Shown here: one piece after another, positions 1-64,000 of the stretch
How positions within the stretch are numbered: position 1 is the stretch's first letter
Layout of the letters: each line of letters starts with the position of its first letter
DNA from: Eremomyces bilateralis CBS 781.70
Lineage: Eukaryota > Ascomycota > Dothideomycetes > Eremomycetales > Eremomycetaceae
Direction of reading: 5' to 3'
DNA length: 64,000 bases
Assembly: GCF_010015585.1 (NCBI RefSeq)
Contig: NW_022985081.1
Coordinates: forward strand, 465,538 to 529,537
Made by a program: the position numbers and the translations under genes
Notes under the pieces: generated by a model
Seen by the model: only the letters and a program-made list of their open reading frames with translations
Told to the model about the DNA's origin: nothing
Database searches by the model: none

Positions 1-1
1 A

Positions 2-870
2 CGACGTGTGCCACCTTCTATCCCTCAATTTCAGCCTCCTCCTCAACCCCAGGGTCAAACACTTGCTGAGGTCTTGCGACACACAAACACAGCTGGTACC
101 GTACCAGTTCCTACGTCTGCACCAGCTACGAATTCTATAACTACTTCTCCATCTATATCGATCCCTTCACCTACTCCTATATCTTCCCCTACTCCATCTC
201 ATTTGTCTTCACCTGTCTCTGTTACTGTGTCTGTTACTACGGCTTAATCCCCTCTATAGCCTGCTTGGCAACCTCCGTCGTTAGAAGAGTTCTTTGCTGA
301 CATCGAGCGTCGACGACTTCAGCCTGTTCTATATAACTGCAGTGACTTTGGCACAGTGATGGATTTTTTGGCAGAGACAGGGCAGGAAAACGACCCTACA
401 GAACTAGTTGAAGCACGGGATATGGCTCTCGCGACAAGAGGGGTGTTTGCTTCCTGCACTCCAACAATGGCGTGGAATTATCACTTTGGAGATATAGAAG
501 CTTTCTACGATGAAAGATTTGCACAAGTCAATGCTCAAAATGCTCTGCTTCAGTCTCAAGATGTACGTCGAGAGCGTCCTAAGCGTGCTGCTGCAGAGAC
601 GGCTTCAAATGCTTGGAAAGGACTCAGCCCGCGCAAGAGACAGCGACGTTAGTAGAATCTAAGTACTTTAATGCATGAATACGACGAGACATCGAAATAC
701 GCTTTAGATTCTTCTTAGTCAAGGCCTCAGAGCCCTCAAAAGCGCTTATAAAGATAACACGTAAAATATTTCCACGCTAGTAATAATATGACTAGCGTGG
801 TGGACAAATCTCAAATGGTGGACAAATCTCAAAAAGTGGTGGACAAATCTCACCAGCCTCTATCTTTCAT
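2..870 (+). mobile_element. Possible transposon relic (3' part)
   Basis: An interrupted plus-strand frame runs from the window edge to about 652. It has a Pro/Ser/Thr-rich low-complexity first half and a basic tail ending in a KRQRR-like cluster. About two breaks interrupt it. Downstream lie a perfect 10-bp inverted repeat (772-781 and 791-800, 9-base loop) and three copies of TGGTGGACAAATCTCA (798-813, 816-831, 837-852). A basic C-terminus followed by terminal-type repeats suggests the 3' end of a DNA transposon, perhaps of the Tc1/pogo kind. The family is not proven, and a decayed host gene beside a repeat is the alternative. The 5' end is outside the window. Confidence 0.3.
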
Positions 871-1560
871 ACATCTTACATTACACACCCCTAGTGGTTA
901 CAGGTCACCTGCGTTGCGCAAAAACCGAGGATCTGCCGGTCGACCAGCCGTCGTAACTGGCGGTAGATCTGCCATCTCCAACGCCAATCAGAAACTCCCC
1001 TTACTCACTTGACATGGATCTGAGCCATGATGCCTCACTAACCTTGGTCAATGCCATTGTCTAGTTTTCGCTTCGACTTTGGAGCATGCCTATCCAGTTT
1101 TCAGTATTTCGTTTCTACCATAGAATGTAAGAAAAGATTGTGTAGTCCTAATAAGGCTTAGTCTGGGAGTAATGGGCAGCGATAGGATTGTTCATTGGCG
1201 TTGAAATCAACAGGGGCATCTTGGGACAAGTTGCCTGGGCCTCTTTCGTGAGGCTAGTATTCCGTACGCTCTACGATATTGGAACGCGATAAATGGCTAT
1301 TTGGGTTAAGGAGCCTGATTGGGCTCGGTCAGCATGGGGAGCGGAGCCCATTTAGACCAGAGGCCTGTTTGGGACGACGGCCAGATTGACCCGACCACAA
1401 GTTATAACTAGCCTTATATATACGGAATGCCCCGAGAAATGGCTATGCTTTTATTATTCTTCTACTCTTGTCTGGTGGCAAATCATAGTATTGCGCAAAG
1501 GGAATGGAGCTCGGTTGGTAAGAGGGTTTAACCCATCAGGTGAACTTGCTGGGTATGTTC
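871..1560. other. Gene-free stretch
   Basis: I see no supported gene here. It separates the transposon-like relic from the NLR-like relic. The usual first HET motif of the following gene is not recognisable in it, so the 5' end of that gene is lost or too diverged to see. Confidence 0.5.
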
Positions 1561-4060
1561 ACCTAGGTTGATCCCTCCTGCATCGACAAGTCCAGTAGCG
1601 CCGAGCTCACGGAGACTATCAACTCCATGTTTCGCTGGTACTGGGATGCAGCAAAATGCTACGTGTATCTCTCAGACGTTTCAACAGGAGAGCACACCCC
1701 GTCTCCTGAGCTCCTATGGGAACCAATGTTTAGGCAGAGTCGACGGTTCACCAGAGGCTGGACACTACAGGAGCTTCTTGCTCCGCGACAGTAGAGTTTT
1801 TCTCCCGAGACGGCAAGCGACTTGGTGACAAAGACTCGTTAGAACAGCAAATTCATACGATCACTGGGATTGCAATTGACGCACTTCGAGGGCATCTGTC
1901 TCAATTCAGCGACAATGAGCCAATGTCATGGGCAGAAAAGCGAGAGACCACGAGGGAAGAGGATCAAGCATATTGCCTTATGGGAAACTTTGACGTTTCC
2001 CTACCAGTCATCTATGGCGAGAGGAAAAGAAAAGCATTCGAGTGGCTTCGAGAAGCGATCGATAAGCGTTCAGGCGATACACGAGGTAGTCCAACCGCCA
2101 AATTTTTAGTTAGCCGGCTAATCTGCGAAGTGGAATGGTACGACCAGGAACGGGACTGTATGCAAGCCCTGCGTACTTTGACTTCCGACTACGAGCAGTT
2201 CAAAGATAGGAACTCTAGCCGACTTAGAGATACCTGCCAGTGGGTTCTCCATCATGACAATTTCCGACACTGAAAGGACAGCAGCTCCTCGGGTCTTCTT
2301 TGGATATCTGCGGATCCTGGATGCGGAAAATCCGTTCTCTCTAAATCTCTTGTCGACGAAGACTTGAAAAACACGGACGCTCGCACAACTTGCTACTTCT
2401 TCTTCAAAGATGACGATGACGTACAGAAAAGTGCAGTTACAGCGCTTGCGGCACTACTTTACCAGCTCTTTCGGCGGAAACCAACGCTTATCAAACACGC
2501 TATGTCGGATTTCGCTGCTAACGGACATCAACTTTCTCAATCATTTCCTACACTCTGGAGTATTCTAATAAAGACGGTGGCTGATCGGAATGCCGGTGAA
2601 GTCTTTTGCGTCTTAGATGCCCTCGATGAATGCGCAAAAGCAGGGCAGCATCAGATTATTAATGCTCTCAGTTCATTCTACCAGCAAGCAAGCTCCGGAA
2701 ATAATACATCTCGACTCAAAATATGTATCACTAGTCGTCCTTACTTAGACATCGAACGGCGCTTCACCGATCTTATTTCTAACTTTCCCACGATTCGGCT
2801 ACACGGCGAGCAAGAATCAGATGAAATCAGTCGTGAGATCGACCGAGTTATCAAATGGAGAGTATCTCAACTCGGATCTGAGCTCAAACTCAATAATTCA
2901 GAACAGTCAAATCTCGAAACAGGACTGTCAAAGATAAGCCACCGAACATACCTCTGGTTGACACTTATTTTCGATATCATTCGCAAAATGATTCCACCGA
3001 CAAGTCGGAAACTGAAGGTAGCCATAAGTGACCTTCCGTCTACAGTTGATGAAGCATACGAAGCGACTCTTACAAAAATCGAGGAGGAGGATCGACCACA
3101 AGCACGGAAATTACTCTCTATCGTTGTTAGAGCAACGAGGCCTCCCACACTGAGGGAAATAAACATCGCTCTAGCTATAGAAGACCATCATCGCTCCTAC
3201 GACGACCTTAAACCGGACCTTGACGATGAATCGAGATTTGAAGCGTCGGTAAGACACCTCTGCGGGTTCTCTGTGACTGTAGTGGATCGAAAGGTCTCTC
3301 TGATCCACCAGACCGCAAAGAATTCCTTCTCGCGAAGAGTGAGGGAACTGGATGGAAACATTCTCTTGTTCTAACGGATTCTGATACCCTTATGGCCAGA
3401 GTATGCCTTACATATCTTTCATTCACTGAATTTGATAGAGAGGCAGATCAGATCCCTGCAGCAGTCAAAGACGGCTACTTAGATTATGCTGCAGGTTCTT
3501 GGGCTGCTCACTACCGAAAAGCACAGCATAGTGCAACCGAGCAAATGTTACACTTTGTTTTCAGAGTCTGCGATAACCGATCCCAGAGGTTCAAGACATG
3601 GTTCGATGTGTACTGGCAAATGGCTTACCAGTGGCACTCCAATCCACAGTTCACTAGAATTCTGATGGTAGAGTCATATTTTGGGCACGAGGGTATCGTC
3701 AAGCTGCTGTTCGAGGCTAAGGCCGACGCCGACTCGAAGGACGACGACGGTCGGACACCGCTACCGTGGGCGGCCGAGAATGGGCGATACGAGGGTGTCG
3801 TCAAGCTGCTGCTCGAGGCCAAGGCCGACGCCGAGTCGAAGGATAACGACAGTCGGACGCCGCTGTCGTGGGCGGCCGCGAACGGGCACAAGGGTGTCGT
3901 CAAGCTACTGCTCGAGGCTAAGGCCGACGTCGACTCGAAAGATAACTACAGCGGGACGCCGCTACCATGGGCGGCCGCGAATTGGTACGAGGGTGTTGTC
4001 AAGCTGCTAGAGTCCTTCAGCGCTATATCATTTTCAGCCTCCTCCCCACTCACTACCTAA
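1561..4060 (+). pseudogene. Decayed HET-NACHT-ankyrin (NLR-like) gene
   Basis: Three modules follow in order on the plus strand. A HET domain (about 1565-2070) shows CIDKSSSAEL, RGWTLQELLAP, REEDQAYCLMG and VIYGE, as in HET-E/HET-D relatives. A NACHT-type NTPase (about 2290-3340) shows a P-loop DPGCGKS, the Walker-B-like VLDALDECA, and the LIHQTAK segment typical after this domain. About 3.5 ankyrin repeats (3670-4010) complete it. Genes of this architecture act in non-self recognition and programmed cell death. The frame is broken in about four places and the N-terminus is missing, so it looks non-functional. Several breaks fit G:C to A:T change, as expected from repeat-induced point mutation, but this is inference. 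Confidence 0.85.
3673..4010 (+). repeat. Near-identical ankyrin-coding tandem units
   Basis: Units of about 100 bp encode EGVVKLLLEAKAD..SKDN..RTPLSWAA-type ankyrin repeats. The copies differ by only a few bases, much closer to each other than ordinary ankyrin repeats. Such internal homogenisation is known from fungal NLR repeat domains, where unequal exchange changes specificity. The last copy is shortened. Confidence 0.8.
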
Positions 4061-5032
4061 AGTCATCCACGCTCTTATATATTCTGTATAATTTTGACAA
4101 GAACTTCTATTGCTTTGAAGTCAACCTGCTGTAAATTCCATGCGGTTCTCAGGTTAGTAATAATCGTCGGTTTGATGTGCTATGTGATATACTCACTTGA
4201 CAGTCAAATGCCTTCTGTTGCTACCATACTCTCCGCATTTAATAGCGTTCTTTTGATGTTAGCTTTAGCTCAATCCCTGTTTATCTGTATGATCATTTAG
4301 GTAAGGCGTATGGAAGGCATCTGTTCGCTGAGAAGAATCCAAATGCAAAACCGGAAACCGAATCTCCTCGCGACTGCAAGAGCAGTTCTGTTGTCACACA
4401 AGAGGTTCTTTCTTCTTGTCAACAAACCATCATGGGTTCCCTCTGTCCTAGTCCAATATCAATACCTTCTAGACCTTCAATCACATCTAGTCATCCACAA
4501 TCTTGGGAATTGAATGTTCCTCTCATCCTTGTCATTGGATACCATGATGTCCGAGGGATACTACGCAGCAAGTAGCTCGACGTGATGTCGAATGCATACC
4601 TTTAGGTGCTGTCGAAGCACGAAACTTGAGTCGAGACGAGAGCCATTCCGGGCCATTCCCGACCATGGCACGTGATATATGCTGTTGGATGACAGTCATG
4701 TGATTCCATCCAGCTTTATCAATTCCCATAGCTTGGCAGCGGCTTTCACCAAATTTTCGGCCAATCCCGGCCAGTGCCCGCCACATTTGTCAGACACCAA
4801 GAGGAGACATGGATATCATCAGACTTCGAATTTCCGCGGGACCGAGAATGACACCACTTCCACCATCCTACAAGAAAACCCCTTCCGACTCCGTCTCAAC
4901 ATCTCCTGTTCACATTGGTGTCCTGTGGTACCTCCATTCTCTCTCTATCCGACTTTCCCTTTGACATCCCCTCCTGAATAAGATACTAGAACTACTCGAA
5001 CTACTAGAAGTCACGATCCTCCCTCCGCCACT
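4061..5032. other. Gene-free stretch / DRE2 promoter
   Basis: No supported gene. Short open frames at 4094-4513 have no recognisable features. The last few hundred bases are pyrimidine-rich and lead into the DRE2 start, so they probably hold its promoter and leader. Confidence 0.4.
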
Positions 5033-6088
5033 ATGGCCCCCCACTTCGTCCTCGAGGACTCCTCCATCGACTTCTCCACCCCCTCCCACCCCCATACCAC
5101 ATCCCGCACCCTCCTCCTCGCTCCCCCTTCCCTCTCCTCCCACCCCGATGCCCTCGCCCACCTCTTCGCCCAACACCCCCGCTCCACCTCCGACCTCCAG
5201 ATGCTCGACCGCCTCGTCGCCGGCCTCGTCGCCCTCCCCACCGAAACCTACGACCTCGTCCTTCTCGTCGCTAGCCCCGAGTCGTCTGTTCCTGATACGC
5301 CGCTCACACGCGACGTCATGGCGCGGGTGCTTGCGGCGTTGAAGCCGGGGGGACGGTTTAAGTCGCAGAGCGGGCGGCTGGGGGAGGTAGAGAGGCGAGA
5401 GGGGATCTTGGGGGGGTTGGCGGTGGAGGGGGAGGAGCTGGTGAAGCCGACGGCGGTGGATAGTGGTGCGGTGCCGTTGCGGTTCGGGAGGCGGAAGCCG
5501 GTCGAGACGGTTGCGATTAATGGAAAGCGGAAGACGGAGGACGCGGGACCTGTGCAGACTACGGCCAATGGCGTTGGTTTCGTGGATTTTGATAACAACG
5601 ACGAGTTGATTATTACTGGGGAGGATGATGATATTATCGACGAGGATGAGTTCATTACGGAGGAAGATATGACGCGGCCCGTGATCGAACGTAAGTTTGC
5701 CTGACACTCCTCCCCTCCCGTCCCGTCCCTCCCTACTCCAAACAAACCCCACTCCCATCCCCCGCTAACCCCCCTTCCAGCCCCCGAATGCCGCCCCAAG
5801 CCCGGCAAGAAGCGCCGCGCCTGCAAAGACTGCAGCTGCGGCCTCGCACAGCAGATCGCCGCCGAAGACGCAGCGACGCGTAGCGAGGCGGACGCGAAGC
5901 TACAGACGTTCCAGCTAGGAGCGGACGACCTCGCGGAGGTGGACTTCACGGTGCAGGGGAAGGTGGGGAGCTGCGGTAACTGCGCGCTGGGGGACGCGTT
6001 TCGGTGCGATGGGTGTCCGTATGTGGGGTTGCCGCCGTTTAAGCCGGGAGAGGAGGTGCGGTTGGTGAATGATGAGGTGCAATTGTAG
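5033..6088 (+). CDS. DRE2: Fe-S cluster assembly protein Dre2 (anamorsin)
   Basis: Two exons, 5033-5690 and 5781-6088, encode 321 residues, the usual fungal length. Dre2 receives electrons from the diflavin reductase Tah18 and feeds cytosolic iron-sulfur cluster assembly. The N-terminal 130 residues match the methyltransferase-like domain ([15 protein letters not shown]). A long acidic linker follows. The C-terminus carries both metal motifs: Cys-X10-Cys-X2-Cys-X-Cys (around ACKDCSCGL) and Cys-X2-Cys-X7-Cys-X2-Cys ([15 protein letters not shown]). All eight cysteines are present. The intron falls just before the first cysteine motif. The gene is convergent with YAE1, 217 bp between stops. Codons end mostly in C up to about 5300 and in G afterwards. 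Confidence 0.95.
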
Positions 6089-6305
6089 GGGGGTGGGTTG
6101 GATGGGGGGCGTTTTGGGGGTGGGTTATGATGGATGAGGGAACTGGGGGGAATAGAAATGCATACATCGCATGCCCAAGCGGAGCGTAGATAGCGACGAT
6201 GCTGTTGTTCTAGCGGATAAGTACTCCCTCCCATAGCCAATGATGACTTATAGTATATAATTTCCGCTTGACCGTTCTCTCCTGTCCTCATTTCCTTCGC
6301 TACTC

Positions 6306-6941
6306 TCATCCCTCCATATCCAGCAACCGCACATCCATCCCCGCCTCCCCCACCACCTCCCTCACCCGTCCCCTCCACCGCTCCAACACTGGATGCCCTT
6401 TCACCAACCTTCCCCCGTACACCTCCACACTCAGCCCCCTTACCTCCACCTCCCTTCGAAACTCCCCCATTACCTCCTCCCGAAATAACTCCTCCACTGT
6501 CAACTCCCCCCTCGCCTCCTCCAACAACCTCGCCACCTTCCCCGACAACCCTCCACGAACACCACCCTGACCTTCCCCCTCAGCTCTCCCCACCGCCACT
6601 AATATAGCCCCTAACGCCCCTACCACCCATCCCGCTTCTCGTCCTACCGCACCGCCCACTTCATACCCCCGGTCAAACCCCATCTGCATGCTCCCCTCCT
6701 TCGCGGTGCTGATCCCCTCGCGGTAGCCGGCGGCGACGTGCGTTTGGCGGAGGCGGGGCTGGTCGTCTGGTTCATGGCGGGGTGGGGGGATGGCAGGGTC
6801 ATGTGCGGCGTGGGGGTCGTGGGAGGTGGGGTGAGAGGATTCGAAGACGTCGTCGAGGAGGTTTTCGGGGGGGGAGGTGAAGGGAGGGGGAACGGGGAGG
6901 GAGAGGGGGGATGCCGGGGGGGATGGGTGGTTGGCGCACAT
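6306..6941 (-). CDS. YAE1: Yae1, Rli1 Fe-S maturation adaptor subunit
   Basis: A single exon encodes 211 residues. The segment LLDDVFESS followed by a Gly-every-four-residues array (AAGYREGISTAKEG, then MGFDRGYEVGGAVGREAGW) is the deca-GX3 signature of the Yae1/Lto1 family. In yeast Yae1 pairs with Lto1 and recruits the cytosolic Fe-S targeting complex to apo-Rli1 (ABCE1), which recycles ribosomes. The C-terminal 80 residues are poorly conserved and charged. The partner LTO1 lies 11 kb away in this window, and DRE2, acting earlier in the same pathway, is the adjacent convergent gene. The start at 6941 is the first ATG; a later start is possible because the first 25 residues are proline-rich and unconserved. 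Confidence 0.85.
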   Translation of the reverse strand: MCANHPSPPASPLSLPVPPPFTSPPENLLDDVFESSHPTSHDPHAAHDPAIPPPRHEPDDQPRLRQTHVAAGYREGISTAKEGSMQMGFDRGYEVGGAVGREAGWVVGALGAILVAVGRAEGEGQGGVRGGLSGKVARLLEEARGELTVEELFREEVMGEFRREVEVRGLSVEVYGGRLVKGHPVLERWRGRVREVVGEAGMDVRLLDMEG

Positions 6942-7550
6942 TGTTGGATCGTCGCGGTGATGGTGGTGGTGGTGGTGGTGAGAGATTTTGGGGATCGGGT
7001 GGACGATGGGGATGGGGATGGGGAGTTAAGAGGGAACGCCAGTAAGTTTTGGTATTATTAGAGAATTTAAGTAGGGTATGGATTTATTGAAATGGTTTCT
7101 GGATTTGTGGTTGGGGGTATAGATGGCAATAAATTTTTATTACGGTTCGCTCCGGCAGCTGAATTTACAGGAAATATTTACGGGACATCACAACGACTCG
7201 CGAACATTCATCATGAGGATTTGAAGTCTACAGAACGGAAATTGGTATCTCAGATGAGCATATTGGATTTTTTTGGCTATTCAGCATTGGCTACCCATAA
7301 CGTCCTGAAGCACTCATGAGAAGGTCATAACCACGCTTTCTCGCAGAAATCTCCGTCGAGGATGCATGAGTGAGATAATTTCTGTCCGACCCGGTTATCT
7401 AATGGACATTTCCCTTTTTTGACCCCCCGCTTCTCTCCATTCCATTCCACTGCCCTAAAGCTCCACCTCGTCCACGCAACGATGAACGTCGGCAGAAGAT
7501 CCGGCGATGCTGATCCAGGGCGTGTCGTAAACGCTGGGATGGCGAGTCGC
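6942..7550. other. YAE1 upstream / RPS9 downstream region
   Basis: No supported gene. It should hold the YAE1 promoter and the RPS9 3' untranslated region. The YAE1-proximal part is strongly G-rich on the plus strand and includes a TGG run at 6961-6980. Confidence 0.5.
6961..6980 (+). repeat. (TGG)n microsatellite
   Basis: About seven TGG units in a row, just upstream of the YAE1 start. Confidence 0.9.
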
Positions 7551-8406
7551 TTACTCCTCCTCATCCTCGTCCTCGCCCTCATCACCCTTCGCGGCGGCGG
7601 CCTTGGCCTTCTTCCTTCGGACGCGGCCGGGACGACCGGCGCCGAACGGCGAGGTGAGGGCGAAGTCGATGTGTTTCTGGGAGTCGAGACGGACGATGAA
7701 AGAGGGGACGTTGACGATCTGCTTGCCGACACTGTGGGATCTGTTAGCATCTGCTTGCGCTTCCTGCGAGGAGGCAGGGATATTGAGGGGTGGAGGGGAG
7801 GCCATACCGGATGTGTCGCTGCTTGATCAACACACGAGCGTGGTGGATCGACTTGGCGAGACCGAGCTTGTAGACGCAGGTCTGGAGACGACGCTCCAGG
7901 AAGTCCTCGACCTTGAGGGCGAGCACGTAATCGAGCTTCATGCGGGACTCGTCGAGGACACCGACACGCACGAGACGGCGAATGAGGGCGTTACCTTCGA
8001 AGAGGCGCTTGGGGTCTTTGTCGTCGAGGGTGAGAAGCTCACTGCAGGGCGACGAGTTAGCGAAACGCCATCACCAAGAATCGCAACCTGGAATTACGGT
8101 GCGATATCAAGCAACCAGTGATAGATGGACCACGACTTACCGAGCAGCACGTCGAATCTTCGACAGCGTCAATTGCACGCGCCACACCTCACGCTTGTTG
8201 CGCAGGCCATATTCGCCGACGATCTTCAACTCGGCATCCCTAAAAGTAAGACCCAAATGTCAATCCAACAAATTCATCAACGACATGACGGGAGACCAGC
8301 TCCGCGCTCAGTGGCCGCAGTGACGCTCCGGGAGAACGTACAGTCGTGCCGACTCGAACGGTCGTCGAGGGACCTTATAGGTCTTGGAGTAGCTCCTGGT
8401 AACCAT
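7551..8406 (-). CDS. RPS9: 40S ribosomal protein S9 (uS4)
   Basis: Four exons on the minus strand (8406-8342, 8239-8141, 8041-7808, 7731-7551) encode 192 residues, close to the usual 190-197. The N-terminus [14 protein letters not shown], the S4 RNA-binding core ([23 protein letters not shown]) and [16 protein letters not shown] are diagnostic. A Lys/Ala then Asp/Glu-rich tail ends the protein. The product is a primary 16S/18S-binding protein of the small subunit. All introns have GT-AG ends and close the frame. It is divergent from RPL21 with 398 bp between start codons. Confidence 0.96.
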
Positions 8407-8804
8407 GGTGGAAGTGTGTGCGGGTTGGGATGGGCTACACGGAAGGTGATGGGGAGGAAGGAGTGAGAAGGAGAGGGAGAGAGAGAGTCCGAAGGAGGAG
8501 AGAAGAAAGTGGGTGTGAGGCTTTTGGGATGATTGTGTGGTGTGGTGTGTGTGGTGTGTGCGTTAAGGTACCTGGTTTGTGTGGATGGTGCAGCTTTGGT
8601 GTGCGAGGCGCTCGCTTCTCGGCAAAAGAGATTTTCCGGGTTGACACACAGCGTTCCTTCCGTCTCCTCCACACAATTCGCTGCGACCTCACCATTTCGA
8701 CTCTCTCCGTTGTTTGACCCTCCACACATCTTCAATTTGTACGTGACCCAACCGAATCGATTTCACTCCATCACTAATATTCCAGCCAGCTTTCCACCGT
8801 CAAA
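8407..8804. promoter_or_regulatory. Shared RPS9/RPL21 divergent promoter
   Basis: This is the only sequence between two divergent ribosomal protein start codons. It carries a pronounced purine/pyrimidine asymmetry near RPS9 (GA-rich on the plus strand at 8440-8515) and GT-rich alternation around 8533-8570. Coordinate control of the two genes is inferred from arrangement only; no specific factor site was assigned. Confidence 0.6.
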
Positions 8805-9396
8805 ATGGGTCACTCACACGGTCTGCGATCGGGTACCCGATATGCCTTCGCCAAAGGGTTCAAGAAGAACGGCACCATCCCGCTGAACACCTACCTCCGA
8901 ACCTACAGGTACGATGGACCCGTCAACGAGCGACCGATCGCACAACTAACACCATCACAGGGTCGGTGATATCGTCGATGTTGTCGTCAACGGTGCAGTC
9001 CAGAAGGGGTAGGCCACTCACGAACGCTCCGTCGCGAGACCCCCAATTTTTCTAACCGTCCACAGCATGCCCTTCAAGGTCTACCACGGAAAGACCGGCG
9101 TCGTCTACAACGTCACCAAGTCCGCCGTGGGCGTCATCCTCTACAAGCAGGTCGGCAACCGCTACATGGAGAAGCGCATCAACGTCCGCATCGAGCACGT
9201 CAAGCACTCCCGCTCGCGCGACGAGTTCCTCAACCGCGTCAAGTCCAACGCCGAGGCCAAGCGCCAGGCCAAGGCCGAGGGGAAGTCCATCCTGCTGAAG
9301 AGGCAGCCGGCCATGCCGCGGGACGCCCGGAAGGTCAGCACCGAGAACAACCGGCCCGAGACGATCACGCCGGTCGCGTACGAGACGACGATTTAA
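8805..9396 (+). CDS. RPL21: 60S ribosomal protein L21 (eL21)
   Basis: Three exons (8805-8908, 8961-9008, 9066-9396) encode 160 residues, exactly the family length. The N-terminus [15 protein letters not shown] and the SH3-like core [20 protein letters not shown], then [11 protein letters not shown], are typical, as is [16 protein letters not shown]. The product is a structural protein of the large subunit. The second exon is only 48 bp and both introns are about 50 bp, the lower end for this genome. Codons are strongly C-ending, as expected for a highly expressed gene. The start context CAAAATGGG is good. Confidence 0.96.
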
Positions 9397-10028
9397 GGGG
9401 AAGGGCGGGGACCGGGGGGCGGTGGTAGGATGCGGATGCGGATGGATGGCGATGGTTAACCTCATCGGAAGATGGAGTTTTATATGCATTTGCAGCGGGT
9501 CTGGGTTCTCGATTCCAGATTTCAATCATGGGTACCTTAGGCTTTTCGGAACGAATAAAAGCACTTACGCCTACTTCTTGCTGCCAGCTTGTACTGTGAC
9601 GGTAACGTTGCAATCAGAGGGTGATTGTGGTCAAGCCTTTGCATTAGAGGTATCATCCCTTGAAACCATCTTCACATTGAAAATTATTACCATGATCTCT
9701 CGCCATGGGACTCCCATCAGTCAAGGCGGACAGTAGTGGTCAAGATTGAGAATTGGCGAATGAGGCGATAAATGAATGAGTATCAATGGAAGCGGGCCCA
9801 TATGCAGGGTGCGCGCCTTATCTCGGCGACAGTGTTGTCCCCTCCCCCATGAATGTAAATGAAAAAACATCAAGCAAATCCCACCACGCTCAAAGCCAAT
9901 CAGGTATCCAGGAGAACGAGAATCCTCCAATTTTAACCCTAAAAACTCCCAGCCGTGACCCGTCAAAGCATAAGATCGTTGCCACCAAGTACCGCGTGAT
10001 TTCAAAGAAGCGACCAGCGTTATCTAGC
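9397..10028. other. Convergent 3' region of RPL21 and RHO3
   Basis: No supported gene. Both flanking genes end here, so it should hold two 3' untranslated regions. Confidence 0.5.
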
Positions 10029-10705
10029 CTAGAGGAAGGTGCAACCCTTTCTCTTCGTTTTTGTCAGCTTGACGGACATGGCAACTCTCGCTGCCTCCGT
10101 GAAGGCTTCGTTCACACCACGGTTCTTCATGGCCGAGCATTCTACCGCAAAGTTAGCGAGATCCCTCATAGTACACCTGGCGACGAATCGAATGGACGAT
10201 GCCACTTACCAAGATACCGCAGCGCACGAATCCTCTCCGCAACCTCCAGACCCTGCTGGTACTCAATCAACGGTTTCTTCGGCTCATTCTCCTCTTCCTC
10301 CTCGCCCTCCCCCTCACGCAAGTCGCACTTCAGCGCGACCAACACCAACTTCACCCCCGGACAATTCTCCGCGATCTCCGCCACCCACTTCGATTCCACA
10401 TTCTCCAACGAATCCGGCGAATCCACCGAGAAGCACAGCATGATGCAGTGCGTGTCGTCGTAGCTCAGGCTACGCAGCCGGTCGAACTCCTCCTGGCCTG
10501 CCGTGTCCCACAGCGACAGTTCGACGTGCGTGTTGTCGATGAAGATGTCGTGCACGTAGTTCTCGAACACTGTCGGCTCATACACGGTTGGGAAGTAGCC
10601 GCGCGTAAAGACATTGAGGAGGGAGGTTTTGCCGCATGCGCCGTCGCCGAGGAGGACGAGCTTGCGTTGGACGGTCTTGGAGCCGCCGAGGCCGCAGAGC
10701 GCCAT
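10029..10705 (-). CDS. RHO3: Rho3-type small GTPase
   Basis: Two exons (10705-10210, 10141-10029) encode 202 residues. The G1 loop GDGACGKT (about residues 20-27), the effector region PTVYEPTVFENYV, the G3 WDTAGQEEFDRL, and ALKCDLRE for base recognition are intact. The protein ends CTFL, a CAAX box whose terminal Leu favours geranylgeranylation. A Glu-rich insertion after KCDLRE and ECSAMKNRGVNEAF fit the Rho3 subfamily, which directs actin cables, exocytosis and polarised hyphal growth at the plasma membrane. The 68-bp intron splits the codon for the Glu before CSAM. A 2-kb gene-free stretch lies upstream. Confidence 0.93.
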
Positions 10706-12675
10706 AGTGATGCGTGAGAATAGCTAGAATTGGGGGGGAAATATGGTCGGGGATGGATGATGCGATTATGGGTTGCCGGATAGCGATATGAAGATAGCGT
10801 TGAGTCGTAGAGCTGACAGCTGGTGTCGTTGGTCGTCGATTCGCAAAGGATGAGTCTAGCACAAGCGTTGCCCGTGAATGCGGGCCCCACGCAAACGCTA
10901 CAGAAGAACCCGTGGTTCTGCGAATCGCGATTCACCAACCGTATGCGCCGGTAAGATTATCGCGTCGAATTCAACCTCGTCAGATCTCGGGCGTCCGGGA
11001 TTCGGCCAACAGTCTTCGAAAGCCCGCGCAGGCGATAGTCAGGTCGCGATTTTCGGCGATGGAGGAAGGACTCCGGATTGATGAACAGGTGATTATCCAA
11101 GCACCACGAAGGGAATTCTTCGGAAGCGACAGAGGTAGAATTACGGTGGAAAGGATGTTCGCAGATGATGGATGGGTGGTTGCTATGGGAAAGTCGATGA
11201 TGTTGAGGTTCCTTCAGCCCCTTGGCGATGATGGGCCGGGGGGATATCGGTATTTGGTACTCTAGCGATTCACGTACCTTATCGGAACTGATTAGCTCAG
11301 CATTTGGCGGTTCAGGCGTTCAGCATCCTCGAGACCTCGACTGCTCCGTGTCTTCCGCTTCCTTTTCCATTCCAGTCACCAACGGATCTGAATCAATCAT
11401 TGTAGTGGTTCCGACAGAGCCACATATATCTAACTATGGGACATCTCAAGCTTTCCCTGCCAAGTCAGAGGGAGGTTCCGAGCCGCAGAGATCGCCCAAC
11501 CATGTGGTAGCTTGACGAGACAGAAGGATCATCCATAATGACGTCTCCATCGCGAACACTCCCATTCTCACCTAAGAGGGGTCAGAGATCCACTGCAATC
11601 CAGAACTCGTGGAGTTTATACATTAACTAGCGCAGATTTAATACGTTAAGCATTGCAGACCTTGTAGAAGACCAACCCCAGAAACACCTGCTTTCCTTCC
11701 TCCAACCGTCGCGGTCTCAAGTCAGCTCAAGCTCACTTCTGACTGCATATGCCATGTCGAGAAATCCCAACAAACCGGCAAGGGTCACTGCTGCTGCATG
11801 TTGGTCCGTCCATGACTGCGGGGACATTCTATATGGTGAGCCATCAGCATTCACACCTAATTACATGAACCAAATGTCACCCCGATTCCAACTTTATTTT
11901 CAGTAACCATTGCGTTGGCATGGACCTGTCCACAAACTCGCAACGGCATCCCGCCGTCAGATTTTTACCTTCCATCTCCTCACTCCTTCCAGGCACCGTC
12001 ACCCTTGTCTCTCGACGCTCATGGCAAGATGGGCAGCTACGCGATCAGGGCAAAGAGGAATGGCTTTCAGAAAGGCAAATATCATGAAGAAGACTCTGTT
12101 CGAGAGCCGAACAAATGGACCGAGTTATCAGTAAAGCTCATGACGCAATCATTTGACTGCTATCTGGTGTGAGTACACCCGACGCCATAACTGCATGGTT
12201 TCTAACACTGTAGTCAGCTAGCTTCACTACGATTGAGACGAGTCGTCTCATCCAGCTGATACACAGCCAAGTATTATCGAGGTTAAAGAGATAGTTCGAT
12301 ACTAAATATCTTCTGCGAAGGGATGATCACGAACAATGGGAGGCCGATAAAACAGTCGGTCGTAGACTGCCGGGGAAACTATTCAGTGGATTTATAGGAT
12401 TCATCCCTCGGTTCCCGAGTATACGATGATGTCATGAGAAGGTGGAATTGAATGCCCATTCTAAAGCCAGAAAGGCCTGTATGCTACTAGTACATGATGG
12501 ACCCTTGGGGCCGACGTGACAAGGCTCACCCTCTGTCAACGAGATTCTCCCCGATGTTATTCATTCACATGAACTGTGTGAAGATGAAGAAGATGGTCCT
12601 ATCTAGGTGTGGCAGGAAGCAATCAATCAATCATGGTAGGTGGGTGGAGACTTGCAAACATTACTTTATAGCAAA
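10706..12675. other. Gene-free stretch, RHO3 promoter side
   Basis: No supported gene. The RHO3-proximal few hundred bases should be its promoter. Open frames of 60-120 codons between 10880 and 12170 carry no recognisable motif and have codon use unlike the neighbours. Confidence 0.4.
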
Positions 12676-12689
12676 CTACGTAACTATAG

Positions 12690-13310
12690 AAGATTGCAGC
12701 AGCTTTACCACCGCCTTGTGCCCATTCCAGGTGACCCTTAACAGCGGCATCCAGCCGGAGCGGTCCTTCGAGTCGACGTTGACTTGGCCCGTCTCGAGTA
12801 GCAGCTTGACGACGGCCTCGTGCCCGCTCTCAGCGGCCGCCAACAGCGGCGTCCGACCGTAGCTGTCATTTGAGTTGACGTCGACTTGGCCCGTTTCGAG
12901 TAGCAGCTTGACGACGGCCTTGTGCCCTCTCTGAGCGGCCCACGATAGCGGCGTCTGGTCCTTCGGGTCGTAGGGGTTCTTCGAGTTGACGTCGATTCGG
13001 CCCGTCTCGAGCAGCAGCTTGACGATGGCCTCGTACCCGTTCTTAGTGGCCCACGACAGCGGCGTCCAACCGGAGCCGTCCCTCGAGTCGACGTCAACTT
13101 GGCCCGTCTCGAGTAGTAGCTTGATGATGCCCTCGTGCCCATTATTAGCGGCCCACGATAACGGTGTTCGGCTATAATTGCTATCCTTCGAGTTAACATT
13201 GACCTTGCCAGTATCGAGCAGCAGCTTGACGGTAGCCACATGCCCGTTTCCAGCGGCCCACGACAGCGGCGTTCGGTCGTCGTTACCCTTCGAGTTACTG
13301 CAAACACTTG
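12690..13310 (-). repeat. Six ankyrin-coding tandem units
   Basis: Units of about 100-110 bp encode very similar ankyrin repeats (AVVKLLLETGQVDVNSKD...TPLSWAA). Within-array similarity is high at DNA level, especially over the segment encoding VKLLLETG. The units share wording with those at 3673-4010 but the variable residues differ. Confidence 0.8.
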
Positions 13311-14412
13311 TGGTTGAAAGCAAATGCCTAGTAATCACTACGTGTCCTTCTTTCGCTTCTTTTAACAGAATCTTAACTCCACCATCATTGCTCCAGCTCG
13401 GGTAATTTGATTCGAAGAGATGGCTGAAGATATCTTCATATACTGTCCTAGTGCATTTTTGGATACTGCGATTCTCCTTAGAGTTCTTCGAGAGCGTGTT
13501 GTACAGAGAAACTTTAAAGCTTTGGGCGAAAGGGTCGATCGATTGACTCCATCCGAAACAATGAATGGAAGGAAGGGTAAATTCTTGAAAAAATCGTCCA
13601 ATGTCCATCGCGGAGCACTGAACACAGGGCGATTGATCCTGACTCCAAAGGCAAGGAAAGATATAATATCTTGAACAAGATCCTGCTCACTAGTCTCGTA
13701 GCTCGCTTCAAGATTCCCATTGGTAATATCACTCGCAATACCAAGGAAAGCATAGATCTTGTCCCTCTGTTCGGTCGTTTTACTGTCGCGAAATTTAAGG
13801 AGAAGTGCAAAGAGATCCCGTTCTAACGTCCACCAGGAGTCTTTTCTCTCTCTTAAGAATCCGGACATAACATTTAGTAGAGGCTCGATTGGAGATATCT
13901 CAACGGATTTTTCAAGCATCCAGGAGAGACGAAAAAATCCCTGCTGAGACTGACTTCTTCCCACACATGATGGTAGCGCTGCGGGCAAGAGCAATTTCCT
14001 GGACGATCCAGGCTCTCTGGTACCATTGCCTTTGGAGAAGGTCTCGAAAGCCATCAACTACTTCTTGATGATGGACATTGATTCTTAAGAGAGATTTCAA
14101 TCTTAGATCCTCCTGCTGTCCTATACTAAATTTGTCAAGCACATCTACAAGACAATTTAGGGAGTCCATGGCAATATTGGTTTGCTCGGTGTCTTCTCCA
14201 AGCCAAACGACCACCCCTTTCGCTCCTTGAAAAATGCTCTTCATCAAATTCACTTGATGGCCTCTTTCTTTATTGTTATTCTGATTAATACAGATTGCAT
14301 CTACCCAGAACGTTCGGGTAGAATCCTGGTTTCGAAGGGATTGCAATGCAAGTGCAGATTCGGTCGAATCGTCATCCTCTCGTTGTTGATAGTGATTTCT
14401 GTCGAGCCTTCA

Positions 14413-14424
14413 CCCCCCCCCCCC
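14413..14424 (-). repeat. 12-bp G run inside the HET domain
   Basis: Twelve C on the plus strand (G on the coding strand) directly follow the YVW codons of the first HET motif, giving a Gly stretch where HET domains usually have Gly-Asp. Such a run is prone to slippage and to sequencing error. Confidence 0.9.
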
Positions 14425-14612
14425 AAACGTACGAGAGTGCTTCATATGGCTTCTGATCAGTATCTTTAAGCTCAAAATCCATGAGCTCACATTGAATCTT
14501 GCCATTAGGGTGGCCTGGAAGAAGATCTAGAAGACGAATCACTGCCTTCTTCTCCGGCAGTACATAATGAGTACTGGAAACCAGAGCTGTGGACCAGTGG
14601 GCTAATATCAGG

Positions 14613-15337
14613 GGACATCTTCATGGACATGATGTTTTACATGTTGCTTCAGGATTGTCCTAGGCAGCTCGGTCGTTCAAGAACACTAGATTTGGAGTAG
14701 CAGTTTCTATAAAAGATTGTCCTGGTGAAGATGTGAGATATCAAGTTAATCACTATGATTTTTTCAGATCCACTTTGCATTAGTTAGACCTCCTCTCTAC
14801 TTCGTTACATCTATCAACACATTACTACCTCCTAATAATCCTCTCGCCACACCTGGCTTCGGCTAGCCACACATACATTAGTCATAGGCCACAGGCCTGG
14901 GACTAGTTAGTTAGTTATAAGTTAACTTAGTTAACTTAAGTTAAGTTAGTTAACAGTTAACTACTAACTAACTAGTTATCGTTGACCTGGCTGCTTGGCG
15001 ACAATTGCTTTCGTTGTTCTGCTCGAATAAGAGCCAGTTCTTGTCTAGAAAAGGGCGCGTTCAGTAAAGGCCTTTTGAGCGGCACTAATGAGTTTTTGCA
15101 AGCGGTGTTTGCTCGGACCGTATAGGAATTGAATATTGTCGTCGATTTAGATTTGCAGCGACGTGAGAGCCTCCGATGTCACTGGCGTTTGCAGCACTAT
15201 TCCTTGTAGACAAGATTCCACCTTCACTTCATCATTCTTTGGAACGTACAATTCGGCTAGCGGCTTCTAGTTATCTGATTTCTTCGGAAAGCCATGTTCG
15301 GATGCATTTAAAAAAGCGTAAACTACAGTGTCAGAGA
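14613..15337. other. Gene-free stretch with palindrome
   Basis: No supported gene. It contains the TTAGT/TTAAC-rich palindrome at 14902-14976 and, just before it, a small AGGCC-ACA-GGCCT inverted repeat near 14886-14898. Confidence 0.6.
14902..14976. repeat. 75-bp imperfect palindrome
   Basis: The outer arms ACTAGTTAGTTAGT (14902-14915) and ACTAACTAACTAGT (14963-14976) are perfect reverse complements. The inner part is made of GTTAACTTAGTTAAC-like words that also mirror each other around an ACTTAAGT centre near 14939. The sequence could extrude as a long AT-rich hairpin. No known element was recognised. Confidence 0.8.
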
Positions 15338-16357
15338 TTACATAGAAGAGTAACCATCCGAGTTGACCGAGTCACAATCCGATGATGATGCCCAGCAGTC
15401 GAACAGATCTAACCCGCGAGTCCGCTTTCCCACCCCCTCCTGGACGACTACATATTCGCAGCCGACGTCGTCGAGGATGTGCCCCTCAGCGGCTTTCTTG
15501 GACTCTTTGAGTTGCTTCTCCAACTCACGAATCTTCTTCCCGGCCTTCTCCTCTACCACTTCTTTTTCGTGGATGAAGTGGTCGAGCTGGTCGCCAATAT
15601 CCTTCATATCTTTCCTAGATTCCTTGATCTGCTTCTCCAACTCACGAATCTTCTTCCGGGCCTTATCCTCGACCACTTCTTTTTGGTAGACGAAGCGGTC
15701 GAGGTGGTCACCAATTTCCCCCGCGTCGGTTTGAAATCCGGGGTTGCGGACCTCCAGCGAATGGAGTCTCCCATTCAAGATCCTCATCTCATTATTCTTC
15801 TCATTCACCTCCTCTTCAATTTCCTCCACCCGGGACTCTCTCTCTGCGAGATGACGGTCGGTAGTCCCCAGCAGAGCTTTCCACTTTTGCTCCACACACG
15901 CCCCCTCCGAGTTCTTCACCTTCTTCTTTAGGTCGACGATGAGCTTGTCACGAATCCTAAGCTCGTGTTTGGCTTTTTGCTTGAATTCCGAGGTCGGACG
16001 CTGACCTTGTAAGTCTTTGATCTTCGCAAGCTCTTTTTGTGCGCGCTTCGTCTCTTCATTCACACGCTTGACCTCATCCTCAAGTCTAAGGCTTCTCTTG
16101 AGCGCGCTCGTCGTGTAGCTCACGTACCCTTCCATGAGGTCGTGGTATCGGACCTCTAAGCCTTGGTATTCGGCTTTAAGGTCATGGTACCTTTGCTTGT
16201 CTCGTTTCACCTCTGCGACTCTCTCGTTCGCTTCAAGAACCTCCCTCTGAAGCTTGCAATTCTTAAGCTCCAGTTCTGAGCACTCTTGCATAGTCCTTTC
16301 GATTTCTTTGGGAGTGGCAGTTTCCGCCCACTTAGCGCAAGGGTTGAAGGGAACCAT
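15338..16357 (-). CDS. Orphan coiled-coil protein
   Basis: A single exon encodes 339 residues that I do not recognise. From residue 20 to about 295 it is nearly continuous charged heptad sequence rich in Lys, Glu and Leu. Near the C-terminus a unit of about 40 residues is duplicated: GDHLDRFVYQKEVVEDKARK then GDQLDHFIHEKEVVEEKAGK, each followed by KIRELEKQ-KES. The tail is acidic and serine-rich (ASSSDCDSVNSDGYSS). No signal peptide or membrane segment is visible. Coding quality is good and the frame is intact, unlike the neighbouring HET gene. A role as a scaffold or in assemblies is a guess. It lies in an accessory block between RHO3 and LTO1. Confidence 0.75.
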   Translation of the reverse strand: MVPFNPCAKWAETATPKEIERTMQECSELELKNCKLQREVLEANERVAEVKRDKQRYHDLKAEYQGLEVRYHDLMEGYVSYTTSALKRSLRLEDEVKRVNEETKRAQKELAKIKDLQGQRPTSEFKQKAKHELRIRDKLIVDLKKKVKNSEGACVEQKWKALLGTTDRHLAERESRVEEIEEEVNEKNNEMRILNGRLHSLEVRNPGFQTDAGEIGDHLDRFVYQKEVVEDKARKKIRELEKQIKESRKDMKDIGDQLDHFIHEKEVVEEKAGKKIRELEKQLKESKKAAEGHILDDVGCEYVVVQEGVGKRTRGLDLFDCWASSSDCDSVNSDGYSSM

Positions 16358-17702
16358 CTTCGAGGGTGTTGAGATGATTTGAAGAGGGAGGAGAGTGTCT
16401 CCAAATAGGTGGAAACTGGTATGGTGAAGGTGTGGGTGTGGCTGCGGAGAGCTGGGTTGAGGAATAGAAATATTTTGTGTGAAGCAGGATGATGGTGATC
16501 AAGTTATCCTAATATTGTCTCAAGCAAGGGTGGTGAAGTAAGACAGTATCTCACAAGAAGCTGGAGAGAAAGAAAAGAACGTTTGGAAGGCGTAGCTCCT
16601 GCTTTTTATGTCCAGGAGCCACGTCGAGCTGAGGAGGGTCCAACTCATCTATCCGGTATAGATTACCCACCGGGATGGTGAATGCGAACCGTTGATGCTT
16701 CATACCCGTGCGAACAATTTACAGAATCAAAATCATCGATCTTATTGGAGAACTGAGAGCGGTCGTTAACGTTGGGATGCTGAACCATGGATGTTGACAA
16801 GGCATTACCAAATAACAATATGTCAATTTTCAGCCCTACAATACCCTGTTTCCACGTCGGACTCTATGCAGACAGATTTATAATGGATGATAGTTAGGCT
16901 CAGTAATGACTCACTCTGCTAAAGTGTTTAGACAATGTACCAGTTTCCTACTAAATGTTCAAATGATGGGACAGCTGGACCGTTGGGCGTTGGACCAAAT
17001 TATACAGTACTCGACTTGAGTGTGAACGTAAGAGAGCATCCTGGAGCGAAAGAGCGAAGTTTAACAGTTGCATATATACAGAAGAAAGTGGACAGTGAAG
17101 TCCCAATAGTTTAAAAGAAACGACAGGACTTGTTCTAGAAACCTCAGTGCCAGAAACCGGAATATACGGGTTTCATACCAGTACTGGGTAGGCATTGAAA
17201 CCAGCTCGTGGATGGATATTGACATGTAAAACGAAGTTCATTGATTCTTGTATGATGCTTTGCTCAGGAAGGACTTGGAAAATCTTGCAACGTAATAAGA
17301 TATAGAAACTCCGGTATGTAGTCTATCTGGATCATCTCCATTTGCTCCGTGTACTCTGATGGCATATGCTCAAGTAGGTCTATTAATGTATAACTGAATC
17401 GGATACGATTTTGGGAGACGGATCTAAATGAGTCGATTTATCTCATTTCCCTCTAAATTAAGGAGATGATATTTGCGGACATTATTGCCGTTGACTAGAA
17501 TTAGAGATGGAATTATGAATGTCGTCAAATGAAGCGGCGGATCGAAGTGGGAGGTATCGGCTGACAAAGCCATTTATCCACCTAAACTTCAATTAGATCT
17601 GATGCAAGATTTCGAAGGATTCGGACCATCATAACTTATCGCCCTTCCTAATCAACCTAAACATAAATTTTTACTCGGACTACTGCAGAGACGCAGGTCG
17701 CG
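16358..17702. other. Gene-free stretch
   Basis: No supported gene. It separates the coiled-coil gene from LTO1 and must contain both promoters. AT content is higher than in the housekeeping blocks. Confidence 0.5.
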
Positions 17703-18356
17703 ATGGAGGACGAAGATCCCTTTGACCATGTGCTTCAACTCGAGTCACACTATCAAGCCGAGGGCTACGCCTTAGGTGTCGCTGATGGCACCAAAGCCGG
17801 CCATGCTGAAGGGTACGCATTTGGGATCGAGAAAGGCTTCGAAAAATTCATGCAGATGGGTGTCGTGCAAGGCAGAGCAGCTGTATGGGAGGCAAGGGTG
17901 GCAATGAGCGATTACAACGGCGAGAATACGATCACCAACGAGGGGACATCATCTTCATTAGCGGATCCCTCGCAATCTGGAAATTCGAAAGCGAAGGAAG
18001 AGGGAGATGATGTGAAGTCGGTGGAAATCAGCCAGCGTGATCCAAAGTCCAGGATACCGGCTTTGCAACCAAATGAAAGGCTGCTTAAGCACCTTGGTAC
18101 TCTCCATTCTCACACCGACAACATGACGATGTCTCTCGAGAACACCGAAGAGGCGGTAGACGCGTTCGATGAACGGCTTCGAAAAGCGACCGCGAAAGTT
18201 AAGGTCATTGAGAAGACTATGGGAGAGAAAGGATTCGAAAAAGCAGTTTTCGGTACTTCCGATGCGGCGGCGGAGGAGGGAAGAAAACCGTCGACAACTG
18301 GACTCCGGATCAGACCTCCACCGGCAGAGAGGCAGATGGAGGACTTTGGAATATGA
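17703..18356 (+). CDS. LTO1: Lto1, Yae1 partner for Rli1 Fe-S maturation
   Basis: A single exon encodes 217 residues. The N-terminus DPFDHVLQLESHYQAEGYAL followed by GVADGTKAGHAEGYAFGIEKGFEKF is the Lto1/ORAOV1 signature with glycine every fourth residue. Lto1 forms a complex with Yae1 that links the CIA targeting complex to apo-Rli1. The rest is low-complexity and charged, with a helical segment near residues 135-180. In yeast a C-terminal tryptophan docks to the targeting complex. Here the product ends MEDFGI, with no terminal aromatic residue, unless an unseen 3' exon exists. LTO1 is convergent with sepH, 343 bp between stops, and no gene lies in that gap. Confidence 0.85.
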   Translation: MEDEDPFDHVLQLESHYQAEGYALGVADGTKAGHAEGYAFGIEKGFEKFMQMGVVQGRAAVWEARVAMSDYNGENTITNEGTSSSLADPSQSGNSKAKEEGDDVKSVEISQRDPKSRIPALQPNERLLKHLGTLHSHTDNMTMSLENTEEAVDAFDERLRKATAKVKVIEKTMGEKGFEKAVFGTSDAAAEEGRKPSTTGLRIRPPPAERQMEDFGI

Positions 18357-18699
18357 GGTCAACGAAAATAGACGGCCCTAGAGTTGGAAAGTGGTGAACA
18401 ATGACGAAGCTGCCGTCTCGACAGGTCTTTTAAGCCTATTCTATCGATCCATTCATCACGGAAGACGCCGCAATAATCATACAATCCTAATGCTCTAATA
18501 TCATCTCAATGTCCCTTCCCATATTTTGTTGCATCCATCAAACGAGACAAAACCAGAGACAGAATGTCTGGAGAATGACCAAGGAAAATATGCCGTTGGA
18601 GGCCAGCCGTGACACCCGTTCTTATTCTGATGCATCCGAAATGCACCGTCTGGAAGCCGCAGAAAGACATAGGAAATCATTGGCGTCAAGCGGGCACAT

Positions 18700-21600
18700 T
18701 CAATGCCAGGCTTCGGTTTGCCGCCTCGATAAGCGACTACTCGCCAGCGCTCTGCTTCGGAGGACTAATGGATTACTGTGCGTTGGTGTGGTGTTTTCAT
18801 CTTTTTCCCTTCGGACTCTCCCGGCCGAATCACTGTTGGGGGTGTTATTTCCGCCACTTGTTTTTGGGCCTGTTTTTGACCCTTTTTCTCTTGCCTCTCG
18901 AATCGCCGGTGTAGGGGCAAGGCTCAGCCGTCCTCGGCGACTGCTACCGCTTGTACCGCCCAAGCTTGTGCGAGGAAGCCTGCTCTTCGCGACTTGCAAT
19001 TGGAGAAGCCCCGAGCCGGATGTTGGGCCGTTGCCTGCGGCTCCCCCAGAACTAGTGTTGCTCTCACCAGAACCGGAGCGGGATTGGGTTCCGGGAAGGA
19101 TGCTCCCGTCTCGACTGGTTGGTCGGAACACTGCAGGCGAGCCATTGCTAAGACCAGCGCCATTGAGGGGTGTGTTGTTGTAAAGTGATGAGGACGTGGA
19201 GCTGCCACTGCCAGCATGTGCCCGCGGTCGAACGCCCAAAGAGTTACTGTCAAAGTAAGTCGAGGAGATTGCTCCAACAGGACTACGTAATGAGTGTGGA
19301 GTGACGGATTTCGATGTAGGTGGGGTCATGACGGTAGCACTTGCGCCTGAGCTAGAGCGTCTCATGCCTGCGGGTCGTATTAAACGGGCCCCAGCGACCG
19401 ATATGGACTCGGCGCGAGCCGCAGACAGGGGGACCTGCTCATCGCTTCGCTGGATGAGATCGCTCGCCATCTCTCGGACAAGCACAGCCGGGTCTGAATC
19501 AGCGAGCTGAGCAATCGCTTCGTATATCCCATACGCCCTAAGGAGGCTAATGCTCCTTGAAGTCGGCGACCCAGTACTGATGTCGCGGGAAGACGGAATT
19601 TCCTCATCAACATAGGGTACAGCATCGCAAATGCACCGAAGAATGCGGATGAGATTAAGCCGTACAACCGCTTTCTTGGTGTGGAGTTTCTGAGCGGTTC
19701 GGCCAAATATGTTGGGGTGTGCAAGGTGCGCTGCTATTGCTGGGGAAAGACGGAACAGCTTGAGGAGCGGTTCAAGTAACTGCTCAAATGCATCCGTGGA
19801 GACTTCCGGATTCGTAAAGCAGTCGATGATTGCCTGCCCGAAAGAACTCTCGAGGAGGTGCTGTTCAACACGTGCGGTCTCTTCTTGCAACCTATCAAGT
19901 TTGTGAGTCATGGTGTCACGACGGGGTTTGGGAGTTGGCTTACCAGACATGAATGGCCTCCAACGCAGTCACCTGCCAGTACTTATCTGCTAGCAGTGAA
20001 ATGTAGAATTGGAGACCTTTGTTCTGCCACAACAGCTTCCTTCCCACTTTCCCAGAATGAGCCATATCACATAGGATCGGGAGAGCGAACTCTTTGAGGG
20101 GACGCTCAGTCTGAACAATCTTCTGAAGGAGGGGTATGATCCCGCTGAGCGCCGCATCTTCCTGTCTCGTCTTGCTCAACCGACAAAGATTGTACATGAT
20201 GTTCAAGACCTGGTTCGAGACTTCCCTGGAATGAGGGAGTTTCATGCTAGCGCTAAGAAGATCAGTGAGAGCTTCTATAGCGTTTGAATTTTGCAAGGCG
20301 TCGTGAGTTGTCGCAAGCATGGACAGATTCTTGATAAATTTAAGCATGGTGATCTGATGCTGGGGAGACATTCGCCTCAGATCTTTGAGAATTCCTGTAC
20401 AGTATTAGCAAGAAAATGGATCAAGAATCGATTTCAATTTACGCTTCAAAACCATGCGGTCGGCAACCGTTTCCTTCACGTAGCTCTCAGCCTGAGAGAA
20501 CAGCAGAAAGATGTTGACGATGCGACCTTCGACAAGCTCTGCAACTTCGTCATCTTCGTCAAGGACTCGGTTGAGGACAAGGGAGAGTGGGTAAAGGATG
20601 GAACTTCTCGAGAATATCCGGCAGAAGTCATTCTTCGGGGTTGGACCCTGCGAACTGTTAGCATTTCAAAAATGACGGACGGAAAGTTCCAACCTGAAGC
20701 TCAAAGACGCTCCAGACGCCGTTGACGCCAATTAGCACAAGATCTCTTTCAGTGTCAAGGTCTTCTTCAAGAAACTCCACAAGGACGTTGAGACCGCCAC
20801 AGCTGATGAACATTTGTAGGGTAAGCGTCGACGTCTGATACATCTGGCGAACGAAAGCAGCTGCCTCAAGCCGGATCTCACTTGAATACTTCTTGTGGGC
20901 AAACTTTGTGATGATTGGTATGCCACCGACGAAGCACAGGTTCTCTTGCAACTCGGTATTCTCGTGAATGATCATGTTCACGATCTTGAGAAGGCGGACA
21001 ATGACATCCATCCGCTGGGAGTTTTCGAGGATCTCTAGTGTTGGCAACATCCCGTGAGAGCTTATGATCACATTTTTGAGATCAGGGGATTCGTATAGGA
21101 GCTGCATCAATTGCTCAGAAATATCGGCGAGAACATCGTCTGGCTGCGAAGTCTTCAGGGAGCTGACAAGGCTCTCCACGGAGGTACAAAGGCGAGCATG
21201 CCGATCCCGAGCAACGTTGGTCTGAAGGTCCATTTCATCGAACCCTTCTTCTAGTTGGGCGAACGGATCATCCTCGTCTTCTTCATCAACAAGCCATGAG
21301 TTGGTGGAGAATTTGGAGTTGAGCATCATCAGCGTGCTCTGGTCCGAGCCGCTATCGGAATCCGGTACGGGTAGTACCGATCCCGTTTTCCCAAAGATAT
21401 CAGAGAAGTCCTCTTCGTCAGCTTCCGCATATTTTTGAATTTCCACGGAGGACCTAGACCGGAGGATCTGCGGGGAGAATTGCTCCTCGGGAGGAATTGG
21501 GTTCCGTCTTAAGCTACCCACACGTCTGCCGACATGTTGCGTGGATCGAGGCATGTTCTTGAGATCAGAAGGATGGAAAAGCTTTGGCGAGAACGAGTCC

Positions 21601-23502
21601 CCTTCTTGGTTCCTCATGCTCTGAATCCTTCTCTCGAATGCGGCATCGTCATTGGCGATCAAGTCGGAATAATCTTCCACCGAGTCCTCCCTGAACGTGG
21701 CAGCAGGTCGGGCGGAAGAGCCATTCGTTTCCCTTTTTGGGGCATGTCCAGCAGCCGGTGGTGGTGGCTTAGAAGAGTTCACGCGGATTCGAGGTTTGGG
21801 ATGCGAAGGACGCCGTGGAGACTTCGCCTGTGTCGGCCGTCCTGTGGATTTGTCTGAATGCTTTCGCCCAGGAGTAGCCGGCTTGACAGTTTCAAGTGGA
21901 TCAGTACTTGTGAGATTGTACGAACTTCGATCGTTGAGATCTGCTTGTGAGTAGTTCGACTGTTCCGAACCTCTCGGATCTGTGCGAGCGTATGATTTCA
22001 GCCTTTCTGAACTTAGTAAGCCAGCGAAATTATCATGTGGTCGCAAGTGTGGCAATTGAAGCGCATTAGGGTTGATTGAGGAGGCAAAGTCCGCATCCCA
22101 GTTATCGTCAGCCTCATGGTCAGGGGATCTAAATTGATCAGGATTAGGTCTCATCTTCGTAACCTTTAACGCTTCCTTCGAAGATGTATGGCTCATCATC
22201 TGAGAGGACCTCCCATTGGCAGCTGGTCCCGGACTAGTTGCTACAGGTCGTGATGTTCGTTTGAAGGTACCATTGGGTGACTTCAGAGCTTCATTCCATT
22301 CCTGAACGGTTTTGACCACCTGGTCGTATTTGGTGGGCATTGGTGTGACGATGGAGTCTGCCCTCTTGGCGCTCACAATCCATGGATGCTTCAAAAGCTT
22401 CTTGGCAGACACTCGTAGGTTAGGGTCTTTCTGGAAGCATTGCATAAGGAAATCGCGGACACCCTAGATGTTATTAGCTGCGTTACAAGTGACAAAGGGC
22501 ATGGATAGCAGTACCGGAGACGCTCCTTCGGGAAGAGGAGGGTGGTCATCGTTCACGATACGGAATAGAGCAGGCATTGGCTGTAGTTGGTAGTATGGAG
22601 GCCTTCCGTCGAGGAGTTCAATGACAGTACAGCCGAGACTCCAGATATCAGAGGCAGTGGTAGCCCCAGAAAGCTCAATGACTTCTGGGGCCATCCAATA
22701 CGGGGTTCCGACAACGCTGGATTCACTCAGACCGGACGCTTTCGTTGCGACGCCGAAGTCTGCCAATTTGGCCAGCCCCTCTTTTGTTGTGAGAATGTTG
22801 GCGCCCTTGATGTCCCTATGAATGACACCTTGGTCGTGAAGATAGATCATGCCATAAAGGACCTGTGACATGTAGAGTGCGACGAGATTCTCCGGGAACT
22901 TGCCGAAGTTCTTGCAAATCGAATGCAGCGATCCATTCTCACAGTACCTATTCCGCGTCAATATCCAGTGTGCAACACCCATGTTCTTTGGACCTACTCT
23001 AGGATGATATATAGTGATTCGGCAGACTTGACGAAGCCGTGGTACTTGACAATGTTTGGGTGGTGTAGGTTCTTCAAGAGGTCGATTTCGAGCTATACGA
23101 TCCACCGTCAGATGTGTATGAGGATCGCGGAACGGGAGATGTACCATGATTGTGCCGATCTCATTTCTCGGTAGATCGGTGAGCTTGATCTGCTTGATAG
23201 CAACCGTTTCACCGGACCCCCAGTGCAGTGCTCGGTATACCGACCCGAAGGCCCCCTTCCCGAGGCAGTCTCCCAGTTGCTGTGGTCTCATGTCAGCGCC
23301 TCCATAAGCTCACTTCAAACTCTATGCCACGTACGTATCCTTTCAAACCTTCTACATCCTGTGCCGCTCTCTGAGCTAACCCATCGCGACTTGGCTTGGG
23401 GAGCAGTGGTGCCTTCGGTTGTTTCGCTTGCCCTTGAGGTGTATCAACCTGCTTCCGAGCTCCCGAGCTCTTCTCCGCTTTATGTCTCCCACTCGAACCC
23501 AT
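18700..23502 (-). CDS. sepH: SepH / Cdc7-type septation initiation kinase
   Basis: Eight exons on the minus strand (23502-23335, 23279-23145, 23092-22998, 22947-22515, 22463-20694, 20647-20443, 20394-19944, 19891-18700) give 1482 residues, slightly long for the family. The kinase domain starts near residue 57 with [14 protein letters not shown] and contains [26 protein letters not shown] and [14 protein letters not shown] low-complexity linker is followed by an armadillo-like region (residues about 680-1130). The C-terminus is Ser/Thr-rich and disordered. In Aspergillus nidulans SepH acts in the septation initiation network at spindle pole bodies and is needed for septum formation. All splice sites are GT-AG and the frame closes across all eight exons. 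Confidence 0.95.
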
Positions 23503-24709
23503 TATGAATATTGACGTGGTTGAGGAGCTGTGAAGCTCCTCAACTAGTCTCGATGCGCAGTGGAGGCAGGGTGGATGGTGCTCGCCTGGAAGGTAAGACG
23601 GATTCGCGTGATGGTCGGGGCGTAGGAGTAGGAGGTGACAACCGTAGAGTCCTGCCCTTCATAGCAGTGCAGCCCCTCTTCCGGTGCAGATGGAGAAAGT
23701 CGACGGTTGGAGCAGGCTACAAGGTCCCGATATGGAAACCCGGTACCAAGCCCTAGAAGAGTCGAAGTCCTGGAAGGGTCGAGCTGGAGTCGTGGTGCTC
23801 AATTACGACACTGAGGGCCAGGTCGGTCAAGAGACTCTTCACGGGCAGTCAAAAATCGCAGACGCACCCTTGGTCTACCCTCGATTCGTCTATTCAGGTG
23901 CTCCACTTGGGTGAACAACCGCAGGCACTTCCTTACGGGAGTTGATGATATATCAAGGCTCACAAGGGTTAGGGGCCAATGCGAAGACCACGTCGCCCGG
24001 CTTATAGGTGTGTTATAGGGCTGTTATGTGGTGACGAGTCAAGGATATGGGGAAGTTGTTCGTTTGGAATTGAGTGTACGTGACTTCCAGTCTTTCACGT
24101 TTCCATGAAGCGTGGTCGGTCGTTTCCGCAAGAGTCCGCAAGTCAACGATTGTATAACACGCAAAAGCAGGAGTATGAGCTTTTGTGAACATTCAAATTG
24201 GTCCACACTGTGTTTCCTGCATGGATGGGCAGGAGGCTGTCATCGTTTACACCCTCCTGCGCTTGATTTGCCGAGTTTATGCCGGTGGTGATAATTGGAC
24301 CCTTCCTGGTCTCTAGGGATATCGATATCTGCCCTCTCCTCGTCCCCCGCAATTTCCTACGTCGAGACGAGGTGAGATGTAGAAAATAATGTCCGGTTAC
24401 GGAGAGCATTATGACACTTGATAACAATCAGAAGTAGAATCACAATATTTCACAAACTGTTCCCAAGTATTGTACTCCCAGCTCTCCACATACAGACCCT
24501 TCAACTCCGCGCATCATCATCCAATAAGATCAACCGGAGTAGCTTCCTACTCATGTCACGAAATATCTACCTATATCTATAGATCCCTTCTCTTCAACAA
24601 CAAGATACAAATATCCGTGCGCGTTGGTATCCCAGGGTGCTTATCCATTATACTCCCGTGTCTACCACTGCAGATGCTGCGGGAAACGGACTCATTGTAG
24701 TTTCGGCCT
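23503..24709. other. sepH promoter and gene-free stretch
   Basis: No supported gene. The first several hundred bases should be the sepH promoter. Short frames here show no conserved motif. Confidence 0.4.
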
Positions 24710-25320
24710 CTATCTGCTACCTCCAGCTGGTTCTTTGTCTGTGATCCAACCGAAAGAGTATTTCTCCATCTTAACATTCCCCTTTGCCGCTCTTCCCATA
24801 TTTGGTACATGGGTTTCGATGGTAACTCGTCTAATGGGGTGGGCACTTGAACGCCTCACGAATGCATCAACGGTCTTCGCTGCCATTGCGAAGACTAATT
24901 CCCAATAAAATGATGTTTTCAAGTCCTCGATTTGGTTCGCAGGATACCTTCGCGGATTGAGGGAGTCGAGCTTAGGATGAGGAATCTCGGCGGTGTTGAG
25001 CAGCCTTTCGCCTAAACGGAGCGCGCTGTCTTCGCAGATGTTGATGTATTCCGAGCAGAGGTTCACGCAATCGGTTCCGACCTGCATATTCCAGGAGAAG
25101 AGATCATCAAGCGATATGCCGTACTTCGCTGCAATGTCTTAGCAACCTTCGCCTGTTGAGACCAGGTGGAAGTTTGTGCAGGAGCAACCATTCTGGGTTG
25201 AGCTGGTGAAGGAGTGTTGACCCCATTGCTGAGAGTGGTGGGTGTCTCTGGGTCAGTTGAGTCCCCTCCAACGACTCCGATACAAACATTCACATTGAGC
25301 CAGGAGGATTGTCATGCTTG
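24710..25320 (-). pseudogene. Decayed LysM-domain gene fragment
   Basis: On the minus strand the pieces VNVCIGVVGGDST, TPSPAQ, then CTNFHLVSTGEGC, DIAAKYGISLDDLFSWN and VGTDCVNLCSEYINIC match the repeated LysM plan of fungal LysM proteins: end of one domain, Thr/Pro-rich linker, and a second domain with ATG-like KYGIS and WN positions. LysM proteins bind chitin or related glycans and act in cell-wall masking or interaction with hosts and bacteria. The frame is broken in several places and no signal peptide is visible. After the second domain, about 105 further residues follow in frame (GERLLNTAEIPHPKLD..., MEKYSFGWITD) that I do not recognise; they may come from a different gene. Confidence 0.65.
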
Positions 25321-27864
25321 GAAGCGCAATATCAAGACCCGGATGTGCACAAGACCCCTCGTGTTCAGACAAGGATTCATCGTGAACATCTTAAATTACA
25401 CCGCCAACTTGGAACCCAACTCTTGACCCCACAACCGTGGGTGTGTGCACTTGGCTGGTGCGAAGATTGATTCGATGCCAAATGTAGGAAGTGGAGGAAT
25501 CCCTCCAAAATATTCTGTCGAGGTTAACATCGGAAGAGTCGTATGAAGGACATCGCATGTTGTTAGCGGTATTGGCGTTTCCCATCCTCCCACCCAACCG
25601 CCAGCGGCCCTGCTGATAGAAAATTTATGGATTTGAGCTCAATATCGGTTGAGAATCCTTCGGGAGGATTCAAAGATCTGTCCCTTCCACGGCCTGAACA
25701 TCCTCGAAGCATAGGGTAGGCTCGCCGATGTCCACATCGCGGCGCCAGCCAAGTGTGATAGCTCGAAATGTACGGAAATAGGACGCATTTACCTCCCTGA
25801 TATGTGACTTTGAAGAGAGCTGAAACAGCGACGGAATTTTCAACGCAGTGCTTTGCAGTAAAACGAGAATCGACCCAGGCAATCAGCCTTCAACCAAGTC
25901 CATGTGATAGCGTGGTTAGTCAATACGAACGAGCAGGTTTCCAAAACACAAGCTCGTGCTAAACATTGATCTCCCGAAGTACCATGGGACTGCAAAGAAA
26001 TCGTCGGGTACGGGGCCATCGGAGAGGAACAAGTCGCATACTTAAATTCTTCGATAGGAACAAACATTTGAGAATTAAAAGGGGGTATGTATGGCTGAGC
26101 ATCCCACCCTCCTTCATGATAGCAATTCATCGCCTGCCTAGACCACTAAGGAATTGGATATGATGTCCTAGCGAACCGTTTCTGAGAGGTAGGGACTGTG
26201 TCTAGTTCCAACAGGTTCATTCAGAGAGATCGGTCGACCCCGATGTCCGATAGTATGCAGCTATCCATTACTGAGGTGTCAATAACAACTTCAGTGTTCG
26301 GATAGACGTCGCGGATCCCCCTGGATCATTGAGCGAGGATATGTCGCAAGATGCCCCTGTTAGTTTCTACTGCCACTTAACATTCCTTTCACTGCCCTCT
26401 ACCCCTGGGCTAGGACTAATCAGGACTCTTCAGTCTTCTACTATGTATTTAAGTAATCTTCATCTAGCTTACTAGCTAGATCTCCTTTCCTAGACAATGG
26501 GAATCGTTAATACCAATTTGCATTAAGTTATGGCTCTACAGTAACTGAGCTTAAGCAGCGATCGTGCTTAATCATCCTCCCCGCGAAATGCGACAGGATA
26601 TGGCCCATAGGCAGGGGTTATACGGCGTCTAATACACAGACGATGTGACATGCTCTTCTCTCCAAGTCTTCGTCAGTGAAAGGTGTTGTTGCGAAAGGGA
26701 AGACCTCAGTGCCCTCTCTGAAAATTGCAATGGTTGAGAGAATCACAGGTTTATGCTGTTATGAAGTTCAAGATCGATCTGATCTAGCATGGACGAATGA
26801 AATATTTTCCGCCTGACGTAGTTTGTCTTGTGTTAACGCCTGAGGCAACAGCTTTGGATATCAAGCAGAGTATCCGTAGAGATGATCTTGATTTCCACGT
26901 TGACCTTCATACCCCAATCTACCAGACTTGACTGCCTGTAAATCTGGAAATGTCGAACCAATTCCTTTCCCGGCTCCAATTCCTACATACCAACACCGCT
27001 TTGCATCGAATAGGTTGGCAGCTTGAGTTTCTTGACGTATGGCAGCGGCGTCGCTCTAGGGGGTCGGTTCACAAGACGTGCAGAATGTCCCGATCTCCGT
27101 CTTTCCTCCGATTTCGTTATGAGATTATAGAGTACAGGTGGAGATACCGGTTTGGTATTGCAGGTAGCATACGGGTCACATTAATAGGGGAAGCACAAGC
27201 GCGACATTCTCCCGAGCCCTTTTTCCACCTGGTCCACATCAATCAATCCCACACCCTCAATCGATATGACGTAACTTGGAAATAAGGATCAGTCCAAACA
27301 ACACTGCTCATTCCAACAATGATAAAATAAAACTGTTTCTTGAATGGCCGGGTAAAAGATCAGCCAGTACGGAGACATCTCCTTGAATTCTTGAATTTGT
27401 GTCCTGTTACTGTAGTGAGCATGTTGCGTGGAGACCAGATGGGATGAGATCAGTAAACAATGACATCATCCGATCGTGAGACTCACTAAAATCGCCATGA
27501 TGAGGCCATGTAATCCACCACACAAACCACCGAAACCAAGTCACCAGTTGATTTTCGCTACGTACGATCCTAGCCGTAATGTAATTGCCGATCTCGTCTC
27601 GTCCGGCCCAATGAAGTCCGGGATTTTCTGGTGGAGCGGTGGAGGAAGGTGTCAAACGGAAAGATCACTAGAATTCTTAGCATCTAATACGTCACTGGCG
27701 AGCTTGGCCGGTTTCGTGTGACCGAAATCATTCATAACCGCGACATTCCTCGTCTGCTCCTTCTAATTCTTCACCGCACATCCAAAGGAATTCCATCCAT
27801 CTACTACCGTTTCCATCTCAATCGACCTCTTTACCACATCCCAAACACCATCCAAGCAACCACA
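25321..27864. other. Gene-poor stretch with one unassigned fragment
   Basis: No intact gene. Between 26130 and 25670 on the minus strand two overlapping frames contain protein-like text (SYFRTFRAITLGWRRDVD, IGEPTLCFEDVQAV) that may be a decayed gene, possibly a HET-type C-terminal region; this is weak. The last 150 bases are pyrimidine-rich and probably the promoter of the next gene. Confidence 0.35.
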
Positions 27865-28437
27865 ATGGCCACTCTTCACTGTACGTCCACCCCTCCCGAT
27901 GAAGTCAACCCCACCCCACACCTCCATCGTATACTAACTCCCCAGACCTCCCCCCCGTCAAGCCCTCCGCCATCGCCATTGGCACCCTCTTCAACCACGC
28001 CACCTCCCTCGCCGTTCTCACCCCCCTCTTCGGCGACACCTACCGCCGCGCCGAGGCCGCCAACTCCAAGGAAGACTTCTTCAAATCAAAGGAGGCCGCG
28101 TCCGCCGCCTCCGCCTGGGGCACCTCGCTTGCCGGCTCCGCCCTCCAGTCGTATGGCGTGGGCGCGCTCATCAACGCGACCGGCACGCTGACGTATAAGG
28201 GCGCGGCGTATCTTGGGGGGTTGATTTTCTGCGCGAGCACGGCGCCGGGAGTAAGTTGTGGAATGTGGAGTTTGTGGAGTGGTGGCTAACTTGTGGATGT
28301 AGCTCATCTCGCAATTCTTCCTGGAGAAGCGCCCCGTCGACACGCTTGCTGTCGGTGCGCTGGCTCGCGTGTTCGAGACCGTCGGACTCAGCTTGGTTAT
28401 GACCTACTGGGGCACCCGGACCAACCCTTTTGACTAA
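27865..28437 (+). CDS. Small membrane protein, DUF1761-like
   Basis: Three exons (27865-27880, 27946-28250, 28303-28437) encode 151 residues. The first exon holds only five codons plus one base; a textbook TACTAAC branch site (27932-27938) precedes the first acceptor. The protein has three to four hydrophobic stretches (IAIGTLFNHATSLAVLTPLF, LINATGTLTYKGAAYLGGLI, LARVFETVGLSLVMTYWG) and the segment SAWGTSLAGSALQSYG, which I associate with the DUF1761 family of unknown function. That assignment is from memory. A short membrane protein with no catalytic motif is all that can be said. It is convergent with the UBX gene. Confidence 0.8.
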
Positions 28438-28771
28438 ATGTCTGATCTTGGCTGAGAGTCAGAAGGGCGGGACGGTGTGATGAACGAGACGTGGATTGGC
28501 GACAGGGAAGGCGCTATGTATTATAGTAATCTTCATGGACCCTGAAACAGCGATCAAATTTGACCAATCTATGGTTCATGACAACGTTTAAGCGTGATAT
28601 CGTTGATTATCGAACTTTGGATCATCCGTGCCGATGTATTCATGACTCTAGCTCTCCCCATTTTTAAGCTCTTGCTGTCATACTCTCCTATCAAAGTGTC
28701 CCCACGCAAACCCAAACCGACCCACTCCATCGCAGATGCTCGCAGGAACGACCAGGCCTTCCATCTCGCGG
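28438..28771. other. Convergent 3' region
   Basis: Between the stops of the DUF1761-like gene and the UBX gene; nothing further seen. Confidence 0.5.
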
Positions 28772-29884
28772 CTATCGGACTATCAGCATCGCGCTCGGCA
28801 CAAACCCCGCCTCCTTCACCGTCAACCCAAAATCCACATCCGAAAACACCTTCTTCGGATAATTCTGCACAAACTCGCTCACCTCCCCCATCCCCTCCTC
28901 GGCCACCGCCGCCGCCACCTCCGCCAACGTCGTCTCCGCCGCAAACGTCTTCACCACGCTCCCATTTGTTGTCTGCAGCTTCAGTCGCGCCTCCGTGTAC
29001 ACCCGCTTGACGCCCGGCACCGACGCCGGCGCCGCTTCCGGTTGCGAGGCGGACGCGGCCTCGGTGCCGCCGCCGGGCAGCCGGGCGATGCGTTCCTGCT
29101 CGGCCTTTCGCTTCCGCGCCTCCTTGTCCGCTTCGATCATCGCCAGGGCGCGTTTCTTGGCTTCGACGTCCTCGAGCTTCTCGCGGCGGCGAGCGGCGGC
29201 TTGCTTGAGTTGTTCTTTGCGTTGGAGGTCTTCTTTAATGTCGTGGGATTCTTTGGTGGCTTTGCGGCGGATTTCCTGGGGATGGGGTTAGAGGGGGGTT
29301 GGGAGGGTGGGGGGAGAAGGTACCTCGTTCTTCTTCCGCGCGAGCTTGTCTTCGTCTACTTGGATGGCGCGTTTGGCGGCGAGCTTTTGGCGGAGGGCTT
29401 CGAGTTTGGCGGCTTTCTCTTCTGCGGTCAAGGGGGCGATTTCGTCCACGGATTCGGAGAAGTTGGTGTGTTCGCTGCGGGAGATCCAAGGTTAGCATCA
29501 CCATTTAAGGATAGAGCATTTTCAAAAGGCACAGTACCTCTTCTGTGCGTGGAACTCCGCCTCCCCCGCATTCCGGAACTTCTTCCCACAGTCGTTGCAC
29601 ACGAGGCTCTTTGCTTGTGCCTCACCAGCCTTCACTTCGATTGATGGCCCCGCTTCTTCCTCGTCTCTCCCTGTGTCGACTTTGATTTCGTCGAGGGACT
29701 TCTCCTGGTTCTTCTCCAGCCAATCGATCGCATCCTGCACTGTAACATCACTAGTCAGCGCTGACCTCACTCAGTAAAGCGAGGCTCGGTTGGACTCACA
29801 GCTTCTGGTTTCCTTGACTGCGATCTCGACTCGGTCCTTGTCGAAGCCCATCTCGAGCAGCATATTTAAATCGGAGGGAGCCAT
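28772..29884 (-). CDS. UBA/UBX domain Cdc48 adaptor (UBXN1-like)
   Basis: Four exons (29884-29800, 29739-29538, 29474-29324, 29275-28772) encode 313 residues. An N-terminal UBA domain (NMLLEMGFDKDRVEIAVKET, then AIDWLEKNQ) binds ubiquitin. A C2H2-type finger follows (CNDCGKKF...EFHAQKRSEH, residues about 75-100), then a long charged coiled coil (about 110-215). A C-terminal UBX domain (RLKLQTTNGSVVKTF to the C-terminal LIVR) should dock onto Cdc48/p97. This order is that of UBXN1/SAKS1, which negatively tunes ubiquitin-dependent degradation. Introns lie at UBA, finger and coiled-coil boundaries. It is divergent from the VAP gene. Confidence 0.92.
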
Positions 29885-30515
29885 GATTGCAACGTCTTAT
29901 AATCCTAGGTTTCTGTAGAAGGTGTATTCCTCGTTCAAGGGAGTTCGTGGGGTGATGGTTTTGATGTTGAGGGATATCATGCGTCTGTATTGTAGGCGCC
30001 AGGCAGATAATGACCAAGTTTCCCCAGCGATGATAAAAGCCTCTAGCAGCCTAATGGATTATTCGCTGATATTTGCCTTCACATGCAGCTAATAGCTAAT
30101 AATCTCACGTGCGGATAAAGGTATCAAATGGTTCCGGTCGGGGAAAGGGAAAGACGTCAGAAGCGGCGGGCGGCGAATGATCCCACAAATCCCTGTTCGC
30201 TCTCCGTGTGCCGTTCCAGACATCCAACACCTAAGAGTCTAAGACAACCGTCACTCTCTCCGAGCCTGCTGCTTTGGATTCCTAAGCACAATCACCATCA
30301 CGTCTGTCACTCCTTCCTGCTGCGCCCTTGATCTGACTGTTCGATTCCTTGATCGTTCGCACCTTGTCGATATCTGTACTGCTCAAGTCGTTCCGTCGCC
30401 TGCATTGATCCCTTCTCCTGCGCAACCGGAATACCTCTTTGCGGTCCATTATCTCCCGTGAACGGCCATCGTCCCCCAATACAAACATTCACAGCGTTTC
30501 GGACTTTCGGTTATC
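29885..30515. promoter_or_regulatory. Divergent UBX / VAP promoter region
   Basis: The 631 bp between two divergent start codons must carry both promoters and leaders. No specific factor site was assigned; no gene seen. Confidence 0.5.
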
Positions 30516-31663
30516 ATGTCTGTTGAGCTGGATCCAAGCGAGTTGAGCTTCAAGAGTATGTAATCGATCTCGGCGCGGTAGTGGCGCGAACCCGGCGCAC
30601 CGATGAGATGAGATCGCTATGCAACCTGCTTGAGAACACGCCTATTGACTATCATGTAGGGCCCTTCGACCATGAAGTCTCACAAATCCTCAGCTTGCGG
30701 AATCCGCATGATGATCCCGTTGCCTTCAAGGTTCGTTGTCGATATCACCTTTGGTGTCTAACCCCTTGCTTATGCAATCCATCATCTAGGTGAAAACAAC
30801 CGCGCCCAAGCAGTATGACGACTTCCTTTGGCCAGTATATTTTGTCCATCAACCCTGACCGTATCCCAGATACTGCGTTCGACCAAATTCTGGACGCATC
30901 GATCCCGGCGGCACCGTTGAAGTGCAAGGTTCGTTTTCTGCCTGCGTCTCCAGAAGTGCTCCTAACGTCATCATCAGTTCTCCTTCAATCGATGCAGAAA
31001 GACCCGCCTGCAGACTTCAAGTGTCGCGACAAGTTCCTTGTCCAATCCGTCGGCATCGCCAAGGATACCGATGTGTCCAACGTCGCATCGATCGCAAGTA
31101 CTTCCACCGTTTCTGTCTGACAACGCTGACTCTTCCAGTGGTCTCAAATCGAACAAACCGCCAAAAGCACCATCCAAGAACGCAAGATCCGCGTCGTCTT
31201 CCTTCCCGCCGATGGCGACGCTCCCACCTCGACCCCCGCCAAAGCCCCCAACGGTATCAAAGATGAACTCTCCTCCTCCCAATCCATCCTCCCCATCACT
31301 CCAGGCACCTCCCGCGCGAACTCCACCGCCCGCTCCGAACCCTTGAGCACCCCGACCACCTCCGACAAATCCAAGGAATCCAAGCCCATCCCGACCGCCA
31401 TCTCCGAGAAAGCCAACGCCACATACGCCGAGCTGAAGCAGCAGCTCGCGGCCGCGAACGAGCAGATCCTCAAGTTGAAAGAACAGGCGCAGGAAGGGTT
31501 GCGCCAGCGGAAGCCGACCAGCCAGGAGACGAAGTCGACCGGCGCGGGCGGCGCGGGGAACTTGGCGACGGCGAACCGCAATCCCCCGCAGAACGGCGTG
31601 CCGCTGCAGATCACGGCGCTGCTGTGCTTGTTGAGCTTCTTGCTCGGGTGGTGGTTGTTTTGA
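30516..31663 (+). CDS. VAP/Scs2 family ER membrane tether
   Basis: Six exons (30516-30555, 30660-30730, 30790-30812, 30870-30928, 30978-31093, 31139-31663) encode 277 residues. The MSP domain spans about residues 1-125 (VELDPSELSFKRPFDHEV, QYCVRPNSGRID, KFLVQS, KIRVVFLPA). A Ser/Thr-rich linker, a short coiled coil (TYAELKQQLAAANEQILKL) and a C-terminal anchor (LLCLLSFLLGWWLF) follow. The family sits in the ER, binds FFAT-motif proteins and tethers ER to plasma membrane for lipid transfer. The third exon has only 23 bp. The fifth intron starts GCAAGT, a GC-AG intron: the only nearby GT would break the frame. Confidence 0.93.
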
Positions 31664-33004
31664 GCGGTCGAGTCACGGCCTCCGCGTGGGGGTTGGGATG
31701 TGGGGAGATTCCAGATATATGGTAACTCGGTTGGCATCCCCATCGTTGCAACCTGAGGCGAAATCAAGAGGATGGATAACGGAATGGTCTACGGTGTTGA
31801 GCTTCTGTGAGGTAGAGACGGAGCTCTAGAAGGCATTGCTTTTCACACGACCCATGGCGATGCTAGGATGGTTGGCTTGCTGCACTGGTTTCGTGCATCA
31901 CAGAGGACAAGGGTCTTTTCTTTCCGTGTGGGGTTGGGTTCCTCGGGGGATCTTCAAAACGTATCCGATGAGTTTGCCTCCGATTCGAAATGTGGCCTCG
32001 GAAACCGACTGCGTGGGACGGGATATTGGCAACGACCTTGACCGATGTACGTCAATCGAGGATGGTCACCCGTGGCCGCGCAACTGATAACGGATCGTGG
32101 ATTTACGGAACGGAGCGTCGGACTGGGTACATTGTGTGTGCGCGTGTTTGGGCGAATGTCTCGTGCAGTAACGGTGGATATTCTGTTTGATGCACCGTCT
32201 TGCCTTTTATGAGTTTTACCTGTGTCTTTTGTAGCCTTTGAGATAGCGTGGATATGCGCAAAGTACACTTTAGTTCTACATGCAGCCCCGAAGTCCTATG
32301 GGGGACTTCGTAATCTGTTGAACGGATGACTATAGGACTATACCTTATATCCCTCGGGGTTGCCCATCTTGGCCACCAATGTGGTCCATCAGGACATTTG
32401 GGGCCGCGGATAGAAACTACTCCGATCTGGATCCGATCTCCAAACATCCAATCGATCTCGTTCACCTATATTCGTTTATCGATGATATGACAACGCTTTT
32501 CATCCCTCCACCCCGCGTGCACCAAAATACGAAAACGCTCGCGTGAGCCCTCAGTCCTGGCACCGGCATCCCCCACTTCCGCTTTCGTCCAGGGTATGTG
32601 CGCGTTGCAATATGCGGCACCGTATTGGTTGGCTCGTTTGCATGCCCCATTGTCGCGGTGCAGGACGGCGGCGTGCACCACGGGGGAATCTGACTATATT
32701 TCCTCCACATACTCTCAACTCGGATGGGGCAATCGTATACGGTCATTTAAAAAGCAACGGAGCCGAGATAATAAACATGTACTGTGGAGTGCGACGGGGG
32801 GACGGGGGGCGGGTTTATTATGGAGGGGCATTGGAACCGATAGCGGGTTGACTCATGAGTGGATGAGTGGATGTGTGGTTCGCCGCAGTCACATAAAATC
32901 TTCAGCCGTTCCCCTCCAGTGATTCAACACTTCAATTCCACTCCATCCGTCTCGATCGTTGGACAATTTTTCGACAGGACGGTTCATAGACCACATAGAT
33001 CATC
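31664..33004. other. Gene-free stretch, asparagine synthetase promoter side
   Basis: No supported gene. The 3' part holds the asparagine synthetase promoter, including a TGACTCA site. Short overlapping frames between 32460 and 33340 appear on both strands without conserved content. Confidence 0.5.
32849..32855 (+). promoter_or_regulatory. Gcn4/CPC1-type site TGACTCA
   Basis: A perfect TGACTCA lies 149 bp before the asparagine synthetase start codon. This is the core site of Gcn4/CPC1/CpcA, which induces amino-acid genes under starvation. About eight such heptamers are expected by chance in 64 kb, so only the position is suggestive. Confidence 0.5.
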
Positions 33005-35216
33005 ATGTGTGGCATTTTTGCGTGCTATCGGTATGTCGTCTGGTCCCGCTGCCCGGCCGCAATGGTCGCTGCGATCGCGGTGGAAATTGTTCGAGGATAT
33101 GGAGACTGATTCGTGTGGCCAGGCATCCCGATGTCCAGAAGTTCAAGCCCACGGCGCTGAAGATGGGGAAGGCGTAAGAATAACCGGCGGTTCGATGCTG
33201 TAGGGGCCATCTGCTAATGTGTTCCACATAGTGTGCGGCACCGTGGACCGGATTGGAGTAAGCGATCTCGGCGGACGATTTGATGGGCGAAAGCTGAACA
33301 GTGAATAGGCGGAAACTGGATTGCCAACGATACGAGTGAGCATCTCGGTGTTTCTAGAAATGATCCGGGCTAATTGAGGTGTCTAGTTCTTGTTCACGAG
33401 CGACTGAGCATCGTCGGTGTTGGTATGACTCAACAACCATATCGCATCCCGAGTCACCGGCTAACACACCTCCTCCCCTTCAGACAGCGGCGCACAACCT
33501 CTCGTTAGCAAAGATGAGACCATCTCGCTCGCGGTCAATGGCGAGATCTACAACCACCGAGTCCTCCGGAAACAACTGGCCAAGCCATACGAATTCAAGA
33601 CCCACTCGGATTGCGAGGTCATAATCCCACTGGTGGGTATACTGAATCCCGAGGACTAAGCGGGCATGGTTGACACGACATAGTACCTCGAGCACGGCAT
33701 CGACGCCCCCAAGTTCCTCGACGGCATGTTCTCCTGGGTCCTCCACGACAAGACCGCCAACCGCGTCATCGCCGCCCGCGACCCCATCGGCATCACCACA
33801 TTCTACATGGGCCGCTCAAGTACGACCCCGGGCGCCGTCTACTTCGCCTCGGAGCTGAAATGCCTGCACCCCGTCTGCGACCACATCGTCGCCTTCCCGC
33901 CGGGCCATGTCTATGACTCCAACACCGACGAGCTGACGCGCTACTTCACGCCCAAGTGGCTGATGGAGCCGACGAGCACGCCTACGACGCCGCTGGACTA
34001 CGATCTGCTGCGGACGACGTTTGAGAGGTCTGTGCGAAAGCGGTTGATGGCGGAGGTGCCGTTTGGCGTGCTCTTGTCCGGTGGGCTGGACTCGAGCCTG
34101 GTGGCGTCGATTGCGCAGCGCGAGGTGAAGCGACTCAACGCGGAGGCGAAGTCACGGACCAACGGCGCCGCCAACGGCGTGGGCGGCGACCATCTAGTCG
34201 GGATCGACGACGGCGACCACCTGTCCACCGTCCAAGTGCTCCCGGAGCTGAACTCCTTCTCCATCGGGCTGCCGGACGCGCCCGACAGCAAGGCCGCGCA
34301 GGAAGTGGCGGATTTCCTCGGCACGAAACACCATAACCTCACCTTCACGATCGAGGATGGGCTCAACGCGCTGTCTGACGTGATCTACCATCTGGAGACG
34401 TACGACGTGACGACCATCCGCGCGTCGACGCCGATGTTCTTGCTCAGCCGCAAGATCAAGGCGCTGGGGGTCAAGATGGTGTTGTCTGGAGAGGGCTCGG
34501 ATGAGATTTTTGGGGGGTACCTTTATTTCCATGCCGCGCCGGACAAGAAGGCATTCCATGAGGAGTGTGTTCGACGGGTCAAGAACCTACATCTTGCCGA
34601 TTGCTTAAGAGCGAACAAGAGCACGAGCGCATGGGGAGTCGAAGCGCGCGTTCCCTTCTTAGACAAGCAGGTACGCATTACATTTCTCGCCGCGATCATC
34701 TAACAATGAGAACCATGACTAACCCCTCCGCAGTTCCTCGAAGTCGCCATGAACGTCGACCCCGCCGAAAAGATGATCACCAAAGACCGCATCGAGAAAT
34801 ACATCATCCGCAAAGCCTTCGACACGTCCGACAAGCCCGACGCCGAGCCCTACCTCCCAGACAAGATCCTCTGGCGGCAGAAGGAGCAGTTCAGCGACGG
34901 GGTCGGATACGGATGGATCGATGCACTCAAAGACACGGCGGAGAAGATGGTGAGCGACGAGGAGCTGGCGAACCCGAAGAAGGAGTGGGGCGACGACGTG
35001 CCAGATACGAAGGAGGCGTATTGGTATCGGTGTATGTTCGATGAGCATTTCCCGCCGTATTGCGCGGAGACGGTGATGCGGTGGACGCCGACGTGGAGTA
35101 AGCAGTCAGATCCGAGTGGACGGTGAGTGAATATCAAGCGATTAGATGTTTCGGAGGGGTTGCTAACGTGTTCCAGGGCGATTGAAATCCATCAAGACAA
35201 GTACGAGGATGCATAA
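33005..35216 (+). CDS. ASN: Asparagine synthetase (glutamine-hydrolysing)
   Basis: Nine exons (33005-33030, 33123-33173, 33232-33257, 33309-33335, 33387-33422, 33484-33632, 33684-34670, 34734-35122, 35177-35216) encode 576 residues. The protein makes asparagine from aspartate, glutamine and ATP in the cytosol. Cys2 (MCGIFACY) is the glutaminase nucleophile; [16 protein letters not shown] and VNGEIYNH complete that domain. The synthetase domain has the PP-loop [15 protein letters not shown] and [13 protein letters not shown]. The C-terminal [15 protein letters not shown] is typical. The first five exons are only 26-51 bp, so the glutaminase domain is cut into very small pieces. A loop between residues about 240 and 275 (Asn/Gly-rich, then Asp-rich) is longer than in yeast enzymes. 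Confidence 0.96.
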
Positions 35217-35993
35217 GGAGGGGAGATAAATGGTTGTCGACATCTGGTCTCGATCAATCTCAAGCTGGATCTTGTATTTTCAGTATCTTTTGCGCTCTGG
35301 CTTCAATGACGGATTTGAGGCTTTTGGGTTCAGTTGTTTGCGCGGTTGGGTATCGGCATCGTTTTAGGGTTGTCTTCCCATGGATGCCTTCAATGGTATA
35401 TTTACATGTAGGGGGAACCAGCATCTATCATGTACGAGGAACTGCGGCAGAGTGCAATGCTACTATGAATCTGAAGGGTCTCGCTTTTGTGAATGAATGC
35501 CAATGGTACCTAGAGCTCCGTGGAAGTATATGGAATACAACGTATGTGGTCAATGTGATGGATGACAATAGTACTGAGTACATTAAGAGGATGCCAAACC
35601 AGCATCGTTGTGGTTCTCTACCCTACTCAATGCGTTGAATCGTAGTACTCCTGACTCGACCATTAGCATACATGGCTGAATGACCTCCTATAATTGATGA
35701 TGATCTTCAAGCGCATAAGGAGGGTAAATTGGATGCATTGGCGCAGCAAATCAGCAGGCCAAGTGACGCCATGGGGACGAAGTCACTACGAAGCATCGGA
35801 GGTTTCCGGCCGACGCATCACACACAAAACGTCAGATGCTTCTCTCTACCAATAAACTCTACCAATAACACCACTCCTCATTTGTTTTCTCTCCTATCAT
35901 TCCTAAAGTCTCTTCCACCACTATCCAAGTCGCCAGATCATTCCATCACCGTCCAAATTCTTTCTCCCATATTTCTCCCTCTAACCTTCCAAC
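35217..35993. other. Asparagine synthetase 3' / porin promoter region
   Basis: No supported gene. The region holds the asparagine synthetase 3' end and the porin promoter with two CCAAT boxes and a pyrimidine-rich leader. Confidence 0.5.
35844..35868 (+). promoter_or_regulatory. Tandem CCAAT boxes upstream of porin
   Basis: The 12-mer CTCTACCAATAA occurs twice in direct repeat (35844-35855 and 35857-35868), giving two CCAAT boxes about 130 bp before the porin start. CCAAT is bound by the HAP complex, which often controls mitochondrial genes; binding here is inferred. Confidence 0.45.
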
Positions 35994-37432
35994 ATGTCTC
36001 TCCAATCCCACTTCCCTGGCGTCAAGGCCGAGGTCACTGAAGCTGGCAGCACCCGTCGGACCAACGCCTCAGCCAACGGCTTCAAGGCTGCCTCCGCGCA
36101 GGCTCCTCCGCCAGCATTCGCCGATATTGCGAAGCCTGCCAATGATGTGAGATCCAGGATCGAGGGGAATCGTCGAGTTTGAGAGCTAATTGATGGCGTG
36201 CAGTTGATCAACAAGGACTTCTACCATGCCGTTGCCGGTGAGCTCGTCATCATGCCATAGCTCGGGGAGCTTCGATCGCTAACCAGTTGTTTCGCAGCGC
36301 TCTTCGAGGTCAAGCTGAAGACTCCGAGCGGTGTCGCGGTCACGACGAAGGGAACTTCGCCTCACGATGGAACTACCAGCGGTTCCGTAAGTGGTCGCTC
36401 CCTGCCAGCATGGCGGCTTTGGAGGGCGTCGAGTACTGACGAGAGATGTTGCGCGAATACAGGTCGAGGCCAAGCAAACTGTCACAAAAGGTTCGATTTG
36501 CCTTCACTCTTTTTATTGCGAATCACATCTCCGCTACCCTAGTCAACGACGTTCTAGGGATCGACCAACAGGTCCATCCCAATCAGGAGTGCTCCTTGAA
36601 CAACAACCACAACAGCAACCACAACAACAACAACCCTCTCCTTCTCACGCTCCTTATCGTTCCATTCACACCTTCACGGACGTCGCACTAACTCGAACTT
36701 TCTCCCTCCTAGGCGTCACGACCACCATCACGTCCAACACCGCCAAGCTCCTCTCCGCTAAGGCCGAACTGGACAACCAGCTCGCCCAGGGCCTCAAGGC
36801 CGAGCTGGTCGCCAACTACAAGCTCGACAAGGGCCCCACCGGCGGCAAGCTCTCCCTGTACTTCAAGCAGCCCATGTTCCACACCCGCGCATTCGTCGAC
36901 TACTCGCACAACAGCGGCGCGGTCCAGGCCGTCGTCGACGGGGTCGTCGGCCACGAGGGCTTCCTCGTCGGTGGTGAGGCCGGGTACGATGTGCAGAAGG
37001 CCACCATCACGCGCTACTCGGCCGCGTTGGGCTACCAGGCGCCGCTGTTCAGCGCCGCGTTGACCGCCCTGAACAACATGAGCGTCGTGCAGGCGTCGTA
37101 CTACCAGAAGGTCAACTCGGCCGTCGAGGTCGGTATCAAGGCTTCGTACGACCTCAAGACTGCCGGCAACGTGGGTCTGGAGATTGCTAGCAAGTACAAG
37201 ATCGACCCGCTGAGCTTCGCCAAGGTGCGTATTCCACTATGATTGTAACCGTGAAGCATATCTAATCCATATTTCTCAACAGGCCAAGATCAACGACCGC
37301 GGCATCGCCTCCATCGCCTACAACACCAAGGTCCACCAAGGCTTCACGTTCGGCATCGGTGCCTCGCTCGATACCCAGAAGCTCAACGAGGCGGGCCACA
37401 AGATCGGCACTAGCTTCACCTTCGAGGGCTAA
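35994..37432 (+). CDS. Mitochondrial porin (VDAC) paralogue with N-terminal extension
   Basis: Six exons (35994-36146, 36204-36237, 36298-36386, 36463-36490, 36713-37224, 37283-37432) encode 321 residues. From residue about 40 it follows the VDAC plan: PAFADIAKPANDLINKDFYH for the N-terminal helix, then barrel strands including FKQPMFHTRAFVDY, VVGHEGFLVGGEAGYDVQKA and the C-terminal KINDRGIASIAYN. VDACs are beta-barrel metabolite channels of the mitochondrial outer membrane. Fungal porins usually have about 283-290 residues and start at the helix. Here about 38 extra residues precede it, and no ATG lies nearer the helix. The segment after the third strand is also shortened (SVEAKQTVTKGVTTTITSN). 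This looks like a divergent paralogue rather than the main porin. Confidence 0.88.
36601..36634 (+). repeat. CAA/CAAC-rich tract in porin intron
   Basis: An imperfect CAA/CCA run inside the 222-bp fourth porin intron (36491-36712), which is two to four times longer than most introns here. Confidence 0.8.
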
Positions 37433-38029
37433 GTGCGGACCTCGTCAGAGATTCGAGGACCTGCTATCAACATGTATCATACTTGCAGCTAGAGAGTCGG
37501 CAGAGGATATCGGGATGCGTTGATTGAATAGAGCTACCTTTTAGCGGGCGACATTCACAATATCAAAAGGTCAATCGGGCGTGGTAGCGTGGGTGGAGCA
37601 AGTGAACGACAAGTTTCCTTTGGCATTACCCTTCAATTCGGAATTCTTGACCGCGTATGGTTGTCTTTATCGATTTCCAACCAATCCATTGTAATCCCAT
37701 TCATGATATCTCAATGCGCAGTAGGGGGAGGGGGGTCGAACTCAATTCGCTGCAGCCGTCTACAACATCCTAACTGCCAAGACCCACCCCGGATCGGGAC
37801 TCCAATAAAGTGCTGAACAAGCCACATTTCGATGCTTCAACTATCCAGCGCCGATACATGAGACCCAACCTCCAGGCACATCAAATCCCACCATCCACCA
37901 CCGTGTACCTAAATACCGGTGATTCTACCATGATCTACCCATCTTAATCATTCTAAACGTTCAACCTCAAAGGGTTGGAGGAACCTTATTCACCGATCCC
38001 TTGTCCGCGTCATCATATCCTCCGACACC
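37433..38029. other. Porin 3' / KEX1 promoter region
   Basis: No supported gene; expected to hold the porin 3' untranslated region and the KEX1 promoter. Confidence 0.5.
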
Positions 38030-40093
38030 ATGGGGATCTTTCACGCCCGCCCGCCCCAGCGGGATCCGTTTCGAAGATGGGGCATCTGGAACCTCATCAG
38101 CATCGCCCTGATCGGTCTGTCGTTCTCCTCCACGGCCGATGCCGCCGAGATGAGCGCGGCGGATTACTTCGTGCGGTCGCTCCCCGGCGCCCCCGAAGGC
38201 GTGCCGCTGCTGAAGATGCACGCTGGGTAAGTCGTACAGTCCGCCATCCACTCTCTCCTGCACGCGAATCAATCTCAATCCGTCCGATGCTAATGCGGCA
38301 CAGCCATATCCCCGTCGACCCGGCCAATAACGGCCACCTCTTCTTCTGGCACTTCGCTAACCGCCACCTCGCCGACAAGCCGCGCACCGTCCTCTGGCTG
38401 AACGGCGGGCCGGGCTGCAGCTCGGAAGACGGAGCGCTGATGGAGATCGGGCCGTATCGGGTACGCGAAGGGGGCCAGCTGGAGCTCAACCCGGGGTCGT
38501 GGGACGAGTTCGCGAACGTGCTGTTCGTGGATCAGCCGGTGGGGACGGGGTTTAGCTACGTGGATACAAATAGCTACGTGCATGAATTGGGGGAGATGGC
38601 GGGACAGTTTGTGGTGTTTTTGGAGAATTACTATAAGTTGTTTCCGGAGGCGATGGGGGACGAGGTGGGTTTTCTTCCTATTGTTGATGCATCTTGTCGT
38701 GACGTCGTGGCTAATTCGATTACAGCTCTACATCGCAGGCGAATCGTACGCCGGCCAATATATCCCGTACATCGCGAAAGCCATTCTGGAACGCAACAAG
38801 AAGAACCTGGCTCACCCCATCAACCTCGAAGGCCTGATCATCGGCAACGGCTGGATCTCCCCGGCCGCCCAATACCCCTCGTACCTCCAATACGCCTACA
38901 AAGCCGGATTGATCGAAAGCGGATCGGCCCAAGACACCCAAGTGCAAGCCCAGCAATCTATCTGCATGAAGGCGCTCAAGGCCGGTGCGTCTAACCAGGT
39001 CGACACCAGCTCCTGCGAGCTGATCCTCCAGGAGATCCTCCGCGCCACCCAGGACCACACCGACACGCCCTGCGTCAACATGTACGACGTGCGCCTCCGC
39101 GACACCTACCCCTCCTGCGGCATGAACTGGCCCCCGGACCTCGATCACGTCACCCCGTACCTCCGCCGCGACGACGTCAAGCAAGCCCTCCACGTCGACG
39201 GCGCCAAGCGCACCGGCTGGACCGAATGCAACGGCGCGGTCGGCGGCGCCTTCACCGCGCGCAACTCCGTGCCGTCCGTCCACCTCCTCCCCGACCTCCT
39301 TGAGGAAGTCCCCATCGTGCTGTTCTCCGGCGACAAGGATCTCATCTGCAACCACATCGGCACCGAGGACCTCATCCACAGCCTGTCCTTCAACGGCGGC
39401 ACCGGATTCGAGATCTCCCCCGGCGTCTGGGCGCCGCGCCGCCAATGGACCTTCGAAGGCGAGCCCGCCGGCCTCTACCAGGAAGCCCGCAACCTCACCT
39501 ACGTCCTCTTCTACAACTCCAGCCACATGGTCCCCTTCGACTACCCGCGCCGCACGCGCGACATGCTCGACCGGTTCATAGGCGTCGACATCGCCAGCAT
39601 CGGCGGGCAGCCGGCGAAGAGCGTGCTAGACGGCGAGGACGCCGGACCGCAGACCAGCGTCGGCGGGCATCCGAACTCGACGACCGCGCAGCAGGAGCAG
39701 GTGCAGAAGCTGAAGGACGCGGAGTGGAAGGCGTATTATCGCAGCGGAGAGATCGCGTTGGTAGTGGTGGCGTTGGCGGCGGGTGGGTGGGGGTTTTTCG
39801 TGTGGCGGGCGCGACGGCGGGGAGAGCGGGGAGGAGAGGGGCAGCGGTATATGCCGGTATCAGGGACGGAGGGGAATGGGAATGTGGGGCGGGGGTTAGG
39901 AGGGTTGGAGGGGTTTAGGGCGAAGCGGGGGGAGAGGGATGTGGAGGCGGGGGATTTTGATGAGAATGAGTTGGAGGATTTGGGGAGTCGGAGTAGTGGG
40001 GAGAAGAGGAGTGGGGAGGGAACGAGGGAGGGGAGGTATAGTGAGGGTGGAGAGAGTGAGAGTGGGAGTGGTGGGAAACGGGAAGTTAGATAA
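38030..40093 (+). CDS. KEX1: Pheromone-processing carboxypeptidase Kex1
   Basis: Three exons (38030-38226, 38304-38664, 38726-40093) encode 641 residues. It is a Golgi serine carboxypeptidase that trims C-terminal Lys/Arg after Kex2 cleavage of pheromone and other precursors. A signal-anchor-like N-terminus ([19 protein letters not shown]) leads the peptidase S10 domain with [14 protein letters not shown], the nucleophile in [12 protein letters not shown] (Ser about 193), the Asp in [11 protein letters not shown] and the His in [12 protein letters not shown] single membrane span ([18 protein letters not shown]) near residue 535 precedes a cytosolic acidic, Gly/Glu/Arg-rich tail. The tail codons switch sharply to G-ending from about 39700. 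Convergent with methionyl-tRNA synthetase, 330 bp between stops with nothing seen in the gap. Confidence 0.95.
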
Positions 40094-40423
40094 GGGAATT
40101 CGTTGCATGGGCCGGCGTTGGGGATATTGTTTTGATGCTCTTGTATGATATTGTTGCTTTTGGGACGTCCAAAACAATATCATTCATTTACTTGGACTTT
40201 TGAATCCATTGCCCGCCACCATTGGAACATTTGTCGATTTTGACCTTCATGTTAAAGCCATCTGGTCTATCCGATGGCGTTGAAGGTCTCTAGTATAATA
40301 CGTTCAGGGTTGCGCTTTTACGAAATGCTCGTCCTACAGGTCTCAACTCCGAATCCCCGTGCCGAAAGAGATGCCAATCCATCCGAGCCGAAGAAAATCC
40401 ATAACCACATCCTAACCCTCCAT

Positions 40424-42435
40424 CTAACTCGTCTGCAATGTCACCTGCCCCACTCCCTCCCTCACCTCCTCCACCGCATCCGTCGCATGCTCATGCCCTC
40501 CCTTCTCCGCCGCCTCCACCGACTCCCCCTTCCCATCCCCCTTCCCCACTGACTTCCCCTTCTTCTGCGCCTTCTTCCGCTCCTTCTCCGCCTTCTTCAC
40601 CCGCTTCTTCGCCTCCGCCTCCTCCCTTGCCTTCTTCTGCTCGTCTCCGCCGTACTGCTCCCGCCACTCCTTCGCCTTCTCCGTCTTAATCTGGGTGAAC
40701 AGGTATCCTGGGCTGCCGAGCTTGTGGCCCGCTTTGATCTGGAAGATGGCGGGGGACCAGTGGGTCGGGATGCCAAGGGGGGGGAGGTTGAGTTGCGTGT
40801 TGATGGACGCGGCGGTGCCAGGCATGTAGGGCTCGATGAGTGCGGCGAGGAGGTGCACGTGGTTGAGGGCGACGTTGACGACGGCGGCGCAGAGGGCGGG
40901 TTGGGACTCGGCGAGGGCGTTATTGAGGAGGTGGTCTTGCAGAAGTTTGTTCCCGAGCGCGGAGACGTGCATGGCGGTGGTCAAACCAGCTTTGAGCTTC
41001 ACCGCCTCCAGCTGGGCGACGTATTCTTGCAGCAATGCGTTGGTGGCGTCGATGTGCGGCTGGATGAGGCTGAAGGACGGGTCGAGCTCCCACGCGGGCA
41101 CGACGGAGTCGTAGACCTTGGAGGCGACGAATTTGATGATGCGGTTGACGAGGTTGCCGAGGTTCTTGAGCAGGTCGTTGTTGTTGCTATCGATGAAGGC
41201 CTCCCATTCGAACTCGCTGTCGCCGGACTCCGGGCGGTGGGAGAGGAGGTAGTAGCGCCAAACATCGGGCGGGATGCCGGTGTCCTTGGCGTTGTTGCCG
41301 AAGACGCCGATGTTGCGGGACTTGGAGAACTTGCCCTTCTCGTACTGCAGATATTCGGTCGTGGAGATGTGGTGTGGCATGGTCCAGACGTCGCCGGTGC
41401 CCAGTTGGGAGCCGGGGAAGATGACGGAGTGGAAGGGGACGTTGTCCTTGCCCATGAATTGGTAGAGCTGGACGCTCGGGTCGTGCCACCATTTCTTCCA
41501 CTGGGAGGTGTAGTTGGCGGTTATCGAGACGTAGCCGATGGTCGCATCGAACCAGACGTACAGCACCTTCTTGCCATATCCGTCGAGTGGTACTGGAGTT
41601 CCCCATCGCAGATCTCGAGTAATTCCTCGCGGTCTCAGTCCTTCCTTGAACCATGTTTCGGTAATGTTGATCCCGTTTGTCGACCACCCGCCGTCTTTGA
41701 ACGTTTTCCTTGCCCACTCTTCGATCTGCGGTTGCAGCTTGTCCAGCAAGATATATACATGCTTCGTGTCTTTCTTAATGGGAGACGCACCATCCAGTTT
41801 ACACCTCGGATTCTTCAGGTCAAATGGGTCGAGTAACCGCCCACATTTATCACACTGATCCCCCCTTGCGTCCGGATACGCGCAATTCGGACACTCCCCC
41901 TCGACATACCTATCCGCCAGGAAGGCATCGTGCTTCTCACAGTACGGCTGCGTCGTTGTCCGCTCTTCGAGGTACTCGTTCTTGAGCAGTTTCAGGAACA
42001 TTTCCTGCGCGATCTCTGTCTGCTGCGTGGTCGGAGTCCGTCCGAACTTGTCGAACCCGATCTGAAACCACTGATAGACATCGGCGTGGATCTTGTGATA
42101 TTTGTCGCAGAGCTCCTGCGGCGTCACGCCGTCTTCGATGGCTTTGGTTTCGGTGGCCGTCCCGTACTCGTCGGTGCCGCAGATGAAGAGCGTGGGGTAA
42201 CCCCGCGATTTGCAGTATCTAGAATTTGGTCAGTGGGACGTTCTGCAATGAGGTATGTAAATATCATGAGGGTGTATAATATATCATAGACCGACCTTGA
42301 GAACACATCTGCTGAGAGCACACTGCCAATGATATTCCCCAGATGCGGCACATTGTTCACGTATGGGAGGGCACTGGTGATGAGGATATTGCGCTTCCCC
42401 TCCTCGGGGAGGATCTCTTTGCCTGTAGTCGCCAT
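40424..42435 (-). CDS. MES1: Cytosolic methionyl-tRNA synthetase
   Basis: Two exons (42435-42296, 42218-40424) encode 644 residues. The class I signature is [13 protein letters not shown] (HIGH-like) and the second is KFSKSRN (KMSKS-like). [15 protein letters not shown], a four-cysteine zinc knuckle (CPNCAY, CDKCGR) and [12 protein letters not shown] are typical of the eukaryotic cytosolic enzyme. The anticodon-binding helical domain follows, then a Lys/Glu-rich tail ([20 protein letters not shown]). The N-terminal GST-like domain that binds Arc1 in yeast is absent: the catalytic domain begins about 15 residues after the start. The first intron uses GTCGGT as donor. No mitochondrial presequence is seen. 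Confidence 0.95.
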
Positions 42436-42792
42436 TTATATGGCAGTGACAGGAAAGGAAATGATTCAAGAGGAAACCAGAAAGCTGAAAGGGAATAGAA
42501 GGTGTTGTGTATTGGTTCGGGAGTTCTATATCTGATAGACTTAACTGAGTCAAGTGCCCGCACTGCAAATTGATGGCATGGCTGACGATCCATGTTATTG
42601 CCTGAGGCATAAACAAGCATTCCAGGCATCCATATAGTTTGCACCGCCACATTTCTGGTCCAATCCGACAGGAACCATATGACGTCCATTCAAGTCCAGC
42701 ATTCGCGATTTCATTCGGTTATGTTTATCGCGACCGAACTACTCCTTACTCTCGCCCTAGTGAATCACATCCTCCATTCTCCGCAATGAGGC
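42436..42792. promoter_or_regulatory. Divergent MetRS / J-protein promoter
   Basis: 357 bp between two divergent starts. It includes a TGAGTCA site at 42546-42552. Shared regulation is inferred from arrangement. Confidence 0.5.
42546..42552 (-). promoter_or_regulatory. Gcn4/CPC1-type site (TGAGTCA)
   Basis: The site, TGACTCA on the minus strand, lies 111 bp before the methionyl-tRNA synthetase start. Aminoacyl-tRNA synthetases are known targets of cross-pathway control in filamentous fungi. Chance occurrence cannot be excluded. Confidence 0.5.
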
Positions 42793-43629
42793 ATGCCGAC
42801 ACTCCAGGCCTGCCACCGGCCTCATCACGGCATCTCTCGCAGCCTCCGACTCTCCTCAATTGCTCGCACACGACCATTTCACACCACCACCCACTACTGC
42901 AATCATGACCTCCCCAACCACTACGCCGCGCTCGATCTCCCCCCCAATGCCACCACCAAAGATGTAAAGCGACAATTCTACGCCTTATCCAAACGATGCC
43001 ACCCCGACACCCATGCCTCCCGACCCGACGCCTCCAAAAAAGACGCCGAATCCCGCTTCCACCGCATCTCCGAAGCCTACCACATCCTCGCCCACGACTC
43101 CCGCCGCGCCAAATACGACCGCGACTACCACCGCATCCACGGCAATGGCGCGCCTCCCACCACTCCCCACGGCACCCATTCCTCACACCAGTCCCGCTCC
43201 CGCGGCCCCGCCGGCAGCCGCCCCGCCTCCGGCCTCAGCCCGCGACGCGGGGTATTCAAAGGCCCGCCGCCCAGCTTCTACCGGCAATACGGGCAAGAGC
43301 CGCCGCGGGAGGGTGACCCGGCAGCGGATGCGGACGCGCGGGGCACGACGGGGCGGTGGGGAGGGTTTTCGCCGGGGCAGGCGGATCCGGATTGGCGGCC
43401 GGATCCGTATATCCCGCATTGGGATCGGACGCGGCATTTGAGGACGCAGGAGAGGATTTTGGAGCGTGGGAGGGAGAGGAGGGCGGAGGAGCGGATGGAG
43501 TGGTTGGAGAGGTTGAAGCGGGAGAGGGGGGCGCCGGAGCCGCAGGGAGGGGCGGTGGCGCGGTTTGTCATCACGTCGGCGGTGATAGGGGTGTGTGTTT
43601 CTGGGACGGTGTTCTTTGCATCAAGATGA
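42793..43629 (+). CDS. Mitochondrial J-domain protein
   Basis: A single exon encodes 278 residues. The basic, hydroxylated N-terminus (SRSLRLSSIARTRPFHTTTH) looks like a mitochondrial presequence. The J domain (residues about 42-112) has DLPPNATTKDVKRQFYALSK, the catalytic HPD in RCHPDTH, and RFHRISEAYHIL. A Ser/Gly/Pro-rich linker, a conserved-looking DPDWRPDPYIPHWDRTRHL segment, a charged helix and a C-terminal membrane span (FVITSAVIGVCVSGTVFFA) follow. It resembles DNAJC30/Jid1-type inner-membrane co-chaperones of mitochondrial Hsp70. Codons are C-ending before about 43290 and G-ending after. An upstream out-of-frame ATG lies at 42786. Confidence 0.88.
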   Translation: MPTLQACHRPHHGISRSLRLSSIARTRPFHTTTHYCNHDLPNHYAALDLPPNATTKDVKRQFYALSKRCHPDTHASRPDASKKDAESRFHRISEAYHILAHDSRRAKYDRDYHRIHGNGAPPTTPHGTHSSHQSRSRGPAGSRPASGLSPRRGVFKGPPPSFYRQYGQEPPREGDPAADADARGTTGRWGGFSPGQADPDWRPDPYIPHWDRTRHLRTQERILERGRERRAEERMEWLERLKRERGAPEPQGGAVARFVITSAVIGVCVSGTVFFASR

Positions 43630-44990
43630 TGTGCTGAGAGGACAGGTCGACGAAGAGGGGCTAGGAAATGTTGGGATGGCTTGGCTCGGAAGATGAGGTG
43701 GCTATTCAAAGACAGTGTACGATATACGCGTACTAGGTGAAGCCTCCATGGACACCTATAGTTCCTTCAGCCTAGATCGATCCCTAGATAGATATTTCTA
43801 CATATAGTCCGCGTTCGGTCGTGAATTTTAGTTGGATCCTACTTTCCCAATTGCGTGCGAGCTCCTTAATGGACAGGCTATCTTAGGTTTGGGATCATGT
43901 AGTGTTGCTGTGGGCTCAGCCTCCTGAATGCACGCCCATCAATCGCCAATGGAAGTTCAAAATATCCAACCAACTTCAAAGGCATCAGATGAATGTTGAT
44001 GCTCTCGGGTGATTTTTATATCGGACCATCCATTAATTACTGTCTTGCATGTGATTGAGATTCCTCGAGCTCAGTCGCAACTTCCTCCACCAGTCCAGGT
44101 TTGGTGGACGGACCTCTTCCCCAACACCTGGCGCCTGCCAGTTCCGGCAGCACGACATAGAACATTACAACCACGCGTTTTGACTTCACTTCATCCAAAT
44201 CATCTTCGCGATGTATAAACCAATTCAACCCATTCCCATCAACTCTTCTCTTGTTCGATGACCCATCACCACAAGCTACCCAACAACCAGCTTAGCATGG
44301 CTTAAATCTAGCCCCCTCAACATCCCCTCAACACCCCTCCACGTTCTCAATCTATTGGTCCCTGTAACATCGACCTCCATCGCCAATCCACGAGTCTCCA
44401 CCTATCCTCCGATATTTCCCAATCCATCCTCAGGTATTCCGTGTTCCGTCCAGCAGATCCCAAACCCGGCTGTCTGATCTATGGGATGGATTGTTATATT
44501 AGGTAAAACACTAGGATTCTGCCGTGCAACGGGCCAACACTTGTACTGACCATCCGCTCCGTGGCTCTGGTGCTGGCAACTGTTCACACGTCCTCTCTAA
44601 AATTCTCCTGCGCCAGCCAGTCCATCGGCCAAGCCACCTTTCACTTACACAAAGTCTCTTCCCATTCGTCTTGAGCATACCGGTCAGGATTCTGATATCA
44701 AGCTGTTGCGTTGTTTGGCCTCTCTTTTCCCGCATCGTCGGTGTTACGCCTAAGACTTCCTCAACCAGGTCATTAGAACCTTCCAGCACGCCTTTGGGTC
44801 TCTTCCACCAATCTTCTTGGCTGTAACGAGCTGATGAACATTCACTATTCCTCCATCGCTCCGTGCACCCTATTACCTGCAGAAGGTCTCACATAGTTGG
44901 CTACGAAGAGTCTCGCCCACTTCACCCTGCGGGAGGTTTCACACATATGGTGGGATTGGCGCAGGCGTCTTAGAGTGCCAAGTTACCATC
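43630..44990. other. Gene-free stretch, PHO81 promoter
   Basis: No supported gene in 1.36 kb. A CCAAT box lies near 43943. I found no CACGTG box of the NUC-1/Pho4 type. The length suggests a large promoter or long leader for PHO81. Confidence 0.45.
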
Positions 44991-47900
44991 ATGTAAGTTC
45001 TCGATTTCTCGTTTCCAGCACTGTAGCATTTCGATGTGGTTGGCCCGGTTTCCGAACTGGGCTATATGCACGCTCCCGGAACATGGATTTCAATGTCAGC
45101 ACTCAGTGTAGCCCGACCCGATGATATTGACCGCAGTTCTCTGGCAGGAAGTTCGGCAAGCAAATACAGAGGCGACAGCTTGACATCCCGGAATATGCTG
45201 CAAGTTTTGTTGACTACAAAGCCCTCAAGAAGGTACCACAGTGCTTTTACTATTCAAATGTCTGATCCACTGCTGACGTTCCCAAGCTCATCAAGAAGTT
45301 AAGCTCGACCCCGGTGATTAGCGCTCGGGATGAAGGGATTCCTAGCCTAGATGGGTTTGATCCACCGGCCACCCTCCAAGCAAATAAAGACAAATTCTTC
45401 TTTCGGCTGGTACCGTATGCCCATCACTTTTTTGCTCTCCTATCTAACTGCTACTACAGGAGCGTGAGTTGGAGAAGGTCAATATCTTCTATCTCCAAAA
45501 GGAGGCTGAGGTCGGATATAGCACCTGCTACTAACAAAACCATGACTGACAACCGTGCAGCTGAAGATTCGTTTGACTTCCTTACTTGACCAGAAGCGTT
45601 CCCTGCAAGCACAAACTGCGCCGGTGTCAAGACTATCGTCAAGATACATTGCACTCGAGGAAGGATTCAAACAATACGTGAATGATCTGAATAAGTTGCA
45701 GGTCCGTACTGTCGTCTTTTGCTCTGGCCTGGACTGACTAGCGTAGCAATTTGTCGAGGTCAACCAAACCGCGTTTACAAAAATCCTCAAAAAGGTTGGT
45801 CACATCATCAAACATCGAGTTACTTATCTAACATTCAATTAGTGGGATAAGACCTCGAAGGTCAGGCTGCCATTGTCCAGTTCCCTTTTCGTCCATTGAC
45901 TTGAAACAGTCCCAACAAAAGGAGGTCTTCCTTGCACGCGCCGTGGAAGTTCAACCGTGCTTCAATCAAGATGTCATTGGTGATCTCTCGGACCAGGCGA
46001 CGACAAATCTGCAGGATTTCGCAGACTGGGCCGAAGGTGGCGAGATCCGACAGACGCCCAATGAAAGGCCCATCGAAATCGGCAAGCCCCTTGCAGAGGA
46101 CTTGGAAATCGAATCTCAGCTCCTTCAAGCCGCCATAGTCGGCGATACCACTGCACTCCGAGAATGGATCAATCGACTAGCGTCATCCCCTGACGCAAAT
46201 GAACGATTCACCAAGGCCTTCCTGAGCACATCGGAGGAGGCTCCCGAACAGTCGTTGCATATCCTCCTCGAGTCACAACTGGTTGACCTAACTCGCACTG
46301 ATGAGATAAATCAACGCAACATCCTCCATAAAGCAACCATCTCCGGTCGACGGCTGCTTCTTGACGTTGGCGTGGCTGGAAATGTCGACGCCAGAGCAGT
46401 GGACGTCTATGGGCGACTGCCCATTCACTATGCCTGCATTCACGGTTTCGTTGAGATGATTCCACTCCTAGTCGAACAAAGTCCCGAGACGATCAATGCG
46501 AAAGACCACGACAACTTCACACCGCTCATTCGCTCGATCGTCAGCAATAAGCTCGACTGTGTTCGGGTGCTTCTCGAGGTAGGAGCAAGCATTGACCCCT
46601 CTAGCGAGAAGGATCATGTGCCCCTCAATCTGGCTTGTCAACACGGCTCCGCCCCGATTGTTGCGTTGCTCCTAGAACGGAAACCAAAGATACTTCCTGA
46701 TGCGGAAGGCTTATACCCTCAGCATCTAGCCGCCCGATCCACAAAGACGCTGGACATTCTTCAGATGCTGAAAACCTACGGCGCCGATTTGGACCAACCC
46801 GATCACTTGTATCAGTGGACCCCGTTATTCCACGCGGCTAGCGAGGGGAATGTACAGTGCCTGAGGCTGCTCATCGAAGAGTGCAAAGTCAACTGCGATG
46901 CTAAAGATGAGAAAGGCTTGTCGGCTTTGTACTATGCCACGTGGGAAGGGCACATCGAATGCATCCGCCTTCTATCATGCCATATGCGACGAGCTTCAGC
47001 TTCGCATAGGACACATGGCTTGAAACCAAGAACACCCCTAGCTGTCCCCGTGGTGTCCTCGTCTCCTTTCCCATCGAGTCTCGATGCCGAATCCATACCT
47101 CCGATCACACTTCCTCCACCCATCATGCCGCTCCGACGCTACGGGCACAACTTCCTCGATTCCAAGACGTTTGTGGTTCTCAACTTCGGGGATCTCGGTT
47201 ACGAACCCATCCAGTTCTACGACGATAATAAGTACCCTGCAGCTCGGCTGACGATTTCTTCCAAATCCTCCGATCTGATTCCCCGAAACCTTTTGCTTCC
47301 GATTCAAGATGAATTCAAAACCATATCCTTCCAGATCGACAACGTCGATACTTTTTCGCTGGATTTCGACATCTACCCCACCTTCGGCGCTCGAGTCATT
47401 GCCCGTGCCGTCGCCTCTTCCCGAATCTTCACGAGTAAAACCTCATCCTCCGGCCGCTGGCATCTTGAGCTGCTCGATCTCCGCCTCCGCACCATCGGCC
47501 GCATCAGCTTCAACTTCCAAGTCGTTCGCCCATTCCCCGGCGTCCCTCTTGAGATCACGAATTTCGCAACGTACTGGAAAGCTACGACGAACGAACGAAA
47601 CCCCTCCGATGAAATCATTCCGCAGTCCTTCAGCCCATCGTCGGCCATGCAATCCCTTTCCTCCAACCTTTCCCTCGGTAGCCATCATCACACGCCTTCT
47701 ACACTCAAGATTACCGGGTCAAGCTTATCCGGCTCCTATGTCCGTCTTTTCGTCCAACTGACGGCCGACAATGTCCCCGTCCTGTATCCGCATTGGCGCG
47801 TCTCCCACTACGGCCTCGACGTCCCCATATCCAACCTCACCGCATCGCAATTCTCCGATATCGGCGCTTCCCAGCAGAACCGTGTTCCCTTTAGCCTAGA

Positions 47901-48875
47901 TTCTTTAAAACACGCAACCATCTCAGACACCCCCGCGCTCAGCTCTCAACTCGCGAAATCGTTTGCGACGCTCTCCGACGTGCTATCCGCAGTCCCGCTG
48001 GATATTAACGTGGAGCTTCACTGTGTTTTCCCGAGACGTGCGCAGGCGGAGCAACTCCGTCTTACTCCCAATAGGAATATCAATGAAGTGGCGGACGCGG
48101 TGTTACGAGCGTTGTTTGAGCATGCACGACGGAGCAGAGAGGGAGAGCATGATGGGACCGAGCACTCGGGACGGGGTGTGGTGTTCAGTAGTTCGAGTCC
48201 GGAGCTGTGCATCGCGTTGAATTGGAAGCAACCGAATTGTGAGTTGCTCCCACTATTACTAGCAGAATAACCTTGGACGGTTGATGTTCTAGATATTTGG
48301 CTAACATGGCGCTCAGATCCGGTCCTTCTATGCAGCGAACTCGATCCATCCGACACCATGCCACCCCCTCCGCTTCCACGATGGGTTTCATCCACTACCG
48401 AAACTGCGACTTCGCATGTGACGCTCAGTGTCAAGGAAGCGGTACAAGTGGCGCAGAGCAACAACTTCATGGGCCTGATATGCTCCTCCAGATTACTGGT
48501 ACGTATCCCTTTCTTCCCTCCTTCTCACCCCATAATTCTTCACCCGCACAATATCCAGGTCCGGTTGCATTTGTCTTCAGGACCAATCATTCCATCTCAC
48601 ATTGACCATAATACTAACGCATCAACTCACAGGCCCTCGCTCCAGCCCTCATCACCACCATCAAAAACGCTGGCCTCGTGCTCGTCGAGGATATCCCTTC
48701 GGAACCCTCTCCGCGCACCTCTCTGCATGGTGCTGAGAGCATGGACGTGGATTCCGATCGGACGAATAAGGTGTGGGAAAGGGGTTCGTGGGGACGAGGC
48801 TCGGGCAGTGCGGATATTGATGGCACGTTGACGGGGAATGCAGTGCTGAGGTTTGTGGAGGGTGTGGGGATGTGA
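44991..48875 (+). CDS. PHO81: Pho81/NUC-2 type phosphate-signalling CDK inhibitor
   Basis: Ten exons (44991-44992, 45148-45232, 45287-45409, 45460-45510, 45561-45701, 45747-45794, 45843-45860, 45910-48238, 48317-48498, 48633-48875) encode 1073 residues. The SPX domain (FGKQIQRRQLDIPEYAASFV to FTKILKKWDKTSK, residues 1-156) senses inositol pyrophosphate. Ankyrin repeats (about 230-460; GRLPIHYACIHGFVEMIPLL, EGLSALYYATWEGHIECIRLL) carry CDK inhibition. The C-terminal half is a glycerophosphodiesterase-like domain (HWRVSHYGLDVPISN). In Neurospora NUC-2 inhibits PREG/PGOV so that NUC-1 activates phosphate genes. The start codon is split: AT in exon 1 and G in exon 2, and no other in-frame ATG exists before the conserved FGKQIQ. 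Exon 7 has only 18 bp. Confidence 0.93.
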
Positions 48876-49172
48876 AACCAAAAGGACGAATGAACCAGAC
48901 GAACCGCTGGTGGCAGGGGAAACTATGTCACGATCGCGCCGCTGTACATTTCACAAGAGGATCCCTAATGTGGATGTGATACTCACGCAGACATTTTAGT
49001 AGCATAGCGAATAGAATAGCATCACTTTAATATCCTTTATGGTATCGAGGTTTCTAGTGTGCGCTGAGAAAGACCCCAACAGTTCACCACCTCCAGCGCT
49101 TCCTCGAGTACAATCGACGTATAAAATAATTCATTTCCACATTCACCCACGCCCTCCCACTCCAGCACCCAA

Positions 49173-50153
49173 TCAAGCCCCCTTATACGGATACCTCAAC
49201 CGCCTCAAACCCTCCACATCCACCGGCCTCAACTGCCCCCTCACAAACAACGCCAAACAAAACACCACCGCCGGCAACCCCGCGCTCCAGAACTCCTCCG
49301 TCATGCTCCCCCCATCCGTCCCCCCTGTCGCCACCCATGTCACGTACAGCATCACCGCCGCGATCCCGCCCACGAACGGGACGATGCGCGCTAGCGAGTT
49401 TCGAGAGGCGGAGGTAGAGGTGGAGATGGGCGCTGTCTCGAAGAAAATGTCGAACCCGCTCGCCCGCAGCAGGGAGACCAGCCACGCGGGCAGATCGAGG
49501 TCATCCAGCGCGTTCCCCAATGCAGTGCTCGGGTGGAGGGGGCCGGAGGAGTGGGGGCCGGTCGCGAAGGCGTGGACCGCGGCGGCGCGGGCGGGGTGTT
49601 TGGGGGGGGTGGGGGAGGTGGCGGGAAGGAAGTAGAGGATGTAAGCGGAGGAGAGGAGGGAGAGGGTGGCGAGGAGGAGTTGGAGGTAGGGGAGGAGGGA
49701 GGTGCGGGGGTGGTGGTGGAGGGGGGTGAAGGGGGTGGGGAGGTAGTAGAGGGGGAGAGGGAGGAGAGGGAGGATGAGGAAGAGACGCTAGTTAGGGTTA
49801 GTTGGTTAGGGGGAGGGGAGGTGAGGGCGTACTGTGTAGAGGATCGAGCGGGCTGTGTCTTCGGCTGCGAGTTTATCGATGAGGGTTTCTTGCTCTAGAG
49901 AGGATTAGCACGGTTCAATCGCAATGTACACAATGCATCTTCTTATCCTTTGAAAGAGCGCCAAGGATGGTGACACCCCATACTGAGATACAGGGACAGA
50001 GCGTCGGCAAGCACCACTCCCAATGAATCTTCAGAAGAGGGAAATCCAGTGCCAAACAAGAACATACTTACCAACTTCATCCATCCCCTCCGGCGGATCC
50101 GTATCGTCCCCTTCCGGATAACGGAACGCCTTCCTTAACCGCGTCGTCGCCAT
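49173..50153 (-). CDS. Unrecognised four-span membrane protein
   Basis: Three exons (50153-50072, 49894-49833, 49787-49173) encode 252 residues. I do not recognise the family. The N-terminus is basic then acidic (LRKAFRYPEGDDTDPPEGMD), followed by an amphipathic helix (ETLIDKLAAEDTARSILY). Four hydrophobic segments follow: LFLILPLLPLPLYYLPTPF, YLQLLLATLSLLSSAYILYF, IVPFVGGIAAVMLYVTWVA and AGLPAVVFCLALFV. The C-terminus LRRLRYPYKGA is basic. No catalytic motif is visible. Frame closure over three exons, C-ending codons and GT-AG introns support a real gene. The stop faces the PHO81 stop with 297 bp between. Confidence 0.75.
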
Positions 50154-51356
50154 CACCACCTATCGATTCCGCGTCGCCCACTCGTACGAGAATAGCCTCG
50201 TCCCCTGGCCTTTTCCCAAAGCCGGATTTGATTCCGCGTCACCAACGACTATGGAATTTCGCACCGCCCCAATACGTAATCCCCAAGCTCTTTCTAATCC
50301 CAACCACTCCTCGATGATCGATCAGGCTCCCGATCCAGTATTGATTACTGAATCCAAGACACCGCGTGTAGGGTGCGACGTTGCAAATTTAGAAACAACC
50401 CAGAGCGTTCCTCTGAGTCACTGTGTGAATCCTCTGCGAATCTCACGCTCGGCTGCCTATCGCGCGGATATCCGCGTCACCGGAGGGCGGAGATGCGTCC
50501 GGTCGAATGCATCCGGTCGAGACGGGGTATATTGGATATTAGCTAAGTAAGTATCTTGGCGGTTGGGGTTGGCATTAGGTTTGGTGTTGCTTTGATCGAG
50601 ATGCGTAAGAATGTTGATTACGATGCCTGGACGTACGTGTATCTGATCGGGATGTGTGATGTACCATATGGGGATTGGCGGTGTGGCTGTGCAGTTTAAT
50701 ACCAGACTCCAGTCCACACACAGCAGTACAATGAATGGAAGCTGCACAACGTGAAGGCACCACTATTCCGACAACTTCTCCTTCACCTCATTCTTTCGTC
50801 CAATCTTCTTATTGCCTATACCGACAGCGGAATCAACTCCAAGTCTGCTGACCTCTCCCTTTGTTCCCCCTCTCCGACATAATATTACCCAGCGTATTGG
50901 CGGTCCTATTGACGCCAGCCGTCTGTCGCCAGATCACCCGATCTCAACTCTGTGATACTTCCCTCCATTCGCGCCTCGGACTCCCACCCCGTGCCAAATC
51001 ACGTTCCGGTGACTTGCAACGTCCTCCAGTCTCCCCCGTGACCCTCTCCCCCGATATTCGTACTCCATCGTTGTATTGTACCGCTTCCCTCCCCTCCGTC
51101 CCTATACCGCGCTTCAACGGACTGCACTACGCGCCTGTCATCCAGACGTTCCAGACCCTCTCCACTCCCCATCTCTCGAACAAGGTTCTCGGAGCGTCGG
51201 AGATCGTCAATTCTCCGGCCCACCTGACCGATCCACGAAGTCTCATATGATTCGAATTCGAGACACGGAGGAGTAGGACGGAGGTGATCCCGTTGAGACA
51301 CGCGTCTTGATAAATTACCGCGCTATGGATCTGGATTACAGGGCGTAGGGATGGGG
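50154..51356. other. Gene-poor stretch
   Basis: No supported gene. The plus-strand frame around 51000-51250 has coding-like codon use (ending HLTDPRSLI) but no ATG and no recognised motif, so it is not called. Confidence 0.35.
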
Positions 51357-51959
51357 TTATATTTGGTAATACGGTAAGCCATCCACGCCATGGAATGTGA
51401 AGCGCTGGGTAAGCGAGAGCCGAGCGGAGATGCCGGCAGGGGTACTGCCCACCGTGATTGGCCCGATGACGTAGGAGTTATGACCGATTCCTTGCTCAAT
51501 TTTCTGCGATCCATCGTAGATTCGTAGGGCGTCGAGGCGGATCTCATGGATGCATTGGAGGCGATGACGGCATGAGGGAGATGGAAGGGTTAGGGGATCG
51601 GTGGGATGGGGTTTTTGGGTTGGGGGATGAGTTTACGGTGGGAAGGGGATGGGATTTTGAGGGGGTGGGAATTTATGTACCTGGGTAATGCGAGAGGGGA
51701 TGACGGAATGTAATATGTATCCGAAGACTTCGAGCGATATGTTGAGATCGAGATAAACGTGCTCACGGAAGGCTTGAACTGCTGTGGAGTGCTTGCGTAG
51801 ATGGGCAAATGAAAGTCACGATTGCTAGGGGACGTTACCATTTGAGTATGGTACGGAGCTGTTGATATATTTCTCTACTACCGCCGTCGTCAGTAACAAA
51901 CGAGAAAGTTTTGCATATGCACGAGCGAATAAGAATTGAGAAAACGCGAGCCAAATCAT
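51357..51959 (-). CDS. Possible small gene of unknown function
   Basis: Three putative exons (51959-51839, 51778-51681, 51542-51357) join in frame to 134 residues. The last two exons are the best supported: codons are C-ending and the text looks like a folded domain (VQAFREHVYLDLNISLEVFG, LRIYDGSQKIEQGIGHNSYV, RFTFHGVDGLPYY). Introns have GT-AG ends. The first exon, with a hydrophobic start (WLAFSQFLFARAYAKLSRLL), is uncertain and true upstream exons may lie between 52000 and 52540. I recognise no family. Position downstream of the RPN4-like gene on the same strand gives no clue. Confidence 0.4.
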
Positions 51960-52991
51960 AAATGCTCTGATATTTAATGCATCATAAATCATATCGCCAT
52001 GCGGCTATCTGTCTGTATCCTTAGTTCCCTACATATATATATATATATCGCACAAATGCAATCTTTGGCTCCCAACCAACCCAACAATTTTCAACGCAAC
52101 TCATCGCTCGTCTATTCCATCCATATTCGTACAAGATACATTGCAACCCGACAGTCGACGGACGATCGAGTCATCCCGTCCATTACACAGCCCGGCCCCG
52201 CCTAGCCAAGCCCAGGATCCTAAATGCTCGCGTCGCGGAAAAACGTGAATAGTCATCAGCGCCAAAATGCCCGTCATGAATGCCTGATCCCCCGGGCCCA
52301 GTCTTTTTCTTAGCAAAACGCAGCCTAAACCAAAGGAAAAAAAGGAAACGCAGTAGAAAATCTTCGTCATCCCAGTGAACCCAGTGCCCAACCGCGAGGC
52401 GGGGGGGTATGTAATCGCTCTGAATGCATGAATCCGAAACACAATAACAACCCAATGAGATGCAGGAGATTGGTACAGTACAGGTAGGTATAAGAAATAT
52501 TCGACATCGTAAACCCAAATAGAAAACGAGGCCGATCACCAGGTGGCGTGAGCAGGTCGGTCAGGTCACGGCCTTTCCCGCCACGAGTCATGTAGCCCTG
52601 CCGCCAGGTGTCACCCGATGAATAGGCTAATGAACTAGCAACATCGCATCGGGATTCCGACCGGATTGGGAAATCGATGATGAGTGGTTCGCGAGGTGAG
52701 GTGAGGCGAGGAGTGATTATTTCAGGGAATCTCGGGGTTAACGGCCAAGGCGACGCCGACGCCTATGACAAGGCGGGGCTGACACGAAGGCGGCGCAGAG
52801 GAGGATGCCAACCCATGTACACAACGTTCAGGGTGAGGATGCGGTGCCTGTATGTGATCACAAATTGAGGTGCGGAATAACGATAGGATTTCGGATGGTT
52901 CGTCAACGCGTCCAGGTAACGACCTGTTCGTGATGACTCATCCTCTACCCCTAAACGCGACACCGACCTCTGAGTTATCACCGATCACTAC
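51960..52991. other. Gene-poor stretch with (AT)8
   Basis: No supported gene. A perfect (AT)8 microsatellite lies at 52033-52048. A minus-strand frame at 52190-52380 encodes a hydrophobic stretch (KIFYCVSFFSFGLGCVLL) that might belong to the neighbouring unknown gene. The rest should hold the RPN4-like 3' untranslated region. Confidence 0.35.
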
Positions 52992-55124
52992 TCAACCCCT
53001 CGACCCACCCCGTCGCCGATGCTTCCCCGGGAAGTCCACCTCAGGATGCACCACGCGCATATGTCTCGTCAACGCATCGCTGCGACTAAATGTCTTATCC
53101 TCGACGCAGAGCGCACACCGCACCTTTTGTTTCCGCACGTTGTGGATGGTGTCCTCGTGGCGGGTCAGATCGTACGGCCGGCTGAAGACGGCGTTGCACG
53201 GCTTCCCGGTGGTAGGGTTGGTGCGGCCGCAGCGGTGGGGCCCGGTCTGCGAGTTGCGGGCCATCAGCTCTGAGGGCGACATGCCAGAACCGACACCAGG
53301 GGTGACGCCGGTGGGGTTTTGGCGGTGAGCGTCGCGTTTGTGTTTTTGGAGCTTTTGAGGGGTGGAGAAGCGATGGGGGCAGCCGTGGTAGGTGCAAGAG
53401 TAGGTGCCGGCGTCCGGGAGGGTGGCGGTGGGGTGTTGGGTGGGAGGTGAGCGGTGAGCGGGGAGGGGTTGTTGTGGTGGTGGGCGTTGCATGAGTTGCG
53501 GTTGTGTGGTGGGTGGTTGGAAGGCGTTGTTGTTCTCGTCGGCGAGGTCGGAAATGGAGGTCTCCATTCTGGGAAGAGATGCCGGGAAGGTTGGCTCGTC
53601 GGCGGCCGATCGAGGGATGTAGCCGTTGTTCTGGGGGTATCCCATGTTCATGTTGGGTATGGCGGTCGGACCGAACCCAAACTCATTGGCGAACGGTGCA
53701 GACGTGGCGAACTGCGTGCTCGTGACATTGGGTTGACTCCAGGCTGCCGTCGATGAGGTGGCGAGATCGAAGTTCTGATCGGATGGCTGCGAACCGTTGC
53801 CACCCATAAATTGGAAGTCGTTGGTATCATCCGGGAAGAGCGGTGCTTTCGCGTCCTCCTCGGACTCGTGATAGTCCAAGACAGCATCCTTGGGGGAGAT
53901 GGTCTTCAGTTGCTCTCTCCCTTGAGGTTGTGGCTGTTGGTACGTCATGTCCGGCTTGGGTTCTTGTCGAAGCCACGGTGAGTTCTGTCGGAAAGGCGAG
54001 GCGCCTCGAGAGGAACTGATGGGTGACTTGACTCTAGCGTTCTGAGCCGCTTGAAGTCGCTCGTTGACGATGCGGTAGTTCGGCGACAGCAAGTTGCTGC
54101 CTGCATTGACTTTCGGCATATTCCTTACTGCACCGACGTTCTGCTGGGGATACATGGCTTCAGAGAAGTCCACTTTCCCGTACATGTTGGGATTCATGTT
54201 GTCTGCGTCGTCGTCCGACAGTAAGTAATCGTTCATCCAGTCGTCAATCTTCCAGGAGACAGTCTCACCGTTGGACGGAGCCTTTAAGCCGTCGTCGAAA
54301 TCATCTTCGTGAACCGTGTGGGGAGTGATGGGGGAGTTATGTCCGAGACTCGACACTGAATGTCGAGTCGAGTGTGAAAACGGTGGCAATTCGTTCTCAT
54401 CGCCCATTGATGACGTCTCCATCAGTGCCTGGCGCATCGCATTGGTTGCGTTCATGGCTGGCTCGAATCCGGAGGTCGAGTTATTAAACATGCTTGGGTG
54501 AGATGATGCCAAGAAGCCGTCTTGGGTTGGGGTTTGCGAAGGAGTAGGCAGATGGTTCGAGAAAGGTCGTCCGTCTTCCGCGTAATATGACTCAGTCTTG
54601 TTGATTGGTAAAGGATGGCTCGAGGCTTGGCCACTCGAGTACTGCGATGGAAAATGTCCTTCGGTCGCGTGACCTGCAGGATAGGATGCCAGTGAGGGAT
54701 TAGCGTTCTTTGGCGATGACTGGGCTTGTTGCTGAGGTCTTCTCATTATCGGCTGCTGTATTGATGTGGATTGCATGTTTCCGTTTCCGTTGCCGTTCAG
54801 AAACGAGTTCTGGCCCGCAACGTTCGACAACTGCGTCCAGACGTCCGGTGGAGGAGGATTCGGCGAGTATTGTTGCACCCGAATGGAAGGGTTCTGGTAA
54901 GTGTAGGCGTCCGTCATAGACTGGTCGTTATTTGACAGTGTGTTCTGTGGTTTTTGAATCGATGCCTTGCGATTGTTCTGAGGAATCGATGACGTCGGGT
55001 TGATATAGGAAGTGAGGTCGTACGGAAGCTGGTGCGATGGCGACGGTGATGCGAAGTCGATTGCAGAATAAGAGTCCTGTTGAAACGGCGAATGTTGAGA
55101 AGTAGGATATTGGGCGGCGAGCAT
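52992..55124 (-). CDS. RPN4-like C2H2 zinc-finger transcription factor
   Basis: A single exon encodes 710 residues. The first 560 are Asn/Gln/Ser/Pro-rich and disordered, with an acidic patch (DDWMNDYLLSDDDADN) that could activate transcription. Three zinc-binding units end the protein: CTYHGCPHRFSTPQKLQKHK, RCGRTNPTTGKPCNAVFSRP with YDLTRHEDTIH, and RCALCVEDKTFSRSDALTRH. The last two resemble the Rpn4 finger pair, and Aspergillus relatives are annotated as Rpn4-type factors. Yeast Rpn4 activates proteasome genes and is itself rapidly degraded. The C-terminus is basic (GKHRRRGGSRG). The first ATG gives MLAAQYPTSQHSPF. A 6-kb gene-poor region lies upstream. Confidence 0.85.
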   Translation of the reverse strand: MLAAQYPTSQHSPFQQDSYSAIDFASPSPSHQLPYDLTSYINPTSSIPQNNRKASIQKPQNTLSNNDQSMTDAYTYQNPSIRVQQYSPNPPPPDVWTQLSNVAGQNSFLNGNGNGNMQSTSIQQPIMRRPQQQAQSSPKNANPSLASYPAGHATEGHFPSQYSSGQASSHPLPINKTESYYAEDGRPFSNHLPTPSQTPTQDGFLASSHPSMFNNSTSGFEPAMNATNAMRQALMETSSMGDENELPPFSHSTRHSVSSLGHNSPITPHTVHEDDFDDGLKAPSNGETVSWKIDDWMNDYLLSDDDADNMNPNMYGKVDFSEAMYPQQNVGAVRNMPKVNAGSNLLSPNYRIVNERLQAAQNARVKSPISSSRGASPFRQNSPWLRQEPKPDMTYQQPQPQGREQLKTISPKDAVLDYHESEEDAKAPLFPDDTNDFQFMGGNGSQPSDQNFDLATSSTAAWSQPNVTSTQFATSAPFANEFGFGPTAIPNMNMGYPQNNGYIPRSAADEPTFPASLPRMETSISDLADENNNAFQPPTTQPQLMQRPPPQQPLPAHRSPPTQHPTATLPDAGTYSCTYHGCPHRFSTPQKLQKHKRDAHRQNPTGVTPGVGSGMSPSELMARNSQTGPHRCGRTNPTTGKPCNAVFSRPYDLTRHEDTIHNVRKQKVRCALCVEDKTFSRSDALTRHMRVVHPEVDFPGKHRRRGGSRG

Positions 55125-58100
55125 CGTCCGTATGGATGGTTAGGAGTGATATCGGAGTGATGGATGATGTATGAGGATCAGAAAGCGACCAGCAAGGGAA
55201 GGGTGGCAAGTCCAGTTTATATCGAGGGCACCAAAGGGACGTCAATTGGGGTGACGGGGTGATTGGACCCACTCGGCCCGAAAGGAAACCCAAAGACTTA
55301 AGATGCCAAAGATTGATGCCAAGGTGCCGCTGGGCCTCAACCCTTTTCCGGTTTCCAAATTCCGGTTTCCAAGGTGGATTGGTAATTGGGGAGATGTAAC
55401 TTGGTAAGAGTTGGTAAGAAATCTTGGGAATGGTCAGATACTCGGTAACTGGCGGAATCCGAAGGAAAGCCGCTTCGGACGTAGGACGGGATTCGATGAG
55501 TAATGTGCGACAGGCCAAGTCCAGATGATTCGGCCGAACGGAGATTGGGATTGACTTGGACGGGTTTAGAGCGGTGCAGATGTTAAGTAAATGGAGGATT
55601 GTTGGATTGCATTGATTATTTCCTTTGTCATGCAGTGGGAGCGGGATCAGTAGCGATTTATTGACGTATTTACAGGAACAATGAAGTAAATTCGGCCGCT
55701 TACATAGAAGAAATCATCTGGTGGGATGAACCACCACAAGTCATCACAGGAATGAGGAGGGTATCCCGCAAGGGTTTTTCGCGCCAAGGGTCAAGGGTCA
55801 GGGAGGGTTCTTTCCCTTTTCCTGAGCCATTGACTAATTAAGGGTCTCCACACGTCATAGCGACCGGGGTGGCTGTGCATTGCTCACCAATCACTTAACC
55901 CATTCCGTCCATCCTGCATTAATCCTGCACCAATCTGCATAGAAGTCGTCTAGAAGAACCTTTTTATTACCGTGCAGAAAATTTATACTAAACCGGTGTA
56001 CTATATGTCTCCCTGTCTAATCGGAGCCTACCGTTGTCTAGAACCTCCTCGTTCCCGCCAGTGCGCGTTCCCCTAAACTCTCCATCGGAACTGATCATCC
56101 GTCTGCGAAACACCACTTATGCACCATCGTGAATTCCGCGGCCGGCCTTCTTTCACTGCCGCCTGTCAATTCTGCAACACCATGTGCCGTGTGCATTTTT
56201 CAACGGGATGGACTGTCCGGTTTGAGACGCAACTGCGGAGATGCTTGCGAGGGGTGGGGTGTCTGTGCTGGAGATCGGACCTGTGGCTGAGATCGAGCCA
56301 CATCTCCACGCGGCTCCAAGGGCTGCAGGACGCCGGCAGCCGATACCTTTAGACTAAGATCTCATTCAACTTGGTGGTGGTCGCTACTAGGACTGGATCT
56401 GGTTGGATACTATTCCATCTATAGGTACATACTGCGGAACTCGTCACTCAGCTTCCATAGAGCCTGTCGCATGACCTCGAACTTCTCACCATTGTTCTCT
56501 TCTAATTTCCAGCACAAAAGGATGCGGCTCAAAGAATCCCAGCCTAGTCAGGACAAACAATGCACCTCATCCTGCAAGTCAGCTCCTTTCCCTCGTGGCC
56601 ATCAGCCTTCACTACCCAATCGCATGGACCGTGAATGGCCCCTCTCCACGTCCCTTCTCTCTCCTTTTCCGACCCAGCGGAAATAGGACACCAATTACAT
56701 AATCCGCGATGGATCCCATGCTGAGCATTGAGAATTCTGGAGCCTCCCAGCTGCCTTGTTTCTGTGCCGATCTTTCTATCATGTCGCTGGAGTCGTACTG
56801 GCTGGCGGAGTGCCCGTATGATCAAGTTATTTGCAGCGACTATTGAAGGGACAAGCCGACCTGGGCCATGATACCCCATCCTCCCGTTCCCATTGGCGCA
56901 TAACTTGGAATCCGCGGGAGACCTTGAACAGTTAAGCCACAATCGTCCATCACATGCTTCGAACCTCTCCATCCATTACGTATCATCCCCTTCGCAGAAA
57001 TTTCGTCCACCAACGAAAAGGAGAATCTGTAGCATCTCCGAGAAAATTCTCGCTCAAAAAATGCGAAATCCGACCGTCTGGACCCTGCATATGCAAGGAG
57101 AAATTGAGTTTGGGTGAGGCAGTGCTTCCTGTACAAGAAATATTCGATCGTCGGGCCAGCCCTACGAACCAATGGTTGAGACCGCGTTCTGAATCCATGA
57201 TTGGGTACACCCGTTATCGCTAACCATATTGGGATGCTGGCGCCGCCAAGGACGGTCGCTCCGATGAATCCAGATTGGCTCATCGACGCTTGTCGAATCA
57301 ACATCCCTGTCGCTGCATACAAGTTGAGGTTTTCAACATTTTTCTCCGCGCTGCAAGTACCGAAAGAACGAACCAGCAGGAACCAGAATCGAATTATTCA
57401 ACGGGATGAATAACCCCCTCGCACAGTCCGATACCTCGGCTCGGCACCGCAATACGGCACCCGACCGATCCAACTGCACCGCCTCAAGCCACCTCATCCA
57501 GCCACGCTCACCAACGGCTGAACACCGGGCCATCGGACTGCCGACTCGGACAGACCCTAGACCCTGGTCACCTCAGCGATCGTTACCGGTTCCATGGTGC
57601 CGATCCAGCGTCACTGCCGTCCACAATTCCGGGCGGGTGTAAATCACCGTACGTCAATTGTCGATTTCGTGAGATCTTGATTTTGGCGCATCGAAAGCGG
57701 CCGAACTGCGTAGAGAGATAGCGGTTGAGAGCACGTCATGTTTGTTTCGTGAGGTGACAGGACTCAGGATTTAGGAGTCTGGATTGTCGAGATGCTGTTG
57801 AGGATATCCTACTCAACCAAAGGTTGCCTTAGCACTCCGTAGTGCCCGTTCTATTTGATTGTTCCTATATTTAGATGTTATTGGTCACCTAACGTTATCC
57901 CTTTATCATGACTGTCGCAACTCGCAAGCGATGGCTCAACGGTTCGTATATCGAGAATTTACGATCATCGATGCAAGATTCAGGAGACCTTCCCGCTGTG
58001 GCTTGACCATGCACCTTCCTTCTACAACTGCAGCCGACATCTCTCAATATGATCGACCAATATACCCCAACTCTAATCTTAGAACCCGCAATTCCACTTC

Positions 58101-61100
58101 ATCTATGATCCGTACGAACAATATATTGACATCCTACATCAACCCCGATCCCGTTCCCCAATCTAGACAATCTACCCAGCAACCCCTTTTCCATCCAACA
58201 TCCACCCCACGTCGTTAAAATCACGTTGCATCGTCAGTTCGCGGCCCTCACCAATCGCCAGGGTCGCCGGGTTAAAATAGTCCGCTCCCTGAATCTGTCG
58301 CGCTCTAGACCACGGACCCTCAACGTTGAGCAACCGCACATGCAACACCACGGCACGTACGGCTTCTTGACACTGCGCAACGCCAAAAAGGCAAGTCGCA
58401 CGAAGACACAAAGTTTATTTGATTATTATTTTTCCCGAATCAGTTCCATCCTCCTTATTTCTCATTTCATGCAGCATCGGACCCCCGTGCGGATGTAGAG
58501 ACTGCGCTGTGCGGAATTTGCGACCCCATAGGAGTTGATGACGAGAGCAAGTCGCTCGCTGCGATTCGTTCTGTCCTGCCGCTTTTTCGCTCCCACCACG
58601 CGATTCCTGAGGGCCGAATGCCGATCAGTTCATCGTTATAGATCACCCAGACACGATACCAATGCCATGCGACAACGTACGACTTGGCATCCGATTCCTC
58701 CATTCGGCGAATGGGTACGGGAGTGTTTAGGTCCTGGATGAGGTGGGGACGATAGTAAGAATAAAGAAAGCGATTCCGGAAACGGATTACTATTCCGCGA
58801 TCGTGCGGTGGGTGTCAGAGCTGGAAATCTGACACGGATGAAGTGGACACGCTCAAGATTATTTGTGCGTTCACAAATTTCGAGGATTTTCAGTTGAGGG
58901 TGTGGGATTCATTACCTATACGGATTACGGAGGTAGGAGGTCGCGAGAAACCGTATTCGTTCTCTTCGAAAGGTAAACATCACCACCTCGTACCTCCAGG
59001 CTGTCTTGTTGGGTCCTCGGGGTTCGCTCGGGCACTAGGTATCTAGGCGGCGGGCGGCGTCTCCCTAAGTCCGCGCCCGACTTCAGCCCTATACGCCCGC
59101 CATCGGTGACACCATTCGTCCGACTCCATCGCACCCCGGATCTTCACGCAATCAACCAGCACGATGCGTCGTATCCACGGTACCTATGTTTCAACTTTCA
59201 ATCGCTGCCATCGTGGCAAAACGATCTTCACGAGCAACGGCATCACAGCACGTTTTTACTCCGTGTAACAAATCGGCGCAATAAGGTCGTCTTGGTTCGG
59301 AGTTCGGTAATTTACTTGGTGCCCGGAATTGCTACTGCTGATGTAGGAGCGCGTTGGACGGGATGATGCTGACTTGGACTCCGGAGCGGCGTATTTGACA
59401 AAGCATCTGACTTGGTAACTATGGGACATCGAGGTGTCGAGGCAGGTCTGGAGATAAGTATCTTTCGACACCCGTGATGAAGAGCCAGGACCGTAATAGG
59501 CGAGTGGTAGCACCTCGCAAGTCACATCAGTAATCGCGAACAGTAGGGGTTACGACATGCGGCTTACCTCTCCTCGATGCCGCAACCTCGCCGTGTCGCA
59601 AGATTCCAAATTCTAGTTGCGCAGAACCACTCGAGATGATGCCGCTGCGTGCGGCGGGAGCAGGTATCTGTTGTGAGCCTACCTACTTCCTTGGTAGCCG
59701 AACGAATCTCACCGTCAAAGCCTACCGAGACGCTGTCGAAATAGAAGCCATTTCCCGTTCATGTGGGGGGGCTGGCCTCGATGCTGCAGCGGTGCGCTTC
59801 ATGGCCACGCGGGTGTCTGTGAGAATGGCAACAACGCTGACGAAGTCGCACCGAGCCGCCCGGTATGCTCGGGTGTGGGCCATGAACGGACCACTCATGG
59901 GATGAGCTTAATATTTGTTATTACAAGGAGGAGATTATTCATCCGCGCCGGACCATGTGGACTTGTGGGATGACTGTTTCCCCTTCCCTTCCAGCTTAGG
60001 TCTCTCAGTGATTCTTCGTCCTGCAGTTTCGATATGACTAGGGCCGTTTGCTTTGTTCGGGTTATGTGTCTATCGCCTATGTATAGCAAGTCAGTCCCCA
60101 GTCCTCTAGTCTCAGGGGAACCAGTCCCCAACCTCTACGGCCTTTGCTCGGTTGGATGCGGGTTGAGCCTTCTCCTCGTTGTACTCTGATCTGACAATGT
60201 TGCCTACGACGCGATTCTGAGGTCTATGGAGTATAGTGAATAGGGGAACATGGCTTGAAATAGAAGAAGTAGGTGCCCGCTTAGCGCTGAATGATAGCAC
60301 AGGCTTCCTCGATGGTAACCCACATCAATGACTAGTAATAAGCCTGAAGTCACACCGAGTGATAATATTGCAATGGGATGTGACTGTTTGGGGACCTAGG
60401 CGTCGTCCTAGCTGTATTTTGGTGTCCCCAAATACTGCGAAGAAGCCGATAGACTCGAGCCATTGCGTATCTCATCGATCTGGATACTCTTCGAAGGGTA
60501 TAGAAAGCCAAGAGTGCACCAGCTGCTTATTAGACATCAATACAAGCATGTTGTCGAATCAAGGCGTGAGTACAACACACAGCTAAAGTATGGGTACTGA
60601 CGGATTCGTGCATGTTATGAGCCAGAGACATGGTCGGCAAAGTCTGAGGCCAAGATGTTAGCTGTGTAGAAATATACTCGCATTCGAACCGTCAAATGGA
60701 GTGCCAACCTCAAGTCCGATCTTGGGCAGCCTGTGGACACTGGCCTAACCTCTCTTTCTGACCATGATGCCGGAGTTGATTGTTCAGACTTTTCCCGTCT
60801 TCCATTCCCTTGGTCCCATTGGAAAATCCTAGCCTCAATCTGAATGGAACAACATTTATTTTGTAAGGACCCATCAAAAATGATATCCTGCCATGAGAGA
60901 CATCTCACCCCATCACCACAGATCTAAAAAGATCTGCCAACTTGAATCGTGAGAGAATAACATACTACCTAAGCCGGCTAGCGTGAGGCAACACCGACCT
61001 CCTTCTAGCCTTGCGGAGTTTTGTCGCCTCACTCCGACCGCTTTTATGAGTGACCCTCACTGCGGGGCACATCTTCAAAAACCTTCCCACTTTCCACACC

Positions 61101-61130
61101 CAGTCGTCCTTTCGCAATTGTGCTGTAGCC
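55125..61130. other. 6-kb gene-poor region
   Basis: I find no supported gene. The part next to 55124 should be the promoter and leader of the RPN4-like gene. Open frames of 60-160 codons occur on both strands (the longest at 57322-56840, minus) but lack conserved motifs, and their codon use is unlike the neighbouring genes. No tRNA, 5S rRNA or transposon end was recognised. The last 150 bases lead into the MAP2 start. Confidence 0.4.
55346..55372 (+). promoter_or_regulatory. Direct repeat in RPN4-like promoter
   Basis: TTCCGGTTTCCAA occurs twice with one base between (55346-55358 and 55360-55372), about 220 bp upstream of the start. A further TTGGTAAG pair lies near 55401-55420. These may be factor-binding sites; no factor is assigned. 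Confidence 0.35.
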
Positions 61131-62712
<1,582 letters not shown>

Positions 62713-64000
62713 GCGTCTGGTCCCGTCGACTCGTATTTTTGGAGGGCAATTGTGAACCATTGCATGTGGCCACTCCCGTGAATTCAGTACTACCGGACAC
62801 CAGTATTCCCGTCGATCATAAACGAAGAAAAATGACAGTCCAATGATCCATCAATATTCATCTTTGCAGTGTCATGAACACCAGGCCTACGTGGACATAG
62901 TTGAGGTTTCTCTCCAGCAAGACGGTGACGCGATCATTTGCGCCACTGGCTTAAATAGGTACTACAGAGATTGTAGATAGAATGTTTATCAGATACCGTC
63001 GTAGAAATTATCAGCATCAGACTCCAACACCACACAGGGTTTGTGGAGCCTCTCAGTGCTTGACTCAAAACGAATCATCATGTAAACATCTATCCCAACC
63101 CTCCAATTGCCAACGGCAAATTTTTCTGATCCGTCTCCTTCGACAGAGCCAGGCGTGCGCACCAAAGAGTTTGCGGTGCACACCCATCCGGATCGGTCAA
63201 AAGATAGAGATCCCACAAACTCCTCGCGTCAAGAATAAGCCCCATCGAGTATCCCCACCCGCTGGATCATCTCCCTCAGTGAAGAGAAAGGTAGACCCAG
63301 CAGGCGCAGGCAATCGCATAACTGTGTAACTCGACGAATAGTAGAGCCCCCACCCACCGTATTCCACCATCTCATCCACACAGCCACCATGTCCCTCCTC
63401 CCATACCCGACCTCCACCGCACTGCGAGACACCGCTCGGCCCCTGGCCGTAGCCAGGAAGCTTCGCGGGCTACAGTGCAAGCGAGCGGCAGGGAGTGCAG
63501 ACGGAACATGGCGCGGGAACAAAGACGACAGGATGAGCGGAGGCATTGAGGTAAGCCGTGAAGCATGCTTCTATGGCGGCGCGTTTCCGCAAATCCAGCA
63601 CACGAGGCGCTGGGACATCCGGGGACTTTCTCCCAAAGTGCAGTGCCAGGTAGACAACGCACTTCGACTGCGATTCTTCGAGCGAGGAGTTTGTGGAATG
63701 AAGAAGAAGAGGAGGAAGAAAGTTTTTGGCGGCGCGGAAACTTTTTTTGAGTGCGAATTGTAGCACGTGATCGCACTAGTGTTGGCGGTGCGTTACGGCG
63801 GACGAAGTAGTCCGAACGTGTCACTCATGTCGCAGCCAAGACTTTGGTGACTCAGGCTGTGAGGCATCCACTTACTAGCCTTCGCATCGAAGCTTCAACT
63901 GTACTGGCAGCCTATATCCTTTGTGATAGCTGCACCCCACACTTAAATACAATAGTCTCTACGGTCGAAGTCTGCTAGATCAATCTTACCCATTACCATT
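62713..64000. other. MAP2 downstream region to window end
   Basis: Apart from the possible first exon at 63389-63550, nothing is supported. The last 200 bases look like ordinary intergenic sequence. Confidence 0.35.
63389..63550 (+). CDS. Possible first exon of a small unknown gene
   Basis: An ATG in a strong context (CCACCATGTC) after a pyrimidine-rich leader opens 54 codons that end at a GTAAGC donor (63551). The start (LLPYPTSTALRDTARPLAVA, then RKLRG) resembles a mitochondrial presequence: basic, hydroxylated and without acidic residues apart from one. No later exon could be matched and no family is recognised. The opposite strand also shows a presequence-like frame, so this may be chance. 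Confidence 0.2.

Follow-up and report, generated by a model that had tools for sequence, protein, structure and literature searches.

A phase 2 intron divides the predicted initiator codon of a PHO81/NUC-2-like gene in Eremomyces bilateralis

The window analyzed here, a stretch of 64,000 nucleotides from Eremomyces bilateralis, contains on its forward strand a gene whose joined reading specifies a protein of 1081 amino acids, encoded in ten coding exons separated by nine introns. Exon boundaries were picked by eye so as to hold the reading frame and the sequence of the family. The features of this gene, together with two possible open reading frames that precede it, are as follows.

44834..44896, + strand: possible upstream open reading frame of 20 codons, if the stretch is transcribed
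44947..44973, + strand: possible upstream open reading frame of 8 codons (MVGLAQAS, stop TAG), ending 17 nt 5' of the split start
44991..44992, + strand: PHO81 exon 1, the A and T of the initiator, with ACCATC directly 5'
44991..44996, + strand: start-stop ATG-TAA, present as such in unspliced RNA only
44993..45147, + strand: PHO81 intron 1, phase 2, 155 nt, CAT/GTAAGT ... TGGCAG/GAA
45148..45232, + strand: PHO81 exon 2, G AAG TTC GGC AAG ..., where the SPX domain begins (MKFGKQIQRRQL)
45287..45409, + strand: PHO81 exon 3, following an apparent and unusual AAG acceptor (CCCAAG)
45460..45510, + strand: PHO81 exon 4
45561..45701, + strand: PHO81 exon 5
45747..45794, + strand: PHO81 exon 6
45843..45860, + strand: PHO81 exon 7, an 18-nt microexon (WDKTSK) within the SPX-coding part
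45910..48238, + strand: PHO81 exon 8, which encodes the end of SPX, the ankyrin repeats, the GDE1-like C2 domain, and most of a weak GDPD match
48293..48498, + strand: PHO81 exon 9
48633..48875, + strand: PHO81 exon 10, last codon TGA

Comparison with Pfam profiles places an SPX domain at the N-terminus of the protein (PF03105, 79.7 bits against a cut-off of 27.8), ankyrin repeats at its center (PF12796, 151 bits against 27.3), and a GDE1-like C2 domain, C2_GDE1, that also scores above its cut-off (66.9 bits against 27), whereas a GDPD match is weak and falls below it (21.3 bits against 23.6). The predicted domain architecture is that of PHO81/NUC-2, the SPX–ankyrin–GDPD-like inhibitor of the cyclin-dependent kinase of the phosphate pathway, with SPX, ankyrin repeats, and C2_GDE1 in the same order and possibly a degenerate GDPD region last. 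Pattern scans for related proteins in two sequence collections, viral_contigs and genome_contigs, neither of them meant to include fungi, matched 1 and 28 stretches, respectively, none of which was a relative. According to the available passages of a review of its role, PHO81 inhibits a cyclin-dependent kinase in the phosphate response (PMC10437122). The end of intron 2 (45284–45286) seems to be AAG (CCCAAG/CTC) instead of YAG, an acceptor adopted because the reading ALKKLIKKL requires it.

The initiator of this gene is split between AT at 44991–44992 and G AAG TTC from 45148 on, with a 155-nt intron of the form GTAAGT...GGCAG between them; the coordinates, length, donor, and acceptor given in the original prediction are exact to the base. 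The sequence that follows ACCATC at 44991 is ATGTAAGT, that from 45140 is TCTGGCAG GAAGTTCGGC, and excision of 44993–45147 joins AT to G AAG TTC GGC in the reading frame of the ten coding exons that run to 48875. A degenerate search of the whole window for the coding start of MKFGKQI, with three mismatches allowed, returned one match, at 45146, where AGG stands in place of the expected ATG; 0.13 matches would be expected by chance. Seven other AG dinucleotides occur within intron 1, none of which (0/7) has G as its next base, so only the AG at 45147 completes ATG, in agreement with the proposal that the MKFGKQIQ start is produced only by joining AT to G AAG TTC.

Read upstream from AAG TTC in its unspliced frame, the codons are AGG, GGC, TCT, TTC, CAG, CCG, and then TGA at 45128–45130, and no ATG lies between this stop and AAG TTC, as had been predicted. 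The ATG at 45083 shares the SPX frame, and its 13-codon reading stops before exon 2. An initiator confined to spliced mRNA, as first put forward, describes the situation in part: the start becomes usable only once the RNA is spliced, but a contiguous ATG is present in the DNA at 44991–44993, with TAA next (44994–44996). Following Met1, the next methionine of the PHO81 protein is residue 339, and a transcript that retains the intron contains, counted from 44834, 20 AUGs before Met339, including those of the two upstream open reading frames and that of AUG-UAA. As read from the sequence, the family initiator arises through the splice 44992/45148. Because the unspliced RNA offers a bare AUG-UAA and the next methionine is residue 339, we infer that the normal PHO81 product needs splicing of intron 1, and the prediction that intron retention would abolish this product holds on the same reading.

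The position of the initiator was assessed by comparison with solved structures and with the Pfam profile. The first 178 residues matched 41 solved chains, 4 of which aligned from query residue 1, namely 5ijj, 5ijp, and 7d3y at chain residue 1 and 7e40 at chain residue 2; the chains of 5ijj and 5ijp both start with MKFG. For the other 37 of the 41, the alignment begins no earlier than query residue 14, and these are uninformative about the start. In the Pfam comparison, the match of the first 36 residues to SPX begins at profile position 1. By homology only, the joined codon would be the true initiator. An N-terminally extended PHO81, with its real start in an unseen upstream exon, was considered as well, given that the frame leading into AT/G is open for about 150 nt, back to TGA at 44835–44837. 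This open stretch contains no in-frame ATG, however, and Met1 lies where the Pfam profile and the four solved SPX chains begin, which makes an upstream start highly improbable.

To gauge how readily such an arrangement forms by chance, the 400 nt preceding 45148 were shuffled 20,000 times with dinucleotide counts preserved. A donor of the form AT/GTRWGT at least 45 nt upstream occurred in 251 of the 20,000 shuffles, and 38 of 20,000 had this donor together with a terminal YAG. When both strands of the window were searched, ATGTAAGT was present three times, always on the + strand, the other two copies lying at 61169 and 62600. Both are intron donors in a modeled methionine aminopeptidase 2 gene (61131–62712, with four introns by our reading), the joined 446-residue product of which aligns over its full length to 8onz. 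A second split start at 61169 was rejected, the position being an internal donor of this modeled gene. The first 17 letters from ATG recur at 61169 with one mismatch, and the blastn alignment spans only these 17. A search of the genome (26.6 Mb, 62 contigs) for the 17-letter start with up to two mismatches gave nothing notable, with 7 matches versus 4 for a reversed control.

The splice signals of intron 1 seem to be of unequal quality. Its donor agrees with CAG/GTAAGT at 8 of 9 positions, including all 6 intronic ones, and is the best consensus match among the nine PHO81 introns, the other eight matching 3 to 5 of the 6 intronic positions; among 13 introns scored, two from the methionine aminopeptidase 2 gene likewise match 6/6. 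The sole branch-like motif of the form YTRAY is TTGAC, located 17 nt before the acceptor; across the 13 scored introns another form of the motif is commoner. A second CAG ends at 45136, 11 nt 5' of the acceptor that is used. From these sequences, the 3' side of the intron appears less strong than the donor side. At 155 nt, intron 1 is the longest of the nine; seven of the others measure 45–54 nt, and intron 9 measures 134 nt. One further, loose donor-like site lies within intron 1, at 45095 (GTCAGC).

An RNA element in intron 1 was considered and rejected: an Rfam search of 44000–45400 returned no match up to an E value of 1, and the fold of 44970–45170 is ordinary, being no more stable than those of shuffled sequences (z 0.87; in 166 of 200 shuffles the fold was as stable or more so).

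Read as a GT-AG spliceosomal intron of ordinary type that interrupts the initiator after its second base, intron 1 would very probably be spliced constitutively and efficiently. Intron-retaining transcripts would then yield no full-length PHO81 and would probably decay as faulty RNA, with control of the phosphate response presumably lying elsewhere, in transcription and in the inhibition of the cyclin-dependent kinase by PHO81. The AUG-UAA of the unspliced RNA is a by-product of where the intron lies and does not on its own indicate regulation, because every start-codon intron that opens AT/GTAAGT or AT/GTGAGT leaves AUG followed by a stop in unspliced RNA; therefore, no faulty N-terminus would be made from that AUG.

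Intron 1 might also act mainly as a promoter-proximal enhancer of expression, its position in the initiator being incidental. Among the introns of the coding part none comes earlier or is longer, and such a role is a possible, if rather doubtful, account of why intron 1 is there; it is compatible with a constitutive start-codon intron and not opposed to it.

The original prediction had gone further and proposed splicing as a possible on/off control of phosphate signaling; in such a switch, high phosphate would raise intron 1 retention, expose AUG-UAA, and turn PHO81 off. Retained transcripts would indeed be without the normal initiator, and the 3' side of the intron falls short of the strongest form. 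Precedents for conditional splicing exist in Neurospora, where, in the passages available, intron retention responsive to antifungal drugs was found in three genes out of 13 preselected, nuc-2 not being among the three, and where a hex-1 splice variant is cited as being modulated by phosphate and pH (PMC4821360). A further parallel comes from the leader of Arabidopsis NIP5;1, in which, according to excerpts of the paper, AUGUAA stalls ribosomes in response to the nutrient boron (PMC11915504). These are the same six letters as in unspliced PHO81 RNA, but those of NIP5;1 sit in the 5' untranslated region of the mRNA, whereas those of PHO81 are destroyed by splicing.

Against such a switch, a weak donor, as would be expected of regulated splicing, is not what intron 1 has. 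On/off control finds no support here, because the donor is the best of the gene, no Rfam family matches, and the fold is ordinary. In addition, start-codon introns of Yarrowia lipolytica are described, in the passages available, as efficiently and steadily spliced (PMC13309789). Among the open-licence literature matches listed, neither a split PHO81 start nor PHO81 intron retention is reported in titles or abstract openings, and none of these describes such a switch for PHO81. In the main text, as available, of a Verticillium NUC-2 paper with RACE cDNA, the word intron is absent (PMC4682923). Phosphate-regulated retention is a very unlikely explanation, and constitutive splicing of intron 1 is the reading preferred here.

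Introns that disrupt the start codon are known from other genes and were termed relatively rare by Nielsen and Wernersson in 2006 (PMC1626468). The PHO81 intron, with phase 2 in codon 1, belongs with their class of introns in phase 1 or 2 at codon 1; that paper is chiefly concerned with phase 0 introns just past the ATG, and PHO81 is not named in the passages available. In excerpts of two papers on Yarrowia lipolytica, 42 introns have a 5' splice site that directly follows one of the three start-codon bases (PMC13309789), and 47 genes have a first coding exon consisting of the initiator A alone (PMC2911113). Like the PHO81 intron, these split or abut the initiator, so that the normal start needs splicing; the 47 genes, however, are split A/TG, whereas PHO81 is split AT/G, and the Yarrowia sets are backed by transcript data, whereas the PHO81 split is read from the DNA letters. 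Loss of the product upon retention is not special to a start-codon position, because 1426 of 1738 introns in Yarrowia open reading frames hold premature stops (PMC13309789, as excerpted). A Huntiella paper was set aside as a parallel, since the part available concerns a mutated start codon and not an intron (PMC10182648). Within this literature, as far as its available passages go, the PHO81 case is another instance of a known, uncommon gene structure.

The same genome was searched for other SPX genes, and at least seven places resemble separate ones, a count that omits one weak place on C3 (E 0.35). A contiguous ATG stands at the start of the SPX domain in four of the seven (C17, C18, C20, and C33). 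By our reading, the other three of the seven have a phase 2 intron in one of their first five codons. In PHO81 this intron follows base 2. In a gene on C25 (L014, reverse strand of the locus), which we take to be VTC4-like, the analysis having tested its SPX domain only, a phase 2 intron follows base 5, inside codon 2, with the junction ATGAA/GTACGA ... CCCCAG/G TTC, three coding bases from the position of the PHO81 intron; the match between the joined start of this C25 gene and Pfam SPX begins at position 1. The third gene, on C10 (L001:1435 on), is presumably SYG1/XPR1-like, again with the SPX domain as the only part tested, and has an apparent phase 2 intron after base 14, in codon 5, with a junction read by eye as ATGAAGTTTGCAAA/GTGCGT ... 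TTGCAG/A GAA CTT.

Because two more SPX genes seem to carry start-proximal phase 2 introns, gating by splicing at the initiator could be imagined as common to phosphate genes, with a nutrient-dependent balance of spliced and unspliced RNA setting the PHO81 level as scanning ribosomes meet AUG-UAA whenever intron 1 is kept. We regard such gating as very improbable. Introns cluster near gene starts, and the start-proximal introns of the three SPX genes are for this reason treated as a curiosity.

Both upstream open reading frames lie in the probable PHO81 leader and would be kept after splicing, unless a leader intron removes them, and they could affect translation. Farther upstream of PHO81 are one CACGTT and one CACGTC, at 44340 and 44587; CACGTT is a weaker variant of the PHO4/NUC-1 site. 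CACGTG is absent from 43600–44990.

The split start would matter to phosphate signaling only if retention of intron 1 proved to be phosphate dependent. Its practical meaning concerns how the gene is read: an intron-retaining PHO81 cDNA would appear to have no start, and annotation software that looks for an uninterrupted ATG could cut PHO81 short or misplace its start.
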